Part shown: positions 1 through 64,000 of the stretch, one piece after another | How the letters are laid out: each line of letters opens with the position of its first letter | Numbering within the stretch: position 1 is the first letter of the stretch | Source: Chloroflexota bacterium | Lineage (GTDB): Bacteria; Chloroflexota; Dormibacteria; Dormibacterales; Dormibacteraceae | NCBI GenBank assembly: GCA_005882115.1 | Contig: VBEG01000024.1 | Coordinates: 1 to 64,000 of the forward strand | Direction: 5' to 3' | DNA: 64,000 nt | Program-made: the position numbers and the translations under genes | Notes under the pieces: generated by a model | What the model was told of the DNA's origin: nothing | The model's database searches: none | Seen by the model: the letters and a program-made list of their open reading frames with translations, nothing else

Positions 1-228
1 CATCTGGTCCCAGTCCTTCTTGTCGGTCTCATACGTCGTGGGGTCGCTCTGCTGCTCAGCCTTGAGGTAGTCGTCCCACGAGCCGCTCTCGGGGCATTTG
101 GTCATGCCAGAGAAATCCGAGTCGTTGCCCGCAATGCTCTGGGCGGATGGAGATGTGGACTGGGCCGGCCCTGGGGCCGCACACGCAGCGAGGATGAAAA
201 CCGAAGCGAGCAAGAGGACCCGTGTCAC
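1..228 (-). CDS. small secreted lipoprotein, partial at window edge
   Basis: A GTG-initiated frame of 76 codons runs off the left edge. Its N-terminus has a short basic start (MTR), a hydrophobic stretch (VLLLASVFI) and a lipobox LAAC at residues 13-16, so it is very likely lipidated on Cys16. The rest is polar and Ser/Pro/Asp rich (for example CPESGSWDDY) and matches no family I recognise. The GTG lies directly after the stop of the LarA-like gene, with GAGG about ten bases upstream, so it is probably the distal gene of that operon. Function unknown. Confidence 0.6.
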   Translation of the reverse strand, partial: MTRVLLLASVFILAACAAPGPAQSTSPSAQSIAGNDSDFSGMTKCPESGSWDDYLKAEQQSDPTTYETDKKDWDQM

Positions 229-1806
229 CTAGTCGACCTCGCAAAGCATGATCGGCGGCATCCGGAGGTGCGTCACCGTGGGGTAACGGCCGACGGTTTG
301 CTCCGCCATCTCGAACGCGTCCTCCAACGTGGTGGCGCACTTGAAGCCGAGGCGATGGACGACGTCGCGGTCGGCGCCGACGAAGATGACATCGCCCGCG
401 TGGTCCATCGCGTGGGCTGCCCAAATCCAGGCATAGTGAGGATGGATGCCGTGGTAGGCGTGTGATTTTCGGTAGAGCTGCCGGAACCATGGGTCCTCGG
501 CGAACCGCATCTCGTACTTTTTCTCGATCTCGACTGGGTCGGTGGTGTCGGCCAGGACCTCGTCGTAGTAGTCGATGTAGCTCGGGTGCTGGACCGCGTC
601 GAACTCGTAGCGGCAGGGGTGAGTGAGGATCAGCACGCCGCCTTTTCGCAGCACGGGCTTGTTGCGGTAGAAGTTGAAGAGATACCCGAGGCCCATGCAC
701 ACGACGAGGATCGGGTTCATCGCCGAGTTGACGTTGTAGGGCCCGAGGTATGGCACCCCAAGGGTCACGATGTCGGTCTGGCCCTCGACGGTTACCGTCA
801 GTTGCTTGCGCACTGCGTCCAGCGTCTTGTCATGCACGGCGTCGACCTGCCCGGCCTGTACTGAGGTGAGTCCGTAAGGCGCGCGCATTGCGTGAAAGAC
901 GTTGCGCTTGAATGCGGCCGGCGCGAGGTCAGTCATCTGCTTGGTGGCGAGGAACATCGCCTGGTCCTGAGGGGTCCAATCGGTCTCGCGCTTCTGCATG
1001 AAGTTGGCGATCGCGGGAAACGCGTGGTTGTTCACCGTCATCTCGATGTGGAAGACCCGTACGGTGTCTTCGATGATCTGGCCCTGGCGGATGCATGAAT
1101 GATGCAGCGCCGAATCGGGCGGATTCATATAAGAGCGCGAGGCAAGCAACGTCTTGGCGTTGTGATGCGCGCGGATGCTGCGGAACGAGGCGAGCCCGGT
1201 CGACATCGACTTGTGCCCGCCGTCCATCGGCACCAGGGTGAGGTTGATGTAAACGACCAGGTCCGACTCCGCAGCGCGGCGGTTGAGCGTGACCTCCTCA
1301 CCTTCCGCCGTCTTGCCGATGTAGACGTTGTTCTCGGTGTCCTCGCCGTCGTGCTGATAGAGACGATCCGGGTGGAACGTGCTGAAAATGCGCTCGCCGA
1401 CGATGTGGCGCAGCTCGTCTTCCGTCATCCGCCGGTGGAGACCTAGCGCGGCGATGATGTGCAGGTCATCGATGCCGGCCTCCGCCGCCATATCGATGAC
1501 CTCCTCCATCACCAGCTGGCGTACGTCAGGCGCCGCCATCGGAGGCAGAGGCAGCGAAAGGTCGTCGAACGCGATCGTGAGCTTCATGCCGCGCCGCAGG
1601 AGTGACTTCAGCGGATCGTCCTCGAGAGGTTTGGCCAGCGCGCGCTTGATCGCGCGCTCGGGGTGCGCGATCGGCTCGAGCGGGTCGGGCGGATAGACGA
1701 TGCGCGACCCGAACGGCATCTTTTCCAGCCGGATTCCTTCGCCGAAGTGAAAGAGCACCGGCGGCGTGTTGCGGTCGACTTCGATGACTGCGCCAGGGCG
1801 GGGCAT
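229..1806 (-). CDS. LarA-like nickel-dependent racemase/epimerase family protein (DUF2088)
   Basis: A 525-residue protein resembling the LarA family, which includes the nickel-pincer lactate racemase. The N-terminal part shows the family pattern of a substrate domain (AFDDLSLPLPPM near residue 77, then LHRRMTEDELRHIVG near 125). A later His-rich stretch (RAHHNAKTLL, ALHHSCIRQG) and a C-terminal Rossmann-like half follow. Family members racemise or epimerise 2-hydroxy acids, and the substrate cannot be told from sequence. It is somewhat longer than lactate racemase (about 420 residues). It directly abuts a zinc-type alcohol dehydrogenase upstream, which suggests a shared hydroxy-acid or sugar-acid route. 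The accessory genes larB, larC and larE are not in the window. Confidence 0.7.
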   Translation of the reverse strand: MPRPGAVIEVDRNTPPVLFHFGEGIRLEKMPFGSRIVYPPDPLEPIAHPERAIKRALAKPLEDDPLKSLLRRGMKLTIAFDDLSLPLPPMAAPDVRQLVMEEVIDMAAEAGIDDLHIIAALGLHRRMTEDELRHIVGERIFSTFHPDRLYQHDGEDTENNVYIGKTAEGEEVTLNRRAAESDLVVYINLTLVPMDGGHKSMSTGLASFRSIRAHHNAKTLLASRSYMNPPDSALHHSCIRQGQIIEDTVRVFHIEMTVNNHAFPAIANFMQKRETDWTPQDQAMFLATKQMTDLAPAAFKRNVFHAMRAPYGLTSVQAGQVDAVHDKTLDAVRKQLTVTVEGQTDIVTLGVPYLGPYNVNSAMNPILVVCMGLGYLFNFYRNKPVLRKGGVLILTHPCRYEFDAVQHPSYIDYYDEVLADTTDPVEIEKKYEMRFAEDPWFRQLYRKSHAYHGIHPHYAWIWAAHAMDHAGDVIFVGADRDVVHRLGFKCATTLEDAFEMAEQTVGRYPTVTHLRMPPIMLCEVD

Positions 1807-2988
1807 CTAGGCCCTCAATCGTCGCAGATCAAACGCGACCTTCACGGCCCCCAGGCGCCCCGCGCTCATCGCGTAGGCGATCGCGTCGCGGTATTCGCCG
1901 AGGCCGAACAACGGACCGGTGAGCTCGTCGAGATTCAGCTCGGGCGCGGCCTCGAGCGCAAGATCGAAGGTCTTGCGGCCTTTGCGTTTCGGCTCGTTCC
2001 CATAGGCGTATGCGCCCATCACGGTCAGCTCGCGCTGCCAGATCGGCGCCCAGTCGACCTTCTCCTCGCCCGGCATCCCGACAGCAACGACCGTGCCGCC
2101 TTCGCGCGTGAAGCGGACCGCGTCGTTGAGACTGTCAGCGCGACCTACGCACTCGAAGGTGACGTCGGCACCGCCCAGGAGCAACGACTTGCTCATCGAA
2201 TCGAGCCTCCGGGCGCCGGTTGCAAACCGAATGCGCTGAAAAACGTCGGCCGGCGCGACGACCTGGTCCGCGCCGAGCATGCTTGCGAGGTCGCGCTGCG
2301 TCGGATGCTTGGCGATCGCGATCAACCGCCTCGGCGGCGTGAACGCCTTCACCGCTGCGATGGTCAGCAACCCGATGGTTCCGGCGCCCGAAACAACCAC
2401 GATGTCGTCCTTGGTGGCGCCGCCACGCAACACGGCGTGGATGCAGCACGCGAGCGGCTCGACCAGCACCGCGGCCTCGTCGGACAGCTTGTCGGGAACG
2501 GCGTGGATCTGGGAGGGATGAGCGACCAGCACCTCTCCCCAACCTCCGCCGGTGTCGGCGCAGTAGCCGGTCTGCAGTCCGACCTCGATCGGGCCGTCGG
2601 TCACGTTGTAGCACAGCCCGGGCCGGCCCTCGGCGCAGCGCGGACACGGCGGATCGATGCCGCGCACGACACACCCGAGGGCGGGTTCGACCACGACGCG
2701 CGAACCGTCGTCGAGCACGCCAACGACCTCATGTCCTGGCACGAACGGGTAGCTCGTCAGCGGGTCGAGGTAAAGCGAGATGTGGCCGCTGATCGCCGCC
2801 AGGTCGGAACCGCAGATGCCGGCAAGGTTCGGCATCACGCGAAGCCAGTCGCGCGCCGGCAGCGTGGGCTCTGGCACGTCGCCAAGCTTGAGCATCGACA
2901 GCGCGCTGGTCGCGACGTCGGGCCGGCCACCCGCGGCCTTGACGACCGCGAAGGCGGGGATTGAGCGGACGTAGGTGATCGCTAGCAA
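1807..2988 (-). CDS. zinc-dependent medium-chain alcohol dehydrogenase (threonine/sorbitol dehydrogenase-like)
   Basis: A 393-residue MDR-superfamily oxidoreductase. The catalytic zinc site is visible as CGSDL and GHEVVG in the N-terminal half. A Cys cluster typical of the structural zinc lobe follows (PPCPRCAEGRPGLC). The Rossmann NAD(P) motif is SGAGTIGLL. The reaction is probably alcohol to ketone or aldehyde. The start is TTG at 2988, and no better start precedes the conserved region. The stop abuts the LarA-like gene, so the two are almost certainly co-transcribed. The region around residue 290 is shorter than in threonine dehydrogenase, so the substrate is open. Confidence 0.78.
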   Translation of the reverse strand: MLAITYVRSIPAFAVVKAAGGRPDVATSALSMLKLGDVPEPTLPARDWLRVMPNLAGICGSDLAAISGHISLYLDPLTSYPFVPGHEVVGVLDDGSRVVVEPALGCVVRGIDPPCPRCAEGRPGLCYNVTDGPIEVGLQTGYCADTGGGWGEVLVAHPSQIHAVPDKLSDEAAVLVEPLACCIHAVLRGGATKDDIVVVSGAGTIGLLTIAAVKAFTPPRRLIAIAKHPTQRDLASMLGADQVVAPADVFQRIRFATGARRLDSMSKSLLLGGADVTFECVGRADSLNDAVRFTREGGTVVAVGMPGEEKVDWAPIWQRELTVMGAYAYGNEPKRKGRKTFDLALEAAPELNLDELTGPLFGLGEYRDAIAYAMSAGRLGAVKVAFDLRRLRA

Positions 2989-3005
2989 CTACGCCCCCAC
3001 CCGGC

Positions 3006-3085
3006 GGCCCCATCCCCGACCTCCGGTCGGTACTTCCCTATGAATGGGGGAGAGTTCGCCGACCTCCCCAGCAGGTGGGGAGGTC
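3006..3085. repeat. dispersed double-hairpin intergenic repeat (copy a)
   Basis: The gap between the dehydrogenase and the acyl-CoA reductase holds two inverted repeats. One is CCGACC-TCC-GGTCGG. The other is a perfect 10-bp stem at 3061-3085 (GACCTCCCCA / TGGGGAGGTC, loop GCAGG). Similar hairpins with the same GGGG/CCCC core occur at about 22523, 23029, 26656, 51076 and 60743. It may act as a terminator or transcript stabiliser, since it lies within a minus-strand gene string. Confidence 0.6.
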
Positions 3086-3098
3086 AAGTTTGCGAATC

Positions 3099-5459
3099 TC
3101 ATCGCCTGACTGCTTCCCTGTATTCGGGGGAGCGCGGATCGGGCATCGGCAGGCGCCAGTTGCCCGGCGCCATCCGCCACCGTTCGACCCGCCAGCCACG
3201 CTGGCCGGCGACCTGGGACAGGCGCGCGTCGGGGTTGACGGCGACCGGCGTGCCGACAAGCTCGAGCATCGGCAGGTCGGAAAGCGAGTCCGCGTAGGCA
3301 AAGCTCTCCGCGAGCACGACTCCGTTTCGCCCCGCGTACTCCTCGAGTAGCGCGGAGCGAGCCTCGCCCGCGGGCGGCGGCGACTGGAGATCGCCGGTCA
3401 GTCGCCCATCTTTGATCAGCAGGTGAGCGCAATCGACCTCGACGTCGAGCAGCTCCGCGAGCGGCTCGACCACAACATCCAGCGCACCGGTCAACAGCAG
3501 AACGCGATGACCCGCGCGCTTGTGCTCGCGGATACGGCGCATCCCGGCCGGGTAGATGCGGCGCAGCGTCACCGCGTCGAGCGCCTCCCGCCCCAGCCGC
3601 TTCATCACCTCGGGGTCGAGGCCGTCGTACTCGCGATAGAAGCTGCGCTGAAACTCGGCGCGCGACCTGCGCTCGAGGTAGAGCCATCGTGGCCCCTTGC
3701 GGAGGATGTCCACCATGAACGCCGGCCACTCCTCGAGCGGTTGGGCGCGCAAGCGCATCCACAAGAAGTACTCGACAACGTTGGTCTCCACGAGCGTGCC
3801 ATCGACGTCGAACACTGCCAGCACGTCGCCGCGTCCGGCGCGCCGCTCGATCGCCGACCGCACCGAGCTGGCTTCCGCCTTCGGCGCCGTGCTGCCGCTG
3901 GGCTGCTGGCCTCTGCGGGCGGCCGTCTCCGCCCGCGACATGCGGACGACGGTCGGAAAGTGGACGTCCTGGAAGTAGTGCGTCCAGTCGTACAGCGCGG
4001 GATCGAATGGGAACGTCTTGCGCTCCGCCGCCGGCGTCGTCTCCCACAGGGCGGTGACGTTGCGCGTGTCGAAGATGCAGTCGACCTCCGTGTACACGCC
4101 GTAGAGCTGGATGAGGTTGACGCCGCGCTCGAGCCGCTCGCGTTCCGCGTTGAGGTCGTCCGACACCTCGGCGATGCTCGCGCCGAGAGGCAGCCGCTCG
4201 ACGAACCACTGCGCCGCCTCGACCACTCGCAGCGCCGTGCGCGCTCGCGTCGCCATCTCCTGGCGAGTTGGATACGTCCACGAAGGCGTACCGATCGCTT
4301 GCCCGTAGCGGTCGCGCAGCGGATGCTCGGTGAAGTAGGTGCGGGCCTCGTCGACAATGCGGCGGAAGCGAAGCGGATTCCGACTGCCCGAGGCCGCGTG
4401 ATAAACGCGTGGCTTTGCGTCTGGCGGTGGATTCGCGGCCACCGCAAGCACCGTGTTGACCACGAAGTCGGCCGGGATGACGTCGAGCAGCGAGTCCGGG
4501 AGGCCTGAGAAATCACGAAGGATGTTGCGCCCGAATGCAAGAATCAGCGGCTCCGCCATCCGGAATCCCTCGAGCCAGCCCGCAAACGGCTCGGCCAGCG
4601 CGCTCTCGATGATCGACGGCCGGACGATCGACAGCGGGATGTCACCGTGAAGCTCTACGACCGCATGCTCGGCCATCGCCTTCGTGAACGAGTAGATGTC
4701 CGAGAAGCCCATCGAGTTCGCGTGGACGCGGCCACGCTCGACGAGGCGATCTTTCACCCAACGATCGCGCAGGCGCTCTGTCGCTCGCGCTACCGCGGGC
4801 GTGCCCGCCGGCCCCATTCGCGACGTCGCCTCCCGCCGAAGCCGGTGCAAGACCTCGGGCTTGCGCGATTCCTCCTCCACTGGCCCGCGCAGGCTTGACA
4901 GGACCTGAGCCTCGTGTCGCCAGTTGAGGCCAGGGTCGAGCGGTGACTCTTCGCGGACGACGCCGCGCAGCATCCCACCCACGAACGCGGTCGACACGTG
5001 CACGAGGTGAGGGCGGGCGCCGCTGGCCTTCAGCGTTTCGACCAGGCGCGCCGCGCCGAGCAGGTTGGTCTGCGCCGAGAGATCTGCGGGATTGTCGAAC
5101 TCGACGGCCGCCGCGGAGTGGATGACGACGTCGCAGGCGCGAATCTGATCGCGAGCCTCGTCCGTGAGACCAAGGCCGTCGCGGCCGAGGTCGATCTCGA
5201 TCACATCAAGCTTCTGCGCCGCGAGCTTGGCGAAGGCGTCTTCGCCCAGCTCTTCCTTCAGCCGCCTGAACGCGGGGCTCGAGAGAACCTCGCGTTCGAG
5301 GCGCTCGGAGGCCGGTCGCCGCGCGCTCGAGCGAATGGCGAGGTGGATGCGGGCGATCTCAGGGACCGACCGCAGGCACTTCTCGACGATCGACTTGCCG
5401 AGGAAGCCGGTGCTGCCGGTGACCAGGATGGTCTTGCCCTTGAGCGCCTCGGCGATCAC
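3099..5459 (-). CDS. fatty acyl-CoA reductase fused to HAD-IB phosphatase
   Basis: About 786 residues from a GTG start at 5459. The open frame runs further upstream but overlaps the peptidase gene there. Residues about 8-400 form an extended SDR/male-sterility-type domain: nucleotide motif TGSTGFLGK at 14-22 and catalytic YSFTK near 255. This matches fatty acyl-CoA reductases, which reduce acyl-CoA to aldehyde or alcohol with NADPH. A FAR C-terminal segment follows. Residues about 545-786 form a HAD-IB domain (DVDGTLVE nucleophile motif, LLTGALD, and YADSLSDLP for the metal acidic residues). The HAD part resembles phosphoserine-phosphatase-like domains often linked to lipid acyltransferases. 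A role in wax, alcohol or ether-lipid synthesis is inferred. Confidence 0.8.
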   Translation of the reverse strand: MIAEALKGKTILVTGSTGFLGKSIVEKCLRSVPEIARIHLAIRSSARRPASERLEREVLSSPAFRRLKEELGEDAFAKLAAQKLDVIEIDLGRDGLGLTDEARDQIRACDVVIHSAAAVEFDNPADLSAQTNLLGAARLVETLKASGARPHLVHVSTAFVGGMLRGVVREESPLDPGLNWRHEAQVLSSLRGPVEEESRKPEVLHRLRREATSRMGPAGTPAVARATERLRDRWVKDRLVERGRVHANSMGFSDIYSFTKAMAEHAVVELHGDIPLSIVRPSIIESALAEPFAGWLEGFRMAEPLILAFGRNILRDFSGLPDSLLDVIPADFVVNTVLAVAANPPPDAKPRVYHAASGSRNPLRFRRIVDEARTYFTEHPLRDRYGQAIGTPSWTYPTRQEMATRARTALRVVEAAQWFVERLPLGASIAEVSDDLNAERERLERGVNLIQLYGVYTEVDCIFDTRNVTALWETTPAAERKTFPFDPALYDWTHYFQDVHFPTVVRMSRAETAARRGQQPSGSTAPKAEASSVRSAIERRAGRGDVLAVFDVDGTLVETNVVEYFLWMRLRAQPLEEWPAFMVDILRKGPRWLYLERRSRAEFQRSFYREYDGLDPEVMKRLGREALDAVTLRRIYPAGMRRIREHKRAGHRVLLLTGALDVVVEPLAELLDVEVDCAHLLIKDGRLTGDLQSPPPAGEARSALLEEYAGRNGVVLAESFAYADSLSDLPMLELVGTPVAVNPDARLSQVAGQRGWRVERWRMAPGNWRLPMPDPRSPEYREAVRR

Positions 5460-5482
5460 CGAGTGGAGTCTAGCCGGAGGTC

Positions 5483-6601
5483 TTAGTTGGCTTCCCCGTG
5501 GACCAGATGGGGCACCAAGATCACGTCCGAGCCGCCGCCGCCCGTCCAGCCCAGGCTGGAAGTCGCGCTTGCCCAGAACCAGTAGGTCTGACCGACCTTG
5601 CCCTGGAACGTCGCGGAGCTGTTGCCCTGGCTGCTGCGCCAGCTGTGCTGGACGCCGTCCTCGGTGACGAAGTAGACGGTGAAGCGGGCGCTGGCAGGGC
5701 TCTTCCAGACGACGTGAATCGTCGATGGATTGTCCGGCGTCGAGGTGGCGGTGAGCGTGACGGTCGGCATCGGGATCGATGCGAACCGCGGCGAGCCACC
5801 GATCCACAGGTCGCCCAGGTCCCTGCTGTACGGATCGGCGCCACCGCCCGACCAGCCATAAGGGTCGACCGGGCCACCGCCGTTCAGGCGGTAGACTCCG
5901 AAGTGCAGGTGCGGGCCCGTTGCCGTCCCCGTGCTGCCGGAGATCCCGATGACCTGGCCGCGCGAGACGTACTGGCCCTTGGCCACGCCGATGTGCGACA
6001 AGTGGCCGTAAAAGGTCACGAGGCCATTGCCGTGGTCGATCTCCACCGTCTGCCCGCTCAAACAGGTGTGGCAGCCGGGCACGAGCCAGTTCGCCAGGAT
6101 GACCCGACCCGGCGCCGCGGCGGCGACCGGCTCGTAGTAGAGGCCGTAGTCGTAGCCATCGTGGCCGGAGTAGTAGAGGTAGTCCTGCAGGCCGGGAGTC
6201 TGTGCGTAGCCGGCGCCAAATCCGGGATCGGGTCCACCGACCCTGGCCGAGGCGACTACGCCGTCGTAGCGGCAGATCCGTCCGCTGACGTTGTAGTTGG
6301 GCCCACAGTGGTCGAAGATCGAGGTGATGTAGTGGGCCCCCATGAACGGAAGCGTCATGAATGCGCCCGGAGAAGCCGCCTCGTGGACATTGCCGGTCCC
6401 TTCCTCGAGTGGGCCATAGCTGATCTGATTCGGGTACGACCAACGCTCGTATTTGCCGGGCGCATGACCGGGAGGCAGCGCCGAGTGTGCCTGCGCGGGC
6501 AGCGCAAACAAAAGCCCGTGCGCGAACAGCGCAAAGGAAAGCAAAGTCGCAAGGGAGACAAGAAAAGCAAAAACCCGCATAGCCTTGAGAACGGAGATCA
6601 T
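5483..6601 (-). CDS. secreted M23-family metallopeptidase (LytM-like)
   Basis: A 372-residue protein from ATG 6601 (ATG 6580 is an alternative). It has a long signal peptide ending near ALPAQAHS, so it is exported. The peptidase M23 core carries the zinc ligands: GHDGYDYG near residue 147 (HxxxD) and GPHLHFG near 233 (HxH). SGHDG, YGHLSHIG and SGSTGTATG also match the family. Such enzymes cleave peptide cross-links in peptidoglycan. A C-terminal beta-rich extension of about 110 residues (PTVTLTATSTPDNPS onward) looks like a fibronectin/Ig-type module. The gene lies 23 bases upstream of the reductase-HAD gene and is divergent from the next dehydrogenase. Confidence 0.85.
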   Translation of the reverse strand: MISVLKAMRVFAFLVSLATLLSFALFAHGLLFALPAQAHSALPPGHAPGKYERWSYPNQISYGPLEEGTGNVHEAASPGAFMTLPFMGAHYITSIFDHCGPNYNVSGRICRYDGVVASARVGGPDPGFGAGYAQTPGLQDYLYYSGHDGYDYGLYYEPVAAAAPGRVILANWLVPGCHTCLSGQTVEIDHGNGLVTFYGHLSHIGVAKGQYVSRGQVIGISGSTGTATGPHLHFGVYRLNGGGPVDPYGWSGGGADPYSRDLGDLWIGGSPRFASIPMPTVTLTATSTPDNPSTIHVVWKSPASARFTVYFVTEDGVQHSWRSSQGNSSATFQGKVGQTYWFWASATSSLGWTGGGGSDVILVPHLVHGEAN

Positions 6602-6643
6602 CACCGTAGGTTTATTGCCCCAACGACCTGCCCTAGTTTTGGT

Positions 6644-6649
6644 TAAGTT
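6644..6649 (+). promoter_or_regulatory. possible -10 element of a leaderless transcript
   Basis: TAAGTT fits the TANNNT pattern and ends six bases before the ATG at 6656. No ribosome-binding purine run lies upstream of that ATG. The spacing is what a leaderless mRNA would need. This is inference from spacing only. Confidence 0.3.
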
Positions 6650-6655
6650 TCGCAA

Positions 6656-7705
6656 ATGACCCCTTCCCGAGCAACCGAGACCGCCGTTTTGAGCCAGGGT
6701 CGGGCCGCCGTGTTCGAAGAGCCGATCGGCCCAGCTGGGGTGCGAGTTCGGGAGCGGCCCAGAACCGAACCGGCGCCAGGTGCCGTGGCGATCGAGATGC
6801 GTGGTGCCTCGATCAACCATCTCGACCTTTTCATGGCGCATGGCGCGCAGCGCGTGACCCCGCCTCAGGTCATCGCCGCCGACGGCGCGGGCGTCATCCA
6901 CGCGTCCAGCGACCCGTCGTGGCGGCCAGGGGCCGAAGTGGTCGTCTACCCCGTGTTATGCGATTGGGAGTGCCAGTGGTGCCGCTCGGGTCAGAACGTC
7001 AGGTGCGCAAGATTCGGCGTCATCGGCGAGCACTCCGACGGCACGGCGTGCGAGCTGTTCCACGTCGACGCCCGCAACGTCTTTCGCAAGCCGAAAGGGC
7101 TCTCGTGGGAGGAGGCCGCCGCTTTTCCGCTGACCTTCCTGACCGCCTGGCGGATGCTGACCACGCGGGCGCGGCTGCAGCGTGGAGAGAAGGTCCTCGT
7201 CGTCGGCGCCGGCGCCGGAGTCGCGGTGGCCGCGATCCGGATCGCCAAGCACCTGGGCGCACGCGTCTTCGCGACAAGCCGTTCCGAGGCCAAGCGCAAG
7301 CGAGCGCTGGAGATCGGTGCCGAGGCCGTGTTCGAATCGAGCGACTTCAGCAAGGCGGTGCGTGAGGCAACGAACGGTGGCGTGGACGTCGTCTTCGAGC
7401 ACGTCGGACCCGCGACGCTCGGCGAGTCGATGCGGTCTGTCGTCCTGGGAGGCCGCGTCGTGCTGTGCGGATCGACGTCCGGAGTCAGGGCAGAGATCAC
7501 GATGCCACGTCTTTTTTGGGGCCAGATGGACCTGCTGGGCTCGACGATGGGAAACGTGGGCGAGTTCCAGGCCGTGCTCGATGCGATTGACGAAGGCCTG
7601 CGGCCGGTGGTCGACGAGGTCTATCCGTTGTCTGAGGTGCAGGCCGCGCTCGCGCGACTCGACGCGGCGGAGCAGTTCGGAAAAGTCGTTTTGTCGGTGT
7701 CGTAA
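6656..7705 (+). CDS. zinc-binding dehydrogenase / quinone oxidoreductase-like MDR protein
   Basis: A 349-residue medium-chain dehydrogenase. The N-terminal GroES-like domain contains NHLDLFMAHG. The structural-zinc cysteines are present (LCDWECQWCRSGQNVRC). The Rossmann motif is VVGAGAGVAVAAI, and the conserved GGVDVVFEHVG and GGRVVLCGST blocks follow. The catalytic Cys of classic alcohol dehydrogenases is replaced (NHLD instead of CHTD), which is typical of the quinone-oxidoreductase/enoyl-reductase branch that can retain the structural zinc lobe. It starts a plus-strand pair with mscL, 15 bases apart. Confidence 0.78.
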   Translation: MTPSRATETAVLSQGRAAVFEEPIGPAGVRVRERPRTEPAPGAVAIEMRGASINHLDLFMAHGAQRVTPPQVIAADGAGVIHASSDPSWRPGAEVVVYPVLCDWECQWCRSGQNVRCARFGVIGEHSDGTACELFHVDARNVFRKPKGLSWEEAAAFPLTFLTAWRMLTTRARLQRGEKVLVVGAGAGVAVAAIRIAKHLGARVFATSRSEAKRKRALEIGAEAVFESSDFSKAVREATNGGVDVVFEHVGPATLGESMRSVVLGGRVVLCGSTSGVRAEITMPRLFWGQMDLLGSTMGNVGEFQAVLDAIDEGLRPVVDEVYPLSEVQAALARLDAAEQFGKVVLSVS

Positions 7706-7719
7706 AGGGGAGAAGGACA

Positions 7720-8121
7720 ATGCGCGGCTTCAAGGCGTTTCTGCTCCGCGGCAACGTGGTCGATCTCGCGATCGCCTTCGTGATCGGCGTCGCTTTCAGC
7801 GCTGTCATCACCGCCTTCGTGAAAGACCTGGTGACGCCGCTGATCGCTGCGATAGGCGGCAAGCCCGACCTGGCCAGCCTCTACTTCACGATCAACAACG
7901 CGAGGTTTCTGTACGGCGACTTCATTGACGCGATTCTGGCGTTCCTGATCATCGCCGCGGTCATCTACTTCTTCGTCGTGGTCCCATACGGAGCGCTGCT
8001 CGCGCGCTCGCGTAAGGAACCGCCCGCTGACCCGACGACCAAGAAATGCACTGAGTGCCTCAGCGAGATACCGGTCGGTGCTCGACGGTGCGCCTTCTGT
8101 GCGTCACCGCAGCCGGTCTAG
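7720..8121 (+). CDS. mscL: large-conductance mechanosensitive channel with C-terminal zinc ribbon
   Basis: A 133-residue MscL homologue that opens under membrane tension to release solutes. The N-terminal FLLRGNVVDLAIAFVIG and TM1, then the periplasmic loop and TM2 (DAILAFLIIAAVIYFFVVVP) match the family. The usual C-terminal helix is replaced by a zinc ribbon: Cys110, Cys113, Cys124 and Cys127 as CxxC-x10-CxxC. A strong ribosome-binding site (GGAGAAGG) precedes the ATG. The stop codon shares CTAG with the stop of the convergent regulator gene. The channel assignment is firm; the role of the ribbon is unknown. Confidence 0.9.
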   Translation: MRGFKAFLLRGNVVDLAIAFVIGVAFSAVITAFVKDLVTPLIAAIGGKPDLASLYFTINNARFLYGDFIDAILAFLIIAAVIYFFVVVPYGALLARSRKEPPADPTTKKCTECLSEIPVGARRCAFCASPQPV

Positions 8122-8834
8122 TGTCCTTGGGGTTGCTCCTTCGCCAGCGAGACCGCCCAGATTTTCGATGCGGTCTCGTGACTGAGGGTCACGTCCTTGT
8201 CGGCGACGCGCACGCGAAGCGTCCTGCCGACGTCATCGACCTCGAGGATGCTGACCTCCCGGCCCGGAGTAAGGTCGCGTTGGTCCAGGTATGCGAGTAG
8301 CAGCGGCGCCTCCCGCTCAGCGACTTCGGACACTCGCGTGATCGCAGCTCGGGCACCGGATGGCAGTGAGGAGACCCTCATCTCGCGCGGCGACGCCTCG
8401 GAGTAGCCCGGGATCGGGTTGCCGTGCGGGCATGTGGCCGGCCGGCCGAGCACCTCGTACAACCGCCTCTCGACGATGTCGGACACGGCGTGCTCCAAAC
8501 GCGCCGCCTCGGCGTCGGCTGTCACCCAGTCGAGGCCGAGCCCGTCCGTCAGCCAGCGCTCCATGATCCGGTGGCGACGCACGATCGATTCCGCCGCGCT
8601 CATGCCGGCGGCGGTCAACTCGATCTCCTTACGGCCGTTCATCCGGACCAGACCATCGCGAGTCATCCGGCGGAGGCCTACGGCGACGGTCGGGCGGCTG
8701 ACGCCGAGCCAGTCCGCGAGCCGAGCGCTGCGCAGCGGCTCGTTCTCGGACCACATGTAGTAGATGGCCTCCAGGTAGCGGGAGACCACCTCAGAAGGCC
8801 CGCGAGTTGCGTTGTTAGACTGGACTAACTGCAT
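8118..8834 (-). CDS. DtxR/MntR-family metal-dependent transcriptional regulator
   Basis: A 238-residue repressor-type protein. The N-terminal winged helix reads SRYLEAIYYM, then RLADWLGVSRPTVAVGLRRM as the recognition helix. The dimerisation/metal domain has the family hallmark CPHGNPIPG near residue 137. A C-terminal FeoA/SH3-like domain follows (GREVSILEVDD). Such proteins bind Fe(II) or Mn(II) and repress uptake genes. The gene is divergent from a ZIP metal transporter with about 30 bases between the starts, so the transporter is the obvious target. Iron versus manganese cannot be settled. Confidence 0.87.
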   Translation of the reverse strand: MQLVQSNNATRGPSEVVSRYLEAIYYMWSENEPLRSARLADWLGVSRPTVAVGLRRMTRDGLVRMNGRKEIELTAAGMSAAESIVRRHRIMERWLTDGLGLDWVTADAEAARLEHAVSDIVERRLYEVLGRPATCPHGNPIPGYSEASPREMRVSSLPSGARAAITRVSEVAEREAPLLLAYLDQRDLTPGREVSILEVDDVGRTLRVRVADKDVTLSHETASKIWAVSLAKEQPQGH

Positions 8835-8863
8835 GTTTTATGCGTACTAACCCTTGTCGACAA
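8814..8863. promoter_or_regulatory. candidate metal-regulator operator between divergent genes
   Basis: Three dyads cluster around the two divergent starts. GTTAG-ACTGGA-CTAAC (8814-8829) lies over the first codons of the regulator. GCAT-GTTTT-ATGC spans 8831-8843. TTGTCGACAA is a perfect 10-bp palindrome at 8854-8863. The first has the GTTAG/CTAAC half-sites familiar from DtxR-type operators. Binding is inferred. Confidence 0.45.
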
Positions 8864-8865
8864 CT

Positions 8866-9648
8866 ATGAGCCAATGGACCGCTGTGGCTTTGGGTGCGGT
8901 GGCGGGCGCCACCATCTTCCTCGGCCTTCCCGTCGCGCGCATGCGCGGCCTGCCGAAGCCTGTGCAGGGATTCTTGAACGCGTTCGCGACCGGCATCCTC
9001 GTCTTTCTGCTGTGGGACATCCTCACTCATGCCGCGGGACCGGTGGAGGTCGCGGTCGGGCAGGGTCACGCGGGACCGTTTGTGGCCATGGCGGCCATCT
9101 TCGCCGCCGGAATCGCCGTCGGACTGCTGGGGCTTGTCTACTTCAACCGCACAGTCTTCAGCCACCTGCGCCACGATCACCCGAACCCGAGCGCGCGGTC
9201 GCTTTCACTGGCGATCGCCACTGGCCTGGGCCTGCACAATCTGTCGGAGGGGCTGGCGATCGGCGAATCGGCCCACGTTGGGGCAATCGCGTTCACGGGC
9301 GTGCTGGCGGTCGGCTTCGCGCTGCACAACATCACCGAGGGCTTCGGCATCGCGGCCCCGATGACGACCGACACAAACAAGGCCTCGTGGGGTTTTCTGG
9401 GCCTGGCGGGACTGATCGGCGGAGGCCCTACATTCCTGGGCACGTGGATCGGCTACCTGGCCAACTCGAGCTACTTCTCGATCGCGTTCCTGGCGGTCGC
9501 CGCCGGCGCGCTGCTCTACGTGCTGAACGAGCTGTTCAGTCTTGGCCGCCGGATCAGCACCCCGACCACCTTCGCGTGGGGGCTGCTGGCGGGATTCTTG
9601 ACCGCCTTCGCCACCGACCTGTTCCTGACCGCCGCCAGCGGAACCTAG
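8866..9648 (+). CDS. ZIP-family divalent metal transporter
   Basis: A 260-residue membrane protein starting at ATG 8866 (TTG 8854 is an in-frame alternative). It has about eight hydrophobic segments and the ZIP signature twice: HNLSEGLAIG in TM4 and HNITEGFGIAAP in TM5. Their His, Asn, Glu and Asp/Thr positions form the binuclear metal site. A His/Asp loop (HLRHDHPNP) precedes TM4. It imports Zn, Fe or Mn, and the divergent DtxR-type regulator argues for Fe or Mn. The stop shares CTAG with the convergent downstream gene. Confidence 0.88.
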   Translation: MSQWTAVALGAVAGATIFLGLPVARMRGLPKPVQGFLNAFATGILVFLLWDILTHAAGPVEVAVGQGHAGPFVAMAAIFAAGIAVGLLGLVYFNRTVFSHLRHDHPNPSARSLSLAIATGLGLHNLSEGLAIGESAHVGAIAFTGVLAVGFALHNITEGFGIAAPMTTDTNKASWGFLGLAGLIGGGPTFLGTWIGYLANSSYFSIAFLAVAAGALLYVLNELFSLGRRISTPTTFAWGLLAGFLTAFATDLFLTAASGT

Positions 9649-9998
9649 GAAGCTACGACGTCCAGCTCGCCGTCCTCGGGATCGAAGTCATGCCAATCGG
9701 GATAGCGCCACCTGAAAAGGCGCTCCTGGATCTCGAACATGCCGTCCAGCATGTCCTGGACCTGGGCGCTGTCCCGCAGCGGCTCGGCGACGTGGATCGG
9801 CATCGTCTCTACCACCTCGCGGATCTCGACACGGACTCGCTTAGGCACCGTGCGGACGCCGTCCCGATTCATCTCCTCGAGGCGCCAGAGCACCCGGTCG
9901 GTGGCCCGCAGCATCCGCTGGAAGGCGTACCTGCGGCGCTTCTCCCGCCGGAGGACCCTCTGCTGCTGCTCGATGCGGCTGTTGGTGTGGTCAATCAT
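9645..9998 (-). CDS. hypothetical protein, basic N-terminus and acidic C-terminus
   Basis: A 117-residue protein I do not recognise. The first 45 residues are very basic and helix-prone (REKRRRYAFQRMLRATDRVLWRLEEMNRDG). The C-terminus is acidic (YPDWHDFDPEDGELD). No signal peptide or membrane segment is seen. It starts at a clear ATG preceded by GGAAAGG and ends inside the shared CTAG with the ZIP gene. Codon use looks like that of its neighbours, so it is probably real. Confidence 0.6.
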   Translation of the reverse strand: MIDHTNSRIEQQQRVLRREKRRRYAFQRMLRATDRVLWRLEEMNRDGVRTVPKRVRVEIREVVETMPIHVAEPLRDSAQVQDMLDGMFEIQERLFRWRYPDWHDFDPEDGELDVVAS

Positions 9999-10030
9999 GG
10001 CCAGCTACCTTTCCTAGCTTACCGGCTCCC

Positions 10031-10645
10031 ATGAGCCAGATCGGCGACCCATTTCTGGGCCGCCTCGCGCACCTTTTCAAGCCGGTCGACGGCTGGGGCG
10101 AGTTCAGAAAGGGGGCTAGGCCGGCCGCGGTCGTCTTCGTCCTCTACCGCCACAAGGCGGAAGGCCACTGGATGGTCCCGTTCGTCCGCCGCCGAGGCGA
10201 CCTCCGCGACCACCCTGGACAGGTCGCTCTGCCCGGCGGAGGCGTCCATCCCGGGGAGTCGGCCTGGCAGGCGGCGGAGCGAGAGGTCTTCGAGGAGATT
10301 GGCGTTCCGCTAGGCCGCCTGGTGCCGCTGGGCGCGGGCGACATGATCTACGCGGCCGTCACAAACTTCTCGGTAGTGCCCTTCGTCGCCTATCTGCCGG
10401 ACCCGGTCGAATCCTTCGTGCACGACCCAAGCGAGCTCGAAGGCATTCTGGCGATCACGCTGGACCGTCTCCTCGACGACAGCGCGTGGCTGGTGTCAGA
10501 CGATCCCTGGCGGTTCCGGTATCTCGCCCATGAGGAGAGCCGTGTCTGGGGTCTGACCGAGCGCATCGTCTATGGGCTTGCGCCGAAGCTCAGGCAAGGG
10601 CTCGCCTCAGATCAAACATCGGATCGGCCAGCTGCTGCCGAGTGA
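10031..10645 (+). CDS. Nudix hydrolase, CoA pyrophosphatase type
   Basis: A 204-residue protein with a full Nudix box (GGGVHPGESAWQAAEREVFEEIG pattern spread over residues about 73-95) that binds the catalytic metals. Just upstream is LRDHPGQVALPGG, which fits the CoA-specific signature found in CoA diphosphatases. It probably splits CoA or acyl-CoA into 3',5'-ADP and phosphopantetheine, a sensible housekeeping step in an acyl-CoA-rich metabolism. Its last 56 bases overlap the convergent reductase gene. Confidence 0.82.
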   Translation: MSQIGDPFLGRLAHLFKPVDGWGEFRKGARPAAVVFVLYRHKAEGHWMVPFVRRRGDLRDHPGQVALPGGGVHPGESAWQAAEREVFEEIGVPLGRLVPLGAGDMIYAAVTNFSVVPFVAYLPDPVESFVHDPSELEGILAITLDRLLDDSAWLVSDDPWRFRYLAHEESRVWGLTERIVYGLAPKLRQGLASDQTSDRPAAAE

Positions 10646-11873
10646 CCTCCTGGTGCGCCTCCATGAGACGCCGCGCGCGGGCGACGGTGTGGTGGTCGTT
10701 GACCCCGGCGGCGGCGATCATTCGTCCCGCGCTGAGATAGAAGACCGTGAACGGTGCCCTGGCGAGGTCACCGCGTACGACGGTCTCGTCCCAGGGGAGT
10801 CCCGCTCCGGCGTACTGAAGGTTCAAGTCGTACTGGTCGGACCAGAACCACGGAACCTCAGCGAACGGCTGTCCTTGACCAGCCATCGCGCGACCGACGG
10901 CGAATCCCTGCCGTTGCGAAGTCTGGAAATGCTCGACGCGAATCCGCGTCTCGAACAGCGGATGGAAGAAACGCGTCACATCTCCGGCCGCGAAGACGCC
11001 GGGCTCCGAGGTCCGGCCTTGGTCGTCGACCACGACGCCGCGGTCGATCTCGAGCCCCGCACGCTCGGCGAGCTTGGTGCGTGGCATCGACCCCACGGCG
11101 ACGAGGTCGGCGTCATGCGGGGGTTGAGCGTCCAGCCGCAAGTCGACGCCGTGGCCACGGTGAACATCGGCGAGGTACCCGCCGCCCTCGGCGCCCAGCA
11201 CCCGGAGCAAGGGCTGGGCAAGCGCCTCGAAGAGCCGGACCTCGCATCCTTTCTGCCGCGCCACGGCGGCGACCTCGCATCCGATGAATCCCGCGCCGAC
11301 GATGTCGAGGGCGAGACCGTGTTCGATCCTGCTGCGCAGGGTCTCGGCCGCGGGCAGCTCGCGCAGGTAGAGGGCGCCTTCGAGACCGGGGAGGCGCCTG
11401 GCGTCCGAGCCCGTGGCGATGCACAGCAGGTCCCAGCCGATCGTCTTGCCGCTTTCCAGCAACACCCTCCTGGCGGGCATGCCGAGGTCGAGCACCCGGT
11501 CGCCAAGCTCGAGGTCGATCTCCAGCTCGCGGTACTGCTCCGCGGGTCGGAGCGCAAGGCGAGTCGACGGCACCGTCCCCGCGAGGAAGCCCTTCGAAAG
11601 ATGCGGCCGCTCGTATGGCAGATCCTGCTCGCCGCCGATCAGCACGACCTGACCCTGAAAGCCGGCGTCGCGAAGACCGGCCGCGACGGCGTCGCCGGCT
11701 GGGCCGGCGCCAACGACTACTGCTTGCGTTCTAGCCGGCGAAGCTTGCGGAGCGACCAGGCGAGGTAGCCACCGAGGAGCGCCACTCCAAACGCGTAAGC
11801 CACGACCAGGTAGGTCATCTGGCGGGCTCGGCCTCGCGCTTCGCCGCGATGACCTTCGCGGGCTCGGAGACAT
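10590..11873 (-). CDS. FAD/NAD(P)H-dependent ferredoxin reductase-like oxidoreductase (start uncertain)
   Basis: The protein matches rubredoxin/ferredoxin-type reductases. It has a dinucleotide motif VVVGAGPAGDAVAAGL, the PYERPHLSKGFL block, a second Rossmann motif DIVGAGFIGCEVA, FAAGDVTRF for FAD, and a C-terminal reductase domain (FWSDQYDLNLQYAGAG). It would pass electrons from NAD(P)H to a small redox partner. The only canonical start is ATG 11873, but the first ~47 residues would be a shadow of ccmC and ccmD and look non-homologous. The true N-terminus should be near 11735, just after ccmD, where no ATG, GTG or TTG exists. CTG 11759 is the nearest near-cognate. Confidence 0.75.
   Translation of the reverse strand: MSPSPRRSSRRSARPSPPDDLPGRGLRVWSGAPRWLPRLVAPQASPARTQAVVVGAGPAGDAVAAGLRDAGFQGQVVLIGGEQDLPYERPHLSKGFLAGTVPSTRLALRPAEQYRELEIDLELGDRVLDLGMPARRVLLESGKTIGWDLLCIATGSDARRLPGLEGALYLRELPAAETLRSRIEHGLALDIVGAGFIGCEVAAVARQKGCEVRLFEALAQPLLRVLGAEGGGYLADVHRGHGVDLRLDAQPPHDADLVAVGSMPRTKLAERAGLEIDRGVVVDDQGRTSEPGVFAAGDVTRFFHPLFETRIRVEHFQTSQRQGFAVGRAMAGQGQPFAEVPWFWSDQYDLNLQYAGAGLPWDETVVRGDLARAPFTVFYLSAGRMIAAAGVNDHHTVARARRLMEAHQEVTRQQLADPMFDLRRALA
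11717..11818 (-). CDS. ccmD: CcmD, small haem-exporter subunit
   Basis: A 33-residue peptide: one membrane helix (TYLVVAYAFGVALLGGYLAW) followed by a basic tail (SLRKLRRLERKQ). This is the classic CcmD form and position. The ATG overlaps the ccmC stop as ATGA. CcmD releases holo-CcmE from the CcmABC complex. It is short for the family, which is usually 40-70 residues. Confidence 0.82.
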   Translation of the reverse strand: MTYLVVAYAFGVALLGGYLAWSLRKLRRLERKQ

Positions 11874-12513
11874 TCAGCCGCGCATCAAGCGCTGTCTCGA
11901 TCCGATAGCGGATCCCGATCAGGACCGCGGCGAGGACGAGTGTGCATGCGAGTGTGAACAGAAATGTCGCGAGCATCTGCGGCGGCAGCGCGTCGTTGAC
12001 GATGATCGGGCCCGGATGCTGCGTCCGCCACCACGTGACGCTGAAGTGCACCACCGGGACGTCGATGAAGCCGAAGATGCCGACCACCGCCGCGAGACGC
12101 GCCGATTGACGTCCCGGGTCGGACAGCCGGCGGACGAGCAGGTATCCCGCGTAGATCATCCACAACACCAACGTCGACGTCAGGCGGGCGTCCCAGGTCC
12201 AGAACGTGCCCCAGATCGGCTTCGCCCACAGCATGCCCATCACCAGCGTGACCGTCGTGAAAACGAGGCCAACGAGCGCGCCCGCACGCGCAAAGCGATC
12301 CGCGACGGGGCTCTCGGTCCGCAGGTAGATGATCCCGCCGACCAGCACCACGGCGAAACATCCATAGGCGGCGATGGCCGAGCTCACGTGCAGGTAGAAG
12401 ATCCGCTGCACCGGGCCCTGGAGATAGTCCGTCGGCGCGAAGAAGAAGATCGCAGCGCCGGCGACGAGCATCAGGGCAACCGCTCCCGTGGCCGCCTTCT
12501 CGTACTTATTCAT
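11815..12513 (-). CDS. ccmC: CcmC, haem-handling membrane protein
   Basis: A 232-residue protein of six hydrophobic segments from ATG 12513; an in-frame extension upstream would lie within ccmB. It carries the tryptophan-rich haem-binding WWD motif (WGTFWTWDARLTS) and flanking His residues (FYLHVSSAIA and VVHFSVTWW). CcmC loads haem onto CcmE on the outer face of the membrane. The ATG overlaps the end of ccmB by eight bases. Confidence 0.9.
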   Translation of the reverse strand: MNKYEKAATGAVALMLVAGAAIFFFAPTDYLQGPVQRIFYLHVSSAIAAYGCFAVVLVGGIIYLRTESPVADRFARAGALVGLVFTTVTLVMGMLWAKPIWGTFWTWDARLTSTLVLWMIYAGYLLVRRLSDPGRQSARLAAVVGIFGFIDVPVVHFSVTWWRTQHPGPIIVNDALPPQMLATFLFTLACTLVLAAVLIGIRYRIETALDARLNVSEPAKVIAAKREAEPAR

Positions 12514-13168
12514 CGAGCACGAAGCGAGCGGCCAGCGAGGTGAGCACGACAAAAAGTATGTCGAAGTCGATCAGCAGGCCGATGGCCTCCGGGTAGCTGC
12601 CGGGCAGGCCCATCGCCGATTGCACCGCCTGGCCGCCCGCGATGATGAACGGTATCCACAGCGGCAGCGTCAGCAGCGGGAGCAGCAGCTCGCGCGCTCG
12701 AACCCGCGCCACCAGCGCGGCGAACAGGCAGCCGAGGGCGGCCATGCCGACCGTCGCGAGCAGGACGGCGGCGACCATGTCCGCACCCAGCGGCGTGCCG
12801 AAGAAAAGCGAGAGCGCCGGCAGCATGACGGCCTCGCACACGATGAGCAGCAACGAGGCCGCGATCGCCTTGCCGGCGAAGATGGCGACCGGAGAGGCCG
12901 GCGTCAGGAGCATCGCCTCGAGGGAGGCCTGGTCGCGCTCGGCGGCGAAGGTGCGGCCGAAGGCCACCAGGCCGGCGAAGACAAGGGCGAGCCACAGGAT
13001 GCCTGGCGCGATCGATGGAGCGTTGTGGGAGTCGATCTGGAACCCGAAGTTGGCGATGAGGAGGGCGAGGATGATGAACTGGGCGAGCGCCGGCACCATC
13101 TCGCGCGTGCGCCATTCGGACCTCAGGTCCTTGCGCGCGACGGCGACCGCGACGTTGAAGGGGTTCAC
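12506..13168 (-). CDS. ccmB: CcmB, ABC transporter membrane subunit
   Basis: A 220-residue hydrophobic protein from GTG 13168, which overlaps the ccmA stop as GTGA. It begins with the cytoplasmic VARKDLRSEWRTRE typical of CcmB, then the conserved FGRTFAAERDQASLEAMLLTP loop and about six membrane segments. It pairs with CcmA to drive release of haem-loaded CcmE. Confidence 0.9.
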   Translation of the reverse strand: MNPFNVAVAVARKDLRSEWRTREMVPALAQFIILALLIANFGFQIDSHNAPSIAPGILWLALVFAGLVAFGRTFAAERDQASLEAMLLTPASPVAIFAGKAIAASLLLIVCEAVMLPALSLFFGTPLGADMVAAVLLATVGMAALGCLFAALVARVRARELLLPLLTLPLWIPFIIAGGQAVQSAMGLPGSYPEAIGLLIDFDILFVVLTSLAARFVLDE

Positions 13169-13809
13169 TTCACCACGCGGAGCCGCGTCGCCGTGCCGAC
13201 CGAGCGGCCGTGGCGCAGCTCCAGGGTCCGAGGACACAACCTGTTGGCCAGCGCGCGATCGTGGGTGGCGAGGACCACTGTCCGCCCGTCCATCACGCGG
13301 GCGAGCAGCTCTGCCGCGTCGCTGCCAAGGCTCGCGTCGGGCTCATCGAGGATGAGGAGGCGAGGGTCATGCAGGATGGCGCGGCCGATGGCGAGCCGCT
13401 GCTGCATGCCGCGGGACAGCTGAGCGGCACGTCGCTTTGCCGTCGCCGCAAGGCCGACCGCCTCGAGGACCTCGTCGATCCGCGATCGCGGGGTGCCCTG
13501 CAGCTCGCAGAAGAACTCGAGGTTCTCCGCGGCCGACAGCGCCGGATAGAGGCCGAGCGCGTGGCCGGTGTAGCCGAGGTAGTGGCGCAGCCGCCGGCGC
13601 TCTCGGTGGGCATCGAGTCCTGCGATCTCGAGGCGGCCGGAGGTCGGCCGCATCGCGGTCGCAAGGATGCGCAGCAGGGTGGTCTTGCCGGCACCGTTCT
13701 CACCGAGCACCGCGACATGCTCACCGGTGTCGACCACGAGGTCGACGCTGTCGAGGGCGTGCTCGTTGCCGAACCAGTGCGTCAGGCCGTTGGCGACGAT
13801 CACGCTCAT
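13165..13809 (-). CDS. ccmA: CcmA, cytochrome c maturation ABC ATPase
   Basis: A 214-residue ATPase with Walker A GENGAGKTT, Q-loop region YTGHALGLYPALS, signature LSRGMQQRLAIGRA, Walker B LLILDEP (then DASLGSD) and switch His in LATHD. It forms the CcmAB transporter. The ATG overlaps the stop of the preceding 29-codon gene as ATGA. Confidence 0.9.
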   Translation of the reverse strand: MSVIVANGLTHWFGNEHALDSVDLVVDTGEHVAVLGENGAGKTTLLRILATAMRPTSGRLEIAGLDAHRERRRLRHYLGYTGHALGLYPALSAAENLEFFCELQGTPRSRIDEVLEAVGLAATAKRRAAQLSRGMQQRLAIGRAILHDPRLLILDEPDASLGSDAAELLARVMDGRTVVLATHDRALANRLCPRTLELRHGRSVGTATRLRVVK

Positions 13810-13895
13810 GGGTTGTCCGGCGGCGTCTTGAGGAGGGGCCAGAGCACGAACGGCCCCGCCAGGAACAGGAGCAGCGTCGCGACGATGATCGCCAT
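13806..13895 (-). CDS. 29-residue membrane peptide, CcmI-N-terminus-like
   Basis: A 29-codon frame sits between ccmF and ccmA: ATG two bases after the ccmF stop, and its own stop overlaps the ccmA start (ATGA). The peptide is one membrane helix (AIIVATLLLFLAGPFVLWPLL) and a short polar tail (KTPPDNP). The FVLWPLL ending resembles the first helix of CcmI/CycH, the apocytochrome chaperone. Coupling on both sides argues that it is translated. A separate CcmI or CcmH gene is absent here. Confidence 0.6.
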   Translation of the reverse strand: MAIIVATLLLFLAGPFVLWPLLKTPPDNP

Positions 13896-13897
13896 GC

Positions 13898-15871
13898 CTA
13901 CGCGGGGAGCGTAATCGGGATCCGGCGCCTTGCCAACTCCGCAGCGAGGCTGCCCTCCCCGGCGTTGCCCAGCACGACCCCTAGGATGATCACCGCGCCG
14001 CCGGCCCAGATCCACGTCACCAGCGGGTTGACGAATACCCGAAACGATGCCGAGCCGTTCTCACTCGTCGACGCGAGGACGACGTAGACATCGGCGAACG
14101 GCGTCGTCGTGATCGCGACGTGGGTCAGCGCCTGGCCACCCAGGCCCGAGTAGGTGGCGCGGGACGGCTCCAGCGTCTGCGCGCCGAAGCGCATGGCGGT
14201 GATGAATTCGGTGTGGTCGGCAAGCTGCCTCTGCTCAGAACCTGTGTACGTGAGCGTGTAGCCGGCGACCGTCACCGCCTGACCGGGCGCGAGCGTGACG
14301 TCCTTCTCCTGCTGGCCGAGCTGCGACGCGGCGATGCCGACCGCGGCCACGAGGAGCCCGAGATGGGCCAGGTACGCGCCGTAACGACGCCGCTTGCGGA
14401 CCAGGATCTCGGGTCTCTTGAGCAGCGCCCTGCCGTATTCGGTCAGCATGGTCGTCGCGGCGGCGGCGGCAAGCGGAACGGCGATCAGCGCCGGAAGCGA
14501 GCGCACGCCGGCGGCCGCCAGTCCAATCACCACGATCGCGGCGCCGGCGACCGGCCAGCGCAGCGCGCGCAGCGTCGGCCTCCCAGCCCGGCGCCACGGG
14601 AGAAGTGGCCCCGCGGCCATCAACGCCAGGATTGCCGCCAGGAGAGGCGCGGCCGCTCGCTCGTAATAGGACGTGCTGACGACTCGCTCGCTGCCGAACA
14701 AGCCGGAGATCAGCGGGAGGACCGTGCCCCACAGGACCACAGCAACCACCCCGATCAGCAACAGGTTCTGGAGGACGAAAGCACCCTCGCGCGAGACCGG
14801 CGTCACGGGGGGATGCGTCGCCGACGCGAACCCGCCGGCGCGGAACGCCAGCAGCGCCGCTGAGAAAGCGATGCAGACCCCGAGAAAGCCCAGAAACCAT
14901 GGGCCGATGGCGCTGATCGCAAACGTGTGCACTGAAGGCACGACTCCACTGCGCACGATGAACGTGCCGAACACGACGAGCAGGAACGCGAGGATGACCA
15001 GGCCGAAATTCCACCCGCGCATGCGCCCTCGCTTCTCTTGGACCTGCGCGGAGTGCAGGTACGCGGTGATGGCGAGCCACGGCATGAGCGCCACGTTCTC
15101 CACTGGATCCCATCCCCAGTAGCCGCCCCAGCCGAGCACGTGGTAGGCCCACCACATCCCGAGCAGGAGCCCAGTGGTCTGCAGGCTCCACGCGAGGAGC
15201 GCGAAGCGCCGCGTGTGGCGGATCCATGAGACGTCCGCGCGGCCAGCCATCAGCGCAGCGCACGCAAAGGCGAACGGGACGGCGAATGAGGCAAAACCAG
15301 CGAGGATCACCGGCGGATGGATGAGCATGCCGCCGTCACGGAGGATCGGATTCAGGCCGAGGCCGTCGGGCGGCGTGACCGAGAGCAGCTCGAACGGGCT
15401 CGCCACAACAGCGAGGACGAAGAGAAAGAAGGTGAGGGTGGCGGCCAGGATCCCAGCGGCGTACGCGGCGACCCGCTCGCCCAGACGCGCGCTCGCGAGG
15501 AGCGAGGCGCTGCCCAGCACGCCAAGGATCAGTGTCCAGTAGAGCAGCGAGCCTTCCTGACCGCCGTAGAAGCCCGCCGCGACGAGTGCGATCGGCGTCG
15601 AGAGGTCGGTGTGCTCGGCGACGTAGGCAAGCGAGAAATCGTGCGTGAGCAGCGCCGTTTCGAGCAGCACCGACGCCAGGGCGGTCATCCCCGCGGCGGC
15701 GTAGAAGGCGCGCCGCGCGACCTGAATGAACACCGGGCTCTCTCGTGCCCCGGCCCAGAAGGACAGCAGCGTTGAGAATCCGCCGAGTACCAGCCCAGCG
15801 AGCAAGGCGCCGGCGCCGAGGTAGCCGAGAATCACGATGTGTAGGGCTGGGTCGAGAAGCGCGAGGGGCAC
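13898..15871 (-). CDS. ccmF: CcmF, haem lyase membrane subunit
   Basis: A 657-residue multi-span protein. The WWD domain is intact (GWGGYWGWDPVENVALMPW near residue 245). The conserved ISAIGPWFLGFLG and VPSVHTF blocks and the P-side His residues of the family are visible. CcmF receives haem from CcmE and attaches it to apocytochrome c. The first 40 bases overlap the end of ccmE. The C-terminal helix is followed by AELARRRIPITLPA. Confidence 0.93.
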   Translation of the reverse strand: MPLALLDPALHIVILGYLGAGALLAGLVLGGFSTLLSFWAGARESPVFIQVARRAFYAAAGMTALASVLLETALLTHDFSLAYVAEHTDLSTPIALVAAGFYGGQEGSLLYWTLILGVLGSASLLASARLGERVAAYAAGILAATLTFFLFVLAVVASPFELLSVTPPDGLGLNPILRDGGMLIHPPVILAGFASFAVPFAFACAALMAGRADVSWIRHTRRFALLAWSLQTTGLLLGMWWAYHVLGWGGYWGWDPVENVALMPWLAITAYLHSAQVQEKRGRMRGWNFGLVILAFLLVVFGTFIVRSGVVPSVHTFAISAIGPWFLGFLGVCIAFSAALLAFRAGGFASATHPPVTPVSREGAFVLQNLLLIGVVAVVLWGTVLPLISGLFGSERVVSTSYYERAAAPLLAAILALMAAGPLLPWRRAGRPTLRALRWPVAGAAIVVIGLAAAGVRSLPALIAVPLAAAAATTMLTEYGRALLKRPEILVRKRRRYGAYLAHLGLLVAAVGIAASQLGQQEKDVTLAPGQAVTVAGYTLTYTGSEQRQLADHTEFITAMRFGAQTLEPSRATYSGLGGQALTHVAITTTPFADVYVVLASTSENGSASFRVFVNPLVTWIWAGGAVIILGVVLGNAGEGSLAAELARRRIPITLPA

Positions 15872-16218
15872 TTCGCGAGCAGCGTCCTGGCGTGGAAGAC
15901 ACCGTCGCTCCCCAACCGTCCCTCCGCGACGACAGTGATGCCCGGTTTGAAGATGTCGGGCAGCGCGCCCGAGTATTCCACCGGCATCGACGCCGTGCTG
16001 TCTGTCTCGGTGAAGGTCACGCGTAGTCCACCCTGGCTCTTCTGCACGTCGTCTTGCACCACGCCAGCGACGCGAATGTCACCCGGCTGCGCGTGCGCCC
16101 GCAGCTCAGAGACGGTCAGGTAGTACTCGCTCGCACCGCCAGAGGACGTGAAGATCAGATAGCCGACGCATGCCGCGACCACCGCGACAGGAATGCCCCA
16201 CTTCAACGTCGGGGTCAT
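15832..16218 (-). CDS. ccmE: CcmE haem chaperone with variant Cys-x3-Phe motif
   Basis: A 128-residue protein with an N-terminal anchor helix (IPVAVVAACVGYLIF) and the OB-fold CcmE domain (YYLTVSELRAH, IRVAGVV, VEYSGALPDIFKPG, VVAEGRL, GVFHARTLLAKC). In the standard protein the haem-binding motif after LLAK is HxxxY. Here it is Cys117-Pro-Ser-Arg-Phe121. CXXXY CcmE proteins are known from a variant system I that lacks CcmH; a Phe at the last position would be a further change. The ATG overlaps the ccmG stop as ATGA. Confidence 0.88.
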   Translation of the reverse strand: MTPTLKWGIPVAVVAACVGYLIFTSSGGASEYYLTVSELRAHAQPGDIRVAGVVQDDVQKSQGGLRVTFTETDSTASMPVEYSGALPDIFKPGITVVAEGRLGSDGVFHARTLLAKCPSRFSTQPYTS

Positions 16219-16730
16219 GTCGCGATCAGCCCGACGTAGTGGCCCAGGGTCTTCGCATCGAGCGGGCCGATGAAGGACGCGACGACGACGCCATCCGAGT
16301 CGATGAAGAACGTCGCCGGCAACCCCGCGACTCCATAGGACTGGTACGAGCCCGAGACGATCGGGCCGGCAGGATATGGATGCGGGTGCAGCTGCTCGAA
16401 TGCCTGGAATCCCGTTGTGGTGTCGCGATTGTCGGCGCCGATGAATGCGACGTCGGGATAGGTGTTCGACGCCGCGGCCAGCACACGGCCCTCCTCGATG
16501 CACGTTCCGCACCATGAGGCCCAGAAATTCAGCACGACGGGTTTGCCGTGAAGCTCGGAGACGCTGACCCGATCGCCCGCAACAGGCTGGATGGCAAGGC
16601 CGGGTGCGCTGCGGCCGAGCACGGGCGGGTTGGACAGAGCCGCGTGCTGAAGTCCCCACACGAGGGAGAGCATCAGGATCGAGCCGAGGACGATCGCCGC
16701 AGCTCCCAGCACCACCGACCGGCGCGTCAC
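16215..16730 (-). CDS. ccmG: CcmG/ResA-like thiol-disulfide oxidoreductase
   Basis: A 171-residue membrane-anchored thioredoxin-fold protein: signal anchor at residues 7-27, then FWASWCGTCIEE with the redox pair Cys74 and Cys77, and the cis-Pro loop GLPATFFID. It keeps apocytochrome CxxCH thiols reduced. It appears to be the first gene of the ccm operon, since only the GH1 gene lies just upstream and that gene points the same way. Confidence 0.88.
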   Translation of the reverse strand: MTRRSVVLGAAAIVLGSILMLSLVWGLQHAALSNPPVLGRSAPGLAIQPVAGDRVSVSELHGKPVVLNFWASWCGTCIEEGRVLAAASNTYPDVAFIGADNRDTTTGFQAFEQLHPHPYPAGPIVSGSYQSYGVAGLPATFFIDSDGVVVASFIGPLDAKTLGHYVGLIAT

Positions 16731-16743
16731 GCCGTGAGTCTAG

Positions 16744-17967
16744 TTAAGAGGCCAATCCGTTCGCGGTGGCGATCCGCGCGTACAGGCGGCCGCTCGGTTT
16801 GATGGTCCGCTCCAGGGTCTTGCGGTCGACCGCGATGAGCCCGAAATGTGCCGTGTAGCCTCGGGCCCACTCGAAGTTGTCGAGGTTCGTCCAGTGGAAG
16901 TAGCCCCGCACGTCGACTCCTTCCTCGATCGCCGCATGCACCTCGCCCAGCACCTCTGTCAGGTACCTCTCGCGCGGCGCATCCTCCGCCGTGGCGAGTC
17001 CGTTCTCGGTCACGTACACAGGCTTCCGGTAGGGCGCGAGCTCCGTGAGGACGCCGCGCATCCATGAAGGATCCGAGACGAAGCCCATCTCGTTCACCGG
17101 GCCCGGTGGATTGAACCGCCGGATGAACTGGTTCCCTGGTCGCCGCGGATCGAACGCGCACATCTGACCCCAGTAGTGAGCGATGCCTATGTAATCGCTT
17201 CTCGCGTCGACGATCGGCCGAAGCCGGCCGGGCCGAACAGGCCAGCGGTCGGTCACGGCCTGAGTCACGCTCGCCGCGAGGCGATCCCTTCGCCTCGAAG
17301 TGGCGGGCAGGAACAGGAACTTGTGATGCGAGAGGCCGACCAGGGAATCAGGCCATCGGCGCTTGATCACCGCGTACGCGAGCTCGTGCGCCCGATGCAT
17401 GTTGCGCGTCACGCGATACTGCGCCGCGAGGTCGCCATGACGGCCGGGAGGAAACTCGCCGGTGATCCACCCGTTCGCGGCGTAGATGCTCGGCTCGTTG
17501 ATCGTGCACCAGATGTCGACGAGATCGCCGAGCTCGTCGATGACGCGATGCACGAACGGGATGAAGGCACGTGGTGCGTCGGGCGAGATCCATCCTCCTT
17601 TGCGCACGAACCAGAGTGGGTTCGTGAAGTGGTGCAGGGTGACCATCGGCGCGATCCCTTGCTCGCGCATCTCGCCGAGCACGTCTCGGTAGTGACGGAT
17701 CTGGCGCGAGTCGAAGACGCCTTCAGACGGCTCGATCCGCGACCACTCGATGGAAAGCCGGTGGGCATTCTGCTTCAGCTCGCGCAGCAGCGCGACGTCT
17801 TCGCGGTAACGCCGGTAGCTGTCGCACGCAACGGCGGAGGTGTCGCCCTTCGCGATTCGTCCTCGTTCATGCTCCCACTCCCACCAATCGCAGTTGCGGT
17901 TGTCACCTTCGACCTGGTGCGCCGCGCTGGCGGTCCCCCACAGGAAGCCCTTCGGAAATCGCCTCAC
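16744..17967 (-). CDS. glycoside hydrolase family 1 (beta-glucosidase-like)
   Basis: About 407 residues from GTG 17967. The start FPKGFLWGTASAAHQVEG is the GH1 N-terminal signature. The acid/base is Glu158 in CTINEPS and the nucleophile is Glu321 in YVTENGLA, so both catalytic residues are present. Family members cleave beta-linked glucose, galactose or related sugars by a retaining mechanism. It is slightly shorter than typical (about 440-450). No signal peptide, so cytoplasmic. It follows the histidine phosphatase gene by five bases. Confidence 0.9.
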   Translation of the reverse strand: MRRFPKGFLWGTASAAHQVEGDNRNCDWWEWEHERGRIAKGDTSAVACDSYRRYREDVALLRELKQNAHRLSIEWSRIEPSEGVFDSRQIRHYRDVLGEMREQGIAPMVTLHHFTNPLWFVRKGGWISPDAPRAFIPFVHRVIDELGDLVDIWCTINEPSIYAANGWITGEFPPGRHGDLAAQYRVTRNMHRAHELAYAVIKRRWPDSLVGLSHHKFLFLPATSRRRDRLAASVTQAVTDRWPVRPGRLRPIVDARSDYIGIAHYWGQMCAFDPRRPGNQFIRRFNPPGPVNEMGFVSDPSWMRGVLTELAPYRKPVYVTENGLATAEDAPRERYLTEVLGEVHAAIEEGVDVRGYFHWTNLDNFEWARGYTAHFGLIAVDRKTLERTIKPSGRLYARIATANGLAS

Positions 17968-17972
17968 CGGCG

Positions 17973-18605
17973 TCAGGCTGCCGCGGTGGCCGGTGTTTCC
18001 ACTTTCGGCGGCGGGATGTACTCCCACACTTTCGGCTTGTCGCCTTCCATGTCGAGCTGCAGCATCCCTGCCTTCTGGATGTCCTTACGGTGCATCTCGC
18101 GCTCGTTTTGCGGCCGCCCGTCGAGAATGATCCAGGTTGCGACAAGAGGATCGGCGTGGCTCACCAGCGCCATCGTCTCGCCAGGATGCTCCCGTGTCAG
18201 GCGCCGCACGACACCCAGGACCCGCTCCGCCATCGCTGCGATGCTTTCATCTCCGGGAAGGAGCCCTCGCTTCGCCTTGTGAACAAACCACAGGGGCCGG
18301 CGCACGGGAATCTGCCAATACGGCACCCCCTGCAAATAGCGGGAAAACTCGGACTCGCGAAGCGCTCCATCTGTTTCGAGCGCCGGCGTGGGTGTCAGGC
18401 CGCCGGCGATGATGCGCGCGGTCTCGACCGCACGGTCGAGTGGGCTGGCCACGATCCGCTTGATCCCCGCAGACCTGATGCTCTCCCCCAGCGCCGCTGC
18501 CTGCGCGCGGCCTAGCGCGCTGAGATTGAAGCCCGGCAGGTGGCCGTACAGGAGCCGATGCGGGTTTTCGACATCCGCGTGGCGGATGAGGTAGAACCGG
18601 TTCAG
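17973..18605 (-). CDS. histidine phosphatase family protein (probable CTG start)
   Basis: The protein starts with the conserved FYLIRHADVENPHRLLYG, where RHA carries the catalytic His. It continues with the TARIIAGG, LRESEF and ALVSHADP blocks of the phosphoglycerate-mutase-like superfamily. No ATG, GTG or TTG lies close to the conserved start. The best candidate is CTG at 18605, which overlaps the preceding stop as CTGA, the same geometry used by many gene pairs in this window. A tail of PPPKVETPATAAA is unusual. Substrate unknown. Confidence 0.75.
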   Translation of the reverse strand: MNRFYLIRHADVENPHRLLYGHLPGFNLSALGRAQAAALGESIRSAGIKRIVASPLDRAVETARIIAGGLTPTPALETDGALRESEFSRYLQGVPYWQIPVRRPLWFVHKAKRGLLPGDESIAAMAERVLGVVRRLTREHPGETMALVSHADPLVATWIILDGRPQNEREMHRKDIQKAGMLQLDMEGDKPKVWEYIPPPKVETPATAAA

Positions 18606-19249
18606 CGTTTGTAGACGCCGACCGTGGTTCGGTTCGTCCCAGCCGAGCGGCCGGAGTCGAGCGCCTGGTAGGCCTCGCGCAGGAGATTGCCGGTGTACTC
18701 TCGGCGGTTCATCATGCCGGCCTCGTCCGCGGGCCGGTAGCCGGAGTCGACGGTGGCGGCGCCACAGCTGACGGTGATGCGCTTCCACGCGCCTGTGGTG
18801 CCGAAGTCGTGCGAGGCGATCGAGCGCCGGATCTTATCTGCCGCCAGGGCCGCCCCCTGTTCGTCGGTCTCGGGGAGGACGATCGCGAAGTGCGGTGGTC
18901 CGTCGGCGTCGAGAAACCCCACGGTGTCAGTGTCGCGGATGGCCTGGCCGAGCCGTTCGGCCATCTCCCGGAGCAGTCCTTCTACCTGTACCTGCTCCAG
19001 CTCTTTGTGGATGTGCTCTGCGTGGTCGAGCTCGATCAGAAGAATCGAGAGCGGCCGGTGGTAGCGCACAGCGCGGTTGGCCTCCTGGCCGACCAGCGCG
19101 TTGATGAACTTCGAGTTCCAGATCCCGGTCGTCGGGTCGACGACCCCAAACAGCGGACTGGAGGTCCGGTCGGTCTGGCTGTGGCCGCAGCTGGGGCAAT
19201 ACTGAGAGGTCTCCGGAACCTCTGAGCTGCAGTACCAGCAGGTAGTCAT
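18602..19249 (-). CDS. zinc-ribbon plus degenerate GGDEF-domain protein
   Basis: A 215-residue protein. Residues 4-21 form a zinc ribbon (CWYC and CPSC). The rest matches a GGDEF domain (LLIELDHAEHIHKELEQ, then FAIVLPETDEQGA, ADKIRRSIASH and ITVSCGAAT), but the signature loop reads DGPPHF instead of GGDEF. Loss of these residues should abolish diguanylate cyclase activity; it may bind nucleotide or act as a partner protein. It sits in an operon with the histidine phosphatase. Confidence 0.72.
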   Translation of the reverse strand: MTTCWYCSSEVPETSQYCPSCGHSQTDRTSSPLFGVVDPTTGIWNSKFINALVGQEANRAVRYHRPLSILLIELDHAEHIHKELEQVQVEGLLREMAERLGQAIRDTDTVGFLDADGPPHFAIVLPETDEQGAALAADKIRRSIASHDFGTTGAWKRITVSCGAATVDSGYRPADEAGMMNRREYTGNLLREAYQALDSGRSAGTNRTTVGVYKR

Positions 19250-19321
19250 GGGGGCGAATTCTAGGGACAGGGCCCTGATCTCGGTCTCGGCAAACCAAGC
19301 CGGCGGTCAGAATCAAGATCA

Positions 19322-20569
19322 ATGTCAGATCAGGGTGAGCTCTTTCCGCTCCCGGCGGGAGCGGAGCCGCAAGCGCCGCTGGCGATGCGTTTGCGCCCCA
19401 AAAAGTTCGAGCACATGGTCGGTCAGGACAAGGTGGTCGCCGTCCTCCGCCAGCTCACGCGCAGCGGAAACCTGCCGAGCATCATCCTCTGGGGGCCGCC
19501 GGGGAGCGGCAAGACGACCCTGGCGGGGCTTCTCGCGAGCGAGACGAGCGCCCGCATGGTTGCGATGTCAGCCGTGACCGCGGGCGTGGCGGACCTGCGC
19601 AAGGTCGTCGCGGAGGCGAAGGTCCACCGCAGGGCCGGCCTGCGCACCGTTCTGTTCATCGACGAGATCCATCGCTTCAACAAGGCCCAGCAGGACGCCA
19701 TCCTGCCGCACGTCGAGGACGGGACCGTGACGCTCATCGGCGCGACCACAGAGAACCCGTCCTTCGAGGTGATCTCACCGCTGCTCTCACGGAGCCGTGT
19801 GTTTCGCCTCGAGCAGCTGGATCGCGACGAGCTGAAGCAGGTCGTGGAGCGCGGGCTGCAACAGCTGAGCGCCAACATAGAGGACGACGCGCTGGGGGCC
19901 CTGCTGGAGGTCGCGCGCGGCGACGCGCGCGTGGCGCTCAACGGGCTCGAGGCCGCGGCTGCGCTCGCGGGCGAACGGGCGATCACGCTCGAGAACGTGG
20001 AGAACGCTATGCAGCAGCGACATCTGCTGTACGACAGGGCGGGCGACCAGCACTACGACATCGTCTCCGCGCTCATCAAGAGCGTCCGCGGCAGCGACCC
20101 CGATGCGGCCGTGTACTGGATGGCGCGCATGCTCGAGGCAGGCGAAGACGTGATGTTCGTCGCCCGCCGGCTTGTCATCCTGGCCGCAGAGGACATCGGG
20201 CTCGCTGACCCCCAGGCTTTGCCGGTCGCGGTCGCCGCGCAGCAGGCCGCGCACTTCGTCGGCATGCCCGAGGCCGTGCTGCCTTTGACCGAAGCCGCGC
20301 TCTACCTCGCGCTGGCGCCGAAGTCGAACTCGGCGCTCACGTCATACGGCGCGGCGCGCGAGCTGATCCAGGAAACCGGCAACGAGCCGGTGCCGATGCA
20401 CCTGCGCAACGCGCCGACGGGTCTGATGAAGTCGATGGGCTATGGACGCGACTACAAATACGCGCACGAGTACGAGGGTGGCGTCGCCGATCAGGTGCAC
20501 ATGCCCGAGAAGCTGAAGAGCCGCAAGGTGTACTCGCCCAACCCCAGGGACCGTAAGTCAGCAAAATAG
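19322..20569 (+). CDS. rarA: RarA/MgsA-type replication-associated recombination ATPase
   Basis: A 415-residue AAA+ protein. Walker A is GPPGSGKTT, Walker B FIDEIHRFNKAQQDAILP, sensor 1 IGATTENPSFEVISPLLSR and the arginine finger lies nearby. The C-terminal tetramerisation half contains GSDPDAAVYWMARML and AEDIGLADPQAL, both diagnostic of the RarA/WRNIP1 family. It acts at stalled replication forks. It is divergent from the GGDEF-like gene across 72 bases. Confidence 0.93.
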   Translation: MSDQGELFPLPAGAEPQAPLAMRLRPKKFEHMVGQDKVVAVLRQLTRSGNLPSIILWGPPGSGKTTLAGLLASETSARMVAMSAVTAGVADLRKVVAEAKVHRRAGLRTVLFIDEIHRFNKAQQDAILPHVEDGTVTLIGATTENPSFEVISPLLSRSRVFRLEQLDRDELKQVVERGLQQLSANIEDDALGALLEVARGDARVALNGLEAAAALAGERAITLENVENAMQQRHLLYDRAGDQHYDIVSALIKSVRGSDPDAAVYWMARMLEAGEDVMFVARRLVILAAEDIGLADPQALPVAVAAQQAAHFVGMPEAVLPLTEAALYLALAPKSNSALTSYGAARELIQETGNEPVPMHLRNAPTGLMKSMGYGRDYKYAHEYEGGVADQVHMPEKLKSRKVYSPNPRDRKSAK

Positions 20570-20596
20570 CTCGAGTATGTCCGCCTCATACACGGT

Positions 20597-20648
20597 TAGT
20601 CCGGACCATCTGGCCTTTCCGGGTCAGACGAAGCCGGATAGTCCGGAC
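20597..20648. promoter_or_regulatory. repeated TAGTCCGGAC palindromic element
   Basis: The 107-base gap before the NDK-like gene contains TAGTCCGGAC twice, at about 20597 and 20639, 42 bases apart. Each includes the perfect palindrome GTCCGGAC. The spacing is four helical turns. It could be an operator or chance in GC-rich DNA. Confidence 0.3.
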
Positions 20649-20676
20649 GATCCGAATTGTTCGTGCCACCTGACCG

Positions 20677-21297
20677 TTGGCTGACGCGCTCCTCATCTTC
20701 AAACCGGATGCCGCCTATCGCCTGGCTGCGCGCGCCGGAATCTGGGGCTGGCTTTCGTCCGAGCGCGAGTGGAAGGTTGAGTCGCTGGAGTGGTTTCAGC
20801 CGCCGGCGACCTTGATCGAGGGGCACTACGACTTCCTGCAGGGACGGCCGTTTTTCTCGTGGCTGGTCGATTTCATGTCCGCGTTGCCGGTGGTCGTCGG
20901 ACGCGTCACCGCATCGGCGGGGTCGCTGAAGCAGATGCGCTACGACCTCGGCGAGACGCAGATCTCGAAGTCGCGTCCCGGCTCGCTGCGCGAGCGTTAT
21001 GGGATCTTCGGCGGACTCAACTGCTTGCACCTCTCCGACGCGGAGGAGACCGGAGCCGCGGAGGTGAAGCGCTGGGCGGAGTTCGTCCAGCTGGACGAGG
21101 TCAAGGTGCGGCTGGAGGATTCTTCAGACCGGCCCGACCACACCTATCACCTGCGCTCGCTGGCGACGCAAGTCGCGGCCGGCATTCACGTCGAAGTCGC
21201 CTCGCAGATGTTCAGTGAGCTGATCGCCGAGGAGTGCGAGCTCGAGGGCAAGAAGCTGGAGGCGATGTACCGGATTACTTTGGGGGCTCTGTCGTAG
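20677..21297 (+). CDS. divergent nucleoside diphosphate kinase-like protein
   Basis: A 206-residue protein from a TTG start. The N-terminal ALLIFKPDA matches the NDK opening (lysine and Pro-Asp). The block RERYGIFGGLNCLHLSDAEE aligns with the NDK catalytic stretch, with the phosphorylated His kept in NCLHLSD. The PGSLRERYG lead-in replaces PGTIRGDFG. It is longer than classic NDK (about 140), with an insert near residues 35-60 and a C-terminal extension. It may phosphorylate NDPs or be a specialised paralogue. The end overlaps the convergent MscS gene by 23 bases. Confidence 0.65.
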   Translation: MADALLIFKPDAAYRLAARAGIWGWLSSEREWKVESLEWFQPPATLIEGHYDFLQGRPFFSWLVDFMSALPVVVGRVTASAGSLKQMRYDLGETQISKSRPGSLRERYGIFGGLNCLHLSDAEETGAAEVKRWAEFVQLDEVKVRLEDSSDRPDHTYHLRSLATQVAAGIHVEVASQMFSELIAEECELEGKKLEAMYRITLGALS

Positions 21298-21808
21298 ACC
21301 GCGTCGTGTGAACCGTCACCGCCTTGGTGAACAGCTCCGAGTTCGGCACGACGATCAAGTCGCCCGCGTCACTCTTGATCAGAGTCACGCGTAGCCGGAC
21401 GTCGGTGACTGTGCCGGATTGTTCGTCGAAAGTGATCCGATCCCCGATCCTGATGTGGCGCTCGAGCAAGACGTAGTAGCCCGATACATAGTCCTGGAGC
21501 AGCTGCTGCACGCCAAGCGCAGCCACGACGGTCGCGAGCAGAAGACCGAAGAGCGTGACGTTTGCGTTCTGGGCGGCCCAGCCTAGCGCGAGGAAGACGC
21601 CCAGTACGATGACGCCGGCGGTGACGACGCGCCGCGTGACGACGACCATCTCGGCCCGCATGTGCTGCTCGCGGACCTTCTCGCCGACGAAGCGGGCGAC
21701 AATTCGAGCGACAACGTACGTCGCGGCCACAGCGACAACAACGACGACGGGGTAGTAAACGAAGTCGGGAACCGGGACACTCCAGCCTCCGATGGAGGCC
21801 AGGGTCAT
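21275..21808 (-). CDS. small MscS-type mechanosensitive channel
   Basis: A 177-residue MscS-family protein from ATG 21808, overlapping the bL25 stop as ATGA. It has two to three N-terminal helices, then the pore-helix region (LLATVVAALGVQQLLQDYVSGYYVLLE) and the first part of the beta domain (HIRIGDRITFDEQSGTVTDVRLR and VVPNSELF). It ends soon after, lacking the large cytoplasmic vestibule, so it is a minimal form. Confidence 0.85.
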   Translation of the reverse strand: MTLASIGGWSVPVPDFVYYPVVVVVAVAATYVVARIVARFVGEKVREQHMRAEMVVVTRRVVTAGVIVLGVFLALGWAAQNANVTLFGLLLATVVAALGVQQLLQDYVSGYYVLLERHIRIGDRITFDEQSGTVTDVRLRVTLIKSDAGDLIVVPNSELFTKAVTVHTTRSTTEPPK

Positions 21809-22464
21809 TCCTCGGTCTCTGTTTCGGCTTCGGCCGGAGCCTCGCCTTCCGCGGCAGCTTCGCCCTCGGCCGGGACCACGGCCTCCGCGGCCGGGATTTC
21901 CTCTTCGACCTTGAGCTCGCGCTTGTGCACGATTTTGACGACCAACTCTTCGGCGTCCACCAAGAGGCTCACGCCCTTCGGCACCGTGAGGTCCGCGACT
22001 CGGAGCTCCATCTCGATCTCTTCGAGGGGCGTGATGTCGACCTCGAACGACGCGGGGATGTCCGAAGGCAGACACTCCACGCGGATCGCGTGCAGCGGCT
22101 GGAGGATATCGGCGTCTCCGCGCTTGACGGGTGCCGACTCGCCGGTCAGGCGGACAGGGACCTCGACCTCGATCTTCTCCTGCAGGTTGACCTGGTAGAA
22201 GTCGACGTGGATCGGTCCCAGCTGCCGAGGATGGGTCTGGATCTCGCGGACAAGCACCTTCGCGGTGCGGCCGCCGTCGAGCACGAGGTCGACCAGGTGC
22301 GTGCGGCCCGACTTGACAAAGACTTTCTGAAACTCGAGCCGGTCGAGTGTGATCGGGGTCGCCTCGGTGTTGTGGCCGTAGACGATGGCAGGCAGCTTGC
22401 CCTCGCGCAGCATGCGGCGCGAGCGTTTGCCGAGCGGTTGGCGGGCCGAGGCTTTGAGTTGCAT
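21805..22464 (-). CDS. rplY: 50S ribosomal protein bL25 (CTC family)
   Basis: A 219-residue L25/TL5/CTC protein. It has an N-terminal 5S-rRNA-binding domain (RRMLREGKLPAIVYG and LVREIQTHP), a C-terminal beta domain (VECLPSDIPASFEVDIT), and a low-complexity Glu/Ala/Pro tail. The long form is typical of high-GC and thermophilic bacteria. The gene begins at a clear ATG. Confidence 0.93.
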   Translation of the reverse strand: MQLKASARQPLGKRSRRMLREGKLPAIVYGHNTEATPITLDRLEFQKVFVKSGRTHLVDLVLDGGRTAKVLVREIQTHPRQLGPIHVDFYQVNLQEKIEVEVPVRLTGESAPVKRGDADILQPLHAIRVECLPSDIPASFEVDITPLEEIEMELRVADLTVPKGVSLLVDAEELVVKIVHKRELKVEEEIPAAEAVVPAEGEAAAEGEAPAEAETETEE

Positions 22465-22522
22465 GGCAGCGCCTCTGGTGGAGAGGCCCGCCTATGATAC
22501 GCCAACCTTGGTGAACCCAACT

Positions 22523-22571
22523 CTTCCCCACTCCGTGGGGAAGTACCCGGCGTAGCCGAGGGATGGGGCGA
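22523..22571. repeat. dispersed double-hairpin intergenic repeat (copy b)
   Basis: Stem CTTCCCCA / TGGGGAAG with loop CTCCG (22523-22543), then a weaker GC-rich arm and the family tail GATGGGGC. It lies between the divergent bL25 and RDD genes and overlaps the possible start of the latter. Confidence 0.55.
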
Positions 22572-23018
22572 CCTTATGGCGGATCGTTCACCCCAGGCCC
22601 GGGCTACCCGATGTCGCCCCCATCGGTGTTGGCGAGCCCGGGTCTACGAGTCGTCGGCGGGCTCATCGACGTGGTCATCGTGGGCGCTCTCTACGGCGCG
22701 ACCGAAGGGGTGACGCGAGGGAGCCACCTCGTCTCCGTGTTTGTCGACCTGGCCGTCGCACTGGCGTACGTCGGTTACTTCTGGAGCTCGCGCGGGCAGA
22801 CGATTGGCATGATGGTTTTCGGCTTTCGGGTCCGCGACCGGGTGACCGGCAATTTCCCGAGCCTCGGGATGGCCGTCCTGCGCGGCCTTGTCTGGTGGCT
22901 CGAGGTGTGGTTCACCCTTTGCCTGCTCGGCGCCCTCGCCTGGCTCTGGATGTTCTGGGATCCCCAGAGGCAGGGACTCCACGACAAGATCGCGGGGACC
23001 GTCGTAACCGCCGGCTAG
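22563..23018 (+). CDS. RDD family membrane protein
   Basis: A 151-residue protein with the RDD fold: RVVGGLIDVVIVGALYG (Arg and Asp of the first helix), a second helix, GQTIGMMVFGFRVRD and FWDPQRQGLHDKIAGTVV at the end. The first 16 residues are Gly/Pro rich. The ATG at 22563 falls inside a dispersed repeat, so ATG 22611 is a possible true start. RDD proteins are of varied function, some linked to Na+/H+ exchange. Confidence 0.82.
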   Translation: MGRPYGGSFTPGPGYPMSPPSVLASPGLRVVGGLIDVVIVGALYGATEGVTRGSHLVSVFVDLAVALAYVGYFWSSRGQTIGMMVFGFRVRDRVTGNFPSLGMAVLRGLVWWLEVWFTLCLLGALAWLWMFWDPQRQGLHDKIAGTVVTAG

Positions 23019-23028
23019 GCACTTAACT

Positions 23029-23073
23029 CTTCCCCACTTGTGGGGAAGTCCGGCCCGAAAGGCCGGGATGGGG
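23029..23073. terminator. dispersed double-hairpin repeat between convergent genes (copy c), possible bidirectional terminator
   Basis: The cleanest copy of the family. Stem CTTCCCCAC-TT-GTGGGGAAG lies at 23029-23048. It is followed by CCGGCC-CGAAA-GGCCGG at 23050-23066 and the tail GATGGGG. It fills the gap between the stop of the RDD gene and the stop of the facing DUF4190 gene, so a terminator role is plausible. No U-tract is present. Confidence 0.55.
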
Positions 23074-23580
23074 CTAGGTCGGTGTCGGGGTCGTGATCAG
23101 GTTGTTGAGGATGCCCGAGCCGCTCAACCCGGCAAACGCCAGCGCGAGGACCGCCGCGATCGCACCCACGCCCACCGCGACCGCACCTGTGATGATCCCG
23201 GCGAGCGCCTTACCGCTTCCACCGAAGGCGCCCTGGCCGGCGTTCGCGCGGTTGCGCGCGTTGATGCCCATCACGATCGCGACGATCCCAAGCGGGACGG
23301 CGACAATCTCGATGAACCAGCAATCGCACCCGACCAGCGACAGCACGACAGCCACGATTCCGAGGACCATCGCGGGCATCGAGCCCTGGACATCCGGACG
23401 AGCCGCGGCATAGGGGTACGGCTGGCCGTAACCGGGCTGAGCAGGTTGATAGGGCTGTATAGGCGGCGGGGGCGGCGGGCCCGCGGGCGGCGGGGTGGGC
23501 GGCGGTCCGCTCGGCGGCTGATCGCCCGGCGGAGGACCGCTAGGCGGTGGCGGGACCTGGCCGGGAGGCTCGCTCGACAT
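23074..23580 (-). CDS. Pro-rich DUF4190 membrane protein
   Basis: A 168-residue protein. Residues 1-65 are dominated by Pro and Gly (PPPPSGPPPG, PPPPPPIQPYQPAQPGYG). A DUF4190-type pair of helices follows (MVLGIVAVVLSLVG, VPLGIVAIVMGINARNRA, then AGIITGAVAVGVGAI). The Pro-rich part probably faces the cytoplasm. Related proteins recur at 28.2 and 29.4 kb. Role unknown. Confidence 0.75.
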   Translation of the reverse strand: MSSEPPGQVPPPPSGPPPGDQPPSGPPPTPPPAGPPPPPPIQPYQPAQPGYGQPYPYAAARPDVQGSMPAMVLGIVAVVLSLVGCDCWFIEIVAVPLGIVAIVMGINARNRANAGQGAFGGSGKALAGIITGAVAVGVGAIAAVLALAFAGLSGSGILNNLITTPTPT

Positions 23581-23610
23581 GCGCGATGCCGATGTTATTC
23601 GATGTCGCGA

Positions 23611-24030
23611 TTACTTGGCGGGCGAATCTGGAAAACGCTTGCGAAGCCAATCCACGATGTCTTGCAGCGGGGTGCCGGGGGTGAAGATCTTCTCCACCCC
23701 GCGCTTCTTGAGGGCGGTGATGTCGTCGTCCGGGATGATGCCGCCGCCGAAGACGATGATGTCCGTCGCCTTCCTCCGCTTCAGCTCCTCGACCACCGCC
23801 GGGAAGAGCGTCATGTGCGCACCCGAATGGATCGAAAGGCCGATCACCTGGGCGTCCTCCTGGAGCGCCGCATCGACCACCATCTCAGGAGTCTGGCGGA
23901 GCCCGGTGTAGATCACTTCGTAACCCGCGTCGCGCAGGGCTCGGGCGACTACCTTCACGCCTCGGTCATGGCCGTCCAGCCCAACCTTGGCGACCACGAT
24001 TCGGACTGGGCGTACGGCGGTCGACGGCAT
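23611..24030 (-). CDS. icmB: acyl-CoA mutase B12-binding small subunit (IcmB-like)
   Basis: A 139-residue cobalamin-binding domain. The DxHxxG motif is Asp19-Gly-His21-Asp-Arg-Gly24, with His21 as the lower cobalt ligand. The [17 protein letters not shown] and [11 protein letters not shown] blocks also match. ATG 24030 overlaps the large-subunit stop (TGATG), so the two are coupled. It pairs with the large subunit just upstream. It might also serve the second mutase at 41-42 kb, which has no B12 domain of its own in the window. Confidence 0.85.
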
Positions 24031-25673
24031 CAGACCACGGCCGTTTCGGTGTACGTGCCGAAGACTTCGATCATGGCTTGCATGATCTCGCCCTCGGTCG
24101 CGTACGCGCGCACCGCATCGAGGATGTAAGGCATCAGGTTGTCGGTGCCCGCCGCGGCCCTGCTCAGACTTTGGAGAGCATTGGTGCACCTGGCCTGGTC
24201 GCGCTTGCGGCGCACGTCTCGCACACGCTCCGACTGCTGAGATTCGAGCCTGGGGTCGATACGCAGGATGTCGATGGGCTCCTCTTCGTCGACCGTGAAG
24301 TCGTTTACACCCACCACGATCCGGCGCTTCAGCTCCAGCTCCTTCTGGTAGCGGAACGCGGCGTCGGCGATCTCCTTCTGGAAGAAACCGACCTCGATCG
24401 CAGGGATCACGCCGCCGATCTCGTCGATGCGCTTGAAGTAAGCCTCGGCCTGGCGCTCCATCTCGTCGGTCAGCGCCTCGACGAAATAACTACCGCCGAG
24501 CGGGTCGATTGTGTTCGCGGCGCCCGTCTCGTACGCAAGCAGCTGCTGCGTTCGCAGCGCTATGCGCGCTGCCCTGTCCGTGGGCAATGCGAGCACCTCG
24601 TCCATGGCGTTGGTGTGAAGCGACTGCGTGCCGCCCAGGACCGCGGCCAGCGCCTCGATCGCCGTCCGCGCGATGTTGAGCTCCGGCTGCTGCGCGGTGA
24701 GCGATACGCCGGCGGTCTGGGTGTGGAAGCGCAGCTTCCACGACCGCTCCTGCTGCGCGCCGTATCGCTCGCGCATCCAGCGCGCCCAGATCCGCCGGGC
24801 GGCGCGGAACTTCGCGATCTCCTCGAAGAAATCGATGTGCGCATCGAAGAAGAAGGAGAGACGGGACGCGAAATCATCGATGTGCATTCCGCGCTCGAGG
24901 CACGCGTCGACATAGGCCATGCCGTCCGCAAGGGTGAAGGCCAGCTCCTGTGCCGCGGTCGAACCTGCCTCGCGGATGTGGTAACCCGAGATGGAGATCG
25001 TATTCCATTTCGGCACCTCTTGCGCGCAGTACTCGATCGAGTCCACGACGAGACGCATCGACGGCGCCGGCGGAAAGATGAACTCTTTTTGGGCGATGAA
25101 CTCCTTGAGGATGTCGTTCTGCAAGGTGCCGCCAAGCTTGGAAGCGGGCACACCCTGCTTCTCGGCCACCGCGATGTACATGCACAGCAAGATGGCCGCG
25201 GGTGAGTTGATGGTCATCGAGGTTGTGATGTCGCCGAGCGGGATCCCGTCGAAAAGCGTCTCCATATCGGCGAGCGAGTCGATCGCGACCCCGCAGTGGC
25301 CGACCTCGCCACGACTGGTCGGCGCGTCCGAGTCCTGGCCCATCAGCGTGGGCATGTCGAACGCGACGGACAAGCCGGTCTGGCCGTTGGCGAGCAGGTA
25401 TTTGTAGCGGCGGTTCGTCTCCTCGGCGGTGGCGAACCCGGAGAACTGGCGCATCGTCCAGAGCCGTCCGCGGTACCCGCTGGGATGGATGCCCCGCGTG
25501 TAGGGGAACTGACCTGGAAGCTCCTCTTCTCGCCTCGGGCGGTCGCCTGCGGTGTAGAGAGGTTGCAGAGGGATGCCCGAGATGGTCGACGTCTCGATCC
25601 CGTCGTCGCGCGCAGGACTGGATTCGAACTCTTCCTTCCAGACCTCTTTGGCGTCCCGGGCGCGAACTTTCAT
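24030..25673 (-). CDS. icmA: acyl-CoA mutase large subunit with isobutyryl-CoA mutase signature
   Basis: A 547-residue mutase large subunit complete from [21 protein letters not shown] to the C-terminal helix. In methylmalonyl-CoA mutase, Tyr89 and Arg207 define the substrate; isobutyryl-CoA mutase has Phe80 and Gln198. Here RQF gives Phe77 and IAQKEF gives Gln195. The spacing of 118 is the same in all cases. This supports interconversion of isobutyryl-CoA and n-butyryl-CoA. It forms an operon with the GTPase upstream (8-base gap) and the small subunit downstream. Confidence 0.82.
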
Positions 25674-25681
25674 CTGATCGA

Positions 25682-26620
25682 TTATCGCTTTCGGTCGAGA
25701 ATCTCCTCCGCGGTTCGGTAAGGCGTGCGGTCGGCGAGCAGCCGCCGGGCGAGCTCAGGATCGTCTTCCAGCGCTTGCCGCGCTCGCCGCCGGGCCAGCT
25801 CGGCCGCCACCTCGCCGGTCTCGTCGCGGAGCCTCTGCTCGGACAGGGCCTGCGCTTGGCCGCTTTTCTCGAGGTGACGGCGATGCGCCAGCACCGCCTC
25901 CCAAAGCTGCTCGACTCCTTCCTGGCGGCTCGCCACCGTGGCCAGGATCGGAGGCTTCCACTCGGCTTTGGGCGCCAGGCTGAGCATCGCGCGCAGCTCC
26001 GCCATCACACGCGTGTAGCCGTCGAGGTCGGCCTTGTTGACGACGAAGATGTCCGCGATCTCGAGGATCCCGGCCTTGATCATCTGCACGCTGTCCCCCA
26101 GGTTCGGCGTCAGGACGACCACCGTCGTGTCCGCGACGGCGGCCACCTCGAGCTCTGACTGACCGACGCCTACGGTCTCCAGGATCACCTCATCGAAGCC
26201 AAACGCACCGAGGAGCCGGATCGCCTCTCGCGACGCCAAGGACAGGCCGCCCAGGTGGCCGCGCGCACCCATGCTGCGGATGAAGACCTTGGGGTCTAGG
26301 GCGTGGCGCTGCATACGGATCCGATCGCCAAGGATGGCGCCGCCGCTGAAAGGAGAGTTGGGATCCGTCGCGAGCACCGCGACCGACGACTGCTTCTTGC
26401 GCAGCAGAGAGACGACGGCATCGACGAGTGTCGATTTGCCCGTGCCAGGCGCTCCGGTGAATCCGGCGACGCCTGGTGTCTTGGCGTCAGGGCGCAGGGC
26501 TTGCTCCAGCTCGCGCACCGATTCGTCTCGCCGCTCGATGAGGCTGATGGCGCGCGCGAGGGCACGCACGTCGCCTGATCGAAACCTCTTCAGTAAGACG
26601 GGGTCGGTGTTCTCACCCAT
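25682..26620 (-). CDS. meaB: MeaB/ArgK-type G-protein chaperone of B12-dependent mutase
   Basis: A 312-residue SIMIBI GTPase from ATG 26620. P-loop GAPGTGKST, then the [22 protein letters not shown] block, [10 protein letters not shown] and NKADLDG for base recognition. These proteins gate cofactor loading and protect mutases from inactivation. Its position next to the icmA/icmB pair points to that enzyme as the client. Confidence 0.9.
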
Positions 26621-26655
26621 CCTCGCAATCGTCGCAGGCGATGCAGTGGCGGCGT

Positions 26656-26690
26656 GCCCCCTCCCCACTTGGGAGAGGGAAAAGGGGTGG
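26656..26690. repeat. dispersed intergenic hairpin repeat (copy d)
   Basis: CCCCCTCCCCACTTGGGAG followed by GGGAAAAGGGGTGGGG lies between the LCP gene stop and the MeaB gene. It keeps the CCTCCCCACTTG half and the GGGTGGGG tail of the family but has a weaker stem. Confidence 0.4.
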
Positions 26691-26692
26691 GG

Positions 26693-28141
26693 TTACTCGC
26701 CCAAAAAGCGTAGGGCGAAGTCGTGTCCGAGCACCACGACGATCCCATACGTCTGCTGCCCGCGCGCGGGAGCGGGGTTCGTCGGTGTCGCGGCAACGAC
26801 CCTGCCGCCGAAGAATCCCTGCAACCACTTGGTTGTAAGTGGGAACTGTCCGCCCGAGTAGTCGAGGATCAACGTCTGCGACGAGGCCCTATGGGCGACT
26901 GGATCGTTGAGCTGAAGACCGATGGGATCGAGCATCGTGGTCACGCGGTCGTCAAGGCCGGCAAAGTTGGTCGACCCGTTGGCGAACTGAACGGGCGCCT
27001 TCTCGCCAAGCGTCTTGGGGTCGATGAAGACCGAGGCCACGTACCGGCGGATCATGCTGAAGGTCGGATCGTCCGCGCACAGCTGCGAGACGGCTCCCAT
27101 ACCGCAGCTGCCACCATCAAGCAGGTTGCCTGCGGCCGACGGCGAGGGCGACGTCAAGGCAATGCGGATGATCGCGCTGTCGGGCAGGTTCTTTCCCCAG
27201 TCGAAAATCGCCTTCATGTCGGACAGGGTCATGTCGGTGTTGATGTTCTTCTGCAGCGCGCTCAACAGCTGGGGCGCCTTGGCAAAGCCGTTCACCGTGG
27301 TCGCCTTTTTCTTGATCGCCTGCATGATGTCCTGTTGCCGCTTGGCACGGCCAAAGTCCGACGATTGCTCGGGCTGGATCGCGTGCCGCGATCGGGCCAC
27401 CTCGAGCGCCTGCTCTCCGTTGAGATGCTGGCAGCCGGCCTTGAAGTGGATCGGCCTGTAGCCGTTGTTGTAGTTGGGGTAAGTGTTGTCGTCCAGGTTG
27501 GTGCTCAGACATACGTCGACGCCGCCGAGCGCGTTGACCATGTCGCGGAAGGCGACAAAGTCGATCGCGATGTAACGGTCGAAGGTCAGCCCTGTGACCT
27601 TTCCGACTTCATGCTCCGCCGCGAGACCGCCACCGTTGATGCCCGTGTACTGCTTGGCGACGCAGCAGATGATGCTGGTGTAAGGCACTTCGTACGCCGC
27701 GTTGATCTTGTTGGTCCAGATCCTGCTCGAATCACTCTGCAGGTTCATGTGCACGACAAGGTCCCGGGGGATCGACAGCATCATCACGCGGTTGGTCACC
27801 GGGTCGATGCTCACGGCCATGATCGAGTCGGTCAGGTATGGCGCATCGTTCTCGTAGCCGCCTCGCCCGAGCAGGAGCACGTTGACGCGCTGACCGTGCT
27901 TGAGCTTGTAGGCGATCGTTCCCGGTGACGGTTCGACGACCTGGGCGATCTCCCCGATGGCGTTGATGTGGTGGCCCGTCGTGGCCGTCATGAAATCGTC
28001 GAAGCGCTTGTACGTCAGCGTGGCGGCGACGACGATGCCGAGAAGCAGGACAGCGATGACCGCCGCAGGGACCGACCTGGTCAGGCGGTGGGAGACTCGA
28101 TAGCGGGATCGCCTGGCCCTTCTTGGCCTGGCCCGGAACAT
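26693..28141 (-). CDS. LytR-CpsA-Psr (LCP) family cell-wall ligase-like protein
   Basis: About 482 residues from ATG 28141. A basic N-terminus (RARPRRARRSRYR) and one membrane helix (AVIAVLLLGIVVAATL) precede the LCP domain: VNVLLLGRGG, TDSIMAVSIDP, MLSIPRDLVV, the GGLAAEHEVGKVTGL region, VDVCL and ALEVARSRH. The Arg and Asp residues that bind polyprenyl pyrophosphate are kept. Such enzymes attach teichoic-acid or glycan polymers to peptidoglycan, supporting a thick-wall envelope. A C-terminal domain of about 170 residues follows, similar to LytR_C proteins. Confidence 0.85.
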   Translation of the reverse strand: MFRARPRRARRSRYRVSHRLTRSVPAAVIAVLLLGIVVAATLTYKRFDDFMTATTGHHINAIGEIAQVVEPSPGTIAYKLKHGQRVNVLLLGRGGYENDAPYLTDSIMAVSIDPVTNRVMMLSIPRDLVVHMNLQSDSSRIWTNKINAAYEVPYTSIICCVAKQYTGINGGGLAAEHEVGKVTGLTFDRYIAIDFVAFRDMVNALGGVDVCLSTNLDDNTYPNYNNGYRPIHFKAGCQHLNGEQALEVARSRHAIQPEQSSDFGRAKRQQDIMQAIKKKATTVNGFAKAPQLLSALQKNINTDMTLSDMKAIFDWGKNLPDSAIIRIALTSPSPSAAGNLLDGGSCGMGAVSQLCADDPTFSMIRRYVASVFIDPKTLGEKAPVQFANGSTNFAGLDDRVTTMLDPIGLQLNDPVAHRASSQTLILDYSGGQFPLTTKWLQGFFGGRVVAATPTNPAPARGQQTYGIVVVLGHDFALRFLGE

Positions 28142-28181
28142 GAGCACCGGGATTTTAACAACGCCGCGAGCCGATCGAAGG

Positions 28182-28712
28182 TTACGTCGTCGAGTTGTTG
28201 AATATCCCGGAGAAGGCGTAGGCGAAAAAAGCGCCCACGCTGGCCACGAACCCGATGATGCCAAGGACGAGCCCGACCATCGCCAGGGCACCTCCGCCCA
28301 TCGCGCCACCACTCGTCGCGATTCGCTGCCGCGCTATGAACCCCATGATCGCGGCGGTCGGGCCGAGGATGACGCCCAGGCACAGGAACGAACAGACGAT
28401 CGAGATGATCCCAATGACCAGGGACGCGATGGCGAGCCCATCCGTGCGCTGGGCCGCGTAGCCGGCGTACCCGCCGGGCACGTAACCGGCGGGCGGCGGT
28501 GGCACGTAGCCTCCCCCTCCCGGCGGCGGCGGACCGTATCCACCGCCCGGTGGCGGGGGTGGGATGTAGCCCCCACCTGGTGGCGGCGGGGGTGGATTGA
28601 GTCTTCCGCCAGGCGGAGGGGGCGGCGGCGGGGCCGAGCCTGACGGTGGAGGTGGCGGCGGTGGGGGTTGGCTGCCCCCGCTCGGCGGCGGCGGCGGCGG
28701 GAGGTCAGACAC
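28182..28712 (-). CDS. Pro/Gly-rich DUF4190 membrane protein
   Basis: A 176-residue protein. Residues 1-88 consist of repeated Pro runs and GGGY units (PPPPPPGGGYIPPPPPGGGYG). Two helix pairs follow (LAIASLVIGIISIVCSFLCLGVILGP and ALAMVGLVLGIIGFVASVGAFFAYAF). It belongs to the same type as the proteins at 23.1 and 29.4 kb. The DNA has many near-repeats in the Gly/Pro part. Function unknown. Confidence 0.75.
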   Translation of the reverse strand: MSDLPPPPPPSGGSQPPPPPPPPSGSAPPPPPPPGGRLNPPPPPPGGGYIPPPPPGGGYGPPPPGGGGYVPPPPAGYVPGGYAGYAAQRTDGLAIASLVIGIISIVCSFLCLGVILGPTAAIMGFIARQRIATSGGAMGGGALAMVGLVLGIIGFVASVGAFFAYAFSGIFNNSTT

Positions 28713-28746
28713 CTTCCATCTCCTCCTCCACGAACCCCTCCTCCAC

Positions 28747-29406
28747 TTATCTACCTGCCGGCGCCGCGGCTCCGAGCTCGAAGCTGCGGACGATCCATGC
28801 CTGCATCGCGAGCGCGTAGACCGACGTGAACACGACCCCGATGAAGCAGGCGACCGACCCGAGCTGGCCGACCAGGCCGGCGGCGATCAGCATAAGGCCG
28901 GCAATCAGGGTGTTGGTGAGGGAAAAGCGCGCGCGCCGGAGGACATCGCCGAGGCGCAATCCGCCGGGGATCCCGCCACCGTCGAACTCGAGCACGACCG
29001 ACGGTGTGAGGAAAGTCATCACGAGCAGGCCGAGCGTGACGACGCTGAATGCGAGCAGGAGCAACCCGAGGCCGACCGCTACCAATAGAGGGCTGGACGA
29101 ATCTTTGCCCTGCTGGGCCAGGATGAGCGTCCCCGGCACGTAAAGCACGGCGCCGATCAGAACGACGCTTCCGTAGTACACGAGGTACACGACGAAAAGC
29201 CGGAAGCCTCGGCCCAGATGCTCGAAGTTGGCAGGCGGAAGCCGCTCCTCCCCGGCGCGAAGCCGGTGGAGCGCCGCCAGCATCCAGCCAAGCCCGTTGA
29301 TCGCCCCCACGAAAGGGATCAGCTGAATGAGCCCCATGATCAGGATCTTGTTCACCCATTCAGGGTCCCGGAACGGCCAGACGAACGCGTCGCCGACGCG
29401 GTCCAA
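28747..29406 (-). CDS. DUF4013 membrane protein
   Basis: A 219-residue multi-helix membrane protein. FVWPFRDPEWVNKILIMGLIQLIPFVGAI near the start is the DUF4013 signature, and the repeated hydrophobic segments and the helix breaks fit. It lies between two DUF4190 genes on the same strand with short gaps, so the three likely form an operon. No known function. Confidence 0.75.
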   Translation of the reverse strand: MDRVGDAFVWPFRDPEWVNKILIMGLIQLIPFVGAINGLGWMLAALHRLRAGEERLPPANFEHLGRGFRLFVVYLVYYGSVVLIGAVLYVPGTLILAQQGKDSSSPLLVAVGLGLLLLAFSVVTLGLLVMTFLTPSVVLEFDGGGIPGGLRLGDVLRRARFSLTNTLIAGLMLIAAGLVGQLGSVACFIGVVFTSVYALAMQAWIVRSFELGAAAPAGR

Positions 29407-29412
29407 GGCTTG

Positions 29413-29835
29413 CTAGGTGGGCGGCGGACCGGAGACCGCCACCAGCCAGATGACAAACCAGGTGAGCGTCACGATCGCTCCGACCGCGGTGGCGATCACT
29501 CCGATCACCCATCCGGCCGCGGCCGCGCTGCGGCCGCCCAGCGTTCCCTTAGATCCTTCGATGCGGCCTATCGCGCCCTTGCCGAGGAAGTAGGCGATCG
29601 GACCGAGCACAAGTCCGGGGATGCCGAGCACCAGACCAAGCACCACGCCGAAGCTGCCGAGGATCGCCGACACCACCGCCGCGCCGTCGTTGTGGGTCGC
29701 CGGCGCGGGAGGCTGCGGATACCCCGCCCTGTAGTAAGGCGACATGGCAGGCGGTGGAGGTGGAGGAGGCGGTGGTGGCGGCGGCGGACCTCCCCGCGCC
29801 TCCGGCGCGGCGTCCCCAGAAGGTTCGGCACTCAA
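29413..29835 (-). CDS. Pro-rich DUF4190-like membrane protein
   Basis: A 140-residue protein from TTG 29835, overlapping the acyl-CoA dehydrogenase stop as TTGA. Residues 15-45 include a run of 13 prolines. Two helix regions follow (AAVVSAILGSFGVVLGLVLGIPGLVLGPIAYFLG and AAAAGWVIGVIATAVGAIVTLTWFVIWLV). A YYRAGYPQPP motif precedes the membrane part. Confidence 0.72.
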   Translation of the reverse strand: MSAEPSGDAAPEARGGPPPPPPPPPPPPPAMSPYYRAGYPQPPAPATHNDGAAVVSAILGSFGVVLGLVLGIPGLVLGPIAYFLGKGAIGRIEGSKGTLGGRSAAAAGWVIGVIATAVGAIVTLTWFVIWLVAVSGPPPT

Positions 29836-30971
29836 CGGAGCAGTGCTCGTGCGATCACGACGCGCTGAATCTGGTTCGTGCCCTCATAGATCTGCGTAAT
29901 CTTGGCGTCGCGCATCATTCGCTCGACCGGGTAGTCGCTGATGTACCCGTATCCCCCGAGCAGCTGGACGCAATCCGTGGTCACCCGCATGGCCATATCC
30001 GAGGCGAACAGCTTTGCCATGGCCGCGACCTTCGTCAGGTCGGCCGCCTTGGCGTCCACTTTCGTAGCCGCGCGATAGACGAGATGACGCGCGGCCTCGA
30101 TCTGCGTCGCGATGTCGGCCAGCATGAACTGGATTCCCTGGAATGTCGCTATGGCCTGCCCGAACTGCTGGCGCTCCTTGACGTAGTTCAGCGCGTAGTC
30201 GAATGCCCCTTCGGCGATCCCGAGCGCCTGGGCGCCGATGCCCGGGCGTGAGCGGTCGAGCACCGCGAGCGCGATCTTGAAGCCCGCGCCTTCATCGCCC
30301 AGCCGGTTGGCGGCGGGCACCTTTACGTCTTCGAGGACGATCTGCGCTGTCGGCGAGCCGCGTATTCCGAGCTTGTGCTCGAGCTTCGCGACCGTCCACG
30401 GACTCGCTTCGCGCTCGAGGACAAACGCCGAGATGCCGCGGTGGTCGCTGCCGGGTTGGGTTTCGGCGAAGACGACGAGCGTGCCGGCAACGCTGCCGTG
30501 CGTGATGAACTGCTTGGTTCCGTTGAGCACGTACTCGTGGCCGTACTTCTTCGCGCGGGTCTTCATCGCCGCGGCGTCGGAACCGCTGCCGGGCTCGGAA
30601 AGCGCGTACGCGGCGATCTTCTCGCCCGACGCAAGCGGCGGGCACAGCCTCTTTTTCTGCTCCTCAGATCCCGCGACGAGGATCGGATAAGAGCCGAGGG
30701 CCTGCACCGCGAGTATCAGCGACGAGCTGGCGCATGCTTTCGCGATTTCCTCGATGCCCATACAGATCGTGACGCTCGAACCGGAGATGCCGCCGTACTC
30801 CTCGGGAAACGGGACGCCGAGGATGCCGTTCTCCGCGAACAGCGTCTCGATATCCTTCGGATACTCTCCGGTCTGATCGATCTCGGCCGCGCGCGGAGCG
30901 ACGCGGTCCTGAACGAGCTCGCGGATCGTGTCGCGGATCGCGACCTGCTCGGCCGTGAACTCGAAATCCAT
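29832..30971 (-). CDS. acyl-CoA dehydrogenase (short-chain type)
   Basis: A 379-residue FAD-dependent dehydrogenase. ALSEPGSGSDAAAM and FITHGSVAG are the substrate/FAD blocks. YEGTNQIQR carries the catalytic base Glu363 in the position used by short- and medium-chain enzymes. It oxidises acyl-CoA to enoyl-CoA and passes electrons to ETF. It follows the next dehydrogenase gene by 12 bases in an operon. Butyryl-CoA is a reasonable substrate given the adjacent isobutyryl-type mutase, but this is inference. Confidence 0.9.
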   Translation of the reverse strand: MDFEFTAEQVAIRDTIRELVQDRVAPRAAEIDQTGEYPKDIETLFAENGILGVPFPEEYGGISGSSVTICMGIEEIAKACASSSLILAVQALGSYPILVAGSEEQKKRLCPPLASGEKIAAYALSEPGSGSDAAAMKTRAKKYGHEYVLNGTKQFITHGSVAGTLVVFAETQPGSDHRGISAFVLEREASPWTVAKLEHKLGIRGSPTAQIVLEDVKVPAANRLGDEGAGFKIALAVLDRSRPGIGAQALGIAEGAFDYALNYVKERQQFGQAIATFQGIQFMLADIATQIEAARHLVYRAATKVDAKAADLTKVAAMAKLFASDMAMRVTTDCVQLLGGYGYISDYPVERMMRDAKITQIYEGTNQIQRVVIARALLR

Positions 30972-30983
30972 CTCTGAGGCTGA

Positions 30984-32150
30984 TTATCCGGCCTTGAGTA
31001 ATTCGCGGGCGATGACGATGCGCTGCACCTGGTTTGAGCCTTCGTAGATCTGCAGGGCCTTGGCGTCGCGAACATGGCGCTCGAAGGGGCTGCCCGCGAC
31101 TGCACCTTCGTGGCCCGCGATCTGCAGCGCGTCGAGCGCCACCTGCATCGCGGTATCGGTGCAGTGAAGCTTTGACATCGACGCCTCGCGAGTGAACGGC
31201 TTGCCCTGGCTGCACAGCCACGCGGCCCGATACGCAAGCAGGCGCGCAGACTCGACCCTCGTCGCCATGTCTGCAAGTGAGAAGTCATCGCCTTGGCCGG
31301 CGAGCCGGTCAAGGACGTCGACGTCGCCTTTTGAATTCTCGTGGCCGCGCTCGCGCATCAGCGTGCGCGCCTCGTCGATCGCGGCCTGCGCGATGCCGAG
31401 CGCCTGACCCGAGATGCCGATGCGACCGGAGTCCAGCGCGCGCATCGCGATGGTGAAGCCGTGGCCCTCGCGACCGAGGCGGTGGGATTCCGGAATGTTC
31501 ACATCCTCGAGGACGAGCTCGCCGGTGGGAGACCCGTTGAGGCCCATCTTGCCGAACACCTGGCCGATGCGGACCCCGTCCGCGTCGGCGGGCACCAGGA
31601 ACGCGGTGATCCCGGCCGCCTTCTCGTCCGGCCCGGTTCTGGCAAAGACCACGTAGAGCCCGGCACGGCCGATGTTCGTGATGAACACCTTCGTCCCGTT
31701 GAGGACATATCCGCTTCCGTTGCGGCGGGCCGTCATCTTCAGCGCCGCGGCATCCGACCCTGACGCCGGCTCGGTGAGGGCAAACGCCCCCAGCAGCTGG
31801 CCCGAAGCCAGTTGCGGCAGCCACTTGCGTTTCTGGTCCTCGTCGCCGAAGAGGAGGATCGGCTCGGTGCCCACGCTCGTGTGCACGTCCACTATCACTG
31901 CAGTCGCGGCGCATGCCTGCGCCAGCTCTTCTATGCAGATGGCAAACGCGAGCGCATCCATGCCCGCCCCGCCGTATTCGCGGGGGATCAGGACACCCAT
32001 GAGGCCAGATTCGGCCGCGGCCTTGATCGCCTCGGCGGGGAAACGGTGGTCGCGATCGACCTCGGCGGCGAGCGGCCGCACGACGCCTTGAGCGAGCTCC
32101 CGAACGGAGTCGCGAAAGCTCGCGTGCTCGGGCGCAAGTTCGAGGTCCAA
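30984..32150 (-). CDS. acyl-CoA dehydrogenase (short/branched-chain type)
   Basis: A 388-residue protein from TTG 32150. It has the same fold blocks as its neighbour (ALTEPASGSDAAAL, VFITNIGRAG) and the catalytic Glu370 in YEGSNQVQR. A short insert (GHENSKGDVDVLDRLAGQ) sits near residue 280 and is not present in the other two dehydrogenases here. It is probably first in the operon with the 29.8-31.0 kb dehydrogenase. Confidence 0.9.
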   Translation of the reverse strand: MDLELAPEHASFRDSVRELAQGVVRPLAAEVDRDHRFPAEAIKAAAESGLMGVLIPREYGGAGMDALAFAICIEELAQACAATAVIVDVHTSVGTEPILLFGDEDQKRKWLPQLASGQLLGAFALTEPASGSDAAALKMTARRNGSGYVLNGTKVFITNIGRAGLYVVFARTGPDEKAAGITAFLVPADADGVRIGQVFGKMGLNGSPTGELVLEDVNIPESHRLGREGHGFTIAMRALDSGRIGISGQALGIAQAAIDEARTLMRERGHENSKGDVDVLDRLAGQGDDFSLADMATRVESARLLAYRAAWLCSQGKPFTREASMSKLHCTDTAMQVALDALQIAGHEGAVAGSPFERHVRDAKALQIYEGSNQVQRIVIARELLKAG

Positions 32151-32170
32151 GTGAAGCGTTACTTAGAATA

Positions 32171-32605
32171 GTGGGCTTGGCAATGGACGCAGGGCCGCGG
32201 TACCTCGAAGGCACCACTGTTGGCAGCGGTCGCGACATCATAGGCGTGCGGCGAGACCGGATCGCCGACATCATCAGCACCGGGCGGGAGATCATCTCGC
32301 GCGCCAAGGGCGAAAAGATCCTGCCCGACACCATCACCGGTGCGACCGCCGCGCTCCTGGTCACGATCGCCGGCTACGGCGAACCGCTTTCCGAAGGCCA
32401 ATGGCGCGAGCTCGCCGGCGTCGTCGGCGGGATCATGCGCGACAACACCTACGCCGACCTGGCGAGACTTCGCACTCTCATCACCCAGGAGCAGTTCCTG
32501 AACGTCGCTCGCAACCAGGGTTACACGCGCTTCATCCGCCGGCTCGACGACGGCCGGTGGGTTTGCGAGCTGACGCCGAAGCTTGAAGATCTCCCCGACG
32601 AGTGA
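32171..32605 (+). CDS. conserved-looking hypothetical protein
   Basis: About 144 residues, from GTG 32171 or ATG 32183. It is soluble, mixed alpha/beta, with no motif I recognise (GRDIIGVRRDRIADII, LPDTITGATAALLVTIAGYG, QGYTRFIRRLDDGRWVCEL). It is divergent from the acyl-CoA dehydrogenase gene, and its stop lies 23 bases inside the following beta-propeller gene, suggesting coupling. Confidence 0.55.
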   Translation: MGLAMDAGPRYLEGTTVGSGRDIIGVRRDRIADIISTGREIISRAKGEKILPDTITGATAALLVTIAGYGEPLSEGQWRELAGVVGGIMRDNTYADLARLRTLITQEQFLNVARNQGYTRFIRRLDDGRWVCELTPKLEDLPDE

Positions 32606-33818
32606 CGGCCGTCTAGCGACGCCGGCCCGGGTCCTGCGGTCTCGAGCCGTTCGGATCTTCTTCGCCTTTGTTTTCATCGTGGCGATCGTCAGCCCCGCGG
32701 TCGTGGTTGCCGCGGTCGTGTGGACCGCTCCACCGGTGACTCCGGAGAACACTGCTCCGGTGGATACCGAGCCCGCGCGGCTATTGCCTCCGCCCGACGT
32801 CCAGCCCACGAGCCTGCCGGCGCCGGCGTTCAACGTCTACGCAAACGACCTGTCAGGAACGGTTCCATGCCCGTTGTGCGAGATTCCGCAGCGCGTCTAC
32901 GTTCCGAACAGCGGGGCCGGAACGGTCGACGTGATCGACCCCCAGACCTACAAGGTCATCGACCACTTTCGCGTCGGCCAGATCCCGCATCACATCGCGC
33001 CCGCCTGGGACATGAGCGCCTTGTACGTGGACAACGAGGCTTCGAGCAGCCTGACCGTTCTGAACATCCACACCGGCCGGCCTTCGGGCACGATCTCGAT
33101 TCCGTATCCCTACAACCTGTACTTCACGCCCGACGGAACCAAGGCGATCGACGTCATCGAGCGCCGGCAGACTGTGGAGTTTCGCGACTGGCGCCACGGA
33201 TGGAAGCTCCTCAAGGCAGTGGGCATCCCGTGGCCGGGCGCCGATCATCTCGATTTCAGCGCCGACGGCAGCTACTTCATGATCTCAACCGAGTACTCGG
33301 GCGTCGTCGCGAAGGTCGACGTGAACAAGATGCAGCTCGCCGGCTTCGTGCGGGTCGGCGGCCTCCCCATCGACGTGAAGCTGTCGCCCGACGGAACCGT
33401 TTTCTACGTGACCAACCAGGGCCGCATGGGCGTGTCGGTGGTCGATCCGGTCGCGATGAAGGAGATCAAATTCATCCCGACTGGGAAGGGCGCGCACGGA
33501 TTGCAGGTGTCACGAGACACCAAGTCGCTGTACGTCTCGAACCGGCTCGAGGGATCGATCTCGGTGATCGACTTTGCCTCGAGGACAGTGATCGCAAAGT
33601 GGTGGATTGCCGGCGGCGGCAGCCCGGACATGCTGCAGCTGAACCCCGACGGGACGCGGCTGTGGGCGTCTGGGCGCTACAACGCCACGGTCTATGTCTT
33701 TGACACGACGACAGGCAGCGTGGTGGCGAAGATCCCGGTGGGAGCCGAGGACCACGGGTTGACTTATTTCCCGAACGTCGGAGCGCACAGCCTGGGTCAC
33801 AACGGGGTCTATAGGTAG
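32583..33818 (+). CDS. membrane-anchored YVTN/YncE-type beta-propeller protein
   Basis: A 411-residue protein from TTG 32583. A basic start and one helix (VRIFFAFVFIVAIVSPAVVVAAVVW) place the rest outside the membrane. After a Pro-rich linker come about seven propeller blades of the pattern YVPNSGAGTVDVIDPQTYKVIDHF and FYVTNQGRMGVSVVDP. Such proteins act as surface binding or enzyme scaffolds; no active site is evident. CPLC near residue 97 might hold a disulfide. Confidence 0.8.
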   Translation: MKISPTSDGRLATPARVLRSRAVRIFFAFVFIVAIVSPAVVVAAVVWTAPPVTPENTAPVDTEPARLLPPPDVQPTSLPAPAFNVYANDLSGTVPCPLCEIPQRVYVPNSGAGTVDVIDPQTYKVIDHFRVGQIPHHIAPAWDMSALYVDNEASSSLTVLNIHTGRPSGTISIPYPYNLYFTPDGTKAIDVIERRQTVEFRDWRHGWKLLKAVGIPWPGADHLDFSADGSYFMISTEYSGVVAKVDVNKMQLAGFVRVGGLPIDVKLSPDGTVFYVTNQGRMGVSVVDPVAMKEIKFIPTGKGAHGLQVSRDTKSLYVSNRLEGSISVIDFASRTVIAKWWIAGGGSPDMLQLNPDGTRLWASGRYNATVYVFDTTTGSVVAKIPVGAEDHGLTYFPNVGAHSLGHNGVYR

Positions 33819-33912
33819 TCCGCCCTGCGCGCGGCCGGCGCGGTAGACGCGCGAGTGCCGGCGCCCGCGGGTTTGACACCGCGGCCGAAGGCGCCACCGC
33901 CGGCAGTCGCGG

Positions 33913-35073
33913 CTATGCACCGAGGAGGCGTGCGATGAGCATCCGCTGGACCTCTGATGTCCCTTCCCCGATCTCGTTCACCTTGACATCGCGCCAGTAC
34001 CGCGCCACGGGGTAGTCCTCCATGAATCCATACCCGCCATGGATCTGGACCGCGTTGTCCGCCGCCCTCTTCGACGCCTCCGACGCGTACAGCTTCGACA
34101 TCGCGGCGAGCATCCTCACGTCGTCCGTCGTCTCCGCGCCCTCGCGCCCGTAGGCGACCGCCGCCCGATAGACGATCGTCCGCGCCACCTCGGTCTCCAT
34201 CGCCATGTCCGCGAGCTTGAACTGGATCGCCTGGTGCTTCGAGATCGGTTCGCCGAAGGCACGACGCTCCTTTGCGTAGGCGAGCGCCGCGTCGAGACAC
34301 GCCTGCGCCAATCCGACCGAAAGCGCCGCGATCGCGATCCGGCCACCCGTCAGGGTGTGCAGGAACTGTCTGTACCCGCCACCACGCTCTCCCAAAAGAT
34401 TCTCGGCGGGCACCTCGCAGTCCTCGAAGCTGAGCGGATGCGTGTCCGACGAATGCCACCCGAGCTTGCGGTACGACTCAAGCACGTGATAACCCGGCGT
34501 GCCGGTCGGCACAATGAGCGCGGAGATTTCGGGCCCGTCGCCATTGCGACCCGTGACGGCGGTGATCGTCACGCCCGCCGAGATGTCAGTCCCGCAGTTC
34601 GTGATGAACTGCTTGGCGCCGTTGATGACCCACTTGCCGTCGCGCGCCTCGGCTCGCGTCTTCGTGGCGCCGGCGTCGGATCCAGCCTCGGGCTCGGTCA
34701 GCCCGAAGGACCAGAGCTTGCGACCGCTGAGCAGGTCGGGCAGCCATCGCTCCTTCTGCTCCTTGGTGCCGAAGTCGTAGATCGGAGCGGAGCCGAGGCA
34801 CACGGCCGCCTCGAGCGTGATCCCGACTCCGGCGTCGGCGCGCGAGATCTCCTCGATCGCGATGCACAACGAGAGGAAATCCGCGCCCGCACCGCCCGCC
34901 TCTTCGGCGAACGGCAGCCCGAACAGGCCGAGCTCTCCCATCTGGCGGACGATGTCGTAACCGAACTTGTGGTTCCGGTCGAGATCCTCGGCCGCCGGCG
35001 CGATGACCTCCCGCGCGAAGTCGCGGCACGTCTCCCGGATCGCCTGCTGCTCGGACGTCAGTTCAAAATCCAT
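33913..35073 (-). CDS. acyl-CoA dehydrogenase
   Basis: A 386-residue dehydrogenase with GLTEPEAGSDAGATKTRA, FITNCGTDISAG and the C-terminal IGEGTSEVQR, where Glu370 lies in the catalytic-base position. The HSSDTHPLSFEDCEVP block is shared with branched-chain and bacterial isovaleryl-type enzymes. It is transcribed alone, divergent from the hydrolase downstream of it. Confidence 0.9.
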   Translation of the reverse strand: MDFELTSEQQAIRETCRDFAREVIAPAAEDLDRNHKFGYDIVRQMGELGLFGLPFAEEAGGAGADFLSLCIAIEEISRADAGVGITLEAAVCLGSAPIYDFGTKEQKERWLPDLLSGRKLWSFGLTEPEAGSDAGATKTRAEARDGKWVINGAKQFITNCGTDISAGVTITAVTGRNGDGPEISALIVPTGTPGYHVLESYRKLGWHSSDTHPLSFEDCEVPAENLLGERGGGYRQFLHTLTGGRIAIAALSVGLAQACLDAALAYAKERRAFGEPISKHQAIQFKLADMAMETEVARTIVYRAAVAYGREGAETTDDVRMLAAMSKLYASEASKRAADNAVQIHGGYGFMEDYPVARYWRDVKVNEIGEGTSEVQRMLIARLLGA

Positions 35074-35093
35074 TCCATCAATCCTTACATGGG

Positions 35094-35960
35094 ATGACTG
35101 ACGACCTCTACTCGGAAGGGATGCGGATCGCCGCGACCCTGCACGATCTGGATGGACCCAACGTCAACCCGCTCTGCCACACGCGGGTGTACACGCACGG
35201 CAGGCGCGTGGAGCGTTCGCTCCTCCTCCTCCACGGCTTCACCAACTGCCCCCAGCAGTTCAATGCGCTCGGCCGCCAGTTCCACGAACGTGGCTGGAAC
35301 GTGCTCATCCCGCGCTATCCGCGACACGGCTACACCGACCGTTTGAACACCTCGATCGCCGAGCTGCGCGCCGAGCACCTGATCGCTCTCGCCAACCGGT
35401 CGGCAGCAGCCGGCGCCGGACTCGGCGAGCACCTGACGATCGCGGGCCTCTCGTTGGGCGGCATCCTGGCCGGGATCCTTGCGCAGACGCGCGAGGGAAT
35501 CGACCGCGCGGTCCTGATCGCGCCGATGCTTGGCCTGAAGCCAATCCCGGGGCCGGTCCTAGGCGCGTTGACCAAGGCCGCGACGCTGTTGCCGAACTTC
35601 TACGTGTGGTGGAACAACGACCTGAAAGACCGGCTCGGCCCGCCGTACGGCTACCCGCGATTTGCCACCCACGCCTACGCGGCGCTCTTCGACTGCGGAC
35701 TCATGCTGATGAAGTCCGCCCGCCGCTCGGCGCCCAAGGCGCGGTCGATTGCCGTGATCACGAACGCCGCCGAGCCGCGCCTCGACAACCGATTCACTTA
35801 CCAACTCGCCGACTTCTGGCGCGCGCACGGAGCCGCGGTGGAGTCGTTCGAGTTCGCAGCGGCGGATGGCCTGACCCACGACCTCATCGACCCCGGCAAC
35901 GCCGCCCAGAAGACGGCTTACGTCTACCCCATCGTGACGCGGCTCATCGAGGGCGTTTAG
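35094..35960 (+). CDS. alpha/beta hydrolase
   Basis: A 288-residue hydrolase. The oxyanion strand LLLLHGFTNCPQQF, nucleophile elbow GLSLGG and C-terminal His in LTHDLIDP are present, similar to carboxylesterases and lysophospholipase-like lipases. No signal peptide. Its stop overlaps the stop of the convergent GNAT gene (TTAG). Confidence 0.8.
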   Translation: MTDDLYSEGMRIAATLHDLDGPNVNPLCHTRVYTHGRRVERSLLLLHGFTNCPQQFNALGRQFHERGWNVLIPRYPRHGYTDRLNTSIAELRAEHLIALANRSAAAGAGLGEHLTIAGLSLGGILAGILAQTREGIDRAVLIAPMLGLKPIPGPVLGALTKAATLLPNFYVWWNNDLKDRLGPPYGYPRFATHAYAALFDCGLMLMKSARRSAPKARSIAVITNAAEPRLDNRFTYQLADFWRAHGAAVESFEFAAADGLTHDLIDPGNAAQKTAYVYPIVTRLIEGV

Positions 35961-36409
35961 AGGGTCCGGGACATCTCGTGCTCGAGCTCGCCTGGGCGCA
36001 CCTCCTGGCTCGCGCCCGTGCCCACAAATCCGTGGCGCGCGTAAAGGTGCTCGGCGGCGGCGTTCACGTCGGTGACCCACAGGAACATACGGCCGTAGCC
36101 CATCCCCTTCGCCCACTCCAGGACCGCCTTGACGAGCAATTCCCCAACACCCAAGCGTCGATAGCGTGGATCGACCCACATCGCGGTCATCGCCGCCGCC
36201 CCGTTCACCTCGCCGTCGCCGCCGCTCGCCGTCCCTGCGACGACACCGTCGACCTCGGCGATGAACGGGACGCGATCGACGACCCGCCTGCGCCACGTCG
36301 CGTCGTCGAACTCGACCTCCCGCTCATAGGTCGAGCCGAACGCGTAGGGAGCTTCCTTCAGCGCGTCCAGGCGCACGCGTCGATAGAGCTGCCAATCCTC
36401 CCGCCCCAG
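35957..36409 (-). CDS. GNAT acetyltransferase (start uncertain)
   Basis: The acetyl-CoA motif is [19 protein letters not shown], with a further block [17 protein letters not shown]. The first canonical start, GTG 36376, would cut into conserved sequence. In frame upstream the protein continues as [20 protein letters not shown], a typical GNAT N-terminus, but no ATG, GTG or TTG is found before it meets the previous gene. CTG 36409 is the nearest near-cognate start and is used here. Substrate unknown. Confidence 0.75.
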
Positions 36410-36419
36410 ACGACGGACG

Positions 36420-36851
36420 CTAGTTGCCGAGTACGAACACCTTGAGCGCCCAGCTCATGAGCAGCGCGCTGACCGCGCCGACGCCGACGAGCTTCCACTG
36501 CAGCGCGCTCAGCCGCGGAGTCCAGGTCCGGCCGGTCACGATCCCTCCCGCGAGCCCGCCTACGGCAACGATCGTCCCGGCGAACAGGGCCGGACCGAGC
36601 GGATAGAGCCGCACCGCGTCGGAGATATCGCCTTCCCACATGTAGGCGAAGGCGCGCGTGCCGCCGCAGAACGGGCACGGGTGCCCGGTGAAGTAATAGA
36701 AGGGGCACAGAGGCGCGCTGATGTGGGAGGCCTGCAGGATCCAGTAGACGCGCGTGTAGACGAGCCACACGACGAGCGGGAGCAGGATGCCCAGGTCACG
36801 CCAACGCTCGGTCGCGTGCGCACGCGTCAGAGCCAGGGGGAGCGCGCTCAT
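36420..36851 (-). CDS. DUF2752 membrane protein
   Basis: A 143-residue protein with the DUF2752 signature [20 protein letters not shown], where the Cys pattern and GGTRA are diagnostic, flanked by three membrane helices. The ATG overlaps the sucD stop as ATGA, making it the third gene of the succinyl-CoA synthetase operon. Function unknown. Confidence 0.8.
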
Positions 36852-37708
36852 CTCAGCAGGCCGACGATCTCATCGGTCGTCTCCGCGACGGCGACGCCCG
36901 CCTGGCGGAAGGCCTCTTCCTTGCTCTTTGCGGTCCCACGGTTGCCGGAAATGATGGCGCCTGCGTGGCCCATTCGCTTGCCTTCGGGCGCGGTACGGCC
37001 GGAGATGAAGGCAACTGTCTTCAGCCGGCTGCCGCGGCCCAGGAGCTCGGCCGCGTGCTCTTCGTCGCTGCCCCCGATCTCACCGATGACGACCAGGTGA
37101 GTTGTCGCCCGATCCCGCTCGAAGAGCTCGATCACATCTCTAAAGGTCAGCCCGAGCACTGGATCACCGCCGATGCCGACGATCGTCGACTGTCCAAGGC
37201 CCGAGGCGGAAAGCGCCGATCCCACCTCATAGGTCAGGGTTCCGCTCCGGGACACGAGCCCGACCGGCCCCGACATCGTGATTCGCTGCGGGATGATCCC
37301 GATCTTGGCCACGCCAGGGGTGATCAAACCAGGGCAGTTGGCACCAAGCAATCGCGCCGAGGGATAACCGCGCAGGAAGTCCTTGACCCGGATCATGTCC
37401 TGGATCGGGATGCCCTCGGTGATGCACACGATGAGACTGATCCCGGCCGCGGCAGCCTCCATGATGGCGTCGGGCGCGAAGGGAGGCGGTACGAAGATGC
37501 CGGAGGCGTTCGCGCCGGTTGCCATGACAGCGTCGGCCACCGTGTTGAAGACCGGCACGCCGAGGTGGGTGGTCCCGCCCTTGCCCGGGCTCGTGCCGGC
37601 GACCACGTTCGTGCCGAGCGCCTGCATCTGCTCGGTGTGAAAGGAACCTTCGCGGCCGGTGATGCCCTGCACCATCACGCGGGCGGAGGCATCAAGAAGG
37701 ATGCTCAA
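36848..37708 (-). CDS. sucD: succinyl-CoA synthetase alpha subunit
   Basis: A 286-residue subunit. CoA-binding Rossmann part [30 protein letters not shown], and the phosphorylated His248 in [11 protein letters not shown]. With the beta subunit it makes ATP or GTP from succinyl-CoA. The start overlaps the sucC stop by 17 bases. It is the end of the propionyl-CoA route encoded in this operon. Confidence 0.95.
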
Positions 37709-38891
37709 GCGTCACCTCCTCCGCGGGGAGGTCCGGTCGCGCAGCGGCCGGGGTGGGGGTTTCCATCGTCGCAAGCTCGACGATCTTCTGCGCTGCCTCC
37801 CAGGCGTTCGCCCCGGGCTCGATGCCGTTCTGCTTGAGGATCTTGCGGCCTTCCTCCTCGCGGGTCCCACTAAGTCGGACCACCAACGGCAGCTTCATCT
37901 TCAAGTTGTCGCGAGCGTGGACGAGGCCCTTGGCCACCTCGTCCCCGCGCGTGATCCCGCCGAAAACGTTCATCAAGACGCCCTTCACCCGCGGGTTCAT
38001 GAGGATGACCGCGAGCGCGTTTTCGACCACTTCGGCTTTCGCCCCGCCGCCGATGTCGCAGAAGTTCGCCGCCCGTCCGCCCGCGCGCTGCACGAGGTCG
38101 AGGGTGCTCATGCAGAGCCCCGCGCCGTTGCCGATGATCCCGATCTCGCCGTCGAGCGATACATACGTGAGCCCGCGCTTTTTCGCCTCGACCTCGTACG
38201 GGTCGCCCTCGACGACGCCGCCATAGCGCTCTTCCAGATCCTTGTGCCGCCACGCGGCGTTCTCGTCAACTTCGAGCTTTGCGTCGCCCGCGATCACCTC
38301 GCCTTTTTTCGTCACGACCAATGGGTTGATCTCGGCCGTCAGGGCGTCGAGCTCGGGAATGGCGCGATAGAGGTTCTCGATGATCGCGCTGAGCGGCCGC
38401 GCCAGCTCGCCAAGGCCCGCGTCGTAGACCAGCTGTGTCAGCTCGAAGTCCATTGGTCCGCGCCAGGGATTCGGATAGAGACGCGCAATCGACTCGGGCG
38501 ATTCTTCGGCCACCTGCTCGATGTCGATGCCGCCCTTGGCTGACAGCAGCAGGATGTTGGCCCGCGCGTCGCGGTCGACCGTGAATCCGACGTAGATCTC
38601 GCGCTCGATCTCGAGCGCCGCTTCGCAGTAGACGAGCGGGACCTTGAACCCCTTGATGTCCATCCCGATGATCTGCTCGGCGGCTTTCCGCGCCTCATCG
38701 GCCGTCTTCGCCAGCTTGATCCCACCGGCCTTGCCCCGTCCTCCGACCGGAACCTGGGCCTTGACGGCCACCGGACCGAGCTTTTCGAACCCGGCGACAG
38801 CCTCGGCCGGGGTGCGCGCCACCACGCCGGGCGGGATCGGGATGCCAAGCGACGACAGCACCTCCTTGGCCTGATATTCGAGGAGCTTCAA
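37692..38891 (-). CDS. sucC: succinyl-CoA synthetase beta subunit
   Basis: A 399-residue ATP-grasp subunit: MKLLEYQAKEVL opening, KAQVPVGGRGKAGGIKLA, EINPLVVTKKGEV, GNGAGLCMSTLDLV and NVFGGITRGDEVAKG. The start lies 15 bases after the carboxyltransferase gene stop, so it belongs to the same long operon. The C-terminal tail (TPTPAAARPDLPAEE) is longer than usual. Confidence 0.95.
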   Translation of the reverse strand: MKLLEYQAKEVLSSLGIPIPPGVVARTPAEAVAGFEKLGPVAVKAQVPVGGRGKAGGIKLAKTADEARKAAEQIIGMDIKGFKVPLVYCEAALEIEREIYVGFTVDRDARANILLLSAKGGIDIEQVAEESPESIARLYPNPWRGPMDFELTQLVYDAGLGELARPLSAIIENLYRAIPELDALTAEINPLVVTKKGEVIAGDAKLEVDENAAWRHKDLEERYGGVVEGDPYEVEAKKRGLTYVSLDGEIGIIGNGAGLCMSTLDLVQRAGGRAANFCDIGGGAKAEVVENALAVILMNPRVKGVLMNVFGGITRGDEVAKGLVHARDNLKMKLPLVVRLSGTREEEGRKILKQNGIEPGANAWEAAQKIVELATMETPTPAAARPDLPAEEVTLEHPS

Positions 38892-38906
38892 CTCAGAGCG
38901 ATCGTT

Positions 38907-40436
38907 TCACAGCGGGATGTTGCCGTGCCAGCGCGGAGATCGCTTGCGGTCCTTGCGCGCGGCGATGCGCAAAGCGCGGATGAGCTCCGACCGCGTGCGG
39001 CCCGGCTCGATCACGTCGTCGATGTAGCCGCGCTCGGCCGCGATGTAGGGGTTGGCGAATCGCTCCGTGTACTCGCTGACCAGCTCGCGGCGGCGCCCCG
39101 CCGGATCGGCGTCGCTCGTGAGCTCGCGGCGGAACAGGATGTTGACCGCGCCTTCCGGTCCCATCACCGCGATCTCCGCGGTCGGCCATGCGACGTTGAA
39201 GTCGGCGCGGATGTGCTTCGAGCACATGACGCAGTAGGCGCCCCCGTAAGCCTTGCGCGTGATCACGGTGAGCTTGGCCACCGTCGCTTCGCTGAACGCG
39301 TAGAGCAACTTCGCGCCATGACGGATGATGCCCCCGTACTCCTGCGAGGTGCCCGGCAGGAATCCCGGCACGTCGACGAACGTGACGAGCGGGATGTTGA
39401 ACGCGTCGCAGAACCGGACGAAGCGAGCACCCTTGTCCGACGCGTTGATGTCGAGGGCTCCCGCCATCACCTTGGGCTGATTCGCCACCACGCCGACCGG
39501 CTTGCCGTCGAGGTGCGCGAACCCGACCACGATGTTCATCGCGTAGAAGGGCTGCACCTCGAGGAAGTCGCCTCGATCGACAACCATCGTGATCACGTCC
39601 TTGATGTCGTAAGGCTCCTTCGGGTTGTCGGGGATGATCGTCGCCAGGCCGGGGGCGGCGCGGTCGGGGTCGTCGCTCGGCGCGAGCGCCGGAGGCTGGT
39701 CTTCACAGCTCTGCGGGATGTACTTGAAGAGCTTGCGGACCTGGGCGAAGCACTCCTCTTCGCTCTCAGCGAGGAAGCTGCCAACGCCCGACTTGACGTT
39801 GTGGACCTCCGCGCCGCCGAGGGAGTCGAAGGTGACGTTCTCGCCGGTCGTGACCCGGATCACCTCCGGGCCGGTGATGAACATGTAGCCGACGCCGTGG
39901 ACCATGAACGTGAAGTCCGTGATCGCCGGCGAGTAGACCGCACCGCCAGTGCATGGACCGAGGATGAGGCTGAGCTGAGGAATGACCCCGCTCGCCTCGA
40001 CGTTGCGCCAGAAGATCTCCGCGTAGCCCGCGAGCGAGACGACGCCTTCCTGGATCCGCGCACCGCCCGAATCGTTGATGCCGATGATCGGGATCCGGTT
40101 CGTGAGCGCGAGGTCCATGACCTTGATCACCTTCTCGGCAAATACCTCGCCGAGCGAGCCGCCGAACACGCTCGCGTCGTGGCTGAAGAGCATCACGTCG
40201 CGCCCGTCGATCTTCGCGAGCCCGGTGACCACGCCGTCGCCAGGCACGCCGCCCGAATGCCTCGCGAACAGGTCGATCTCCTCGAAGGAGTTGCGATCGA
40301 CCAGGCGCGAGATCCGCTCCCGCGCGGTGAGCTTGCCCTTGGCGTGCTGGCGGTTGAAGGCCTCGGCGTCGCCGTGGCCTGCTTCGTACTTGCGCTGACG
40401 AAGCTCATTGAGTGGGTCGACCTTCCGCGTCGTCAC
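38907..40436 (-). CDS. pccB: acyl-CoA carboxyltransferase (propionyl/methylmalonyl-CoA carboxylase beta)
   Basis: A 509-residue carboxyltransferase from GTG 40436, overlapping the VOC gene stop as GTGA. It has the two crotonase-like halves: GVVTGLAKIDGRDVMLFSHDASVFGGSLGE, INDSGGARIQEGV and, in the second half, DVPGFLPGTSQEYGGIIRHGAKLLYA and KAYGGAYCVM. This matches propionyl-CoA carboxylase beta or methylmalonyl-CoA decarboxylase alpha. No biotin carboxylase or BCCP gene is in the window; a 43-codon extension upstream is a shadow of the VOC gene. Confidence 0.92.
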   Translation of the reverse strand: MTTRKVDPLNELRQRKYEAGHGDAEAFNRQHAKGKLTARERISRLVDRNSFEEIDLFARHSGGVPGDGVVTGLAKIDGRDVMLFSHDASVFGGSLGEVFAEKVIKVMDLALTNRIPIIGINDSGGARIQEGVVSLAGYAEIFWRNVEASGVIPQLSLILGPCTGGAVYSPAITDFTFMVHGVGYMFITGPEVIRVTTGENVTFDSLGGAEVHNVKSGVGSFLAESEEECFAQVRKLFKYIPQSCEDQPPALAPSDDPDRAAPGLATIIPDNPKEPYDIKDVITMVVDRGDFLEVQPFYAMNIVVGFAHLDGKPVGVVANQPKVMAGALDINASDKGARFVRFCDAFNIPLVTFVDVPGFLPGTSQEYGGIIRHGAKLLYAFSEATVAKLTVITRKAYGGAYCVMCSKHIRADFNVAWPTAEIAVMGPEGAVNILFRRELTSDADPAGRRRELVSEYTERFANPYIAAERGYIDDVIEPGRTRSELIRALRIAARKDRKRSPRWHGNIPL

Positions 40437-40852
40437 TTCTGCATGAACATCCAGCGGTGGCCCTCGAGATCTTCGGCGCGGTAGCGCTTGCCCTCGCCGC
40501 CCTCCTCGAGCGGCGAGAGAATCGTCGCCCCAGCATTCTGGGCGCGCTCGAAATGCTCCGCCACGTCTTCGACATACACCAGCACCCCGTCGACGATGTA
40601 CGGGACCTCCGACCATCGCGAGGCGGCCTCGCACTCATCGCGATGTCGCTTCGGCCCGTGGTAATGCGGAGAGGGCGTCGCGAGCATGATCAGCCCGGAG
40701 CCGGCCTCCATCTCCCCATGGCTCAGGCGTCCATCGTCCCCGACCATGCGCGCCCGCTCGCGAAAGCCGAAAGCACGCGCAAGCCAATCCATGGCCGCCG
40801 GGCCGTTTTCATACGCGAGCATCGGGATCACGGCTGGATACGGATTGCTCAT
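40433..40852 (-). CDS. VOC/glyoxalase-like protein
   Basis: A 139-residue vicinal-oxygen-chelate domain from ATG 40852: PYPAVIPMLAYENGPAAMDWLARAFGF opening, SHGEMEAGSGLIML, and a C-terminal GHRWMFMQK ending typical of PhnB/YdcJ-like VOC proteins. Not the methylmalonyl-CoA epimerase, which lies upstream. Its ATG overlaps the stop of the displaced mutase C-terminus as ATGA. Confidence 0.8.
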   Translation of the reverse strand: MSNPYPAVIPMLAYENGPAAMDWLARAFGFRERARMVGDDGRLSHGEMEAGSGLIMLATPSPHYHGPKRHRDECEAASRWSEVPYIVDGVLVYVEDVAEHFERAQNAGATILSPLEEGGEGKRYRAEDLEGHRWMFMQK

Positions 40853-41068
40853 GCAGCCTCCCCTGGGTGGTATTCGCCGAAGACGCCGCGCAGAACGGCG
40901 CAGCATTCGCCGATCGTCACGTAATCGGCCAGCGCGGCCTTCAGCGGTGGCATCAGGTTGTCGGTCCCTCGGGCGGCGCGTTCCAGCTCCTCCAGATGGC
41001 GATCGACGGCCGCCTTGGAGCGGCCCGCACGCAGCTTCTTCAGCGCGCGCGCCTGCGCGAACCCACCA
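40849..41068 (-). pseudogene. displaced C-terminal fragment of methylmalonyl-CoA mutase
   Basis: In a different frame from the main mutase gene, the sequence encodes [20 protein letters not shown] and later RGTDNLMPPLKAALADY and GVFGEYHPGEAA. This is the expected mutase large-subunit C-terminus. It has no start of its own and ends in TGA overlapping the next ATG. The main frame stops at 41040, so the gene is split by a frameshift. About 25 residues expected between the parts are missing. Confidence 0.75.
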
Positions 41069-42383
41069 CGACCCTCTCCCCCGCCTCGATGCGACGCTGC
41101 AGCCGGTAGGCGCTGTCCGCGATGCGCCGCTGCGTCCCGCCCGCCTCGATGCAGGCGACAGCACCGCCCAGCTCGTCGATCTCGGCCATGATGGCGAGCG
41201 CCTCTTCCTCGACGCGGTCGGTGAGGTTCTCGACGTAGTAGGAACCGCCCAGGGGGTCGGCGACAAGAGGCACCGCCGTCTCGTAGCCGATGACCTGCTG
41301 CGTCCGCAGCGCGATCTCAGCTGCCGCCTCCGAAGGCAGGCCGAGCGCCTCGTCATAAGCGTTGGTGTGTAGCGATTGCGTGCCCCCGAGAACAGCGCTC
41401 ATGGCTTCGAGCGTCGTGCGGACGATGTTGTTCAGGGGCTGCTGCGCGGTCAGCGTGACGCCACCGGTCTGGGTGTGAAAGCGCAGGGCTTGGGAGCGAG
41501 GGTCGGCGGCATGGAAGCGGTCGCGCATGATCCGGGCCCACATCCTCCGCGCGGCTCGAAACTTGGCGACCTCCTCGAAAAAATCCATGTGACACGCGAA
41601 GAAGAAGGAAACTCGCGGTGCGAAGTCGTCCACGGACAGGCCGGCCGCCTGCGCCGCCTCGACGTAGGCGATCGCATGGCTGAGGGTCAGTGCCACCTCT
41701 TCGGCCGCGGTGGAGCCGGCCTCGCGCATGTGATAGCCGGAGATGGAGATTGTGTTCCAGTTCGGCAAGTTTTCCGCGCAGTACGCGAAGAGGTCGGTGA
41801 TCAGCCTCATCGACGGCTTAGGCGGAAAGATGTACGTCCCGCGTGCGGCGTACTCCTTGAGGATGTCGTTCTGGACCGTGCCGGTGATCTTGTCCGGAGG
41901 GCATCCCTGCTTCTCCGCGACGAGCTGATATAGAAGGAGGAGCATCGCCGCGGTGGCGTTGATCGTCATCGAAGTCGAGACGCGCTCGAGCGGGATGTCG
42001 CGCAGCAGGATCTCCATGTCCACGAGGGAGTCGATCGCGACGCCGACCTTGCCGACCTCGCCATTTGCCATCGGATCATCGGAGTCGTAGCCGATCTGCG
42101 TCGGCAGGTCGAAGGCGACGGAGAGTCCGGTCTGGCCCTGCTTGAGCAGGAAGCGATACCGCTGGTTGGATTCCGCGGCCGTGCCGAACCCCGCGTACTG
42201 GCGCATCGTCCAGAGCCGGCCGCGGTACATGTCCTTGTGGATGCCGCGCGTGAAGGGGAACGCACCGGGCAACGGCTCGTCCTGAGGAGCGGCGGGAGCG
42301 CCCTCCGCGCGCCCGGCGCGCCGGTCTTCCACCGAGTAGACGGGTTTTAGGGGCAGGCCACTGTCGTTCTGCACGTCAGTCAT
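41040..42383 (-). CDS. methylmalonyl-CoA mutase large subunit, C-terminally frameshifted
   Basis: A 447-residue frame that matches the mutase barrel from [21 protein letters not shown] to [12 protein letters not shown], then reads SRRRAR and stops. Substrate residues are Tyr63 (RQYAGFG) and Arg181 (AARGTYIF), 118 apart, as Tyr89 and Arg207 in methylmalonyl-CoA mutase. It would convert (R)-methylmalonyl-CoA to succinyl-CoA with a separate B12 subunit. The ATG overlaps the epimerase stop. The lost segment and frameshift near 41060 would remove the end of the large subunit; whether this is real or an assembly error is open. Confidence 0.8.
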
Positions 42384-42772
42384 GTCTCGACGAACTCCGT
42401 GAGCACTCCGCCCACGCTTTTCGGGTGAACGAAGGCGATGCGCGTGCCGTGAAGGCCGATGCGCGGCTCCTGGTCGATCATCTCGAGACCGTTCGCTCGC
42501 GCTTCAGCAATCGCCTGGTGGATGTCGTTCACGGCGATCGCTATGTGGTGCAGACCTGGACCGCGATTCGCGAGGAACTTGCCGACTGGCGTGTCCTCGC
42601 GCAAAGGCTGCATCAGCTCGACCTCCGCTTCGCCGGCGCGGAGAAATGCCGCGGTGAGGCCATCCTTTTCGTTGGAGGCGCGATGCGTCAGCTCGGCCCC
42701 GAAATTGTTTGTGTAGAGCTCGATCGCTGCCTCGAGGTCCTCGACCGCGACGCCGACGTGATGGATCTTCAC
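42380..42772 (-). CDS. mce: methylmalonyl-CoA epimerase
   Basis: A 130-residue VOC protein from GTG 42772: [19 protein letters not shown] opening (metal His), [32 protein letters not shown] with the second His, and the C-terminal [12 protein letters not shown] with the Glu ligand. These are the hallmarks of methylmalonyl-CoA epimerase. Position next to the mutase confirms it. Converts (S)- to (R)-methylmalonyl-CoA. Confidence 0.93.
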
Positions 42773-42773
42773 G

Positions 42774-43619
42774 TCAGTACGTGTACCAGCCTTCGCCGGT
42801 CTTGCGCCCCAGCTTGCCGGCCGTGACCTTTGCTTCGAGCTGCGGCGAGGGCTTGTAACGGACGTCACCGGTCGACCTGTACATATGCAAGCGAGCGTTG
42901 TAGGTGACGTCGAGCCCGCTGAAATCGCCCAGCCGGAACGGTCCCATCGGCCAGTTGAGCCCCTTCTCGACGGCGATGTCGATGTCCTCGAACGAGGCGA
43001 CGCCGGCGTCGAGCAAGCGATAGGCCTCCTGCGTCGCCGCATGGAGGATGCGATTGACGATGAAGCCATCGATCTCCTTGTTGAGGACGACAGGCGTGCG
43101 CCCGATCTGGCGCGCGAGGGCAACGGCACGCTCCACCGCGTCGTCGCTTGTCTTTGGCCCGCGCACGATCTCGACCAGGTCCATTACGAGCACCGGATAG
43201 AAGAAGTGCATGTTCAGGCAGCGCTCCGGGCGACGGGTCACATCGGCGAGCTTGCTGATCCCGATGGTCGATGAGTTGCTGGCGAGGATCGCATCGGGTG
43301 GTGCCAGCCCGTCCACGGCTTCGAAGATCGCTCGCTTCGCCTCGATGTCCTCGAAGACCGCTTCGATCACGAAATCGGCCTCGAACACCGCCTGGCCGAG
43401 ATCCATGGTGGTGCCGACGCGTTCGAGGGCGAGCTCGGCATTCGCCTGCGACAGCTTCCCTTTCTCGACGCGACGCGCCAGGTGGCCCCGGTTGGATTCG
43501 CGAGCCTTGCCCAGCTGCGCCTCGTCCTTGTCCTGAAGCACCACCTCCACGTCGTGCAGCGCCGCCTGCTGCGCGATCTGCGCGCCCATGCTCCCGGCTC
43601 CGATCACGGCCAGCTTCAT
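42774..43619 (-). CDS. 3-hydroxybutyryl-CoA dehydrogenase
   Basis: A 281-residue NAD-dependent dehydrogenase: VIGAGSMGAQIAQ nucleotide motif, ASNSSTIGISKLA, then HFFYPVLVMDLVEIV with the catalytic His, and a C-terminal FGDF-type segment FRLGDFSGLDVTYN. It oxidises 3-hydroxyacyl-CoA to 3-ketoacyl-CoA in beta-oxidation or butyrate metabolism. The family's usual N-P after HFFN is P-V here, a mild deviation. It is one base before the epimerase gene. Confidence 0.88.
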   Translation of the reverse strand: MKLAVIGAGSMGAQIAQQAALHDVEVVLQDKDEAQLGKARESNRGHLARRVEKGKLSQANAELALERVGTTMDLGQAVFEADFVIEAVFEDIEAKRAIFEAVDGLAPPDAILASNSSTIGISKLADVTRRPERCLNMHFFYPVLVMDLVEIVRGPKTSDDAVERAVALARQIGRTPVVLNKEIDGFIVNRILHAATQEAYRLLDAGVASFEDIDIAVEKGLNWPMGPFRLGDFSGLDVTYNARLHMYRSTGDVRYKPSPQLEAKVTAGKLGRKTGEGWYTY

Positions 43620-44068
43620 TGCACAGAGAAGATGCGCGTCACGGTGTTGAGGGTGGCAAAGTTGCCGAGCAAACCCTCGATGCGCAGCTTGCCCTGCACC
43701 AACTTCATCGCGACGCTTCGCCCGACCTCGTCGTAGTAGATCGGCATCCCGAGCAGGCCGATCTTGAGGTTGCTCAGGTTCATGACCGTGCCGGCCTGAG
43801 CGCGAATCGTGAGATCGCGCTTGGCCTGCAGGCCGTTGTAGACGACAAGCGATCCCTTGCGGAAGTCGAGCGTCACGCCCTCGTCGATGTCCGTGACCCA
43901 GATCCCGACCCGGGCCACGAGGGAGTCGAAATCCTTCTTTCTGTCGGCTCGGCTGTCCACGTTCGCCTCGATCAGGCCGCCGAGCATCGCGGCGAAAGCG
44001 CTCGGCTCACCGTCCGCGTATTCGACAGGTTTGGTGTTCGTCTTGGTTCTTAGTTTCCGTCGGGCCAT
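43616..44068 (-). CDS. SCP2 sterol-transfer-domain protein
   Basis: A 150-residue SCP2-like protein from ATG 44068 with a basic head (MARRKLRTKTNTK). The beta-sheet core reads VARVGIWVTDIDEGVTLDFRKGSLVVY and AQAGTVMNLSNLKIGLLGMP, ending with AMKLVQGKLRIEGLL, the conserved lipid-pocket end. Such domains bind acyl-CoA or other lipids. It overlaps the second SCP2 gene and the dehydrogenase. Confidence 0.75.
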   Translation of the reverse strand: MARRKLRTKTNTKPVEYADGEPSAFAAMLGGLIEANVDSRADRKKDFDSLVARVGIWVTDIDEGVTLDFRKGSLVVYNGLQAKRDLTIRAQAGTVMNLSNLKIGLLGMPIYYDEVGRSVAMKLVQGKLRIEGLLGNFATLNTVTRIFSVQ

Positions 44069-44472
44069 ACGACCGGCACCCGGGTCGTGCACTCGGTCAT
44101 CTCCTGCGACGCCTTCGTGTATCGCACGATCGTCGGCAGATCGCCTTTCAGCTTGAGCTTGCCCTGCAGCATCCCCTTCGTGGCGTCAAGCTCCTTGGTC
44201 GCGACCTGCTTCCAGCGCGAGTAGGGCGCCGTGATCACGAAGTCACACTTCTGCGCCTCGGCGGCGGACCCTACCTTGATCGAGCGGGCCGCGCCGTCGA
44301 ACAGGTCCATGACCACACCGCGCGACTCGGGAAAGTTCTTGTCCGGCTCAGCCTCGACCACCAGGCCGACCGTCCACTTCCAGCCCTTCGCCGCCGCCTT
44401 GTAGACGCTCGACTTGTTGACCTCGTCCTCGAACTGCTTGGCCCACTCGTCAGAGAAAGCCTTGACCGCCAT
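44050..44472 (-). CDS. SCP2 sterol-transfer-domain protein
   Basis: A 140-residue SCP2 protein: FSDEWAKQFEDEVNKSSVYK opening, WKWTVGLVVEAEPDKN, and ELDATKGMLQGKLKLKGDLPTIVRY, the typical C-terminal part. GGAGG precedes the ATG. It is the first gene of the acyl-CoA operon, and with the next SCP2 gene it may supply or buffer acyl-CoA substrates. Confidence 0.82.
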   Translation of the reverse strand: MAVKAFSDEWAKQFEDEVNKSSVYKAAAKGWKWTVGLVVEAEPDKNFPESRGVVMDLFDGAARSIKVGSAAEAQKCDFVITAPYSRWKQVATKELDATKGMLQGKLKLKGDLPTIVRYTKASQEMTECTTRVPVVWPDGN

Positions 44473-44551
44473 TTTTCCTCCATGCTGTGCGCCCTGGGCG
44501 CCCTGCGCGCCCGGCGCTCCTCTTGCTGAGACGTGGGAACCTGAGTGAAGG

Positions 44552-45223
44552 TTAGACCCCTACGAAATCTCCCACTGCAACGCGACCCGCCTTCACCACC
44601 CGGCAGTACACGCCCATGCATTTGTCGTGGCGGTCAACGAGCAGGTCAAGCAGCTCCGGCGCCGCAGCCGTGGTGTCCGGATCCTTGGTGATCACGACAC
44701 AGCGCACACACCGGCTCACCACCTCGAGCTCGGCGTCGCCGGCCCGAATCCGTCTGCCAACCCAGCCGATCTCTTCGTCGGGCTCGATCCCTTCGAGATA
44801 CAGATTGGCCCGGAACCGACGGTGGTCGACCGCCATGCCCGCCTCGCGCGCGAATGAGGAAACCGAGGCAAGGTTGATGATCAACACCGGCTCGTCATCG
44901 AAGTTGCCGCCGGCGAGGTCGCGAAGCTCGAGCGGCCTGGCGGACTCGAGCTCGAGCTTGTCGACGAGCGCACTGTCCAGGGCCACCAACGCACCATCCG
45001 GCGTCAACACCTCGACAACGCCGCCCGCGTAGCGGGCGCGATAGGTCATCAGCGGGTCGTGCTGCTTGATGTTGAAGAGCTTGCCCGCGCGATGTGGCGC
45101 GCCATCGACGAATGCCCACCGGCGGTCACCTTCGAGACCGTGTTGGGTGACCATGCACGATTCCAGGCGCTCGCCCGCCATCGACTTCACTGGATAGCGC
45201 CAGATCTCGACCACCGCTGCCAT
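44552..45223 (-). CDS. MOSC domain protein
   Basis: A 223-residue protein: N-terminal beta-barrel EIWRYPVKSMAGERLE (MOSC_N) and a MOSC domain with the conserved Cys in RCVRCVVITKDPDT. FRANLYLEG is the family middle motif. MOSC proteins move sulfur or bind Moco; the nearest human relatives are amidoxime-reducing components. A molybdopterin enzyme lies 4 kb away. It is 79 bases upstream of the SCP2 gene. Confidence 0.88.
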   Translation of the reverse strand: MAAVVEIWRYPVKSMAGERLESCMVTQHGLEGDRRWAFVDGAPHRAGKLFNIKQHDPLMTYRARYAGGVVEVLTPDGALVALDSALVDKLELESARPLELRDLAGGNFDDEPVLIINLASVSSFAREAGMAVDHRRFRANLYLEGIEPDEEIGWVGRRIRAGDAELEVVSRCVRCVVITKDPDTTAAAPELLDLLVDRHDKCMGVYCRVVKAGRVAVGDFVGV

Positions 45224-45250
45224 GGGCCGACAAGACTACCGACGGCATTA

Positions 45251-45626
45251 GGCGCGGGTGAGGACGCTTGTCCTCCCCCGCGGAACCCCCTCCTGCCACC
45301 AGCGACGCGTGGTGGCGAATGGAATGAAGCGCCTGGGGACGGCCGGAATAATCCGGCCTGGGGCCACACCTCGTCTCGATTAGAGGCGCGGGTGAGGACG
45401 CCTGTCCTCCCCCGCGGAACCCCTCCTGCCGCCAGCGACGCGTGGAGGCGAATGGAATGAAGCGCCTGGGGACGGCCGGAATAAATCCGGCCTGGGGCCA
45501 CACCTCGTCTCGATTAGAGGCGCGGGTGAGGACGCTTGTCCTCCCCCGCGGAACCCCCTCCTGCCACCAGCGACGCGTGGTGGCGAATGGAATGAAGCGC
45601 CTGGGGCCTCACCTCGTCTCGCGTTA
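45251..45626. repeat. 134-nt tandem repeat, 2.8 copies
   Basis: Three head-to-tail copies start at 45251, 45385 and 45519, an exact period of 134. Copies 1 and 3 agree to the last shared base, while copy 2 carries a few substitutions; copy 3 lacks a 29-base internal block. Each unit has GAGGAC-GCYT-GTCCTC, CCGGA-ATAA-TCCGG (copies 1 and 2) and CCACCA-n8-TGGTGG as inverted repeats. Reading frames cross it in all copies, but none resembles a protein I know. It fills the 416-base gap between the MOSC and DinB genes. Confidence 0.85.
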
Positions 45627-45639
45627 ACATGGCCGGGCC

Positions 45640-46221
45640 ATGACGGGCGTCGACGTCCTGCGCGTGCTCCTCAGCGGGTCCTTCGGGATGGTCCAGGAGC
45701 GACTCGATGCAATCAGTGACCAGGAGTGGAACCAGCGCGCGTTCCCTTCGACGAGCAAGCCTGGGTTCATCCTCTGGCACTGCGCGCGCATCCTCGACTG
45801 GACCATTCACTCCGCAATCCAGGGCATTGCCGAGGTCGCCGACTCGTCCACGTGGCAAGGGCGTTTTGCGCGCGAAGCCTGTTACGGCGCAGGGATCGCA
45901 GACTCCCTCGCGGACGAGGTCACCGCATCGACGTCCAGGACAGAGGTCGCTGCATATCTCCGCGACGTGCGAGCGGCCGTGATGGACTGGTTCGCGAAGC
46001 AGACGGAGTCGAGCCTCGATGCGGCGCCGCCACTCAAAACGAACCAGGCGAATCGCGCCGGTTATCTCGATCCGAACATCTGGGCCGAGGTCGAAGATCT
46101 CGATGGCCTGCCGGGATGGCAGCTGCTGCTGCGACCCGCGGGCGCGCATATCAGACGCCACATGGGTGAGTACGACGTTCTGGTCGGCGCGATGCGGAGC
46201 CGGACTACGACTCGAGCGTGA
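45640..46221 (+). CDS. DinB-family metal-binding protein
   Basis: A 193-residue DinB-like four-helix bundle. [21 protein letters not shown] opening and [15 protein letters not shown] hold the first metal His, and [16 protein letters not shown] the second region with His. Such proteins are thiol transferases (for example bacillithiol or mycothiol dependent) or of unknown role. The start is ATG 45640, just after the repeat array. Its end overlaps the convergent peptidase gene by 17 bases. Confidence 0.8.
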
Positions 46222-49200
46222 AGCGGACCGTGTTCTGCCCGATGGCGATCATGTCGCCGTCGGTGAGCTGCTTCTCGATCACCTGCTCACCGTTGACCTG
46301 CGTGCCGTTGGTGCTGCCGAGGTCGCTGATCCAGAACGAACCGGTGCGGACCTCGATGCGCCCGTGATGGCCTGAGGTCGCGGGATCGCCCACGACGACG
46401 TCGTTGTCAGGCGCGCGGCCGATCGTGACCATCTGGTTGGGCAGCGCGACGATCCTTCCCGCGAACGGGCCCGACTCGAAAGTGAGCATGGCCGCGAACG
46501 TCGAGCCCGCCGCCACCTGTTCCGGCGGCATCGCCTGCAACGAGACCGTGCGCCTGGAATCGGCGTTCGGGTCGGTCTGCTGCCAGACCGGAATGACCCC
46601 CGTTGCCTCCTCGAAAGATGCCGGCTCTGCCGGCTCTCCGTTTCCGGGTGCGGTGGATGGCGCCCCCGACGGCCAAGCCACCAGCGTCGAGCTCACGTCC
46701 GGGGCGGAGGTCTGGGCCGCGGGCTCGGCGGCGCTGGCCGCCATCGGCTCGGGCTGCAGCTGACGCTCGCGCTCGGGCTCGGGTTCTGACTGGGGGGTGA
46801 ACGCCTCGGCGACCAACGGCTCCGGCGCACGCTCCGGCTCCCGCTCTGCCTCTGGCTCTGGCTCCGCAACGGGCGGCGGCTCGCCGAAGTAACCCGGCTC
46901 GTCGAAAGCGGACAGCGCCGGCTCCGTGATCGCGGACACCAGCTCCACGGATTCGGGTTCGGCCTCACGCTCAGGTTCGGGCTCCGGTACGGGGGCCAGC
47001 GCCGCGATCGCAGGTTCCGGCTCAGGTTCGGGTTCCGTGGCAGGCTCCGGTTCGCGCACAGGCTCCGGCTCCGGCGCCGGCTCGGCGACGACCGGTTCCG
47101 GCTCAGGCTCGGGCTGCGCCTCGACCGTCTCCGGAGCGGCCTCGGCGGCAGGCTCGAGCTCAGGCTCCGGTTCGCGCAGAGGCTCTGACTCCGGCGCCGG
47201 CTCGGCGACGACCGGTTCCGGCTCAGGCTCGCGCTGCGCCTCGACGGTCTCCGGAGCGGCCTCGGCGGCAGGCTCGAGCGCGGGCTCATCCGGACCGGGC
47301 AGATCCGGCAGTGCCTCCGGCTGGATGATCGGCGCTTCCGCCGTCGCGTCGTCGGGGACGGTGGGCTGGATGACCTCCGGCTCGACGACCGCGGTGACTG
47401 GCGACGCCTCGGCCGCAAGCTCGTCAGCCTCCGGCCGGCTTCCGATGGCAATTGTCTTGGCCCACTCACGCGGCGCCTCGGCCGGGATGGGCAGAATCTG
47501 GGTCGCCTCCTCCGAGGCGGGTCGGTCAACCGCGGCCGTGCCGAGGTACCGCTCGTACCAGCCGGCGATCCGGCGCAACCTCTCGACCCGGCGGTCGGGG
47601 CGACCGTTGCGCGACAGGTCGTGCGATTCCTCGGGGAATCGCACGAGCTCGACCGTTTTGCCGAGCAGGCGCATGGCGCCGAACAGCTCCTCCGACTGCG
47701 ACATCGCGCACCTGAGGTCCATCTCGCCAGCGGTGAGCAAGAGCGGGGTCTTCATGTTCTGGACGTACCGGATCGGCGAACGGCGCCACAGCTCGTCGAG
47801 GTTCGGCCAGGGCGGCGGACCGAGCTGGAGGACGCCCCACAGGACGATGTCGTGTTGCGGGTACTCGCTGACCAGGTTGGAGATCGACCGCATCGAGACC
47901 GCGGCCGAGAACCGGTTGGTCTGGCCGATGATCCAGTTGGTCATGTAGCCGCCGTAGGAGCCGCCCCCGACGCCGAGCCTGTTCGCGTCGATGTACCCGG
48001 CGCGCTCGATGATCTGGTCGAGCGACGCCATGAGGTCGAGGTAATCCTTGCCCGCCCAGTCCCGCACCACGTCGCGGCGGAAACGCTCGCCGTAGCCGTC
48101 GGAACCTCGCGGGTTCATGTAGAAGACGACGAAACCCATGCCCGCGAGGATCTGCAGCTCGTGGAAGAAAGACCATCCGTACTGGGCGTGCGGACCGCCG
48201 TGGATCTCCATCACGGTCGGATGGAGGCGGTTCGGGTCGAAGCCCTGCGGTTTGAGCACCCAGCCCTCGAGCTTCCAACCGTCCGGAGCGGTGAAGTACT
48301 CCTGCTCCGGCAGCGCTACGAAGCGCTCGTGCAGCCATGGGTTCAGGTCGGTGACACGTGCCTCCGCGCCTTGCGTGAGCATGTAGAGCTCGCCTGGGTT
48401 GGTCGGGTCTGAGGCGCAAAAGACAAGGACGCCATTGGCGACGTCGAAGTCATAGATCCGGCGCCGCCCGCCGGCCTCTTCGCGAATGTTGCCGTCGAGA
48501 TCGACCGAGTGGATCGAGGTCACGCCCGATCCGCTCGCCGGGAAGTAGATCCGGTCGCCTTCCGCCGACCAGATGACCCTGGTCGCGTGGCCTGCGCGCA
48601 TGTCGTTGATGACGCTGTCGTTGACCGCCTGGTCGAAGTCAGCCGTGAGGCAACGCGGTCCTCCGCCCGCGAGCGGCACAACCCACATGCGTTCCAGCAG
48701 GCCGACGTCCAGGCCGTTTGGCGCGATGAACGCGATCATGTCGCCCTTGGGCGACCAGATCGGCGAGCTCAGGTAGAAGCCGCCGCCGAGCCGGACCAGA
48801 TTCGTCTCGAGGTCGACCAGGTACAGGTGGAGCTCGCGCTGCAGGTCGGAGCCCGGCTCTGCGTTGCCGGCGACCACCAGGCGCGAGCTGTCGGGCGACC
48901 AGTCGAAATCGCTGACGTCCCACGCCCCGTCGGTCAGCTGCTTCACGTCTCCGCCGGTCGCGGACGCGACGTACAGGTGGTGCATCCGGCCGTCGACATA
49001 ACCGCGCCCGTCGTGCTTGTAGTCGAGCCGGCGAACCACCCGCGCGACAGGCGCCCGACGAAGCTGGTCGCGGCTCTCAGGCGGTCGCGGGTCGTCGACG
49101 ACCGCGTCGGGGTCGGCCAGGACCGACCCGAGAAACGCGATTCGCTTGCCGTCGGGTGACCATCGCGGCAGGCCGACACCGTCAGGCACCGAGCTGAGCT

Positions 49201-49516
49201 GCTGAGCGGCAGCGCCGGTGGTGACATCGAGCACGAAGAGTTGGTCCGCAGCGCCGACGCGGCTGACGAAGGCGAGGCTGCGGCCGTCGGGCGACCATTC
49301 GGGAGAGTGATCGCGGAGCACTCCCGCGGTCGGTTCCACAGGCTCGGGATCGAGCAGGCGGCGCACGACGATTCGGCTCCGGCTCTGCCTTGCGCCCGCG
49401 TCAGCCCAACCAACCTGGTACGCGACCCGTTCGCCGTCTGGGCTCAGGCGTACGTGGTCGATCCAACGAAAACGGTAAAGGTCCTCGGGAGTGATCGGGG
49501 CCGGCATCCGACGCAT
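46205..49516 (-). CDS. S9-family peptidase fused to a C-terminal FHA domain
   Basis: A 1103-residue fusion. Residues about 1-400 form the WD-like propeller ([27 protein letters not shown]). Residues 400-655 form the alpha/beta hydrolase: [11 protein letters not shown] with Ser about 520, [11 protein letters not shown] with an Asp near 600, ESHDLSRNG with His about 630, so the triad is complete and the class is acylaminoacyl peptidase-like. Residues 655-1000 are Glu/Pro/Ala linker with a duplicated 40-residue unit. Residues about 1010-1103 are an FHA domain ([29 protein letters not shown]), which binds phosphothreonine. No signal peptide: cytoplasmic. The combination is rare to my knowledge. 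Confidence 0.85.
47041..47280. repeat. 120-nt tandem duplication coding the Glu/Pro linker
   Basis: Two copies (47041-47160 and 47161-47280) in exact 120-nt register, differing at about seven positions. They encode 40-residue units beginning [15 protein letters not shown]. This is a recent in-frame expansion of the linker between the peptidase and FHA domains. Confidence 0.8.
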
Positions 49517-49582
49517 CGATGCTACCAGCCGCCGACGAATGCTTACACCGCGTGCGTACCTTTCGGTGGTACAACCTCACGC

Positions 49583-51073
49583 GTGACACGTAGGGCTGCG
49601 GCGTGGAGTGGCTTCGGGTGGGGCTGCATCGGTGGCGCGACGCTCGTCGCGTTGATGTATTGGGGCGGTGCCATCATCGGGTTGCGGCCGCTGCCCCAGC
49701 TGCTCAACGAACCAATCCTCTCTCTGATGCCGGGCTTTGTCTTCGGATTCCTGATCGACACCCTCCAGCACGCGGGCAAGGTGGTCGAGGAGGTGGGCCT
49801 GATCGTCGCCATGGTCGTCGCGCTCGGAGCCCTTGGCGCGGCATCGGCTGTGGCAAACCTGCGCTGGACTTCGACCTGGGTTCCGTTTGCGTTCGCTGGA
49901 CTGGCCTGGGTCATCGTGGTGGTGATCCTTTTGCCGGTCGCGGGCGCCGGCATGCTCGGCCTGAACGACGGCCCGGCGACTCCTGTGACCTGGGCCGCGC
50001 TCTTCGCGATCTACGCGGTGGTCCTGCAGTTCGGCGGGACGGGCCCGCCTGATGTAGACCTTGGCCGGCGCCGCCTCCTGGCCGCCGTTCCGGTCGGCAT
50101 CGCCGCCGTCAGCGTTGGCGGCCTGGCCCTCCGCCTCTTCCCTGACTGGTACGAGGCCATCTTCAACCCGCCCGGCTCAGGGCTGGGCGGGATCTCGCCG
50201 GAGATAACCCCAGTCGGCAACTTCTACATCGTTTCCAAGAACTTCGTCGACCCCAGCGTCGACGGCCAGAGCTGGCGGCTGCGTGTCGGCGGCCTCGCCG
50301 ACAAGCCCTTCAGCCTCTCGCTTGCGGACCTTCGCGCGCTTCCCGCGACCGAGGAGTACGTGACCCTCGAGTGCATCAGCAACAACGTCGGCGGCGACCA
50401 GATGAGCACCGGCAACTTCAAGGGCGTGGCCCTGCGCGACCTGGTCGCGATGGCGGGCCCGCAGGCGCAGGCCGGCTGGGTCGCCTTCAAGGCGCGAGAC
50501 GGCTACACGGAGAGCATCCCGCTCAGCCTCGTTACCGGTGCCCCGGAGGTGCTGGTGGTCTACGAGCTCGACGGCGCTCCCCTACCCATGAGCCATGGAT
50601 TCCCCGCCCGCATGCTGATTCCGGGCCACTACGGGATGAAGGGCCCGAAGTGGCTCGACAGCATCGACCTCGTGACGCAGGAGGCGCGCGGCTACTGGGA
50701 GCAGCAGGGGTGGGACCACAACGCGGTCGTCAAGACGACTTCGCGATTCGACGTTCCGCAGGACGGCGAGATCATCAAGGTCGGCGCGATCCAGGTGGCC
50801 GGTGTCGCGTTCGCCGGCTTGCGGGGCATCAGCAAGGTGGAGTACTCGACTGACGGAGGCTCAAGCTGGAGCGTGGCGAATTTCGACGCGCCGCTGTCGA
50901 AGCTGACCTGGGTCATCTGGCGGGCGACCTGGAGTCCCAACTCGCACGGCTCTTACACGCTGAGGGTGCGCGCCACCGACGCGGCGGGTTCGCTCCAGGA
51001 CTCGGGCAACGCACCGAGCTATCCGAGCGGCTCGAGCGGTTACCACACGATCCACGTCAACGTATCGGGTTAG
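49583..51073 (+). CDS. membrane-anchored sulfite-oxidase-fold molybdoenzyme
   Basis: A 496-residue protein from GTG 49583. Four to five helices form the N-terminal membrane part (LVALMYWGGAIIGL to VPVGIAAVSVGGLAL). Then comes the Moco domain: YVTLECISNNVGGDQMS with the cofactor Cys, FKGVALRDLV, and PGHYGMKGPKWLDSIDL. A C-terminal Ig-like dimerisation domain follows (VEYSTDGGSSW). This matches SUOX-fold enzymes of the YedY or sulfite dehydrogenase branches. The helix block suggests direct coupling to quinol or cytochrome chains. It is divergent from the S9-FHA gene, 66 bases apart. Confidence 0.88.
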   Translation: MTRRAAAWSGFGWGCIGGATLVALMYWGGAIIGLRPLPQLLNEPILSLMPGFVFGFLIDTLQHAGKVVEEVGLIVAMVVALGALGAASAVANLRWTSTWVPFAFAGLAWVIVVVILLPVAGAGMLGLNDGPATPVTWAALFAIYAVVLQFGGTGPPDVDLGRRRLLAAVPVGIAAVSVGGLALRLFPDWYEAIFNPPGSGLGGISPEITPVGNFYIVSKNFVDPSVDGQSWRLRVGGLADKPFSLSLADLRALPATEEYVTLECISNNVGGDQMSTGNFKGVALRDLVAMAGPQAQAGWVAFKARDGYTESIPLSLVTGAPEVLVVYELDGAPLPMSHGFPARMLIPGHYGMKGPKWLDSIDLVTQEARGYWEQQGWDHNAVVKTTSRFDVPQDGEIIKVGAIQVAGVAFAGLRGISKVEYSTDGGSSWSVANFDAPLSKLTWVIWRATWSPNSHGSYTLRVRATDAAGSLQDSGNAPSYPSGSSGYHTIHVNVSG

Positions 51074-51075
51074 CG

Positions 51076-51124
51076 GGGTCCCCACCCGGCCTTTCGGGCC
51101 GACCTCCCCAGCGAGTGGGGAGGC
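51076..51124. terminator. dispersed double-hairpin repeat between convergent genes (copy e)
   Basis: Inverse orientation of copy c: GGGGTCCCCACC, then CGGCC-TTTCG-GGCCG, then CCTCCCCA-GCGAG-TGGGGAGG (51103-51123). It lies exactly between the stop of the molybdoenzyme gene and that of the facing hydrolase, so a bidirectional terminator role is plausible. Confidence 0.5.
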
Positions 51125-51128
51125 TCAG

Positions 51129-52025
51129 CTAGCCCCTCTCGAGGAGCTCCTGAACGATCTCCTTGTCGTGCGTCAGGGATACGAAGTGGCCCTCGTCGTG
51201 CCACACGTGGAGGTCGACCTTCCGTAGCTGCGCCACCACGCGCCGTGCGGCGGAGAGCGGCGCGTTCTTGTCGTCGTCACCGTGCCACCAGGTAACCGAC
51301 GTCCGGACTTCGTCAGGATCGAAATCCCAGCTCCCGTGCATGGCGAACGATTCGTCCGCCCAACCTTCGGCGCCCTGCCGCAGGGTCTCAGCGAGGTTGT
51401 CGCGCGACATGCGTTGCCAGACGGGGTCGGACATGATCGCCCGATCGGTCGGAGGGGCGTCGCTGAGCACGCCCTGCATGCCCTCGTCGCCGAGAAGCCG
51501 AGCCCGAATCTCCGTCAGAAACTGGTGGAGTGGCTCCCAACCCTGCTCGGCAAGGGCGTAGCCCCGCGCATTCACGCCGACCAGCTGCGCCACCTCTTCC
51601 TCGACGAGCGGCGTGCCACCCACCACCACGGTCAGGGCCGAGACCTTGTCTGGATACCGCGCCCCGAGCGCGAGGACGTGCGGACCTCCGCCGCTCGTGC
51701 CCATGGCGGGCACTCGCTCCAGACCGTGGTGTTCGAGTAGGGCGGAGTAGTCGTCCGCGATGTCGACGATGCCTCGGCCCGGCTTGCGCGTGGAGTGGCC
51801 GTAACCTGGCCGGTCCGCCATCAGGTAGCGCGCGCCGAGATCGCTCTGCACGCTCTTGTCGGGATTTCGCTGCAAGCGCGACGACGGCGTGCCCTGGATG
51901 CGCAGAAGCGGGGTTCCGTCGGGGTCGCCCCACCACCGCCATGCCAGCTCGCGGCCGTCTCGCAGGTTGAGGACTCCGTCCTCGTAAGCGACGCCGTCTT
52001 CGGTGTGTTGAAGGGTGTCCTTCAT
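51129..52025 (-). CDS. alpha/beta hydrolase
   Basis: A 298-residue hydrolase from ATG 52025, overlapping the FixC-like gene stop (ATGA). The nucleophile elbow is GTSGGGPHVLALG, the lid block ESFAMHGSWDF, and the C-terminal His lies in DEGHFVSLTHD, with the acid in WWHGDDDKN. WRWWGDPDGTPLLRIQGTP is the oxyanion region. Similar to bacterial lipases/epoxide-hydrolase-like proteins; substrate unknown. Confidence 0.8.
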   Translation of the reverse strand: MKDTLQHTEDGVAYEDGVLNLRDGRELAWRWWGDPDGTPLLRIQGTPSSRLQRNPDKSVQSDLGARYLMADRPGYGHSTRKPGRGIVDIADDYSALLEHHGLERVPAMGTSGGGPHVLALGARYPDKVSALTVVVGGTPLVEEEVAQLVGVNARGYALAEQGWEPLHQFLTEIRARLLGDEGMQGVLSDAPPTDRAIMSDPVWQRMSRDNLAETLRQGAEGWADESFAMHGSWDFDPDEVRTSVTWWHGDDDKNAPLSAARRVVAQLRKVDLHVWHDEGHFVSLTHDKEIVQELLERG

Positions 52026-53335
52026 TTCATGGCCCAGAGCGCTTTGAACGTGTCCCAGCCCATGCGGACCATGCCCTCCTTGCGCAGCATCCTGAAGATG
52101 TTGCGTTGCTTGTCCCACTTCGACGCCCCATCGACGCGGAAGAACTCGTCCATCGAGCGGTCCAGGACGGATGGATATTTCGTCAGCATCTGAGGGTTGT
52201 GCTCGAGGAGGGGCACCGCCTTGTCGTACTTCTTCATGTCCGCCATGATCCAGGAGTGGTCGAGCCTGCCCCGGTACTCGGCAAGCCTTCGTTCTGAGAA
52301 GTCGCCAGCCTCCTTGGCGTGGATCACGGTCTCGCCCGCGAGCCGGCCCGACTCCATCGCAAGGTTCGATCCCTCCCGATGGACAGGGTTGGACAGCATC
52401 GCTGCGTCGCCGCAGACCAGGTATCCGGGTCCGTACACGCGCGGGATCCCGCGGTAGCCGCCCTCCGGAATCAGGTGCGCCAGGTACTCCACCGTCTCGG
52501 CTCCGCGCAGCAGTGGCTTGACCGCAGGGTGCTGCTTGAAGTGCTCGATCAGATCGTTGGGCGTGCGCAAAGTCTTGTTGAACTCGCTCAGCAGCGCGCC
52601 ACCTCCAACCGAAAGCGTGTCGCGGTTGGTGTAGATGAACATGAATCCCGACATCCCCATGGTGGAGTCCCCGAAGCATTCGATCGTGCAGCCCTCGCCA
52701 GACTCGCAGTTGAAGCGCTCCTCGATCAGGCCGGGATCGAGCTGCATGATCTCCTTGACCGCCATCGCGACTTCGTTGTCCCGCAGCTTCCGGCGGAGCG
52801 GCTTGCCGTTGATCACGGTGTTCTCGAGCAGTCCGGCGCCCAGGCCGATGCCTTCGCAGACGATCGTGACTTCGGCGTAGACATCGTCACCCCGTCCGGT
52901 GCCGGCGCCGATCACGCGTCCGTTCTTGACGATGAGGCGATCCACGACGGTTTCCGGGACGACCATCGCGCCGCCCTTCTCGGCTTGCTCCGCAAACCAG
53001 GCGTCGAACTTCGCGCGCAGCACCGAGTAGGAATGCGGATGCGCTCGGTTGCGTAGGTTCTTGTAGTCGAGGCCGATCGCAGCCTCGGGCGTCATCATCC
53101 ACCGCCGCTCCTCGATGATCGGGCGCTCCAGCGGTGCCTGCTTCCACTCGTCGCCTACGATCTCCTCGAGGTAGTGGTTGTAGAGGATGCCGCCCATGAC
53201 GTTCTTGGAACCTGGCTTCACGCCGCGCTCTAGCAAGGCGACCTGTAGGCCCGCTTTCGCCATCGTGATCGCGGCCGCGGTGCCGGCCGGACCGGCGCCG
53301 ATGACGACCGCATCGAATTTCTCTTCGTCAGCCAT
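52022..53335 (-). CDS. FixC-like electron-transfer flavoprotein:quinone oxidoreductase family
   Basis: A 437-residue flavoprotein. VVIGAGPAGTAAAITMAKAG binds FAD; VKPGSKNVMGGILY, RAKFDAWFAEQAE and LVCGDAAMLSNPVHREGSNLAMESGRLAGE are FixC/ETF-QO blocks. In nitrogen fixers FixC works with FixABX. Here no fixA, fixB or fixX lies nearby and no ferredoxin-like tail is fused, so the partner is unknown. With the acyl-CoA dehydrogenases in the window an ETF link is plausible. Confidence 0.85.
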   Translation of the reverse strand: MADEEKFDAVVIGAGPAGTAAAITMAKAGLQVALLERGVKPGSKNVMGGILYNHYLEEIVGDEWKQAPLERPIIEERRWMMTPEAAIGLDYKNLRNRAHPHSYSVLRAKFDAWFAEQAEKGGAMVVPETVVDRLIVKNGRVIGAGTGRGDDVYAEVTIVCEGIGLGAGLLENTVINGKPLRRKLRDNEVAMAVKEIMQLDPGLIEERFNCESGEGCTIECFGDSTMGMSGFMFIYTNRDTLSVGGGALLSEFNKTLRTPNDLIEHFKQHPAVKPLLRGAETVEYLAHLIPEGGYRGIPRVYGPGYLVCGDAAMLSNPVHREGSNLAMESGRLAGETVIHAKEAGDFSERRLAEYRGRLDHSWIMADMKKYDKAVPLLEHNPQMLTKYPSVLDRSMDEFFRVDGASKWDKQRNIFRMLRKEGMVRMGWDTFKALWAMK

Positions 53336-53344
53336 CCACCCAAA

Positions 53345-53938
53345 TTGAAGCTCATTGGGCTGACAGGCGGCGCCGGGTCGGGCAAGTCGACCGTGGCAGA
53401 GATGTTTCGCGAGCTAGGCGCGACGGTGATCGATGCGGACCAGGCGACTCACGCCGTATACGCGCCAGAAAGTTTGGGATTTGATCTCGTCGAGCGCGAA
53501 TTCGGTCCCGATTACGTCCGCAACGGCCGGATCGACCGCGCCCGCCTGGGCGAGCTCGTCTTCCACGACGCGGACGCCCGGCAGCGTTTGAACGCGATCG
53601 TGCATCCGCTCGTGCGCGAGTGGATGGCTGCTCGCACAGCCGAGGCCCTGATGCATGGGGCCAGCGTCGTGGTGCAGGACGTGCCCCTTCTTTTCGAAAA
53701 CGGACTCGAGGATCTTTACTCAGAGGTCGTCCTGGTCTATGTCCCTGAGCCGGTTCAAGTGCAGCGATTGGTCGAGGGGCGCGGTTTGAGCGAAGACAGG
53801 GCGCGCGCGGTCATCGCCTCGCAGATGCCCATCGACGACAAGCGAGCTCGCGCGAAACAAATCATCGACAACAGCGGAAGCCGCGAAGTCACGCGCGAGC
53901 ACGTGGAGAGACTGTGGGCGGAGCTGGCGGCTAGATGA
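53345..53938 (+). CDS. coaE: dephospho-CoA kinase
   Basis: A 197-residue kinase from TTG 53345. P-loop GLTGGAGSGKST, DADQATHAVYAP, HPLVREWMAARTAE and QDVPLLFENGLEDLYSEVVLVYVPE are CoaE signatures. It makes CoA from dephospho-CoA. The stop overlaps the end of the convergent CoA-transferase gene by eight bases. Only nine bases separate it from the divergent FixC-like start. Confidence 0.93.
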   Translation: MKLIGLTGGAGSGKSTVAEMFRELGATVIDADQATHAVYAPESLGFDLVEREFGPDYVRNGRIDRARLGELVFHDADARQRLNAIVHPLVREWMAARTAEALMHGASVVVQDVPLLFENGLEDLYSEVVLVYVPEPVQVQRLVEGRGLSEDRARAVIASQMPIDDKRARAKQIIDNSGSREVTREHVERLWAELAAR

Positions 53939-55070
53939 CACCCTCCTGGCGCAATTCCTCGATCCGTTTCGGGTCGAGGCCGACAGCCGCGTAAACCTCT
54001 TCGTTGTGCTCGCCGAGGCGGGGTGGTTCGCGCCGGCGCCAGCCATCGGCCATGACAACCGCGGGCCTGATCTCGAGGCCCGACGCCTGGCCCAAGAACA
54101 GCCGCCTGGCGGCGATCTGTGGATGGTGCCTGACTTCGTCGATCTCCAGCACGGGCTCGCAGCATGCATCCAGCGGCGCCAGCGTTTCCTGCCACTCGCG
54201 TCGCGTTTGCGACGCGAAGATCTCCTCGAGCGCTGTCTGCGTCGCCGGATCTTCTGAATACTGCAGCTCGACGAGATCGAGCCTTTCCAGCGCGTTGCAA
54301 AGCGCGCTCCAGAATTTCGGCTCGAGGGCCGCCACGCTGAAGTAGCCGCCGTTCTTGCACGCGTAAACGCGGTAGCAGGCGTAACGGCCGGCCAGCCGTT
54401 GGTCGCCGCGCAAGACACTCTCGCCGGCGTCGCGCGCCGCAAAAGCCATCCCTAGCCACGTCACGGCACCGTCGGTCATCGACGCGTCGATCCACCGTCC
54501 CTCGCCACCCCGCTGCACTCCCATGAGCGCGCCGAGGATTGCCACCGCCGGTTGGAGCCCGCCGCCGCCGATGTCGGCGACCTGGACGGCGAGCGGAATC
54601 GGAGGGCCTTCGAGTTCTCCGTTGAGGCCGAGCCCGCCCGCGGTCGCCATGTAATTCAGGTCGTGACCCGCGCGCGATGCGAACGGTCCGTCCTGACCGT
54701 AACCGGTGATCGAGCACATGACCACGCGCGGGTTTCTCGCGTGGAGCACGTCCCACCCGATGCCAAGCCGCTCCATGACACCGGGGCGGTTACCCTCCAC
54801 GAGAACGTCGGCTCCTTCGACAAGGCGCAGCAACAGCTCTCGCCCGGCATCCGTCCTCAGATTCAAAGTGACGCTGCGCTTGTTGCGGTTGATGGCGTTG
54901 AAAAGGGCGCTCTGGCCATCGACGAGCGGGGGCGTCCAACGCATGTAGTCACCGGTCTCGGGCTCCTCCACCTTGATCACGTCGGCGCCCATGTCGGCGA
55001 GGAGCAGCGTGCAGTACCCGCCGGGAAGCAGCCGGGTCAGGTCGAGGACGCGGATTCCGGTCAGCGGCAT
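53931..55070 (-). CDS. CaiB/BaiF family CoA transferase
   Basis: A type III CoA transferase, 379 residues from ATG 55070, matching the family start MPLTGIRVLDLTRLLPGG; ATG 55097 adds nine residues. ADMGADVIKVEEPETGD and INRNKRSVTLNL are typical, and the catalytic Asp is in AGHDLNYMATAGGL. The EGRWIDASMTDGAV block follows. It could be alpha-methylacyl-CoA racemase or a CoA transferase; motifs do not decide. Confidence 0.85.
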   Translation of the reverse strand: MPLTGIRVLDLTRLLPGGYCTLLLADMGADVIKVEEPETGDYMRWTPPLVDGQSALFNAINRNKRSVTLNLRTDAGRELLLRLVEGADVLVEGNRPGVMERLGIGWDVLHARNPRVVMCSITGYGQDGPFASRAGHDLNYMATAGGLGLNGELEGPPIPLAVQVADIGGGGLQPAVAILGALMGVQRGGEGRWIDASMTDGAVTWLGMAFAARDAGESVLRGDQRLAGRYACYRVYACKNGGYFSVAALEPKFWSALCNALERLDLVELQYSEDPATQTALEEIFASQTRREWQETLAPLDACCEPVLEIDEVRHHPQIAARRLFLGQASGLEIRPAVVMADGWRRREPPRLGEHNEEVYAAVGLDPKRIEELRQEGVI

Positions 55071-55142
55071 GGCGAGCTCATTTTGGGCTGCGTTCATACG
55101 TTGGTAGGAGACTTCCGGCAGGCAGCCATGCGTTAATACGAT

Positions 55143-55679
55143 ATGGAAGAGGCCCGACCCAGCATGCGTCCCAGCAAGCACCATCTTGGCGAGATGTCGA
55201 TCAAGGTCCCGGCGCCGTTTGCCGGGCTCTCAGATCTTGGCTTCACGGCCCAGTACCGCGCGCAGCAGTTCAACGAACCCCTTCGGGACGTGCCGCTGCT
55301 TTTCGAAGGCCCCGAACCGCCGATGCGACGGCTCGCCGAAATCCTGCAGACCTTGAGCGGTACGAAGGCGTCGACGTACGCGTGGACCGACCCGGTCATG
55401 TTGAGCGACGAGGTCGTGATCCTCGCCTTCCGTGACCGCAGCGTGGACGGCCAAACTGTTTCCGACGGCGCGCGCATCGCCGACTACGTGCTCAACCTAG
55501 TGCAGCCGGTGGTGTTCACGTTTCTCCACGACTGCGCGGCGATCGCCCACCTCCGACTGTCGGATGTGATCGAGATGCGGGTGAGCGCGGAGAACAAGTC
55601 GATCGCCGAATTCGTGCTTCCGCTGGAGGACATCGTCCGGCCGAACGGCGAGCGATTGCTGTGGGGTTTGGCCTCCTAG
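55143..55679 (+). CDS. hypothetical protein
   Basis: 178 residues from ATG 55143 (ATG 55194, MSIKVPAPF, is an alternative). No recognised family. It is soluble and mixed in secondary structure (GLSDLGFTAQYRAQQFNEPLRD, TYAWTDPVMLSDEVVILAFRDR, VIEMRVSAENKSIAEFVLPLED). It is divergent from the CoA transferase, three bases short of the next small gene on the other strand. Confidence 0.55.
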   Translation: MEEARPSMRPSKHHLGEMSIKVPAPFAGLSDLGFTAQYRAQQFNEPLRDVPLLFEGPEPPMRRLAEILQTLSGTKASTYAWTDPVMLSDEVVILAFRDRSVDGQTVSDGARIADYVLNLVQPVVFTFLHDCAAIAHLRLSDVIEMRVSAENKSIAEFVLPLEDIVRPNGERLLWGLAS

Positions 55680-55681
55680 CC

Positions 55682-55915
55682 CTAGGGAGTCGGTGACGCG
55701 CTCGGCGAGGGCGAGTGCGACGGCGAGGGCGAAGGACTTGGGCTGTGCACGGCGCTCGCGCGCGCGCTGCTCGAAGTGTTCAGGTTCGGGAGGGTGACCG
55801 GACCGGGTCCCTGGTTGGCGAAGTAGAGCGCCACCGGGACGACGATCATGCCGGCGATCACGGTGAGCACAAACGTGACCGCCCCCCACTCCCGACGCAG
55901 CACAGCCCAGTTCAC
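55682..55915 (-). CDS. small membrane protein with Ser/Pro tail
   Basis: 77 residues. One helix (VTFVLTVIAGMIVVPVALYF) follows a short basic start (NWAVLRREWG). The rest is a flexible tail of repeated Ser-Pro units (SPSPSPSPSHSPSPSASPTP), probably on the outside. Similar small anchored proteins are common in high-GC Gram-positive-like genomes. Confidence 0.6.
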   Translation of the reverse strand: MNWAVLRREWGAVTFVLTVIAGMIVVPVALYFANQGPGPVTLPNLNTSSSARASAVHSPSPSPSPSHSPSPSASPTP

Positions 55916-55937
55916 GAGTGGTCGATTCTAGCGAGGG

Positions 55938-56204
55938 CTAGAAGTCGTCGTCGTCGGAATTGAGACCTTCCTCTTCCTTCTTCTTGCGCTGGTTCAGGAG
56001 TCGGATGAAGTCCTGCGCCCGCGCGAGCGCCTTCCAACGCTCCGGGAAGAAGTCTTGAACCAGGATCTGGCGGTCCGGCTGCTGGTAGACGGTGACGCAC
56101 CACTTGTTGAGCGTGCGCGAGACTTCGACCTCGAAGTCCTTCTCCGCGGTCTCATACCGAACAACTTTGTCGTCGTCGAATCTTCTTCGTCCTGAAACAG
56201 CCAT
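55938..56204 (-). CDS. conserved-looking small hypothetical protein
   Basis: 88 residues, charged at both ends (SGRRRFDDDK and RKKKEEEGLNSDDDDF). The middle (FEVEVSRTLNKWCVTVYQQPDRQILVQDFFPERWKAL) looks like a small beta-then-helix domain. No family recognised. The start is a clear ATG 56204. It is downstream of the galU stop by about 226 bases. Confidence 0.55.
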   Translation of the reverse strand: MAVSGRRRFDDDKVVRYETAEKDFEVEVSRTLNKWCVTVYQQPDRQILVQDFFPERWKALARAQDFIRLLNQRKKKEEEGLNSDDDDF

Positions 56205-56430
56205 AGGTAAATCACTCGGGCGGGGAATCGGCTCATAGAGCGCTTAACGATTATAGGGCTCGCTCGGTAGCCCTCGGCGAGAGATTCGGCGAGCCAGGTG
56301 GTCCAGATCAGGGCGCGGCGACGAGCAGCGCAGCGAGCGCATCCGGCATGCGTGAGCGAGCCGCGCAGGACGTACTGGGGCCCCCTCCGGGGGGAGTGGG
56401 CCGCATGGGCGCCGAAGATCCGCCGAGGGT
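56205..56430. other. intergenic region with GC-rich inverted repeat
   Basis: A 226-base gap between galU and the small hypothetical gene, on the same strand. Near 56379-56392 the run CCCCC-TCCG-GGGGG forms a strong hairpin about 40 bases past the galU stop, a candidate terminator without U-tract. The rest shows CGAGC and GCGAG repeats but no gene. Confidence 0.35.
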
Positions 56431-57351
56431 CTATCCGGGCGAGCCCGCAGCGCGGGGAGCGGCGTCCCGAACCGGGCTTTCGAGCAGTTCCCGGAGCAGC
56501 GGGGCGAGCTCGTCCCGTAGGCCTTCCCGCTTCATCGCAAGCATCAGATTGGCCCTCAGATACCCGGAAACGGTGCCCGTGTCGTAGTAGTCGCCCTCGA
56601 ACTCGAACGCCACCACTGGGTGGCGGCCCAGAGTCCGCTTGATGGCGTCTGTGAGCTGGATCTCCCTGCCGGCCCCCGGCTCGGCCCGGTCGAGCTCGTC
56701 GAAGACCGCCGGGGTGAGGATGTACCGGCCGAGGATGGCGAGGTCGGACGGTTCTGTTCCCGGCTCGGGTTTTTCGACCATATCGGTGACCTCGTGTATT
56801 CGTCCCTTGGCCCCGCTGGTGACGACCACGCCGTAGCGCCCGATCTCGCTCCGCGGAAAACGTCGGACCGCGATCACGGTCGCGCCGGTCGCGCGATGCG
56901 CGTCGATCAGCTGCTTCAAGCACGGCTCGCCGCCGAGGATCACGTCGTCGGCCAGGAGCACGGCGCATGCCTCACCTTCGACCTGGCGGCGGGCCGTCCA
57001 AACGGCATGACCCAAGCCGAGCGGCTCCTTCTGCTGGATATACGTGATGTCGAGCTGGTTGCTCAGGTCGTCGACCTCGGCCAGAATGCGCAGGAGGTCG
57101 CTCTTGCCGCGCTGCTCCAGGTAGTGCTCGAGCTCGAGCGAGCGGTCGAAATGGTCGACAATCGCTCGCTTGCCGCCGCCGGTGACCATGATGACCTGCT
57201 CGATTCCGCTCGCGATTGCCTCTTCGACGCCGTACTGGATCGTCGGCTTGTCGACGAGCGGCAGCATCTCCTTCGGCTGCGCTTTGGTGACCGGCAGGAA
57301 GCGCGTGCCAAGACCCGCGGCGGGAAATATCGCCTTGCGCACCCGCGTCAT
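56431..57351 (-). CDS. galU: UTP-glucose-1-phosphate uridylyltransferase
   Basis: A 306-residue nucleotidyltransferase from ATG 57351 (TTG 57360 also possible). KAIFPAAGLGTRFLPVTKAQPKEMLPLVDKP is the GalU N-terminal block; QQKEPLGLGHAV, LADDVI and DMVEKPEPG complete the family pattern. It makes UDP-glucose for glycan and lipid glycosylation. The C-terminus has a short extra Pro/Ala tail. Confidence 0.95.
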   Translation of the reverse strand: MTRVRKAIFPAAGLGTRFLPVTKAQPKEMLPLVDKPTIQYGVEEAIASGIEQVIMVTGGGKRAIVDHFDRSLELEHYLEQRGKSDLLRILAEVDDLSNQLDITYIQQKEPLGLGHAVWTARRQVEGEACAVLLADDVILGGEPCLKQLIDAHRATGATVIAVRRFPRSEIGRYGVVVTSGAKGRIHEVTDMVEKPEPGTEPSDLAILGRYILTPAVFDELDRAEPGAGREIQLTDAIKRTLGRHPVVAFEFEGDYYDTGTVSGYLRANLMLAMKREGLRDELAPLLRELLESPVRDAAPRAAGSPG

Positions 57352-57368
57352 TGACGACAATCTATAGG

Positions 57369-57734
57369 GTGGACACGATCGAAGGTATTCGGCCGGGCAT
57401 CGAAGGACGCCTCGAGCGCGTCGTCGAAGGCAACCTTCTCACCCACCACGTGGGCGGCAAAGGCACGTTCGCGACTCCGGCCATGATCGGGCTCATGGAG
57501 CTGACCAGCCATCGCTCGGTAGAACGCCTGTTACCCGAGGGACATACCACCGTTGGATATGAAGTCCACGTCAGGCACCTGGCCCCGACCGCGCCCGGGC
57601 GGGCGATCGTCGTCAGCTCCCGCCTGACCGAGGTCAAAGGCAACAAGCTCTATTTCGAGGTCGAGTGTCGCGAGGGTGACACGCTGCTGGGCTCGGGCAT
57701 CCACAAGCGCGCGATCGTCCCGGCAACCTTCTAG
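57369..57734 (+). CDS. FlK-like acyl-CoA thioesterase
   Basis: A 121-residue hot-dog protein from GTG 57369; TTG 57351 would overlap the galU start. TPAMIGLMELTSHRSV has the Thr and Glu, and VGYEVHVRHLAPTAPGRAI the His, of fluoroacetyl-CoA thioesterase-type enzymes. The reaction is hydrolysis of a short acyl-CoA. Three bases later follows a small basic gene. Confidence 0.82.
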   Translation: MDTIEGIRPGIEGRLERVVEGNLLTHHVGGKGTFATPAMIGLMELTSHRSVERLLPEGHTTVGYEVHVRHLAPTAPGRAIVVSSRLTEVKGNKLYFEVECREGDTLLGSGIHKRAIVPATF

Positions 57735-57737
57735 CTC

Positions 57738-57905
57738 GTGGGCGACGAGCTCGACCGCGTGGCGCCGCGGGAAAGTGCCCGCAACAAGGCGCGCGACAAG
57801 AAGGTCCGAGGGCCGAAGGTCGTGGCGGTCAACCCCGGGCTGAAGAAGCTGGCCCAGCACCTGGCCGACAAACGCCGGCCGAAAAAATCGTCGCAAGCCG
57901 AGTAG
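57738..57905 (+). CDS. 55-residue basic protein
   Basis: A GTG-started frame of 55 codons beginning three bases after the thioesterase stop. The peptide is strongly basic (NKARDKKVRGPKVVAVNPGLKKLAQHLADKRRPKKS). No family recognised, though the charge suggests nucleic-acid or ribosome contact. Coupling to the thioesterase supports it as real. Confidence 0.5.
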   Translation: MGDELDRVAPRESARNKARDKKVRGPKVVAVNPGLKKLAQHLADKRRPKKSSQAE

Positions 57906-57946
57906 TCTGATCCGGTTCCGTCCAGGAGAACAGTGGGGGTTAGGCG

Positions 57947-58174
57947 ATGAAGGCGTACGTACTCATCAACGCGTCACCCGGGCGGGCACTTGAGGTGGCC
58001 AAGAAGATGGAAGGCGTGTCGGGCATCTCCGCCGCCGACGCCATCACGGGCGAGTACGACGTGATCGCGGTGTGCGAAGCCCCCGACGTCAACTCGATCG
58101 GCTCGCTGATCGTCGACAAGATCCAGAAGATCGACGGCGTCTTCAAGACGATCACCTGCCTTGCGGTGAAGTAG
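57947..58174 (+). CDS. stand-alone Lrp/AsnC ligand-binding (RAM) domain protein
   Basis: A 75-residue protein: AYVLINASPGRALEVAKKMEGVSGISAADAITGEYDVIAVCEA. This is the C-terminal effector-binding domain of Lrp/AsnC regulators without a DNA-binding half. Small stand-alone forms occur in many bacteria and are thought to form oligomers binding amino acids. The end overlaps the convergent epimerase gene by 23 bases. Confidence 0.85.
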   Translation: MKAYVLINASPGRALEVAKKMEGVSGISAADAITGEYDVIAVCEAPDVNSIGSLIVDKIQKIDGVFKTITCLAVK

Positions 58175-59114
58175 CTCCAGCAGCCTCGGCGGGCTCGGCC
58201 AGGACAGCGGCGACCTCGGGCAGCCGCGACAGCCACGGCGCCATGGCGGGCATCTCCTGCTCGAAGCTCCCGACCGACGGAGACCACGTCAGCTCGCGCC
58301 TGGAGTGCGAGTCGTCGTAGTAGCGCGATTTGCCGAGCACGTCGACGGCGTAGATGCCAGGCCAGAGGGCGCCGCCGCTCGGCGTCACCGTCTCGGCCGC
58401 GAGCGCCCTGAGGTAGGCGATGTCGTAGGGCAGCGACGAAACCTCCGCCGCGAAGCCGACCGCGCGCGCCGCTGACGAGACAAGGTCGCGCCACGTGGAG
58501 TCGAAACCGCCGATGAGGTAACGGTGCCCGGGCCGGCCGCGGTCCGACGCCGCAAGACACGCTCGCCCCACGTCCTCCCCGTAGACGAAGGTCTGCTTTG
58601 CCCTGCCCCCGCCCGGAAGCCACACGCGACCGTGGACCGCCGCCGCCATCAGACGCGGCAGGATCCACTCCTCGCCCTCGCCGAAGACCCGCGCCGGCCT
58701 GATGACGACGGCCTCGAGGTCGTCGCCGGCCGCGTCGAGCAGCCACTCCTCTTCGAACAGCTTCACCTTCTCGTACGCATACGTCGCCTTGAGCTCCGAC
58801 TTTTCCGTGATGCGCGTGAAGTGGCTGGATCCGTAGACGTCGGCGGTCGAGACGTGGACGATCCTGCGGACGCGCGCGCGACGCGACGCGGCGACCACGC
58901 GCTGCAACAGATGCGGCGGCTTCCTGCGGTAACGGACGCGGTGGCTTGGTGCTGCCGTCTGAGCGCACAACACGACGATCTCGACGCCGACGATCGCGTC
59001 GGCCAGCGTCTCGTCGTCCGCGTCCGAGTCGAGCTCGATGACCGGGACGTCGGCGGAAAGCGCGCGCGAGATGTGCCGCCCCAGAAACTCCCCCGCGCCG
59101 ATGACCAGGTGCAA
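58152..59114 (-). CDS. NAD(P)-dependent epimerase/dehydratase family protein
   Basis: A 320-residue extended SDR. The nucleotide motif is VIGAGEFLGRHI. STADVYG gives the Ser/Thr and Tyr of the active region, with YAYEKVK as the YxxxK pair. RPARVFGEGEEW and GGFDSTWRDLV follow. NAD-sugar epimerase or similar activity is likely; no specific substrate can be called. Confidence 0.8.
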   Translation of the reverse strand: MHLVIGAGEFLGRHISRALSADVPVIELDSDADDETLADAIVGVEIVVLCAQTAAPSHRVRYRRKPPHLLQRVVAASRRARVRRIVHVSTADVYGSSHFTRITEKSELKATYAYEKVKLFEEEWLLDAAGDDLEAVVIRPARVFGEGEEWILPRLMAAAVHGRVWLPGGGRAKQTFVYGEDVGRACLAASDRGRPGHRYLIGGFDSTWRDLVSSAARAVGFAAEVSSLPYDIAYLRALAAETVTPSGGALWPGIYAVDVLGKSRYYDDSHSRRELTWSPSVGSFEQEMPAMAPWLSRLPEVAAVLAEPAEAAGATSPQGR

Positions 59115-59126
59115 AACTGCCAGATT

Positions 59127-59744
59127 CTAGGCGCGGCGCCTGTTAAGGGCGATCGTGATGGAGTTGCGGACTCTGTCGACCACGCTGGTCACCCGGCGGC
59201 TCAGCTCCCACCACGCCGGGAGATCCGGCATGACCGGGGTTCCGATGGAAACGTCGATTGGCTTGAAAGGCCAAAGCCGGTCGGTGCCGCGCACGGCGAC
59301 CGGGCAGATCGGGACGCCGGCCTGCAGCGCGAAGTAGCCGATGCCGTTTTTGAGCGGGCGCAGCGCCCTGCCCCGCGAGTAGCGCCCTTCCGGAAAGATC
59401 AGCATCACGCCGTTACGCTCGAGCACCTGGTACACGGTGCGCAGGCCATGCTCATCGAGCTCGCCCTTGTTGGGTGAGATGGGGAAGACCCCGATCAGGG
59501 GCAGAAGCCTGCGCTTCCATGCCCGGTTGAACACAGTTTCGCGCTTGGCCATCGTGTAGATCAACGGCCGCTCCGGAAAGAAAGGAATGATGAACGCGGG
59601 GTCGAACCACGCCTGATGGTTGGCCGCGATGATGTACGGGGGCGTCGGGATGTTCTCGAGACCGGTCACGGTGACCCGGAAGAGATGGGTCACGACCCAG
59701 CGGGCGAGCCGCCGGATCAAAAGGTAGAAGCGCGCCGGCTCCAT
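59127..59744 (-). CDS. 1-acyl-sn-glycerol-3-phosphate acyltransferase-like protein
   Basis: A 205-residue PlsC-type acyltransferase. NHQAWFD is the catalytic HX4D box and FPEGRYSRG the glycerol-phosphate box. N-terminal hydrophobic residues (WVVTHLFRVTVTG) may dock to the membrane. It transfers an acyl chain to lysophosphatidate or a similar acceptor. Confidence 0.88.
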   Translation of the reverse strand: MEPARFYLLIRRLARWVVTHLFRVTVTGLENIPTPPYIIAANHQAWFDPAFIIPFFPERPLIYTMAKRETVFNRAWKRRLLPLIGVFPISPNKGELDEHGLRTVYQVLERNGVMLIFPEGRYSRGRALRPLKNGIGYFALQAGVPICPVAVRGTDRLWPFKPIDVSIGTPVMPDLPAWWELSRRVTSVVDRVRNSITIALNRRRA

Positions 59745-59829
59745 CGGCGTCGGGTGAACAAGGGGGTCGAGCGGCCCCGCGACGAGGTCCCGATACTCGG
59801 GACTCCTGTAGCGGACCTGGTCCGGAGGA

Positions 59830-60738
59830 CTAGCCGTCGAGGAATCGGTGGAGGACGCGGTTGAATTCCTCCGGTCGCTCGGCTTGCGGCGTGTGACCCG
59901 CGCCGTCGATCACGGCGAGCTGAGAACGCTCGATCAACGTGTGCGCGCGTTCGGCATGCGCCAGCGGAAACAGCGGATCGTCGGCGCCCCAGATCAGCTG
60001 GACCGGGATCTTGAGCTCGTTCAATCGCCGCGTCACGTCGTGGTGACCGCCCAAGAGCGCACGGGGGTTGACGAGCGCCCGCACCGTCGATAGGTAGGCG
60101 TTGTGAAATCCATCGGTGGCGTACATCTCGCGCAGGTCGTCCAGGTAGGCGTCGTCCATGGTGCGGCTCAGGTCGGCGCTGGCGCCCGAGTAGCGTGCCG
60201 CGACGCGGCGGATAATCGTCCGAGGGGCCCACGAAAGCGCGTCGCGCGCAAATCCCATCACGGCTTCGCCGACACGCGGGATGGTGACCAGGCCGTAGGC
60301 CATCTGCGCTATACGGACCTGGGGCCGTCCGAGGCCGAGCGTGTTGACGAGGACGAGCTTGCGGACAAGCTTTGGCTCCTCGAGCGCGAGCTCGAGCGCG
60401 ATGCGCCCACCCAGCGAGGCGCCGATGACGGCCGCGGAGCGGAGACCGCAGTCGTGCATGTAGCGCCGCACGAAACGCGCGAAGTACGGGATCGTGTAGC
60501 GGACGCGCGGCTTGTCGGTGCGGCCGTAGCCAGGCAGGTCGGGAGCCAGTACGCGGTGCCTCGTCGCGAACGGCTCCAGGTTGTAGCGCCACTCCATGTA
60601 GCCGGACGACCCCAGACCGTGGATGAAAACGACCGGCGTGCCCCTCCCGCCGTGCATGTGATGGACGCGCAGCGCCCCGAGGTCGACAAAACCGGAATGA
60701 ATTTTCTTCGGGGCTGCACTCGTTTCCTCCCCATACAT
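59830..60738 (-). CDS. alpha/beta hydrolase
   Basis: A 302-residue hydrolase from ATG 60738. FIHGLGSSGYMEW is the oxyanion strand, GASLGGRIALELA the nucleophile elbow, GADDPLFPLAHAERAH the acid, and GAGHTPQAERPEEFN the His. It resembles meta-cleavage product hydrolases and similar esterases. An in-frame extension to 60903 reads through repeat DNA and is not likely coding. Confidence 0.83.
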   Translation of the reverse strand: MYGEETSAAPKKIHSGFVDLGALRVHHMHGGRGTPVVFIHGLGSSGYMEWRYNLEPFATRHRVLAPDLPGYGRTDKPRVRYTIPYFARFVRRYMHDCGLRSAAVIGASLGGRIALELALEEPKLVRKLVLVNTLGLGRPQVRIAQMAYGLVTIPRVGEAVMGFARDALSWAPRTIIRRVAARYSGASADLSRTMDDAYLDDLREMYATDGFHNAYLSTVRALVNPRALLGGHHDVTRRLNELKIPVQLIWGADDPLFPLAHAERAHTLIERSQLAVIDGAGHTPQAERPEEFNRVLHRFLDG

Positions 60739-60742
60739 GGGC

Positions 60743-60770
60743 AGGTCCCGCGAAGCGGGGGTGGGGCTCA
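60743..60770. repeat. dispersed intergenic hairpin repeat (copy f)
   Basis: CCCGC-GAA-GCGGG followed by GGTGGGGC, just upstream of the hydrolase start and at the stop of the S51 gene. It keeps the second stem and tail of the family. Confidence 0.4.
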
Positions 60771-61526
60771 CTGAGCCGGAAGCATACGGACGGGGCTGGC
60801 GAGCCCGGCGATTTTCGCCCCGCTCTGGAAGCTCGCCGTGGCCGACTTTGCGATGAGCGTGACCACGCCTGGGCCAGCTGCGCGCCATTCCCCGCCAGAC
60901 CACACCGCAGCGCTGCGCTCGTCGACACCCAACAGCGTCACCTGCGGGAGCTCACGCCGCGCCGACTCGATCCACCGGTGGCCGAACGTGTCGAAGTGTG
61001 GAAGCACCGCCGTGTTGGGGATGACGCCCAGGGCCTCGCTCGGACGCCTGTGGAAGCGGTTCGGCCAGCTGGCCCGGATGAGCGTGTGGCTGCACAAGGC
61101 CATCGCGCCCGCTGACGATCCCGCGAGCGACGCGCCGTCCCGCCACGCTTCGAAGATGGCCGTCCAGACACGCGAGTCGCGCAGCACCCGAGCGACGAGG
61201 CCGGGGTCTCCGCCGACCAGGTAGAAAAATCCTCCGCCGCGGGCTAGCGCGGCAAGCTCTTTCGAGTTGGCGTCGGCCGGCTTGAGGACCGGCAGCTCCT
61301 CTAGCGCGAGGCCGAGCGAGCGGAACCAGCCGGTCGCGTGTTCGACTGCCTGCTCCGGCCCCTGCCTGGCCGCCGCCGTCGGCACGACGTAGGCAGGGCC
61401 TTTTCTGGCCGCCGCGACGAGCATCCGGTCCTGCTCTTCGTTGCCCGGCTTGAACTCGTCGCCGCCAACGAGCGCCAGCAATCCGGGACTGGGCACTGAG
61501 TGTCTTGGGCCGGAGCCTTCTTGCAT
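60768..61526 (-). CDS. S51-family peptidase (cyanophycinase/peptidase E-like)
   Basis: A 252-residue protein from ATG 61526. LLALVGGDEFKPGNEEQD opening, FFYLVGGDPGLVARVL, and the nucleophile Ser in SLAGSSAGAMAL. HFDTFGHRWIES holds the His region. Such enzymes cleave Asp-dipeptides, beta-aspartyl peptides or cyanophycin. It is divergent from gltX across 40 bases. Confidence 0.82.
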   Translation of the reverse strand: MQEGSGPRHSVPSPGLLALVGGDEFKPGNEEQDRMLVAAARKGPAYVVPTAAARQGPEQAVEHATGWFRSLGLALEELPVLKPADANSKELAALARGGGFFYLVGGDPGLVARVLRDSRVWTAIFEAWRDGASLAGSSAGAMALCSHTLIRASWPNRFHRRPSEALGVIPNTAVLPHFDTFGHRWIESARRELPQVTLLGVDERSAAVWSGGEWRAAGPGVVTLIAKSATASFQSGAKIAGLASPVRMLPAQ

Positions 61527-61566
61527 CTTCTGCTTCGATTCTCCGTCGCAAGACACTTCGTAGGAT

Positions 61567-62961
61567 ATGGCGGTGTCCGACCCCGTTCGAGTGAGGATCG
61601 CGCCGAGCCCGACGGGTTTCGCGCATCTCGGCACCGCGAGCACCGCTCTCTACAACGTGCTGTTCGCGCGCCAGCGCGGTGGCACCTTCACCCTCCGCAT
61701 CGACGACACCGATATGGAGCGCAACCGACCCGAGTACGAGCAGCTGATCTATGAAAGCCTGCGCTGGCTCGGTCTCGATTGGGACGAGGGTCCCGACAAG
61801 GGCGGACCCTACGAGCCTTACCGCCAGTCGGAGCGGCTCGACACGTACCGTGAGGAAGCGGCGCGCCTGATCAAAGACGGTAGGGCGTATCGCTGCTACT
61901 GCACGACCGAAGAGTTGGAGGCGGAGCGCAAGCAGGCGCAGCTCGAAAAGCGCGCCTACAAATACTCGCGGCGCTGCCTGAACAACCCGCCCGAGGGTCG
62001 CACCGTCTTCGCCGTGCGCTTCAAGGTCCCAGGCGGTGACATCAAGTTCCGCGACATGGTGCGTGGTGAGATGCATTTCGACGGCGACCTGATCGGTGAC
62101 TTCATCATCATCAAATCGGACACCTATCCGACCTATCAGTTCGCCAGCCCAGTGGATGACGCGCTCATGAAGATGACGCATGTGATCCGCGGCGAGGAGC
62201 ACCTCTCCAACACGCCATATCAGCTGATGCTGATCGACGCGCTGGGCTACGAGCGGCCCGAGGCGTATGCGCACATGCCGCTGATCCTTGCCCAGGACGG
62301 CTCCAAGCTGTCCAAGCGCAAGCACCCCGAGAGCAACCTCGCTCTCTTTCGCGAGCAGGGGTATATGCCAGAAGCTCTGATCAACTATCTCGCGCTGCTG
62401 GGTTGGAACCCCGGCACCGAGCAGGAGATCTTCACGATCGAGCAGCTCGTCGGTGCCTTCACTTTCGAGCGCGTCCAGCATGCGGGCGCGCGTTTCGACT
62501 GGGAGAAGCTCAACTGGATCAACGGCGAGTACATCCGCGCCCTTTCCGATGAAGAGCTCGCGCGGAGGATCAAGCCGTTCGTGCCCCAGGTCGACGAATC
62601 GACACTCCAACGCGCGGTGCCCGCGCTGAAGACGCGGCTGCACAAGCTTGCGCAGGCGGTCGACTATCTCGACTACTTGTGGACGGACCCGCATCCCCCT
62701 GCGATCGACGGAGAAGTCGCACCACGCGTGGGGATGGCGATCGAAGCCGTGCAACACGTGGAGTGGGAGCCCGAGCCGATCGAAGCCGCGCTCGAAAAAG
62801 CCGTCGCCGAGTCCGGCGTCGGCAAGGGCAAGTTCTACAACCCGTTGCGAGACATCCTCACCGGCAAGAGGGTCTCATTGCCGATCCACTTCACGATCGC
62901 CCTGCTGCCGAAGGACGTCGCGCTGTTCCGTCTGCAGCGCGCGATCAATGCGCGGGACTGA
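61567..62961 (+). CDS. gltX: glutamate-tRNA ligase
   Basis: A 464-residue class I synthetase. RIAPSPTGFAHLGTA carries the HIGH motif as HLG, and SKLSKRKHPES the KMSKS motif. GEEHLSNTPYQ and the C-terminal anticodon domain (KGKFYNPLRDILTGK) are present. Could be discriminating or not; lacking a GatCAB locus in the window, this cannot be told. The stop overlaps lgt. Confidence 0.95.
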   Translation: MAVSDPVRVRIAPSPTGFAHLGTASTALYNVLFARQRGGTFTLRIDDTDMERNRPEYEQLIYESLRWLGLDWDEGPDKGGPYEPYRQSERLDTYREEAARLIKDGRAYRCYCTTEELEAERKQAQLEKRAYKYSRRCLNNPPEGRTVFAVRFKVPGGDIKFRDMVRGEMHFDGDLIGDFIIIKSDTYPTYQFASPVDDALMKMTHVIRGEEHLSNTPYQLMLIDALGYERPEAYAHMPLILAQDGSKLSKRKHPESNLALFREQGYMPEALINYLALLGWNPGTEQEIFTIEQLVGAFTFERVQHAGARFDWEKLNWINGEYIRALSDEELARRIKPFVPQVDESTLQRAVPALKTRLHKLAQAVDYLDYLWTDPHPPAIDGEVAPRVGMAIEAVQHVEWEPEPIEAALEKAVAESGVGKGKFYNPLRDILTGKRVSLPIHFTIALLPKDVALFRLQRAINARD

Positions 62962-63785
62962 TGCTGCTCACCATCATCATCGACCTCGACCCCAATCTCG
63001 CCCGCATCGGGCCTTTCCTCATCACGTGGCATGGCGTGTTCTCGGTCCTCGGCATCCTCGCGGCGGCGCGCCTCGGCTTTTGGCTGCTCGATAAGGACGT
63101 ACCCAACCTGCGCGGGACGGGCGACGGCCTCGCCTGGATGGTCGTGGTCGGCTTGATCGGCGCGCGTCTTCTATACGTGTGGGAGAACTTCCGAATCTTC
63201 TCGGGCAACCTGCTGCGCATGTTCGCTCTCACCGAGGGCGGCATCAGCCAGTGGGGCGGGCTCTTCGGGGCAATGGTGGGCGCCTACATCTGGGCGCGCC
63301 GGTCGAAGTTCTCGTTCTGGAAGATCATCGACGCCGGCGGCCCCGGCGCGATGATCGGGCTCGCGATCGGCCGCATCGGGGACGTCGTGAACGGCGAGCA
63401 CCACGGCTCGCCGACCAATCTTCCCTGGGGCGTCGAGTACGTCAACCAGAACACCCTCGGCGAGCCCGGCAAGGTCGTCCACCCAGAGGTCGCGTACGAG
63501 ATGGTGCTGTGCCTTCTCGTCCTTGGCGCGCTGCTTCCCTTCCACCAGCGGCTGAAAGCGCGACTGCCGAGCGGCGTCCTGGGTTTGATCTATCTCGGCG
63601 TCTACGCGGCGGGTCGCTTCTTTCTCAGCTACCTGCGCACCGACCCCGCCGTGTTCCTCAGCCTGCGGCAGGCCCAGCTTGCGTCCGCGCTGATGGTCGT
63701 CATCGCGATCATCGCGATACCCGTTCTTTTCCGGCTTGCCCGAGCAGGCGCCGCGCAAGCGCCGGCGACCCCGAGTCGTGTTTGA
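62961..63785 (+). CDS. lgt: prolipoprotein diacylglyceryl transferase
   Basis: A 274-residue membrane protein starting one base into the gltX stop (TGATG). GLIGARLLYVWEN and the Lgt signature region IGRIGDVVNGEHHGSPTNLPW are present, and GVYAAGRFFLSYLRTDP marks the C-terminus. The Escherichia coli His in GGMSFHGG is Gln-Trp here (GGISQWGG), as is common in Gram-positive-like groups. It adds diacylglycerol to lipobox Cys, consistent with the lipoprotein at the left edge. Confidence 0.92.
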   Translation: MLLTIIIDLDPNLARIGPFLITWHGVFSVLGILAAARLGFWLLDKDVPNLRGTGDGLAWMVVVGLIGARLLYVWENFRIFSGNLLRMFALTEGGISQWGGLFGAMVGAYIWARRSKFSFWKIIDAGGPGAMIGLAIGRIGDVVNGEHHGSPTNLPWGVEYVNQNTLGEPGKVVHPEVAYEMVLCLLVLGALLPFHQRLKARLPSGVLGLIYLGVYAAGRFFLSYLRTDPAVFLSLRQAQLASALMVVIAIIAIPVLFRLARAGAAQAPATPSRV

Positions 63786-64000
63786 AGTAGACGTGGACCT
63801 CGTCGTGGGTCGCGACCGCGGCCTTGATATCTTCGATCCACGGGCGCAACGACGCAGTCGTATATCCGCGGCGTAGGCGGAAGTACGCCAGCGACCCGAG
63901 GTCGACAAGCGGTGCGCGTGGCCACTTTGCCTCGTCGGTCACGACCAGCGCCCCGCCGTGTTGCCGGATGACGCCGTAGGTCTCTTCGTCGAACCAGGAT
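63709..64000 (-). CDS. DUF72 family protein, partial at window edge
   Basis: The C-terminal 97 codons of a DUF72 protein enter from the right edge. SWFDEETYGVIRQHGGALVVTDEA, then LAYFRLRRGYTTASLRPW and VHVYFKHDSGSPALARRLL are the family's final blocks. The function of DUF72 proteins is unknown. The stop lies 77 bases inside the end of lgt on the other strand. Confidence 0.75.
   Translation of the reverse strand, partial: SWFDEETYGVIRQHGGALVVTDEAKWPRAPLVDLGSLAYFRLRRGYTTASLRPWIEDIKAAVATHDEVHVYFKHDSGSPALARRLLGQAGKERVSR

Follow-up and report, generated by a model that had tools for sequence, protein, structure and literature searches.

Layout of the fusion gene

The window analysed here, a stretch of 64,000 nucleotides, belongs to contig 33 (209 kb), in a genome of 3.36 Mb that is 96.5% complete. 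The named relatives of this genome are soil metagenome genomes labelled Chloroflexi or, in one case, "Candidatus Dormiibacterota". An open reading frame without internal stops encodes a single protein of 1103 amino acids, in which an S9 peptidase is followed by an acidic linker and an FHA domain. Because the homologue alignments begin at residue 3-4, the likely start is M4. The features of the gene, all on the minus strand, are as follows.

46205..49516, minus strand: S9-FHA fusion gene, 1103 aa; likely start M4 (49507)
48332..49486, minus strand: N-terminal beta-propeller, residues ~11-395 (PD40/DPPIV_N matches, AlphaFold2 strands, whole-length alignment to 8wt1)
47537..48331, minus strand: alpha/beta-hydrolase catalytic domain, residues ~396-660 (Peptidase_S9 match, triad)
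47957-47959, 47717-47719 and 47621-47623, minus strand: codons of the catalytic triad, Ser520, Asp600 and His632
46550..47536, minus strand: disordered acidic Glu/Pro/Ala linker, residues 661-989 (pLDDT, composition, dN/dS)
47040-47159 and 47160-47279, minus strand: tandem duplication of 120 nt in the linker, copies 95% identical
46208..46492, minus strand: FHA domain, fold ~1009-1103, Pfam core 46238-46429 (Pfam, AlphaFold2, Foldseek)

The catalytic part has the marks of peptidase family S9, namely a Peptidase_S9 domain (residues 448-659, E=8.9e-50) with a Ser-Asp-His triad and an N-terminal beta-propeller that is matched by PD40 and DPPIV_N in Pfam. The triad is invariant in 30 of 30 S9 relatives. 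At the other end of the protein, Pfam places an FHA domain at residues 1030-1093 (E=9.9e-19, 68 bits versus a cut-off of 20.7), and its phosphate-contact residues, GR(1034), S1048xxH1051 and N1070-G, vary little or not at all across 28 modules. The preliminary description had placed the peptidase triad and the FHA binding residues together in one 1103-residue protein, and every one of them (S520/D600/H632 and GR, SxxH, NG) is present. The AlphaFold2 model consists of the propeller, the hydrolase, some 330 disordered residues with pLDDT mostly below 50, and the FHA fold, which reaches a pLDDT near 90 when modelled alone. No signal peptide could be recognised on reading the N-terminal sequence. 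The fusion protein is best read as a cytoplasmic member of the S9-carboxypeptidase/acylaminoacyl-peptidase branch of S9 peptidases. Its catalytic part has its nearest relatives among the S9 carboxypeptidases, so trimming of C-termini would be a reasonable guess at its role, and only that.

The linker (residues ~661-989) is rich in Glu, Pro and Ala, and across homologues it spans 190-347 amino acids with a net charge of -23 to -75. It had been described as expanding and as carrying a 120-nt tandem duplication. The duplication is real (95% identical copies at 47040-47279), and the remainder of the linker consists of older short repeats. "Expanding" holds in the sense of length variation between species. 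A separate tandem repeat of 134 nt (2.7 copies, 95%) lies outside the gene at 45250-45606 of the window, between the MOSC and DinB genes, and degenerate copies of it (72-83%) at some nine further sites in the genome mark it as a dispersed repeat family.

Distribution and origin of the fusion

The fusion was searched in 61 relatives and then in 110 genomes of the class. Among these 110 genomes it is confined to the family of the window (Dormibacterota-like), where it occurs in genera g1, g2, g3, g4, g7, g9 and g11. The peptidase and the FHA domain lie in one reading frame in 22 of the 24 fused rows of the S9 tree. For the remaining pair, L027 and L110 (the g9 genome), the contig stops within the linker, and their status as fused is inferred; the FHA end of the g9 genome was found on another contig (L072). 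In one further fusion homologue (L005/L021) the FHA domain is split between two frames, reflecting either a real loss or a faulty assembly.

When the S9 tree is built with class-level outgroups, all fused peptidases group in a single clade (support 100/99), which requires one state change. There is no reversal on the tree, and the FHA domain is retained in all seven genera of the clade. The peptidase is unfused in genera g5, g6, g8, g10, g12, g13 and g14 of the same family, where it measures about 670-680 amino acids when complete and terminates shortly after the hydrolase. The flanks of the fusion are conserved across species, with a divergent molybdopterin oxidoreductase upstream and MOSC or DinB plus two SCP2 genes downstream. 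In L038 the unfused gene has the same neighbours, the oxidoreductase on one side and the run of SCP2, SCP2 and hydroxyacyl-CoA dehydrogenase genes on the other. The single clade and the shared neighbourhood with and without the FHA domain indicate that the FHA end was joined once to a resident peptidase gene and was then retained. Homologues in which the two parts are separate, which the preliminary description had named as a reason to doubt the fusion, occur in sister genera only and represent the ancestral state.

The same description had also considered an assembly join. The genome is fragmented (147 contigs) and probably metagenome-assembled, which would favour a chimera or a sequencing artefact; however, the same fusion is directly observed in 22 genomes and the flanking genes are conserved across species. 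A join is excluded by these observations, and an artefact of any kind is so improbable that we set it aside.

To place the family within the phylum, a sample of 201 genomes was queried with the hydrolase domain, and the S9 domain was present in 94 of them. Long-frame S9 matches outside the family were considered as further fusions; those checked stop at the hydrolase without an FHA domain, their extra length lying upstream. Seven long FHA frames, a subset of those found in the phylum, were likewise scanned for S9 fusions and rejected: four are FHA-clostripain proteins, two are FHA-ABC transporters and one has no other Pfam domain.

The FHA domain has a dN/dS of 0.117, equal to that of the catalytic domain (about 0.12), and the linker (residues 661-940) has a dN/dS of 0.354; all are pairwise estimates that are not independent of one another. 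The catalytic and FHA parts therefore appear, by this comparison of sequences, to be under equal purifying selection. This bears on the view that the FHA end is a functionally neutral, dispensable appendage retained on an ordinary housekeeping peptidase. Sister genera manage without the FHA domain and the linker evolves fast, as that view would have it, but the low FHA value and the retention of the domain in every fused genus make it very improbable.

Threonine motifs and the FHA paralogue

The linker, otherwise hypervariable, contains threonine motifs that hardly vary, chief among them E-x-A-T-x-[VI]-I-P-x-W. Four were delimited, all on the minus strand.

47489..47512, minus strand: motif 1, EEATQILP (T672), directly after the peptidase; Thr in 16 of 18 fusions
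46670..46690, minus strand: motif 2, STLVAWP (T944); Thr in 18 of 18 fusions; counterpart in the paralogue V-A-A-T-M-[IV]-A
46583..46612, minus strand: motif 3 (T972), consensus E-[EA]-A-T-S-[VI]-I-P-A-W, candidate phospho-switch; Thr in 18 of 18 fusions
46538..46555, minus strand: motif 4, RRTVSL (T990), bordering the FHA domain; Thr in 18 of 18 fusions

Motif 1 is not present in the unfused orthologues, whose C-termini end soon after the domain. Two g7 species (L028 and L035) lack this motif or have it displaced, and therefore not every site is essential. Linker threonines are followed by I, L, V or M at position +3 in 35% of cases, versus 15-17% for S, E, P and A, with the related sequences inflating the weight of this difference. 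New here is that the FHA domain did not come alone: conserved threonine motifs were also added on the tether. In the AlphaFold2 models the motifs are disordered; the method cannot model phosphate, and the models do not bear on docking. When T-x-[VILM]-[IM]-P-[AV]-W was tried as a genome-wide motif at the DNA level, the fusion was the only gene-like match of four, the rest looking like chance; this search missed the FHA paralogue, presumably through a TTG leucine codon.

The paralogue is the one other FHA protein of the genome (L083 10106-11656, 516 aa), which has a membrane segment at its N-terminus and a region rich in Pro. Its gene lies directly upstream of a PP2C phosphatase gene (L083 9302-10078), and this FHA-PP2C pair is found in most family genomes examined. 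In an unrooted tree the fusion FHA and the membrane-anchored FHA form separate clades (100/100). On this evidence the fusion FHA and the module of the membrane-anchored protein are diverged paralogues; the direction of copying between the two would be a matter of interpretation. In two genomes of genus g5 (G020 and G032) neither FHA module was matched at E 0.001, and most other family members have at least one.

The membrane-anchored protein has counterparts of three of the linker threonine motifs. In an alignment of 28 modules from both paralogues, the columns of the motif-3 threonine and of the tryptophan that follows it are invariant. Motif 3 lies about 36 residues ahead of the FHA domain, and the equivalent distance in GarA is 33 amino acids (pThr22 to the start of the alignment). 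The PP2C itself ends in a conserved tail, TAVLPK (TKTAVLPK), TQALPR or similar, which resembles the motifs of the fusion linker.

Six Ser/Thr kinase domains are present in the genome, and none of the six kinases has T-x-[VILM]-[LIM]-P outside its kinase domain. A check for nearby Ser/Thr kinases, proposed at the outset, was thus borne out for the genome and not for the neighbourhood: no kinase gene adjoins the fusion, and the nearest on the contig are about 120 kb off. Elsewhere on the window's contig (L049, ~197.5-201.3 kb), another S9 peptidase gene is followed directly downstream by a kinase-like gene whose DFG motif is degraded (TGFG).

A proposed phosphorylation-dependent peptidase and its known relatives

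Our main reading, to which we assign a probability of about 0.5, is that the fusion is a cytoplasmic S9 carboxypeptidase-type enzyme whose choice of partner or activity would be switched by Ser/Thr kinases through the tether threonines and the FHA domain. Protein breakdown in this family is probably wired to Ser/Thr kinase signalling. The basis of this reading can be read directly in the sequences: a single-gene fusion of single origin, intact catalytic and FHA residues, shared threonine motifs, and the presence of kinases and PP2C. From it we infer phosphorylation, FHA binding, an effect on activity and a substrate. The proposal that this could be a kinase-controlled or phosphoprotein-targeted peptidase had been made in the preliminary description; it is supported in part, by the six kinase domains, the FHA-PP2C pair, a GarA-like FHA domain under strong selection and the flanking threonine motifs, with no kinase gene adjoining the fusion.

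In the working that we propose, Ser/Thr kinases would phosphorylate the conserved tether threonines, the best candidate being T972 (EEATxVIPxW), with T672, T944 and T990 as further candidates. The ligand of the FHA domain would then be a phosphothreonine of the fusion itself, reached in cis or across an S9 oligomer, or else one carried by a kinase, by PP2C or by the sister FHA protein. The closed or docked state would set the location, reach or activity of the peptidase, and PP2C would reset the switch. Somewhat doubtful, in our estimation, is the full form of a kinase-switched peptidase, in which phosphorylation of the tether makes the FHA domain close on or release the S9 part, and a T-x-[VIL]-[LIM]-P code links the peptidase, the membrane FHA protein and PP2C in one dedicated circuit ending in proteolysis.

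A possible alternative, which we regard as tentative, is targeting without a self-switch. The FHA domain would dock a constitutively active peptidase on partners bearing phosphothreonine, namely kinase tails, the tail of PP2C and the membrane FHA protein, and so bring it to the membrane or to phosphoproteins, with the linker threonines serving as docking sites for the other FHA protein and not for the fusion's own. The conserved TAVLPK motif of the PP2C tail is consistent with this, as are the same motifs in the membrane-anchored paralogue, which would allow reciprocal binding in trans, and the recruitment of GarA by PknG through autophosphorylated N-terminal sites (PMC8546545). However, motif 3 is similarly close before the FHA domain in both paralogues, as in the self-switch of GarA. 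In GarA and OdhI the FHA domain binds its own phosphothreonine in the ETTS phospho-switch motif (ETTSVF) (PMC8546545). An FHA domain that acts independently of phosphate, as a protein-protein adaptor or oligomerisation unit with little part for the kinases, is improbable. Its closest solved relatives, GarA and OdhI, do bind metabolic enzymes when unphosphorylated, and unphosphorylated OdhI inhibits 2-oxoglutarate dehydrogenase (PMC9769921); but the canonical GR, SxxH and NG residues are kept and the threonine motifs are conserved against a fast linker.

If the kinase-switched reading is true, Ser/Thr phosphorylation directly controls proteolysis in an uncultured bacterial lineage, by a coupling gained once and kept across seven genera. 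The candidate phosphosites are few and named, which makes the idea testable.

FHA domains are familiar chiefly as parts of small regulators, kinase partners, transporters and secretion proteins. An S9-FHA fusion with conserved threonine motifs was found neither in the literature (open-licence papers) nor outside this family (201-genome phylum sample, long-frame cases checked), and as far as could be searched the fusion is unreported. The coupling of FHA to a peptidase as such is already known, because FHA-clostripain proteins occur in the phylum and an FHA-FHA-trypsin of Bacteroides thetaiotaomicron is in print (PMC2605481). In L133, L134, L139 and L140, from other Chloroflexota families, the FHA domain is N-terminal to a clostripain (C11). 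These proteins resemble the fusion in having FHA and peptidase in one chain, but their catalytic families are unrelated and their FHA domains N-terminal, which points to separate fusion events.

For the catalytic part, the top fold matches are the S9 carboxypeptidase of Geobacillus stearothermophilus (8wt1), whose propeller and hydrolase align with residues 11-658 of the fusion (E ~1e-126), and the S9 peptidase of Deinococcus radiodurans (5yzm/5yzn). All share the triad and an [MQD]-R-[SC]-I-S-N segment after the nucleophile; unlike the fusion, their chains stop after the hydrolase, without linker or FHA domain.

For the FHA domain, the closest solved structures by sequence and fold are GarA (Rv1827) and OdhI (Foldseek E=1.1e-10, rmsd 1.0 for GarA). 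A conserved E-x-T-S-V-like motif stands some 35 residues ahead of their FHA domain, and the fusion has EEATxVIPxW rather than ETTS at equivalent spacing. They are small standalone regulators (~140-160 aa), whereas the fusion FHA is the C-terminus of a 1103-residue peptidase, and it scores 56 bits against the OdhI model (NCBIfam cut-off 200) and 74.5 bits against FhaB/FipA (NF049868, cut-off 125), below both. The FhaB/FipA-type paralogue shares the FHA type and the motif counterparts, but has a membrane anchor and Pro-rich region instead of a peptidase and forms its own clade.

EEATSVIP and EATSIIP belong to the same sequence class as the phospho-switches of GarA/OdhI and of DgcB, the FHA-GGDEF diguanylate cyclase of Bdellovibrio, which is activated by its own tail NLEK(pT)SIVASDT, whose +3 Val sits in a pocket (PMC6733907). 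As in the fusion, an enzyme is there joined to an FHA domain, with a phosphorylatable threonine motif, EK(pT)SIV, on a flexible segment (PMC6733907). The enzyme is a different one, however, and in DgcB the FHA domain precedes the catalytic domain on a short linker, whereas in the fusion it comes last, on a tether of about 190-350 amino acids.
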